From: Acidimicrobiales bacterium | Lineage (GTDB): Bacteria > Actinomycetota > Acidimicrobiia > Acidimicrobiales > Palsa-688 | Assembly: GCA_030039575.1 (NCBI GenBank) | Contig: JASHVH010000025.1 | Location: 1 to 7,910, forward strand | DNA: 7,910 bases | Direction: 5' to 3' | Shown: piece after piece, positions 1-7,910 of the stretch | Layout of the letters: the number at the start of each line of letters is the position of its first letter | Numbering within the stretch: the stretch's first letter is position 1 | Notes under the pieces: generated by a model | What the model was told of the DNA's origin: nothing | The model's input: only the letters and a program-made list of their open reading frames with translations | The model's database searches: none | Made by a program: the position numbers and the translations under genes

Positions 1-1
1 G

Positions 2-265
2 AGCTACCGCATCATCGTGGCGCGCAGTGCGGCCCGCCAATTGGCAGAGCGCCTGCCCGAAGCCGTCGCTGCGGCGTGCGTGGAGTTCATCTTCGGGCCC
101 CTGGCCGACGACCCCCACCAGGTCGGTGCCCCGTTACGGGAGCCGTATAAGGGCCTGTGGCGGGCGCGCCGGGGCGAGTATCGCGTGCGCTACCAGATAG
201 ACGACCACGACCGGACCGTGTACGTCCTGGACATCGACCACCGCCGGGATGCCTACCGAGGTTGA
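2..265 (+). CDS. RelE/ParE-family toxin, 5' end outside window
   Basis: The reading frame is open from the first complete codon in the window. The residues before the GTG at 17 (S-Y-R-I-I) already match the family's first beta strand, so the true start lies to the left and 17 is not the start. The visible 87 residues show the RelE/ParE fold order: beta strand, a helix with the pattern SAARQLAERLPEAVAAA, a GPL-DDPHQVGAPLRE turn, then the basic strands RRGEYRVRY (visible residues 56-64) and a C-terminal VLDIDHRRDAYR. Members of this family are small ribosome-dependent mRNA interferases or gyrase poisons. The basic residues in the last strands are the usual functional ones in RelE types. The cognate antitoxin would normally lie just upstream, outside the window. 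The stop is TGA at 263-265. The family call is firm; RelE versus ParE activity cannot be decided here. Confidence 0.88.
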   Translation, partial: SYRIIVARSAARQLAERLPEAVAAACVEFIFGPLADDPHQVGAPLREPYKGLWRARRGEYRVRYQIDDHDRTVYVLDIDHRRDAYRG

Positions 266-834
266 GGTCCGAAGGCCAAACAACGCCTCTATGCCCAGTG
301 GGCGGAGCGCCGGTTGTGCAAGCGCCACAAGGACACACGCCGGCCAAGCCGTCGGCCAGCCCTGGTCTCTGCTTCGCCAGCTCGGCGAACGCCGCCCTCT
401 AGCCCGCCGTGACCTGCCCAAGGCGGCGCCGTGGGCGCCGACAACCCGAGTAGGGACGGGCGGATCTGGGATCTGGCGCGTGAGGCCATGAACGAGGACA
501 CGCCCTCCCCAGGGTTCGCCCAAGGCCCTAGACAAGGTGGTGGCCAAGGTCTTCAGCCGGCCTGAGGGTTTCCGTCTCCTGTTGGGGACCCCCCGACTGG
601 ACGTGCCCCCGGTGCGGTGGGCCTATTCCGGTCCCGGCCAAGCACCCAGAGGCAGAGAACCCGTACTGCTACCGGCTCGACTACACGTAAGTTCTCGATG
701 AACTCGGCCACCCCACGGACCAATGCGGACCCTGGGAGAACCCGCTTGGTGACCGGCCCGAGCATGCGGCGCTCGGTCGCGCACACCCATACCAGCGTGG
801 GGACTTCGTGGGGCCATTAGGGCTTGGCAACCCG
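266..834 (+). pseudogene. Decayed coding remnant with zinc-ribbon-like end, unknown function
   Basis: No intact gene is visible here. On the + strand, protein-like stretches can be joined only by changing frame. The RelE frame continues past its stop, passes another TGA at 410-412, and reads VGADNPSRDGRIWDLAREA then MNEDTPSPGFAQ up to about 525. A second frame reads LDKVVAKVFSRPEGFRLLLGT from 528 to about 590. A third frame reads a CPRCGG knuckle (Cys codons at 604 and 613) with a third Cys at 667 and stops at TAA 688-690. The two frame changes fall at about 525 and 590. This pattern fits a broken small gene that ended in a Cys-rich, zinc-ribbon-like segment, but only three cysteines are visible and I do not recognise the family. 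From 691 to 834 I see no convincing gene. The similarity to the region left of the second tRNA remnant begins near 821. Confidence 0.3.
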
Positions 835-910
835 TGTCACCAGGTGGCAGCCACCGGCACGAAATGGCTCGTAAAATGTAGTTACATCCTTGTGACCAGG
901 GATTGCGACC

Positions 911-957
911 ACCTTGCCCAAGGTGAGGGTCGCGGGTTCGAATCCCGTCGTCCGCTC
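911..957 (+). repeat. tRNA-Gly(GCC) 3'-half remnant, attachment-site copy A
   Basis: The sequence matches the anticodon loop to the 3' end of a bacterial tRNA-Gly(GCC). It shows an anticodon arm ACC-TTGCCCAA-GGT, variable bases, a T-arm GCGGG-TTCGAAT-CCCGT and the acceptor 3' strand CGTCCGC followed by T. The anticodon loop carries one extra C, giving eight bases instead of seven. No 5' half (acceptor GCGGACG or D-arm) precedes it, so this is not a functional tRNA. A 3'-half tRNA duplicate starting at the anticodon loop is the classic footprint of a tyrosine-recombinase element, whose attP carries the tRNA 3' end. A broken integrase starts 113 bp downstream. A second copy lies at 6933-6978 with one substitution and one indel relative to this one. 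Confidence 0.85.
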
Positions 958-1002
958 GCAAAAGGGCAGGTCAGGGCCTATCTTGCCAGCTTCGTGCAAC
1001 TT

Positions 1003-1022
1003 GGTTGTCCATGGTTGTCCAT
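1003..1022 (+). repeat. Tandem direct repeat, 10 bp x 2, between att copy A and integrase
   Basis: The unit ggttgtccat occurs twice back to back and is followed by gg. It sits 45 bp to the right of the tRNA-Gly remnant and 48 bp before the integrase start. Short direct repeats flanking an att core are often arm-type binding sites for the integrase, so this is a plausible arm site. That role is inferred from position only. Confidence 0.5.
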
Positions 1023-1070
1023 GGCCCTCACCCTTCTGAACAACAAGGCCTTCCGGTACGGAGTAGCAGC

Positions 1071-1437
1071 ATGGCTGGCAGCATCCGCCTGAAAGATCAT
1101 CGGCCGAATGTATGGGAACTGCGGATCTACGTGGGCCGGGACTCGACCGGACGAGTCCGGCATCGGCAAGCGACCTTCCATGGCTCCAGGCGCCAGGCCC
1201 GAACGAGAACTCGCTCGTTTGGTAGCCGAGCAGGAGGCGGATCCCGCCGCTGTGCCCGAGGACCCGGTCGCATGGGGACCGACGACCACGGTCAATGACG
1301 CCATGGCTGCTTGGCGCGAAAACGGGTGGGAAGATCCTTCGCCCAAGACTACCGGCCGCTACGAGAGCTGCTGTGAGCGTCGACCGACGCCGACGGGCCG
1401 GTTCTCGAGCAGACACCGCAGGTCGTGGCTCCCCTGA
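1071..1437 (+). pseudogene. Tyrosine recombinase/phage integrase, N-terminal remnant, frameshifted
   Basis: The start is ATG 1071, preceded by GGAG at 1060-1063 with a 7-base gap. The first segment, of about 43 residues, reads MAGSIRLKDHRPNVWELRIY then VGRD-TGRVRHRQATFHGSRRQA. This is the N-terminal arm-binding domain typical of actinobacterial phage-type integrases. Near 1195-1205 the homology moves to another frame and continues with RELARLVAEQEADPAA, then TTTVNDAMAAWRENGWEDPSPKTTGRYE, which is the start of the SAM-like core-binding domain. Recognisable homology ends near 1370 and that frame stops at 1435-1437. The catalytic domain (Arg, HxxR, Tyr) is absent. Intact members are about 350-450 residues, so only about the first third remains. 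The gene is transcribed away from the adjacent tRNA-Gly remnant and converges on the regulator at 1492. It would be non-functional as a recombinase. Confidence 0.85.
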
Positions 1438-1491
1438 CGCGATAGCGAGCCCGCTGTGGAGGCATAGCCCCGCCTGATTCGAAACCCGCAA

Positions 1492-4248
1492 TTATCCCTC
1501 TAAATCGCGTCGCGCCTCATGGCGTTGCGCTTGAGCCGCTAGCTGCCCTCGGTTGCTGACGCCCAACTTATCGAACACGCTGCTCAAGTGGCTCTTGACA
1601 GTAGGAATGGAAATGAACAGGCGCTCTGCTATTTCGGCATTGGTCAGGTGCTGACCGACGAGGGACACGACTCTTTTTTCCGACTGGGTCAAGCTTTCCC
1701 AGCCAAACCGAGGCCGTGTGCGACTACCCCGTCCCCGGCCGGCATATTCGACGGCCTGATCGAACGCCAGCGCCCGTCCTTCACCCATCGACTGCTCGAA
1801 AAAGTCTTGTCCCAGGTTGGCTTGCAGCTCCGCCAGGACGGGTACCAGCTCTGCACCAGCGGGGACCGGTCGCACATAGCCCGTCACGTCCCGCTGGCGC
1901 TCGGCCGCCCCTACAAGCCGGACCGCTTCGTAGGGGCGCCCGAGGTCGGCGAGGGTAAGAGCTACTAGCTCCAACAACTCGATGGCGAATAGCAAGGAAC
2001 CGGCGTCATACGCCAAGCGAAGCGCGTCACAGGCCAGGCCGTGCGCTCGCTGGGGCTCCCCTTCGACGCGGGCGAACCTGGCTTCGACTCGTAGCCTCGG
2101 AACCGCCGCAGGTTGTTGGCCCGATGGCGCCCGGGAAAGGAATTGGGCAAATAAGCGCTTGGCTGAGGGTACGTCGCCGCGGTATAGAGCTGACTCCACG
2201 AGTTCAGCCTGGATGCCCACGTGCGCGCCCGTGACTCCGAGCGTGACAGACGTTTTCGTGCACGCGCGCTCGAGCACCTCGTAACCTTCGTCGACTTGCC
2301 CCAACCAGACCATCGCCTTCCCCTTTACGGCCTCCGCGGCCGTCATGCTGAAGAGGTCGCCAGTCGCCAAAGCGGCGGCGCGGGCACGCTCAGCAGCTAC
2401 AGGCGCGTCGTGGTCGGCCCGGTGGTAGCCGACCTCGCACCGAACGATCTCGGCCAGCACCGTTAGGATAGGGAAAGACTGCTCCTCGGCGAAGCGCAGC
2501 ACGACATCGGCTTCGTCCAGGGCCCGCTGCAGTTGCCCGGCCCATATCGCCACCAGGGCCAGTTGAGCTCGGGCGCCCATGGCGCCCCAGGCCCAACCGG
2601 CACTTTCGGCCACCCGGAGCGCTTCCTCGGCCGCCGCCACGGCATCCCTGTGCCGGCTCAGCCACTTATAAACGCCGGACTTGTGCACCAACCCCAGCGC
2701 GACCAGGTCGTACTGGCCGAGCCCGCGGGCCAGGGGCAGGGCCTCGTCGAGAATGGTTATCGTACGCTCCGGCTCGCTCAGCGAGTGGACGACAGCCTCG
2801 AGGGTCAGGCCGCGGGCCAGCACCGTTTGGTCCCCGAGCGAACGCCCCAGGGCGGTCAGTTCCTCGGCCAGGTGCAGCGACGAGGCTGGGTCCAGCTCCG
2901 CCGAGCACTGCGCCGCCCAGTACAGAACTTCAGCTCGCTCCTGCTGGCGCAGTTCAGCCGCCAACAGTTGCCGGCAACGGCTCAAGGCCTCGACCCGCAG
3001 GCCGCGCGTGTAAAACAAGGCACCCACCGCGCCCATCAGCTGGGCGCCTCGGTGGAGCTGCTTTGACTGGACCGACCAGTCAAGTGCAGAACGAACGTTG
3101 TCCAGGTCGGCATCCAGGGTGCGGAGTGAGCCCGCCAGGTCGTTGGTCCAATGTTTCGGGCCGACAGTCTTGGCCAGTTCAGTGAAGTAATCGAGGTGAC
3201 GGTCCCGCCAATGGGAACTGGCGCCGCACGCGTCAAGAGCGCCGGCGCAGTAGTCGCGCATCGTCTCGTGCAACCGGAAACGGTCCTGTTTGGGCAGGGC
3301 TTGGACAAGCGACTTTTCGACGAGGGACGTCAGCAACCCGAATACGTGGGCACGCTCGACCTCTTCGTCAGCGCAGACAGCCTCGGCACCGGCGAAGGTG
3401 AACCCCGGGGTGAAGACGGCCAAGCGGTGTAATAAGGCGCGCTCGTCGTCCGTCAGGAGGTTGCAGCTCCACTCGATCGAAGCCAACAGCGTCTTATGGC
3501 GGGCCGGGACAGTCCGTCCCGTCCCTGCGAGGACGCGAAAACCGTCCGAGAGCTCTCGGGCGATGGCGTCGACACTCATCATGCTGGCTCGGGCGGCGGC
3601 CAGCTCTACGGCCAAAGGGATGCCGTCCAGGCGTTCGCAGATGCTCGCCACGGCCAGGGCTTCGTCTTCTGTCAAGGAAAAGTCGGCGCGGTCCAGGCGA
3701 GCCCGCTCAATGAAAAGCGTTCCCGCCTCCGAGCGCTCGAGCGAACTCCTTGCGCCTGTGGCCGGGCGTTCCGGGAGCGACAGACCACCCACACTCACTA
3801 CGACCTCACCAGGGACACCGAGACGCTCGCGCGAGGTGGCGAGTACCCGCACGCCCGGACAGTCCCGCAAGAGGAGATGAACCAGTGCGGCGCAGCCCTC
3901 GATCAGGTGCTCACAGTTATCGAGCAGGAGCAAGAGGTGGTGGTCGGACAGCTGCTCGGCCAATGCGCCAAGCGCCGGCCGGCCCCGGAGTTCTGCCAGC
4001 CCGAGGTTACTGCGAACGGCGTCGGGCACCAGAGCCGACTTGGACAGTCCGGACAAATCGACAAAGCAAATCGTGCCCGGACGGGCGGGCACGTCTTGAT
4101 GCCCGACCTCTATAGCGAGACGGGTCTTACCGCACCCCCCGGGCCCGACGAGGCTGACGAGTCGGTGGGCGGAGAGCCGTCTGCCGACCAGCTCGATCGT
4201 GGAGCGACGTCCGATGAAGTTTGTCAGCTGGTTCGGCAGCGCTGCCAT
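1492..4248 (-). CDS. STAND ATPase LuxR-family transcriptional regulator with TPR-like region
   Basis: This is a large intact regulator of 918 residues from ATG 4248. The frame opens at GTG 4284, directly after an in-frame TAG, which would give 930 residues. I prefer the ATG because the family begins with a short MxxLPxQLTxFIGR leader, matched here by MAALPNQLTNFIGR. Neither start has a strong ribosome binding site. With the ATG as residue 1, a P-loop GPGGCGKT lies at 35-42, a Walker B stretch LLLLLDNCEH at 105-114, an ATSRERLGVPGE motif near 137-148, and GIPLAVELAAARA at 209-221. A winged-helix-like segment follows, then a long helical TPR-like region from about 390 to 830. A C-terminal LuxR/GerE helix-turn-helix lies at about 850-910 (LTQSEKRVVSLVGQHLTNAE, with TVKSHLSSVFDKLGVSNR). 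Such proteins are thought to be ATP-dependent switches in the cytoplasm that bind DNA after sensing a ligand through the TPR part. The target and ligand are unknown. It is divergent from the propeller gene at 4474, which is a natural candidate target. Confidence 0.93.
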   Translation of the reverse strand: MAALPNQLTNFIGRRSTIELVGRRLSAHRLVSLVGPGGCGKTRLAIEVGHQDVPARPGTICFVDLSGLSKSALVPDAVRSNLGLAELRGRPALGALAEQLSDHHLLLLLDNCEHLIEGCAALVHLLLRDCPGVRVLATSRERLGVPGEVVVSVGGLSLPERPATGARSSLERSEAGTLFIERARLDRADFSLTEDEALAVASICERLDGIPLAVELAAARASMMSVDAIARELSDGFRVLAGTGRTVPARHKTLLASIEWSCNLLTDDERALLHRLAVFTPGFTFAGAEAVCADEEVERAHVFGLLTSLVEKSLVQALPKQDRFRLHETMRDYCAGALDACGASSHWRDRHLDYFTELAKTVGPKHWTNDLAGSLRTLDADLDNVRSALDWSVQSKQLHRGAQLMGAVGALFYTRGLRVEALSRCRQLLAAELRQQERAEVLYWAAQCSAELDPASSLHLAEELTALGRSLGDQTVLARGLTLEAVVHSLSEPERTITILDEALPLARGLGQYDLVALGLVHKSGVYKWLSRHRDAVAAAEEALRVAESAGWAWGAMGARAQLALVAIWAGQLQRALDEADVVLRFAEEQSFPILTVLAEIVRCEVGYHRADHDAPVAAERARAAALATGDLFSMTAAEAVKGKAMVWLGQVDEGYEVLERACTKTSVTLGVTGAHVGIQAELVESALYRGDVPSAKRLFAQFLSRAPSGQQPAAVPRLRVEARFARVEGEPQRAHGLACDALRLAYDAGSLLFAIELLELVALTLADLGRPYEAVRLVGAAERQRDVTGYVRPVPAGAELVPVLAELQANLGQDFFEQSMGEGRALAFDQAVEYAGRGRGSRTRPRFGWESLTQSEKRVVSLVGQHLTNAEIAERLFISIPTVKSHLSSVFDKLGVSNRGQLAAQAQRHEARRDLEG

Positions 4249-4318
4249 TGGCTTACCGGTCGTGTCCCCACCGACGCCGCGCACCTAACGGCGGCCGGTC
4301 GCCATCCAGCGCGAAAAG

Positions 4319-4346
4319 ATCATACCTCACCACCCGTTCTTCCAAC
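4319..4346 (-). promoter_or_regulatory. Candidate promoter for the LuxR-type regulator
   Basis: On the - strand a good -10 hexamer TATGAT (4324-4319) lies 16 bases from GTTGGA (4346-4341), or 15 bases from TTGGAA (4345-4340). Transcription would begin near 4312 and leave a leader of about 64 bases before ATG 4248. The -10 is strong by consensus and the -35 only moderate. No other similarly good match was found in this divergent gap. Confidence 0.4.
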
Positions 4347-4383
4347 TTCCGTCGGATGTTTGTGCGGGCGTAGGCGCTGATTC

Positions 4384-4413
4384 TTGGAATACCCGGGCAA
4401 GTCGAACAGTGAT
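4384..4413 (+). promoter_or_regulatory. Weak candidate promoter for the FG-GAP protein gene
   Basis: TTGGAA at 4384-4389 is followed after 18 bases by AGTGAT at 4408-4413, a poor -10 match. The TTGGAA hexamer is the inverted complement of TTCCAA at 4340-4345 in the opposing promoter, so the two hexamers could also be half-sites of a shared regulator. Position in the divergent gap is the main support. Confidence 0.2.
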
Positions 4414-4473
4414 CTCCATCAACCACTACGGGCCCTCTCGTGACCACAACTGTGCCAAGGAGAGATCGAAACA

Positions 4474-5772
4474 GTGACCAACAGAACTATTCCAGCCGAA
4501 AGAGCCGAGCACAAGCGCATCGCTGGGCTCAAAGCAGTCCTTCATCACAACCCTTCAGCGACGGGGGCTCGCCTACGGCGGCCACGCCAAGTCGTGCGCA
4601 GCCCTCGGCGTCAGTCCTGGTTGCTGGTCGCGAGTTCGGTCGTTTTACTGTCGGTGACCGGGGGTGGGCTACCCGGTCGTGTCACGACGCGGCTGGGCGC
4701 GGTCACGCGGCCCATGCCGCTCGACCCCGAGGGCTTGCGGGCGGGCGCCGCCTTCGGCACTTCGGTGGCCATAAACGGAAACCTCGCCGTGGTCGGTGGG
4801 CCCTTCCAGGCCGGGGGCCTGGCTTACGTGTACGCCCCGAAGAGCGGGGGTTGGCGGCAGACTGCCGAGTTGCGCGGGGAGGACACGCGTCCCGGTGACT
4901 TCTTCGGAGGCGCCATAGCGGTAAAGGGCCGAACCATTGTGGTCGGGGCCGACGTCCACGACGGCGCGACGGGCCGGGCGTACGTTTTCACCGAGGAGAG
5001 CGGAAGTTGGCGCCAGATCGCCGAACTGAAAAACACCGGCCCAGGACGCGCCAGCGGGTTTGGCTTGTCGGTTGCGGAAGGGGCGGGGACGATTGTGGTC
5101 AGCTCGGCCGGAGCAGCCGTGGTCTTCACCCGGGACCGCCGGGGCTGGCGGCAGGCTGCTCAGCTCCACCTCCAAGGCGCCAGCACAGACACCAGCTTCG
5201 GGTTTTCGGTCGCCGCTTCCGGCCCGCTCGTCGTGGTCGGCGACCCGGGGGCCACGGGCGGCGCGGGCCGGGCTTATGTGTTCGGCACCACTCGGCACGG
5301 CTGGCGCCAACTTGCCGAACTGGCGGGCTTGGACACCAAACCAGGCGACAACTTCGGCTTCTCCGTGGCGGCTGGCGCGGGCCGGGTCCTGGTCGGCGCT
5401 CCCTGGCATGGCGCCGGCGCCGCCTATGTGTTCAGCCCGGCCCACCAGCGCTGGCACCAAGTCGCCGAGATCACCGGCCCAGACAGTCGGGTGGGCGACC
5501 AGTTCGGCTCGAGCGTGGCCCTAGATGCCGGCCTGGCGGTGGTCGGCGCTCCCTCGCACCGTGCCGGCGCGGCCTACGTGTTCAGCCCCTCCCGCGAGGC
5601 CTGGCACGAAATCGCCGAGATCACCCCGCCCGGCGCCTCCCGCAGCGATTTCGGGATCGCCGAAGCCGTCTCCGGGGCCACTGTGGTGACCGGTGCAAAC
5701 GCGTACCATAACGGAACCGGTGCCGCCTGGGTCACCAATGCGATATCAGGGCACGTCGCCTATGGGCGCTGA
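4474..5772 (+). CDS. Exported or membrane-anchored FG-GAP_2 seven-bladed beta-propeller protein
   Basis: The start is GTG 4474, supported by AAGGAG (4457-4462) 11 bases upstream; the product is 432 residues. Residues 1-47 are basic and polar. Residues 48-64 (SWLLVASSVVLLSVTGG) form one hydrophobic segment, either a long signal peptide or an N-terminal membrane anchor. The rest is seven repeats of about 50 residues with FG at 94, 144, 196, 242, 294, 344 and 393. Each follows the pattern D-FG-SVA-....-VVVGAP-...-G-AYVF-...-W-Q-AEL, which is the FG-GAP_2 type, and seven copies make one closed beta-propeller. The DxDxDG calcium loop of integrin-type FG-GAP repeats is absent. Blade 3 is the most divergent, with VVSSAG in place of VVGAP. 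No catalytic domain or cell-wall sorting motif is visible, so a binding or scaffold role outside the membrane is likely but unproven. The gene is divergent from the LuxR-type regulator, with a 225-bp gap to ATG 4248. Confidence 0.9.
   Translation: MTNRTIPAERAEHKRIAGLKAVLHHNPSATGARLRRPRQVVRSPRRQSWLLVASSVVLLSVTGGGLPGRVTTRLGAVTRPMPLDPEGLRAGAAFGTSVAINGNLAVVGGPFQAGGLAYVYAPKSGGWRQTAELRGEDTRPGDFFGGAIAVKGRTIVVGADVHDGATGRAYVFTEESGSWRQIAELKNTGPGRASGFGLSVAEGAGTIVVSSAGAAVVFTRDRRGWRQAAQLHLQGASTDTSFGFSVAASGPLVVVGDPGATGGAGRAYVFGTTRHGWRQLAELAGLDTKPGDNFGFSVAAGAGRVLVGAPWHGAGAAYVFSPAHQRWHQVAEITGPDSRVGDQFGSSVALDAGLAVVGAPSHRAGAAYVFSPSREAWHEIAEITPPGASRSDFGIAEAVSGATVVTGANAYHNGTGAAWVTNAISGHVAYGR
5391..5589 (+). repeat. 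Nucleotide-level duplication of propeller blades 5 and 6
   Basis: The stretch 5391-5439 is closely matched by 5541-5589, exactly 150 bases (50 codons) later. Both begin ggtcggcgctccct and end in a tgttcagccc segment encoding AAYVFSP. The other blades resemble each other mainly at protein level. Blades 5 and 6 therefore look like the youngest duplication, or one kept alike by gene conversion. Confidence 0.6.
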
Positions 5773-5945
5773 AGACAAACGGCACCCGGGAACCGGGAGG
5801 ACCGAGCGCATTTCAACGGCGGCAGCTCCTCGAAAGCCCACTCCTCGCCCGCCGGCAGGACAGGTGCAGAAGAAACGAGCACCGGGACCACCACGATAGA
5901 AATACTGCCACGGGTTCTTCGGGCTCGCGATAATTGTTCTTGCAT
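5760..5945 (-). CDS. Possible small exported peptide, 61 residues
   Basis: ATG 5945 on the - strand has a full AGGAGG ribosome binding site (5960-5955) with a 9-base gap, the strongest such site in this stretch. The 61-residue product begins MQEQLSRARRTRG, continues with a hydrophobic run SISIVVVPVLVSSAPVLPA and then GEEW. This resembles a signal peptide with a basic n-region, an h-region and small residues before a possible cleavage at about residue 32. The remainder would be about 29 residues with two cysteines (residues 46 and 57). I recognise no family. The 3' end overlaps the last 13 bases of the FG-GAP gene on the opposite strand, so expression of one could affect the other. The start signal is good, but no homology supports it and the other two frames here are also open. 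Confidence 0.35.
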   Translation of the reverse strand: MQEQLSRARRTRGSISIVVVPVLVSSAPVLPAGEEWAFEELPPLKCARSSRFPGAVCLQRP

Positions 5946-5987
5946 AGGGGTTTTCCTCCTCTGTCGCGAGGGTTTTGGCTTGTCACC

Positions 5988-6009
5988 CCCGAGTGTGCCA
6001 ACACTCGGG
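5988..6009. promoter_or_regulatory. Perfect 22-bp palindrome, candidate operator or leader hairpin
   Basis: The arms cccgagtgt (5988-5996) and acactcggg (6001-6009) are exact reverse complements separated by gcca. No T-run follows on either strand, so it is not a standard terminator. It lies 27 bases upstream of the AGGAGG of the small - strand ORF, where it could be an operator for a dimeric repressor or a hairpin in the leader. It does not match the CIRCE element. Confidence 0.55.
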
Positions 6010-6291
6010 CCCTCACGGCAGGGCGAGGAGCCCTTTTGCCTTCCGCTCCCATTTCCCACCGGGTCTGTCTCCCATTACGGCGCCGGCCCGCGGAGGGCCC
6101 GTCACGCAGGAGCTGCGAAGCGCTCCTTCATGACATCAGTTATCTTCAGTTCGGAAAGTAAAAGCCCTTGTAGGGGCGGGTGTTTTGCTGTGTGTACATG
6201 TCCTCGCCGCGACCATGATAAGAGCAATCAAGACCCCCGGGACGGGCGTCTCACTCCATTGTGGCGTCGCGGCAGTCCTGGCAGCGCCGTC

Positions 6292-6332
6292 GTCAAGGCC
6301 AAGCCCTCCGGGCGGCTTGCAGCCGCCTTGAC
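6292..6332. repeat. REP-like imperfect palindrome
   Basis: The outer arms gtcaaggc (6292-6299) and gccttgac (6325-6332) are exact complements. The inner arms caagcc (6300-6305) and ggcttg (6314-6319) can extend the stem with a bulge. Alternatively ggcggct (6311-6317) and agccgcc (6321-6327) make a tight hairpin with a three-base loop. No T-run follows. It resembles a single REP-type intergenic palindrome; only one copy is present in the window. Confidence 0.5.
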
Positions 6333-6479
6333 AACGGCTCGGTGAAGACAGTGGCGTAGATAACGCGCACTCGCCCGGGCTAAAAGGCTCCCTCGTGTGC
6401 AGAGAAGACACCCGAAAGTGGACTGGAGATAACGACGGTTCTCGCGGCAGACCCGTTCAATTTGCTTAGGAAATGACGC

Positions 6480-6802
6480 TACATAATCGTCAGCACGTAA
6501 CGCCAGAGATAATAATGCCCGTCCAAGCGTACTTGGCGCGCGTTGTCGCTCGCAGGTCGCTCCGCGCTTTGAGCCAGCCTCCGGCATAAGAGTGCAGGCT
6601 TTCCTTCCCCGGTTGCGGTCGACCCAGGTGCCGCGCCCGAGGTCAGTCTGCGGCTTTGCAAGCCAAGCGTTGGCATCAGCTTTGGTGGTGAACGTCGTTG
6701 GCGCGCTCAGCCAGGCCCCCTCGTAACGGTGGCGAGCTCGGTACCGGCCGGAGGGCAGCTTCTCAACGCTGCCGAACTGCCTCCCTGCTCCCGTTGGCCA
6801 TC
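6480..6802 (-). pseudogene. Second tyrosine integrase, N-terminal remnant, frameshifted
   Basis: A likely start is ATG 6802 (MANGSRE), after which the frame shifts near 6785-6797. Positions 6603-6790 then encode RQFGSVEKLPSGRYRARHRY, SAPTTFTTKADANAWLAKPQ and TDLGRGTWVD. This is the well-known N-terminal domain of actinobacterial prophage integrases, with the usual RTxxxAxxWL and GTWVDP-like signatures. A second shift near 6595-6605 moves the homology to the next frame, where 6523-6588 encodes YAGGWLKARSDLRATTRAKYAW, the beginning of the core-binding domain. Recognisable homology ends near 6500, and the catalytic domain is missing. It is not the same subfamily as the remnant at 1071. It is transcribed away from the tRNA-Gly copy at 6933, with 130 bp between the core and the start. 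It cannot encode an active recombinase. Confidence 0.85.
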
Positions 6803-6932
6803 GAAGCGAGGGTAGCTGTTCATGGAACAACGTGGGACAGTGACCCGGCAAGCAGTGACACCGGGTGGCAGCAATCGGCAAGAACTGTCCTAGTGAGAGC
6901 CATTGCACCCCTATTGCGCAGCGACATGTTTT

Positions 6933-6978
6933 ACCTTGCCAAGGTGAGGGTCGCGGCTTCGAATCCCGTCGTCCGCTC
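6933..6978 (+). repeat. tRNA-Gly(GCC) 3'-half remnant, attachment-site copy B
   Basis: This is a 46-bp copy of the same tRNA-Gly 3' half as at 911-957, in the same orientation. The anticodon loop is the normal seven bases TTGCCAA, but the T-arm has a G-to-C change (GCGGC opposite CCCGT) that breaks one pair. There is no 5' half. Upstream, 6842-6884 resembles 821-863 with the same spacing to the core. It marks an element end, and the second integrase remnant lies just to its left. Confidence 0.85.
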
Positions 6979-7153
6979 TCACTGCCCCTGACCCCACTTT
7001 GTGGACCACAGTTCTTGTCCCGGCACAAAAAGTTCTCGGTGGCCGTATCACGGGATTTCTCGGCGACCACCGCACCTGACTCCACCCGAAAGTCGTGGCG
7101 ACGAAATGTTGCCAGTAGCCACCCGTCCCTCGCCTGCGGACGCGACCCGCCGT

Positions 7154-7670
7154 TCATCCCGAGGTGCGCCCGGGACGACGACGGAGGAACTCACGTAAGG
7201 CCGGCAGAGACCGGATGTCCTTTTCTCGACCGGCCGCCTCCTTGGAGCGCACAATGTCCTCGACACTGGCGGCAAGTGCGCGTTGGTTGCCGACCTGGAT
7301 CTGTACGGCTTCCGGTAGTAGGTCAGCGTACCCGGCAGGTGTGGCCGCAGGGACGAACACAAGGTCAAAGTCGCCCGCCGAGCACGTCAAGTTGAGGATC
7401 TGTTTGACCGGCGAGGGAATTGGCATCGTGAGCGAATGGCAGGCCTTCCTCGACCTCGACGACACGGACCCGAGCACCGAGCTCATCCAGGGCGTCGGAG
7501 AGCCGCCGAAGGTTCTCAGTATCCCTCTTTGGGGTTAGGTCGATGTCGAACGTGGCGTCCACCTCCGCTCCCTGCGCGATAGCGGCGAAGGCGCCGACCA
7601 CGACGTACTCGACGCCGTGGCGATTGAGTACAGCCAGGATGTCCTCGGCGGCAAGTGCTCGGCGCTTCAC
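7154..7670 (-). pseudogene. Nucleotidyltransferase (AbiEii/MNT-like toxin-type), frameshifted
   Basis: The start is GTG 7670, overlapping the stop of the XRE gene by four bases (GTGA), so the two are translationally coupled. The first frame runs 88 residues with homology: ILAVLNRHGVEYVVVGAFAA, then ATFDIDLTPKRD. This is the polymerase-beta-type nucleotidyltransferase core with the catalytic pair D42 and D44 (DID). The usual GG before it is G-A here. Homology then passes to the next frame near 7409-7412, where one extra base (a G in ccgg) breaks the gene. It continues as VKQILNLTCSAGDFDLVFVP, which carries the expected third acidic residue, then ASVEDIVRSKEAAGREKDIR, and ends at TGA 7154-7156. 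Joined, it is about 171 residues, a normal length. Relatives act as toxins that add nucleotides to tRNA or other targets, paired with an HTH antitoxin. Without correction the product lacks its third catalytic Asp. A sequencing error is possible. Confidence 0.75.
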
Positions 7671-7910
7671 CGTGTCCGGACGTTGGCCGCGAGCTGGGCC
7701 ACATTGCGACGGTGCCGGTTCTCCGCGAGCACTTGCTCTCGGTGGCCGCGTTTGGCCTGGCGACGCTCAAGGACCTTGTCGTGGTCATCCAGTGGTGCGA
7801 GGTGGAACCGCAGTTCGACCCCGGCGCCAGCCAGGATCTTCTGCAGCGTTGGGATCGACGGCTCTCTTTTGCCGCTCTCGATCCGGGCCACCTCCGACTG
7901 CGACACGCCC
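7667..7910 (-). CDS. XRE-family HTH protein, antitoxin-like, 5' end outside window
   Basis: The frame is open to the right edge. The Val codon at 7906 is preceded in frame by Gly, and the visible sequence starts inside helix 2-3 of the helix-turn-helix. The start is therefore outside, and GTG 7906 is internal. Visible residues: VSQSEVARIESGKREPSIPT, then LQKILAGAGVELRFHLAPLD, the DNA-recognition part of an XRE/Cro-type domain followed by the usual LxxxGxEL strand. A charged tail of about 40 residues (DDHDKVLERR...) follows. The stop TGA 7667-7669 overlaps the nucleotidyltransferase start. Cytoplasmic DNA-binding protein, probably the autorepressing antitoxin of the pair; the pairing is inferred from the overlap and the domain combination. 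Confidence 0.82.
   Translation of the reverse strand, partial: GVSQSEVARIESGKREPSIPTLQKILAGAGVELRFHLAPLDDHDKVLERRQAKRGHREQVLAENRHRRNVAQLAANVRTR

Follow-up and report, generated by a model that had tools for sequence, protein, structure and literature searches.

The 7,910-bp window analyzed here, which is the entire contig C476 of a MAG of 565 contigs (68% complete), contains two 3' halves of tRNA-Gly(GCC). It is very probable that both halves are attR-type junctions of at least two elements arranged in tandem at one tRNA-Gly gene and that the 6 kb between them is a decayed CIME-like unit, which likely kept its att sites and cargo and lost its integrases. In our reading, two tandem elements meet at the left half (hereinafter designated copy 1), and the second of them ends at the right half (hereinafter designated copy 2). 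Integration at tRNA-Gly itself is well supported. The original prediction had proposed a single island at tRNA-Gly bracketed by the two copies; integration at this gene and broken integrases on the inner sides are borne out by the viral cores and the integrase comparison presented below, but a single two-ended island is not, as both ends are 3' fragments.

Copy 1 (positions 911-957, + strand, an att core with one extra C) and copy 2 (6933-6978, + strand, an att core) were delimited by sequence comparison. Alignment of the two confirms the predicted pair of + strand copies, with 45 of 46 bases equal, one inserted C and one G/C substitution; their longest common exact run is 21 bases (by eye), and each is one change away from the matching 46-bp block of the intact tRNA. 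A 41-base version of this block matches the window twice at up to three mismatches, compared with no match in 200 shuffles. With the whole tRNA-Gly(GCC) as query, the window matches start at query position 44/45, which is tRNA position 28/29, on the 5' side of the anticodon stem. The start had been predicted at the anticodon loop, which is right for the anticodon region and slightly too late for the exact point. A search for hidden whole tRNAs with ARAGORN and Rfam called no tRNA anywhere in the window, and the 5' flanks of both copies contain no D-arm sequence, consistent with the expectation that both lack the 5' half. An intact tRNA-Gly(GCC) gene, expected further out, is absent from the 68%-complete assembly, in which only 3' fragments were found, and the head of the array is thus unseen; relatives do carry such a gene. 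A T-loop pattern (up to three mismatches), applied in search of a third core between the copies, gave four matches, comprising both copies and an overlapping pair at 1473-1488. We do not claim this pair as a third core because 10 of 200 shuffles also reach four matches.

The 46-bp block of the intact tRNA occurs exactly in six IMG/VR contigs, five of which have no called tRNA around it, while the sixth has an intact tRNA-Gly at that position. A PF00589 integrase frame overlaps the block or lies within 233 bp of it in four of the five tRNA-free cases; in the fifth, the block is located 120 bases from the end of the sequence examined. The likeness to tRNA ends within one base left of the block in all five (by eye), and both window copies begin within one base of the start of these viral cores. 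The tRNA-free viral contigs with adjoining integrase therefore identify the 46-bp 3' block of tRNA-Gly(GCC) as an attachment core. Matches in other databases comprise 10 phage records (best 91%; seven unannotated and two with a whole tRNA-Gly) and 135 plasmid records at 80-99%. According to the available portion of PMC10865867, the common cores found at tRNA genes usually measure 30-45 bp and take in the 3' half of the tRNA.

Each copy is accompanied on its inner side by the beginning of a tyrosine integrase gene. The left pseudogene (1065-1371, + strand) is an N-terminal piece in two frames, with overlapping segments at 1065-1199 (frame 3) and 1162-1371 (frame 1) that are each 58% identical to the 449-residue integrase frame of locus L125, at residues 48-92 and 78-149, respectively. 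The right remnant (6600-6803, - strand) is likewise an N-terminal piece, and reading from 6803 to 6600 it matches residues 7-74 of an integrase frame of 390 residues in locus L113 at 59% identity. PF00589 is present in both reference frames. The pieces lie 107 bp (left) and 129 bp (right) from the respective cores, the surviving parts being the N-terminal, att-proximal ones, and no match to the integrase catalytic domain was found in the window. Pfam scans of the frames crossing both pieces returned nothing at E up to 1, and PHROGs gave an integrase match at E 0.3 only, for the right piece; the integrase identity therefore rests on comparison with intact relatives. Judged by this comparison, both window integrases are real but broken, in agreement with the prediction of a broken tyrosine integrase inside each copy. 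They belong to two different integrase families.

In seven of nine fetched loci, matches to the right piece start 88-141 bp downstream of an intact tRNA of the same strand, and in five of nine, those to the left piece start 69-93 bp downstream of one, again on the same strand (distances counted by hand from the search outputs). The genome that contains the window also has a left-type piece, 71% identical, just after an intact tRNA-Thr(CGT). Relatives of the right integrase begin 3' of an intact tRNA; the window piece itself sits 5' of its core and reads from the opposite strand. Left of the arm of copy 1, the search found no integrase match. Elsewhere in the unit, window positions 6344-6448 are 74% identical over 105 bp to positions 2001-2105 of contig C184, a segment that precedes another integrase frame by about 190 bp.

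The sequence left of copy 1 (790-909, + strand) resembles contig C384 of the same genome and represents the right-hand, attP-type arm of the neighboring element on the left. Within it, a 41-bp block (826-866, + strand) ends 44 bp left of the core, and block comparison places a counterpart (6847-6887, + strand) that ends 45 bp left of copy 2. The two blocks are identical at 33 of 41 positions, a score reached by none of 1,000 dinucleotide shuffles. Window positions 792-947, covering the arm and part of the core, are 87% identical over 156 bp to C384, which is a third tRNA-Gly 3'-fragment junction of this genome and also has a homologous arm block. C384 has a core whose 3' part is scrambled and, after it, an open integrase frame of 374 aa (PF00589, E 2.8e-15). 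As the copy number of tRNA-Gly(GCC) varies, with three intact genes in the relative G039, this junction may lie outside the array of copies 1 and 2. Among the matches listed, the arm has none outside its own genome. An 18-base arm pattern, tried as a general phage motif, matches 12 viral contigs; we read these matches as chance, the tRNA core being present in none of the 12 and an integrase match in one, within the stretch examined.

Related genomes carry both the intact gene and displaced halves. A search with the left junction found matches, due mostly to the tRNA, in 58 of 61 genomes (own included), and all 19 loci drawn from this search (L035-L053) contain an intact tRNA-Gly(GCC). Half-copies were counted in 35 further loci outside the window's own genome, which had been fetched because they matched; these contain 11 cores outside called tRNAs, of which eight are clean internal 3'-half copies spread over six relative genomes, one (L058) lies beside unread bases and two are at contig ends. 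In three relatives an intact tRNA-Gly(GCC) is followed downstream by a 3' half on the same strand, at about 8.3 kb (G004), 11.4 kb (G048) and 18.2 kb (G033). An integrase match lies within 250 bp of three of the eight clean half-copies (L055, L062 at 2064, and L063), and none was found within that distance of the other five. In G033, on one contig, a 424-residue integrase frame of opposite orientation lies on the inner side of the distal copy, the same order as at copy 2. The distal integrase of G004 has no N-terminus, and the likeness to the copy 2 order is imperfect there. In addition, the integrase-side flank of copy 1 (958-976, + strand) resembles the flank after the intact tRNA-Gly of G004, window positions 910-976 (core included) being 92.8% identical to L055 4836-4903, and the 15 bp left of copy 2 match the distal copy of G004 at 12 positions (by eye). 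No empty integration site was found. The whole-tRNA query gave one full-length match of at least 95% in G033 and one in G037, both of them one-contig genomes; we dropped a single-copy tRNA-Gly(GCC) as general support because of the three intact genes in G039. To the right of the distal half-copy of G004, three pieces of another integrase are spread over 4 kb (L055 14459-18372) and look as if split by insertions.

How the junctions may have arisen can be outlined as follows. An element carrying the 46-bp tRNA 3' half as its attP core would recombine with the tRNA gene, rebuilding the tRNA and pushing the 3' half to the far end of the element; a further element using the same core would then produce the array tRNA-E1-core-E2-core. 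The core of copy 1 has an arm-like block on its left and an integrase start on its right; at copy 2, the same arm block and an inward-reading integrase start are both left of the core. With both integrases cut to their N-terminal pieces and no catalytic domain found, the presence of two different families in one 6-kb unit suggests that, around the regulator and propeller genes that survive, two elements may have been fused by deletion or one may have exchanged its ends. One insertion yields one intact tRNA and one 3' fragment in the Islander scheme, as far as the available portion of PMC4383910 describes it. Neither end of the window unit keeps a whole tRNA, and at least two elements in tandem is therefore the simplest reading.

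A single bracketed element with two integrases of its own, whose rebuilt tRNA later lost its 5' half by deletion at the left end, would also produce one unit flanked by two direct copies with integrase starts at both inner ends. The sequence left of copy 1 argues against this, being an arm that resembles C384 and has its 41-bp block in common with the arm of copy 2. Because the arm recurs at both of these places, we take the left flank of copy 1 to be the end of another element and not trimmed host DNA, and consider a single element improbable. It is more improbable still that the copies have nothing to do with integration and arose by ordinary decay or duplication of tRNA-Gly genes. Both are indeed non-functional fragments, and five of the eight clean half-copies in relatives lack an integrase match within 250 bp; decay alone, however, would have to place both starts within one base of five tRNA-free viral core starts, next to arm-like blocks and integrase starts, in a group where an intact tRNA is followed by a half-copy in three relatives. 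Such repeats break assemblies, and in a MAG as fragmented and incomplete as this one two different half-tRNA junctions might have been joined in error. We give such a misassembly very little credence, as the copies have no exact run longer than 21 bases in common and both cargo frames are intact.

The cargo enclosed by the two copies consists of two divergently oriented genes. The first (1492-4284, - strand) is an intact frame for a 930-aa LuxR-type regulator with an NB-ARC/AAA ATPase, assigned by Pfam (PF00196 and PF13401 above cut-off, PF00931 just below) and by profile matches to the AfsR ATPase region. The second (4474-5772, + strand) is an intact frame for a 432-aa FG-GAP protein (PF14312) with matches to integrin alpha, predicted by AlphaFold2 to form an integrin-like propeller of seven blades, as counted by eye in the model (mean pLDDT 79.5, pTM 0.79; residues 1-72 below 50). 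The propeller fold has no bearing on the junctions. Compared with their closest paralogues, the two genes differ at codon positions 3/1/2 by 0.46/0.24/0.18 and 0.52/0.32/0.32; the third positions are the most divergent, as expected for cargo genes that were under selection. The regulator may control the propeller gene.

The regulator family is expanded in this genome, with 13 matches at E up to 1e-60 compared with a maximum of six in a single genome among 60 relatives, with scoring limited to the 14 best candidates of each genome. The best paralogues within the genome show 66, 60, 52 and 50% identity along most of the protein length, whereas matches in relatives reach at most 42% among those listed; a genome scan with the regulator alignment found mycobacterial and other relatives at 32-44% (best 80 of the matches listed). 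The original prediction was to be doubted if the cargo occurred in related genomes with no link to tRNA-Gly, and this is partly what we find: the propeller has its closest homologue on C92 and the regulator its closest ones on C484, C405, C340 and C201, all contigs with no tRNA call and, among the matches listed, no tRNA-Gly half. These contigs belong to the same genome. As the homologues are same-genome paralogues, the cargo types are not tied to tRNA-Gly, and the junctions still stand. Divergent propeller/regulator pairs, again with regulators of the ATPase type, are also found on C92 (L101 44-4178) and in the relative G067 (L108 2088-7232), where the regulator is 35% identical to that of the window. 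The C92 pair, on a contig with no tRNA called, adjoins genes that we take to be trmD, rimM and ffh. The literature search found no paper joining at least three of the terms FG-GAP, LuxR, divergently transcribed and beta-propeller. Contig C405, which encodes the 60% regulator paralogue, also contains a tyrosine integrase and an open frame resembling a serine recombinase (by eye; L095 461-1591 and 10768-11553).

Outside the copies, the left flank contains a ParE-type toxin gene (17-265, + strand; PF05016, E 5e-11) and the right flank an accessory pair, a nucleotidyltransferase-like gene and an XRE regulator (7365-7906, - strand; PF10706 and PF19502 below cut-off, PF01381 above). DNA matches to the right pair occur in 14 of 61 genomes (own included) and are mostly short. 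A conserved host flank right of copy 2 was considered and rejected, the pair being accessory and not in conserved synteny. The ParE-type gene and the nucleotidyltransferase/XRE pair are possibly toxin-antitoxin-like stabilizers.

The mechanism is textbook and the arrangement already known; the locus is of use as a worked example and offers a lead to the propeller/regulator pair. With eight clean half-copies in six relatives and three here, tRNA-Gly(GCC) is a recurrent integration site in this bacterial order, and the window exemplifies the likely course of stacking and decay of such elements, with cargo left intact between the att sites that survive. There is also a small chance that the unit is a chimeric cassette formed by exchange between tandem elements, whose two unrelated integrase families have one 46-bp core and one arm type in common, and that it is still movable in trans by the integrase of the C384 junction. 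If so, a lineage-expanded regulator and its integrin-like propeller partner would travel as att-flanked cargo.

Among known systems, as far as the available portions of the cited papers describe them, tandem arrangements at one tRNA are documented for AICEs (PMC3218068) and for IMEs with CIMEs (PMC5704250), and Table 1 of the Islander study lists 125 tandems of two or more and four of three or more (PMC4383910). Actinobacterial temperate phages and AICEs likewise attach at tRNA genes (PMC10865867, PMC3218068), but the window proteins searched include no phage structural or AICE gene. The PHROGs scan of nine window proteins found regulators, a RelE-like toxin, unknowns and the weak integrase match, with no structural or lysis genes that would indicate a prophage, and transfer genes were absent from the proteins scanned (nine by Pfam, nine by PHROGs). 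The anticodon-type site A of Islander islands is similar in that the displaced 3' fragment runs from the anticodon stem-loop onward and tandems occur there too (PMC4383910). Those islands differ from the window contig, which has neither an intact tRNA gene nor a working integrase: the Islander pair of an intact tRNA and a same-orientation 3' fragment is present in the relatives G004, G048 and G033, and in place of an integrase open reading frame the window has N-terminal pieces, the open frame being at C384. The closest likeness is to a CIME (cis-mobilizable element) in tandem accretion at a tRNA gene (PMC5704250). Compared with the CIME described there, the window contig shows no intact partner element and has remnants of two integrase families in one unit. 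The features in common are flanking att sites that are retained, here as two cores with homologous arm blocks, integration genes that are lost, here with both genes truncated and no catalytic-domain match, and a likely tandem position at the 3' end of a tRNA gene.
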